This document shows positions 1-5,328 of a stretch of 5,328 nt of DNA, in pieces. Both the position numbers and the translations under genes were made by a program. Below the pieces are notes generated by a model that saw nothing but the letters and a program-made list of their open reading frames with translations, was not told the origin of the DNA and did not search any database. Each line of letters begins with the position of its first letter. Positions within the stretch are counted from its first letter, which is position 1. The DNA comes from JBFLXN01 sp040755715 [NCBI: Candidatus Edwardsbacteria bacterium] (GTDB taxonomy: Bacteria; Edwardsbacteria; AC1; JBFLXN01). Location: positions 1-5,328 of the forward strand of contig JBFLXN010000180.1 of the NCBI GenBank assembly GCA_040755715.1, written 5' to 3'.

Positions 1-23
1 TTCTTATGCAACTGTTTTGCCAT
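1..23 (-). CDS. 5' end of a leftward gene, possibly a transposase (partial)
   Basis: Only the first seven codons are inside the window, reading MAKQLHK before the edge. The start is well supported: an AGGAGG ribosome binding site at 38-33 lies 9 nt before the ATG at 23-21, and a TATAAT box is at 56-51. The short basic N-terminus, together with two palindrome-bearing direct repeats directly upstream (64-120), fits the start of an insertion-sequence transposase of the integrase-core type, where transposase-binding repeats sit at the element end. That family assignment is inferred from context and a remembered resemblance of the N-terminus. Seven residues cannot prove it. The alternative is an ordinary gene whose repressor binds the two repeats. 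Confidence 0.5.
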
Positions 24-50
24 AATCCAAACCCTCCTTTTTTGGGTTAG

Positions 51-80
51 ATTATAGCAGTTTAAGAGTTCACTTTTGAA
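51..80 (-). promoter_or_regulatory. Sigma-70-like promoter of the leftward gene
   Basis: The minus strand has a perfect TATAAT -10 box at 56-51. A weaker TTCAAA -35 box at 80-75 lies upstream with an 18-bp spacer. Transcription would start near 44, leaving a short leader with the AGGAGG site. The -35 box lies inside the first palindromic repeat (64-87), so a protein bound there would compete with RNA polymerase, which suggests autoregulation. Confidence 0.55.
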
Positions 81-120
81 CTTTAAATTCGCTAAAAAGA
101 GTTCACTTTTGAATTTTAAA
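64..120. repeat. Two direct 24-bp repeats with internal palindromes (likely mobile-element end)
   Basis: Copies at 64-87 and 97-120 are identical at 23 of 24 positions (C81 versus T114) and are spaced 33 bp apart. Each holds GTTCA-CTTT-TGAAC (one arm base changed in the second copy), so each could bind a dimer. They lie behind the leftward gene. On the minus strand the sequence just outside them begins TGTCA (125-121); a TG terminus is typical of elements moved by integrase-core transposases. I infer a transposon end with two transposase-binding sites. The matching far end is outside the window. An operator pair for a repressor is the alternative. Confidence 0.5.
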
Positions 121-141
121 TGACAGTATTAACCAAAATTC

Positions 142-170
142 TTGACAACGGTGGCGAATTATGGTATATT
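142..170 (+). promoter_or_regulatory. Near-consensus sigma-70 promoter upstream of waaA-lpxK
   Basis: There is a perfect TTGACA at 142-147, a 17-bp spacer and TATATT at 165-170 (5 of 6 matches). Transcription would start near 177 and run into waaA after a leader of about 260 nt. It is the best promoter on the plus strand and the likely driver of waaA-lpxK. It sits about 20 bp outside the putative mobile-element end, so it could belong to the host locus or have been placed there by the insertion. Confidence 0.6.
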
Positions 171-291
171 TACCCGTTAGAAATTGAGGTAGTAACCTAA
201 ATGTTATTCCGATTTCTAAACGGGGTTTACTTTTGTCTTTCATCCTTTCGGCTTTTATTTTTTTTGAAGTATAGAAATTTGAATAATGTCT

Positions 292-412
292 TGATTACGC
301 AGATTTCCGCCACACTAACGGCGGATCCGCCTCTGGCGGAAAAAACAGATTACGTTTACCCCAACGGTATGTCGGGGCAAGGATAAAACCGATTCGTTAA
401 TCTGTGTAATCA
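292..412. repeat. Compound palindromic repeat (MITE-like)
   Basis: The outer arms TGATTACGCAGATT (292-305) and AATCTGTGTAATCA (399-412) are complementary at 13 of 14 positions. Inside, TCCGCC (306-311), GGCGGA (320-325), TCCGCC (326-331) and GGCGGA (335-340) alternate, and TTTCCGCC (304-311) can also pair with GGCGGAAA (335-342). CAGATT recurs at 346-351. CCCC (359-362) faces GGGG (374-377) around a partly paired loop. Such nested symmetry is typical of non-autonomous palindromic intergenic repeats. No transposase is encoded. It ends exactly at the upstream ATG candidate of waaA (414). Confidence 0.6.
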
Positions 413-436
413 TATGCCGAACGAAGTGAGGCATAT
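412..436. repeat. 7-bp hairpin overlapping the waaA initiation region
   Basis: ATATGCC (412-418) and GGCATAT (430-436) are perfectly complementary around an 11-nt loop. In the mRNA the stem contains the ATG at 414 and part of the GAGG ribosome binding site (428-431), so it may modulate initiation. It could equally be a further small mobile repeat adjoining the palindrome at 292-412. Confidence 0.5.
428..431 (+). promoter_or_regulatory. Putative waaA ribosome binding site
   Basis: GAGG at 428-431 (GTGAGG from 426) lies 9 nt before a GTG at 441 and 6 nt before a TTG at 438. It is 18 nt from the ATG at 450 and downstream of the ATG at 414. It is the only Shine-Dalgarno-like sequence near the start, and it favours initiation at 441. 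Confidence 0.4.
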
Positions 437-440
437 CTTG

Positions 441-1727
441 GTGTTATGTATGTATTTCTTATACAATCTTCTTATTACACTTGGTTTTATTCTAACTTCG
501 CCCTATTTGTTCTTGCAACTCCTTATTCATCCTGCAGAATGGTGTGGTCGTCTGGGGCTTTATTCTTTAAAACACAAAAGAGATATTAAAAATCCTGTTT
601 GGCTCCATGCCGCTTCAGTAGGTGAAGTTGGAATGTTGCCACCACTAATATTTCAAATCAAGAAATTGTATCCACCTCAGAAGATAATTATCTCTACTAT
701 GACCTTTACCGGACAAAAAAAGGCAAAAGAGACCTTAATGGACTACGATGTCTTATTTCTCTTCCCTTTAGACTTGCCTTGGGCAATCGGTCGTCTGTTC
801 TCTTTTTTTAGGCCAAAAATTTTGTTCTTGGCTGAAACAGAAATCTGGCCAAATTTAATAAGAATAGCAAAACATTATTCTTGCAAGGTAGTGCTTATTA
901 ACGGACACCTTTCAGACCGCTCCTGCTCCTCCTACAAACGCTTTGGATTTTTTTTCAGAAAGGTGATGAAAAATTTTGATTTCCTCTTTGTCCAGACAGA
1001 GAAGGACGCCAAAAGATTTGAGTGTATTGGAGCAGAACCAGAGAAGATTAAAGTTGTTGGCAATCTCAAATATGAGACAATGCCAATAGAAATGAGGGAT
1101 AAATCTAGTCTTAAAAATCAATTTAGTATTGCCGAGGAAGCAAAAATCTTTGTGGCTGGCTGCACTCGCTCTGGGGAAGAAGAAATAATTCTTCAGGCTT
1201 TTCAAATGTTAAAGGAAAAGTTTCCGTTTCTATTTCTAATCTTAGCCCCTCGCCATCCGGAGAGATTCAATGAAGTTTCTTCTCTTCTCAAACAGAAAGG
1301 ATTTCAATTTTTGAGGCAAAGTAGGTTGAATGCGGAATGCGGAATGCGGAATGCGGAATGCGGAATTTTATTACTGGACAGTATTGGTGAATTGGCTTCG
1401 GTCTATGCTCTGGCTGATTTTGCGTTTGTTGGGGCAAGCCTGGTGCCTTTAGGTGGTCATAATCCCCTGGAACCAGCCGCTTACGGTATTCCGGTTCTCT
1501 TTGGTCCATATATGGATAACAACCAAGATGCCGCCAACCAACTCAAAACCAGTGGCAGTGGAATTGAAGTCAAAAATTCAGAGGATATAGTATCAGTAAT
1601 TTCACTATTGATTTCTAACAAAGAAGAATGCCAGGAGAGAGGAAAAGCCTCTCTCAGGGTGCTTGAAGAAAATAGAGGTGTTACCAGGAGAATCGTGCAA
1701 TTGTTGACCGACAAACGGTTGTTATGA
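441..1727 (+). CDS. waaA: 3-deoxy-D-manno-octulosonic acid (Kdo) transferase, GT30 family
   Basis: WaaA (KdtA) transfers Kdo from CMP-Kdo to lipid IVA at the cytoplasmic face of the inner membrane. From the GTG at 441 the protein has 428 residues, close to the 425 of E. coli. A hydrophobic N-terminal anchor (about 5-30) is followed by HAASVGE (56-62), whose Glu is the expected catalytic base. Then come ETEIWPN (132-138), GCTRSGEEE (240-248), APRHPERF (269-276) and, in the CMP-Kdo-binding half, GGHNPLEP (338-345). The start is uncertain. ATG 414 lies in a repeat and lacks a ribosome binding site. GTG 441 has GAGG 9 nt upstream. ATG 450 would give MYFLYNLL, also typical of the family. Residues 297-308 come from a heptamer DNA repeat, in a loop just before the strand leading to GELASVYALAD, where the family varies in length. 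The stop overlaps lpxK by 4 bp. The family call is very secure. Confidence 0.95.
   Translation: MLCMYFLYNLLITLGFILTSPYLFLQLLIHPAEWCGRLGLYSLKHKRDIKNPVWLHAASVGEVGMLPPLIFQIKKLYPPQKIIISTMTFTGQKKAKETLMDYDVLFLFPLDLPWAIGRLFSFFRPKILFLAETEIWPNLIRIAKHYSCKVVLINGHLSDRSCSSYKRFGFFFRKVMKNFDFLFVQTEKDAKRFECIGAEPEKIKVVGNLKYETMPIEMRDKSSLKNQFSIAEEAKIFVAGCTRSGEEEIILQAFQMLKEKFPFLFLILAPRHPERFNEVSSLLKQKGFQFLRQSRLNAECGMRNAECGILLLDSIGELASVYALADFAFVGASLVPLGGHNPLEPAAYGIPVLFGPYMDNNQDAANQLKTSGSGIEVKNSEDIVSVISLLISNKEECQERGKASLRVLEENRGVTRRIVQLLTDKRLL
1328..1366 (+). repeat. In-frame 7-bp tandem repeat inside waaA
   Basis: The unit GAATGCG is repeated five times without a mismatch, followed by GAAT (39 bp, about 5.6 copies). 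Because 7 is not a multiple of 3, the unit is read in all three frames, giving NAECGMR and then NAECG. The waaA frame stays open on both sides, with conserved family sequence before and after. Gain or loss of one or two units would shift the frame; three units would not. Confidence 0.95.
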
Positions 1728-2809
1728 GACAAAGAATACCTCTCTTTATCCGAGAAAAAGTCTGGGCGAACAAATCATTATTATCGTTTTTACTTCTGCC
1801 GTTCTCCTTTCTCTATGGCGCTATTATCATTTTTAGAAACTGGTTATATGAACAGAATATTTTTAAATCTTACTCTTTTAATATCCCGGTGATTAGTGTA
1901 GGAAATATCACTGTAGGGGGAACAGGCAAGACTCCGTTCATCGCTTATTTAGCCCGATTTCTTAGAGATAATGCGAAAAGAGTAGTAATTTTGAGCCGCG
2001 GTTACAAGAGAAGGGAATATCGGTCTTCCGTAGTTTCTAATAGGGAAAGAGTTTTAGTTTCGTGCCAAGAGGCAGGTGATGAACCTTATCTTCTGGCGGA
2101 AAATCTTTCCGGAGTGCCAGTAATGGTAGGAAGGGATAGAGTTGGATTAGCAAGATTAGTCAGGGAGAAATTCCAGCCAGAAATAATTTTATTAGATGAT
2201 GGTTTTCAATATAGAGCCTTAAAGCGAGACCTAGATATTGTCCTCATCAATGTGAATGACCCATTTGGTAACAAAAGGCTTTTCTCCAGCGGACCATTGC
2301 GAGAACCATTAAAAAGCCTCAAGCGGGCTCACATATTTATCCTAACTCATTCCACTTCTCAAGAAAAAATAGCACAACTTACAACCGAATTATCTAAATA
2401 TAATCCAGAGGCCCAAGTTTTTATGGCGGTTTATCAGCCAGTTAAACTGAAAGAATTTGTTTCACCAAAAGAAATTTCTTTTGAAGAATTAAAAATTAAG
2501 AGGCTTTATGCCTTTTCCAGCATTGCCAACCCTTTGTCTTTCCGCAACACGCTAGATTCGTTGCAAGCAAACATTATTGGGTGGGAAATCTTCCCTGACC
2601 ACTATTGGTATAAAATAGAAGACCTCCCAAAAATAGAAGAAAAAGCAGTGAATTCTCAAGCAGAAATATTATTGACCACGGAAAAGGATAAAGTCCGCCT
2701 GCCCAAGGAATGGAAATCTAAATTGCCCTGTTATATTTTAGGTATAGAAATAAAAATTCTTTCTGGGGAAAAAATTTTACAAAAACTCGTTCTGAGTGTC
2801 TGTGACTAA
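1724..2809 (+). CDS. lpxK: Tetraacyldisaccharide 4'-kinase
   Basis: LpxK phosphorylates the 4' position of tetraacyldisaccharide-1-phosphate to make lipid IVA, the acceptor for WaaA, at the inner membrane. The protein has 361 residues, somewhat longer than the 328 of E. coli. A hydrophobic N-terminal segment (about 18-37) precedes the P-loop GNITVGGTGKTP (60-71). Other family motifs are SRGYKR (91-96), GDEPYLLA (118-125), VGRDRV (135-140), the Walker B-like LLDDGFQ (156-162), GPLREP (190-195), ANP (268-270), FPDH (290-293) and TTEKDKVRL (318-326). The Asp of GDE, the DD pair and the His of FPDH correspond to positions that, as I recall, are catalytic or metal-binding in Aquifex LpxK. Its ATG overlaps the waaA stop as ATGA, with no close ribosome binding site, so translation is probably coupled. 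Its 3' end overlaps a convergent truncated ORF. Confidence 0.95.
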   Translation: MRQRIPLFIREKVWANKSLLSFLLLPFSFLYGAIIIFRNWLYEQNIFKSYSFNIPVISVGNITVGGTGKTPFIAYLARFLRDNAKRVVILSRGYKRREYRSSVVSNRERVLVSCQEAGDEPYLLAENLSGVPVMVGRDRVGLARLVREKFQPEIILLDDGFQYRALKRDLDIVLINVNDPFGNKRLFSSGPLREPLKSLKRAHIFILTHSTSQEKIAQLTTELSKYNPEAQVFMAVYQPVKLKEFVSPKEISFEELKIKRLYAFSSIANPLSFRNTLDSLQANIIGWEIFPDHYWYKIEDLPKIEEKAVNSQAEILLTTEKDKVRLPKEWKSKLPCYILGIEIKILSGEKILQKLVLSVCD

Positions 2810-2911
2810 AAACAAATGATAGATTACTCGACGTGGGTTCACATATACTAAGGCTTTCTGAATTTTGATTCTTTCTATGGTATCGCTAATTTGCTTAGCA
2901 GACTCCATCAT
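2777..2911 (-). pseudogene. Truncated small ORF resembling the N-terminus of a DUF5665-type membrane protein
   Basis: The minus strand has an ATG at 2911 overlapping the stop of the upstream lipoprotein gene (ATGA). An AAGGA site at 2924-2920 sits 8 nt before it, inside that gene. The ORF has 44 codons: MMESAKQISDTIERI, then VNPRRVIYHLFLV at 24-36, ending DTQNEFL. From memory, the NPRR-hydrophobic pattern resembles DUF5665 proteins, in which it runs on into a Gly-rich stretch and a membrane helix. Here that part is missing: the similarity stops at about 2806-2801, where the sequence becomes the antisense of the lpxK 3' end. I infer a gene cut by a rearrangement that joined it tail-to-tail to lpxK. 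It may still be translated by coupling. The family link needs a profile search; the coupled start is seen directly. Confidence 0.45.
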
Positions 2912-4179
2912 TGTTGTAATCCTTCAAAATAATTGATTGCCTCTGCTACATCAACTTTTAACATCTTCTTTATATCCAAACAGGCAAGTTTTGATAATAA
3001 TTTGATCAAATCGTTGTGCTTTGCTTTTTCCATCTTTTGTGCTTCGTTAACAAATTTAGGTATTATCTCTTCGCTTGATTTCTCAATCACTTTCAACCAG
3101 AAATAAGAAACAATATAATACCCCAGTTTTTCTTCTTTTGAAATTGGCTTTACTTCGGTAAAGTCCTCCTCGGCTTTGTAATGTTTCAAAACCCATTTCC
3201 GCAGGTCGTATTTCTTTATACCAATGTCTAGCTGCGCCTTCATAAAGGTTATACCTTGGCTGTTAAACTCACCCCATTCTTTCTTTGAAAGATGCTCTTT
3301 TGTCCACCAATGAAGTGCAATCTGCGCTAAGCCATCCGCTACCCACCGAGTTGCTCTGTCGTTGCGCAAAGCTGGGATTGCAGAAATTAAGGTTTGTTCA
3401 GTCCATTCGTGAATATTAAATTCAGATATTTCATCGGTGGCTTTTTCTTTAAGTGAGTATGGCCAGATGTTTTTTATGGAACACGATAGTAACCCTGATT
3501 CCTCGCATAGCACAATTCCCCATGGAAGTATAGGTTCTAATCCGAATTTCCGGGTGATCAGGTATTTTTGCTTTATAAGGTCGGCTAATATTGTATCTGC
3601 TTTTGCTCTTGCCTGTGTGGGATAATAAACTCTTAGACTATCTTGACTGTTGATAACTCCTTTGTCTTCTATAGAAACAGCAAAAGCCTGTGTCATACCC
3701 TTCGCAATCGTGTCTACCTCTCCTACTCCTGTAAAATCTGCTCCAAGTTCATACTTCCAACCGCCTTCAATTGTGCAAATTGGGTCCATCATTAGCATTG
3801 AACGATTTAACACAAAACTTCGGCTTCCATCTTTTCCAGTAAAATAAACCAATGGAACCTGCGTGCTATCCTTGACGGTTATGGTTATCTTGACCCCTTC
3901 AATGGGCTTCCCCTCTTTGTTTTTAGCTTTTACATCAAAGCGAAGTTCATTTATTTGCATCTTAAAGACTTTACCAACCATTTTATTCAAACAGTCAAAA
4001 TCATCTTTTAGATGATGTTTCTCCACTTTAATAGAATCAGAAAGCCATACCACTTCGGGTTTGCGCATCGAAGACGTATCCTTGCGCTTTATCGGCACGG
4101 GAAGTCGGATGGTGCAACCAGCCATTGTAAACAATATTAAAATAGTGCTCAAACCTATGACTTCTCTAGATTCTTTCAT
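2908..4179 (-). CDS. Lipoprotein with Ig-like region and degenerate gluzincin (peptidase MA-like) domain
   Basis: The ATG at 4179 is chosen because AGGAG lies 8 nt upstream; a TTG at 4200 would place that site inside the gene. The 423-residue product begins with a signal peptide ending in MAGC, so Cys22 is probably lipidated. Residues about 77-125 (DVKAKNKEGKPIEGVKITI, then YFTGKDGSRSF) look like a carboxypeptidase-regulatory or Ig-like beta sandwich. Residues about 195-423 have the layout of a gluzincin: a lead-in strand, HEWTE (257-261) in place of HExxH, WVADGLA (279-285) in place of WLSEGLA, then a helical C-terminus containing GYYIVSYFWL. The second His ligand is Glu and the usual downstream Glu is Asp, so zinc binding in the standard way is doubtful. 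It may be a binding or scaffold protein at the periplasmic side of a membrane. The fold is inferred from pattern; the substrate is unknown. Confidence 0.8.
   Translation of the reverse strand: MKESREVIGLSTILILFTMAGCTIRLPVPIKRKDTSSMRKPEVVWLSDSIKVEKHHLKDDFDCLNKMVGKVFKMQINELRFDVKAKNKEGKPIEGVKITITVKDSTQVPLVYFTGKDGSRSFVLNRSMLMMDPICTIEGGWKYELGADFTGVGEVDTIAKGMTQAFAVSIEDKGVINSQDSLRVYYPTQARAKADTILADLIKQKYLITRKFGLEPILPWGIVLCEESGLLSCSIKNIWPYSLKEKATDEISEFNIHEWTEQTLISAIPALRNDRATRWVADGLAQIALHWWTKEHLSKKEWGEFNSQGITFMKAQLDIGIKKYDLRKWVLKHYKAEEDFTEVKPISKEEKLGYYIVSYFWLKVIEKSSEEIIPKFVNEAQKMEKAKHNDLIKLLSKLACLDIKKMLKVDVAEAINYFEGLQQ
2920..2924 (-). promoter_or_regulatory. Ribosome binding site for the truncated coupled ORF
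   Basis: AAGGA on the minus strand lies 8 nt upstream of the ATG at 2911-2909, within the last codons of the lipoprotein gene. Together with the ATGA overlap it argues that the short ORF once was, or still is, a genuine gene. Confidence 0.45.
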
Positions 4180-4187
4180 GTCCTTTT

Positions 4188-4192
4188 CTCCT
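4188..4192 (-). promoter_or_regulatory. Ribosome binding site fixing the lipoprotein start
   Basis: AGGAG (within AGAGGAG) lies 8 nt before the ATG at 4179-4177. It selects that codon over the TTG at 4200-4198, which has no upstream site. Confidence 0.75.
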
Positions 4193-4236
4193 CTTTTCAA
4201 AGTGCAATTACCAAAAATTTGCTACAAACTGGATTT

Positions 4237-4285
4237 TTCCCAAAGTGGGCACGCGCAAAAATAAGAGGCTTGCCCACTTTGGGAA
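4237..4285. repeat. Perfect 15-bp inverted repeat between two minus-strand genes
   Basis: TTCCCAAAGTGGGCA (4237-4251) and TGCCCACTTTGGGAA (4271-4285) are exactly complementary around a 19-nt loop. Each arm also carries CCC and GGG that can pair on their own. It lies in the 121-bp gap between the small secreted protein gene and the lipoprotein gene. Neither strand has a T-run just after the stem, so it is not a typical intrinsic terminator. It may be an mRNA-processing or stabilising hairpin, a dispersed palindromic repeat, or a protein-binding site. Confidence 0.85.
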
Positions 4286-4300
4286 GTCAGAACTAGCTCA

Positions 4301-4810
4301 CTACTTAATATAAATTTCACAACCAATATCCCAGCCGTCAATACGGCGCGCCCAACAGTGAACGCCTATGCTAATGAGGGTGATATTCGGTGGAAATGGT
4401 TTTACATAGTAAGCCGCATATTGTGGATTTTCAAGAATGTATGCGGCAAACTCGACGAGTAGGCAACCACCTAATACCTGCGGCTCAACCAACCAGTCAT
4501 TCAACCTCTCCTGAATATCGTTCCGAAGTTTATGGATGACACCATTGGTATTACCAGTTTTTAGCATTTCTAATGTCGCTTCAATCTTGTTAATTATCGC
4601 CGTGCGGCCGTTTTCATTCCTAAATTCACCGCCACCCGCTGCGAAGAATGCTTTGACTTGTTCCAACCAAACCGTAGCGGCTGCGATGGCGGAATCATAT
4701 CGTGTGTATCCAGTTAGCTCCGTAGGTGGCGGTTGAAGCGCCAGTGGGCAGGCAATAGCTACACTACTCCAGAGGACTAATAGTCCAATAGCTAAAGTTA
4801 GTCTTTTCAT
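4301..4810 (-). CDS. Small secreted helical protein, FIMAH-like, function unknown
   Basis: I do not recognise a named gene. The 169-residue product has a clear signal peptide (MKR, then a hydrophobic core to about 18) with likely cleavage after Ala20 before Cys21; AIAC is a poor lipobox, so a periplasmic or secreted protein is more likely than a lipoprotein. Residues about 68-106 (AIINKIEATLEMLKTGN, then VIHKLRNDIQERLNDWL) look like a helical hairpin resembling the FIMAH repeat of surface proteins. Four cysteines (21, 116, 152, 164) could form disulfides. GGGAG lies 4 nt before the ATG. Two sampled 60-base lines of the gene (4321 and 4621) contain 33 and 31 G+C, well above the AT-rich lipoprotein gene downstream, which may mean different ancestry. 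It probably shares a transcript with that gene. Confidence 0.75.
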   Translation of the reverse strand: MKRLTLAIGLLVLWSSVAIACPLALQPPPTELTGYTRYDSAIAAATVWLEQVKAFFAAGGGEFRNENGRTAIINKIEATLEMLKTGNTNGVIHKLRNDIQERLNDWLVEPQVLGGCLLVEFAAYILENPQYAAYYVKPFPPNITLISIGVHCWARRIDGWDIGCEIYIK

Positions 4811-4853
4811 TTTTCTCCCTTCTTCTTTGAAAAATCCTATGTTGATTGATTAT

Positions 4854-4872
4854 CCAGCCCAAAACGGGCTGG
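4854..4872. repeat. 7-bp hairpin in the leader
   Basis: CCAGCCC (4854-4860) and GGGCTGG (4866-4872) pair perfectly around AAAAC. On the minus-strand transcript the stem lies about 45 nt upstream of the ATG at 4810. There is no T-run after it, so it is not an obvious terminator. Confidence 0.6.
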
Positions 4873-4896
4873 GTGAAAGTGTCTGACCATTTATAT

Positions 4897-4916
4897 CCCC
4901 CTGTCAAACAGAGGGG
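4897..4916. repeat. Bulged hairpin in the leader
   Basis: CCCCCTGT (4897-4904) pairs with ACAG and GGGG (4908-4911 and 4913-4916) with A4912 bulged and a 3-nt loop. It is the second stem in the leader of the secreted-protein gene. Its role is unknown. Confidence 0.5.
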
Positions 4917-4977
4917 AAACTCTAAGGAAATTTTCGTATCCACGGATAAACGCATGAGGGAAACAGACAAAAACAAA

Positions 4978-5018
4978 CGCTACCCCTATGCTTGCAAAAA
5001 TACTTCCTTGTGGTAGCG
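4978..5018. repeat. 7-bp inverted repeat
   Basis: CGCTACC (4978-4984) and GGTAGCG (5012-5018) are complementary around a 27-nt spacer. With the neighbouring CACT-ACAGG-AGTG symmetry (about 5039-5051), it suggests repeat-derived sequence in the leader. Confidence 0.4.
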
Positions 5019-5070
5019 CTAAAATCAATAAGATTCTTCACTACAGGAGTGTTAAAACCAATAGTACTAC

Positions 5071-5085
5071 GAGAGAGAGAGAGAG
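5071..5085 (+). repeat. GA dinucleotide microsatellite, 7.5 units
   Basis: There is an uninterrupted GA tract of 15 bases. On the minus strand a short reading from the ATG at 5102 crosses it as CT and stops immediately afterwards (TCG TAG). One extra unit would join a longer open stretch, but no protein similarity supports a gene. Confidence 0.8.
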
Positions 5086-5168
5086 TTGCTATAATTGGCC
5101 ATTTTGGGAAATTCCTCTCAAATAAATCTTGTTTTGCTCAGCAATCTGACTATATAAGAAACAAATAA

Positions 5169-5198
5169 ATTTTAGCACAATTTCGTATCTCTTGTCAA
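5169..5198 (-). promoter_or_regulatory. Strong sigma-70-like promoter facing the secreted-protein and lipoprotein genes
   Basis: On the minus strand TTGACA (5198-5193) is followed by an 18-bp spacer and TAAAAT (5174-5169, 5 of 6), with an extended TGC just before the -10 box. Transcription would begin near 5162 and reach the ATG at 4810 after about 350 nt. No closer promoter of comparable quality is visible. Confidence 0.6.
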
Positions 5199-5328
5199 GA
5201 GTTTTTTAATTTTTCTTCAAAAAATCTTGCTTTGTTTTGTAAGTTATTTTTCCGCAATGTATTTACAGAAAAGAAAAAACTGCTTTTTTTGAAGGTTAAA
5301 AGTAGATTTTCTTTTTCCTTGCAATTTC

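Follow-up and report, generated by a model that had tools for sequence, protein, structure and literature searches.

Tandem repeats within genes are expected either to have a unit length divisible by three or else to serve as a switch. The stretch of DNA analysed here (the window, 5,328 nucleotides of a Candidatus Edwardsbacteria bacterium) carries a perfect array of a 7-nt unit inside a conserved gene, raising the question of how such an array came to lie there and whether it does anything. Tandem Repeats Finder resolved the array (Table 1) as period 7, 5.6 copies (5.57) of GAATGCG with 100% matches, in agreement with the five copies plus four bases read by eye in the original prediction. The two-copy GAATGCG pattern, allowing up to two mismatches, matched the window four times against 0.01 expected from shuffles, and in 5328 uniform random bases a perfect period-7 run as long as this one would be expected about 2e-16 times; chance is therefore excluded. 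The host open reading frame (ORF) matches Pfam PF04413 (Glycos_transf_N, E 2.5e-56) and five NCBIfam lipid IV(A) Kdo transferase models (E down to 2.4e-105, all below the curated cut-offs), and is by these sequence matches WaaA, with 2xci as its closest solved structure (E 9.5e-44). Translation may in fact begin at a later ATG, for example that at 447. The array is in frame and encodes residues 305–318 (LNAECGMRNAECGI), in a length-variable loop running from PRHPER to the conserved LLLDSIGEL, where homologue alignments are gapped. The predicted Kdo transferase host, the intact frame and the loop ahead of a conserved strand are thus all confirmed. A hairpin at the array was considered and rejected, as it folds no better than shuffled sequence (z of −0.12 and 0.83 for the two strands with DNA parameters, −0.28 with RNA parameters). 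Positions 1300–1400 gave zero matches to a plasmid collection (BLAST with the low-complexity filter on), and Rfam had nothing in the window at gathering scores.

Table 1. Array and genes at the waaA locus of the window, and genes at other loci that carry a GAATGCG array in frame
Feature	Position or locus	Strand	Remarks
Tandem array GAATGCG x 5 + GAAT	1328..1366	+	39 nt; with edge bases encodes LNAECGMRNAECGI
waaA/kdtA, Kdo transferase	414..1727	+	437 aa from first ATG
lpxK, tetraacyldisaccharide 4'-kinase	1724..2809	+	overlaps waaA stop
MurD	L046		array within domain
YbeY	L063		array within domain
CbiD	L103		array within domain
MoeA	L027		array within domain
Histidine kinase ATPase	L024		array within domain
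Tetrapyrrole methylase	L068		array within domain
Sulfatase, SGSH_C part	L026		array within domain
MutL	L011		array between or beside domains
CobB	L028		array between or beside domains
MutY-like protein	L059		array between or beside domains

The WaaA homologue search covered 223 distinct genomes (sets of 10, of 193 drawn from one phylum, and of 21). None of them holds a close relative of the window waaA, the longest good match being 40% identical (residues 59–431), with short partial matches reaching 45% over 44 residues; there is therefore no empty site to compare for the insertion. The window loop has a length of 42; among 61 homologues without an array (67 of the 85 loops could be parsed) the median is 41. 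No net lengthening is therefore visible, and the array occupies a loop of ordinary size. The same 61 array-less loops show no clear trace of a degenerate heptamer periodicity (0.273 at lag 7, vs 0.263 in the upstream part of the gene). Their lag-14 self-identity is raised (0.287 vs 0.256), without a clear signal at lag 7.

The properties of the unit bear on where it can lie. A GAATGCG array is free of stops in all six frames; it translates to ECGMRNA repeats on one strand and to RIPHSAF repeats on the opposite one. Since 7 and 3 are coprime, the three frames of a strand encode one cyclic peptide, and a heptamer array that is stop-free in one frame is stop-free in all three frames of the same strand; an array such as GAATGCG can enter any frame, and its total length alone matters. 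Three exact copies (21 nt) were found in at least 119 stretches of the bacterial genome collection and in 29 stretches of viral contigs. These span 15 or more phyla as judged from record titles (mostly metagenome bins, so that an individual label could be in error), among them Planctomycetota, Verrucomicrobiota, Bacillota, Bacteroidota, Acidobacteriota, Gemmatimonadota, Nitrospirota, Chloroflexota, Omnitrophota, Myxococcota and Pseudomonadota. Fourteen records picked for their array held 2 to 81 overlapping matches each, while the reversed unit matched 0 times in 13 and once in the other. Within Microbulbifer, the exact array is present in four of 41 genomes (19, 51, 54 and 81 overlapping matches); of the 37 without it, at least two have mismatched near-copies. 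The original prediction had allowed that a one-off event would be favoured if relatives lacked any length change and the genome had no other arrays. This condition is half contradicted: length change is rare in the other genomes compared (see below), yet arrays abound in other genomes, and GAATGCG is not a one-off. By analogy with those genomes, GAATGCG may be dispersed in the window's organism too. In three viral contigs with similar flanks (L126, L135, L138), arrays of 23, 23 and 29 nt lie between inverted repeats ATGACGAAA ... TTTCGTCAT.

GAATGCG is one heptamer among many. Over 273 kb of sequence surrounding waaA and lpxK, most of it from Omnitrophota and some of it counted twice, we found 12 exact period-7 arrays, three with period 8, a single one with period 14 and none at the other periods from 4 to 15. 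The twelve represent eleven different heptamers, and two of them (L152, L154) are in genomes first met through GAATGCG. When the GAATGCG arrays of the loci selected for this unit were masked with 150 bases on each side, period 7 again led among the longer runs. Among 159 GAATGCG arrays, 144 are 22–34 nt and 15 are longer, although the length cut-off in short-read assemblies may partly be an assembly effect; in genome G246, assembled as one 5.38-Mb contig, 10 of the 21 arrays measure 30–33 nt and some reach 67. Instead of declining steadily, the lengths of other heptamer arrays show a bump at about 29–34 nt. For 155 GAATGCG arrays, the phases of both start and end are far from uniform (chi-square p of about 8e-14 and about 8e-17, uncorrected for relatedness), with 50 beginning GAATGCG and 47 finishing GAAT. 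The window array shows the most frequent start and also the most frequent end.

Arrays of this unit also lie in other coding genes. Of the 159 arrays, a census assigned 61 to the interior of greedily chosen ORFs, 58 to the ends of ORFs and 40 to intergenic DNA; since spurious long ORFs in GC-rich sequence exaggerate the coding share, the census served only for picking candidates. Ten of the 61 were picked by eye as conserved-looking and tested against Pfam. All ten have Pfam domains and carry the array in frame, several of them being housekeeping genes, and the array falls within the matched domain in seven and between or beside domains in three (Table 1). Aligned with 3lk7, MurD shows an eight-residue gap at the array; the gap of YbeY against 1oz9 is smaller. 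In the Omnitrophota genome G001, a GAATGCG array lies in lpxK, the homologue of the window's neighbour gene, about 300 bases from that genome's waaA. Short-repeat insertion into coding DNA, the type of event suggested in the original prediction, thus gains support from other conserved genes.

Heptamer arrays recur in the same loops of homologous genes, often with different units. We examined 90 waaA and 63 lpxK frames (85 and 57 distinct) from the 10 first-searched genomes, from the best-matching part of the Omnitrophota genomes with a match (181/193) and from lpxK relatives. Exact period-7 runs numbered five in waaA and nine in lpxK, against codon-shuffle means of 0.02 and 0.00, while other periods gave (waaA/lpxK) 3/1 for period 8, 3/1 for period 14, 2/0 for period 10 and 1/0 for period 6. 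Six of the 11 waaA arrays of period 7, 8 or 14, each in a different Omnitrophota gene, sit in the loop homologous to that of the window array, directly before an LDTIG-like motif, with units that include GCCTCCA, CAAGGGA, GGCACACC and GGGTTAAC. The other five comprise one in another loop before an HA.S.GE motif (L154), two T-rich stretches in the N-terminal segment and two before the matched region. In LpxK, arrays of six genes occupy the loop between RGY (or QGY) and a GDE-like motif; the tract of L297 in this loop is a less exact TGAACCC/TTAACCC. A second LpxK loop, after TEKDA, holds heptamer arrays in two genes (L300 and L313, the former counted in both loops). In L300, a palindrome CCTGCC...GGCAGG stands between two GCTATCC tracts, so that different repeat types pile up in one loop.

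The same behaviour was seen in ybeY and murD, which were chosen since one member of each has GAATGCG; their relatives were not chosen for repeats. For YbeY, 23 of 40 genomes were used and 20 loops parsed, a loop being called 7-periodic at z above 4. Ten of the 20 are 7-periodic (0.03 expected) and none is periodic at lags 3–6 or 8–12. Eight of these ten are exactly 48 nt long despite differing units, the set of units comprising GGAATGC/GGAGTGC, GGAATTC, GGAAAGC, CCAGAAT-like and CGACGCC-like sequences. The YbeY loops without period 7 measure 27 nt (the shortest), 33, 36, 45 and 48 nt, and 72–90 nt in five cases. For MurD, 20 of 41 genomes were used and all 20 loops parsed; again ten are 7-periodic (0.0 expected), built from ATTCCGC, GAAGTCA with ATTCTGC, CGTCCAC, CGTCAAT or TTCATCC. 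Six of the MurD loops without period 7 are 30 nt long and the others 36, 54, 69 and 72 nt; the shortest array loop is 51 nt. Leaving out the two query genes, 7-periodic loops number 9 of 19 in both families. Array loops and short loops are interleaved in the gene trees (single-gene trees with uneven support): the sisters L394 and L406 have a 105-nt loop with an array and a 30-nt loop without one, and the sisters L046 and L384 carry different units. Hairpin folding is seen in the 7-periodic loops of MurD (mean z −2.9) but not in those of YbeY (mean z −0.4) or in the window array, indicating that hairpin formation is not a general feature of the arrays. In L372, L380, L402 and L405, the YbeY loop has no heptamer array but, in its stead, a palindromic insert rich in GC (GGGCGGGC...GCCCGCC).

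The best reading of the WaaA array is that of a passenger carried in a tolerant loop, its frame held by selection on WaaA. With modest confidence we favour a near-neutral member of a dispersed class of heptamer arrays that arrived as a ready-made or copied tract, rather than one grown from a local seed or kept as a switch. The class consists of short (about 22–40 nt), perfect, period-7 arrays scattered through many bacterial genomes, between genes as well as, repeatedly, in frame within them. The WaaA loop is free to vary in length and sequence. An array can survive in an essential gene provided that the net change in length is divisible by three; purifying selection on WaaA would then hold the frame, and the encoded peptide (NAECGMR repeats) would do nothing in particular. 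Arrival would be by ectopic copying or by repair, drawing in either case on arrays that the genome already contained. For the window itself, we infer both the neutrality of the array and its arrival by copying.

Copying of existing arrays stands ahead of local slippage narrowly and with low certainty. It is favoured because arrays within a genome share units, array ends are non-random and a certain length is preferred. The ordinary length of the window loop and the unlike intergenic sequence at most unmatched Microbulbifer sites (see below) weigh against the favoured reading. Local birth, to which we assign a lesser though still appreciable chance, would proceed by replication slippage starting from a heptamer present in the loop by chance, whole units being added until the net change is a multiple of three, with nothing copied. 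It is favoured by the diversity of units within one Omnitrophota genome (G046), where GCTATCC and ACGCTTC occur in lpxK and GGGTTAAC in waaA. Loop lengths also speak for it, since the commonest YbeY array loop exceeds the shortest loop without period 7 by 21 nt (48 vs 27 nt), that is by three units, and the shortest MurD array loop exceeds the six 30-nt loops by the same amount. Slippage tied to a 7-nt polymerase contact has moreover been proposed in print, as reported in the accessible part of PMC4679880. Five ybeY relatives scanned for GGAA(A/T)(G/T)C units provide a further comparison. The unit in ybeY is clearly the genome's commonest in one of them, G289 (8 of 9 matches), makes up about half of the family matches in G294 (6 of 13) and is a minority in G284 (2 of 8), G281 (1 of 6) and G272 (2 of 7 plus one mixed). 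Copying of the commonest unit into ybeY fits G289, partly G294, and not the remaining three, and this one-in-five result counts for local birth. Against it stand the dozens of matches of one unit per genome with the reversed control at or near 0, the non-random end phases, and the length bump near 29–34 nt in place of decay, seen in G246 also.

The observations could also be read more boldly. An active genome-wide process might write and rewrite heptamer arrays as units, putting arrays of about 30 nt into new sites, spreading one unit through a genome and exchanging the whole array at a fixed site for another unit of similar length. On this reading, the exchange would extend to the loops of essential genes (ybeY, murD, lpxK, waaA). 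We regard this proposal as speculative and rather unlikely; if true, such arrays would represent a novel kind of mobile sequence, very short and evolving in concert.

The original prediction had raised the possibility of a phase-variation switch, in which gain or loss of units turns WaaA, and hence lipid A-core synthesis, off and on. A 7-nt unit does shift the frame, and lipopolysaccharide genes are a classical type of phase-variation target. However, WaaA is usually essential, so that an off state would be costly, and all ten tested coding cases are in frame, several of them in housekeeping genes such as murD and ybeY. Copy number could be compared directly between two other genomes, the close Microbulbifer relatives G246 and G204. 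Five of six clean orthologous GAATGCG arrays are equal in length in stretches 94–96% identical. Three of these five equal-length pairs carry point mutations in one genome, and the sixth clean pair differs by a single unit (the pairs L231/L279 and L242/L257 were too rearranged to count, and the G246 loci L234 and L239 were left out). The hypermutable copy number that marks contingency loci was thus not seen in these arrays. At most of the remaining G246 array sites, G204 has quite different intergenic sequence, so that clean insertion was not shown. An orthologous intergenic site (L241/L286) carries GGAATGC repeats in G246 and GGACTCG repeats in G204. By analogy with the arrays of these genomes, a switch role of the window array is unlikely, and we hold the probability to be very small.

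Equally improbable, in our view, is RNA-templated synthesis of the arrays by a telomerase-like reverse transcriptase similar to that of the DRT10 defence system. DRT10 provides a precedent, as it makes tandem-repeat DNA of programmable unit length (PMC12632851, accessible part), and arrays of one unit are plentiful in a few genomes of one genus (Microbulbifer). RVT_1 was found in three of the four array-bearing Microbulbifer genomes against 15 of the 37 without an array, and also in three of four genomes outside the array scan. Array-bearing G236, a multi-contig draft searched with this one Pfam model, is without any RVT_1 match, and the many different units, sometimes within one genome, likewise count against such an enzyme. 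That the window array is an assembly artefact or sequencing error is hardly credible: repeats are error-prone, but the frame is intact across the tract and similar arrays occur in named isolates (L015, L022), in the single-contig G246 and in orthologous pairs.

Several known repeat systems resemble the array in part. Rickettsia palindromic elements are short repeats inserted in frame in protein-coding genes, a placement that the window array shares; they are palindromic and longer, whereas the window array has 39 nt and folds no better than shuffled sequence. Cyanobacterial STRR sequences, like GAATGCG arrays, are dispersed tandem heptamers, but have other units and were described from intergenic DNA. 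The window array is a perfect head-to-tail repeat of a 7-nt unit in at least four copies, as in the dispersed heptameric simple sequence repeats. Of these, the accessible text of PMC4692102 describes GGGAATC in Xanthomonas and GGGGA(C/T)T in Nostoc, which likewise have a 7-nt unit; they are dispersed, prefer a length of four units and occur as singles or inverted pairs. Their sites are common to related species in 83% of cases, and the authors judge a role resembling phase variation unlikely. Their units are G-rich and can form G-quadruplexes, while GAATGCG has no G-tract of three, only GG; they are also mostly intergenic (intragenic shares of 11% and 7% in two Xanthomonas, larger in Nostoc), whereas the window array is in a conserved gene. 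Unit replacement at a fixed site is not described for them in that text. TAACTGA repeats, reported in the accessible part of PMC4679880 from Beggiatoaceae, Cyanobacteria and Bacteroidetes with horizontal spread suggested, are like GAATGCG a single heptamer unit scattered over distant groups. TAACTGA, however, has a forward stop, and its repeats in ORFs are mostly in hypothetical proteins (PMC4679880), in contrast to GAATGCG, which is open in six frames and found in conserved genes. In the portion of PMC9879509 accessible to us, the perfect tandem repeats of Borg elements are judged recent, lie in ORFs in 43–65% of cases with the frame kept, and differ in homologous proteins. The arrays described here resemble them, though all Borg ORF repeats have unit lengths divisible by three (PMC9879509) and the unit here is 7 nt.

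The over-representation of heptamers in bacteria was already known (accessible parts of PMC4692102 and PMC4679880), and a 2025 census found a subset of 6–9-bp repeats highly enriched in prokaryotic phyla (PMC12699852, accessible part). In the open-licence literature searched, we came across no account of heptamer arrays that lie in conserved loops and have their unit replaced, nor the sequences GAATGCGGAATGCG, GCATTCCGCATTCC, NAECGMRNAE or FRIPHSAFRIPH. Arrays of a 7-nt unit lie in frame in conserved genes of many phyla and recur in the same loops, the unit often changed between related lineages. Being homologous, alignable and frame-constrained, these sites offer a comparative system for asking why heptamers dominate long bacterial repeats. 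They suggest a widespread and little-understood process of repeat formation more readily than an on/off switch. They also call for caution in annotation, since NAECGMR or FRIPHSA in a predicted protein can be translated repeat DNA and is not necessarily a functional motif.

Other features of the window were noted in passing. The reverse-strand ORFs 2908–4200 and 4301–4810 have, by eye, signal- or lipoprotein-like starts, and gave zero Pfam or NCBIfam matches at E 0.001. Between them, at 4237–4285, lies an 18-nt inverted repeat whose arms are 94% complementary and 13 nt apart, probably a terminator or a small repeat element. Two 25-nt direct repeats, AAGAGTTCACTTTTGAA(C/T)TTTAAAT, are found at 64–121 with a spacing of 33 nt. 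Upstream of waaA, at 286–420, an imperfect inverted repeat (GATTACGCAGATT ... AATCTGTGTAATC) surrounds a GC-rich palindrome and looks, by eye, like a dispersed MITE- or REP-like element.
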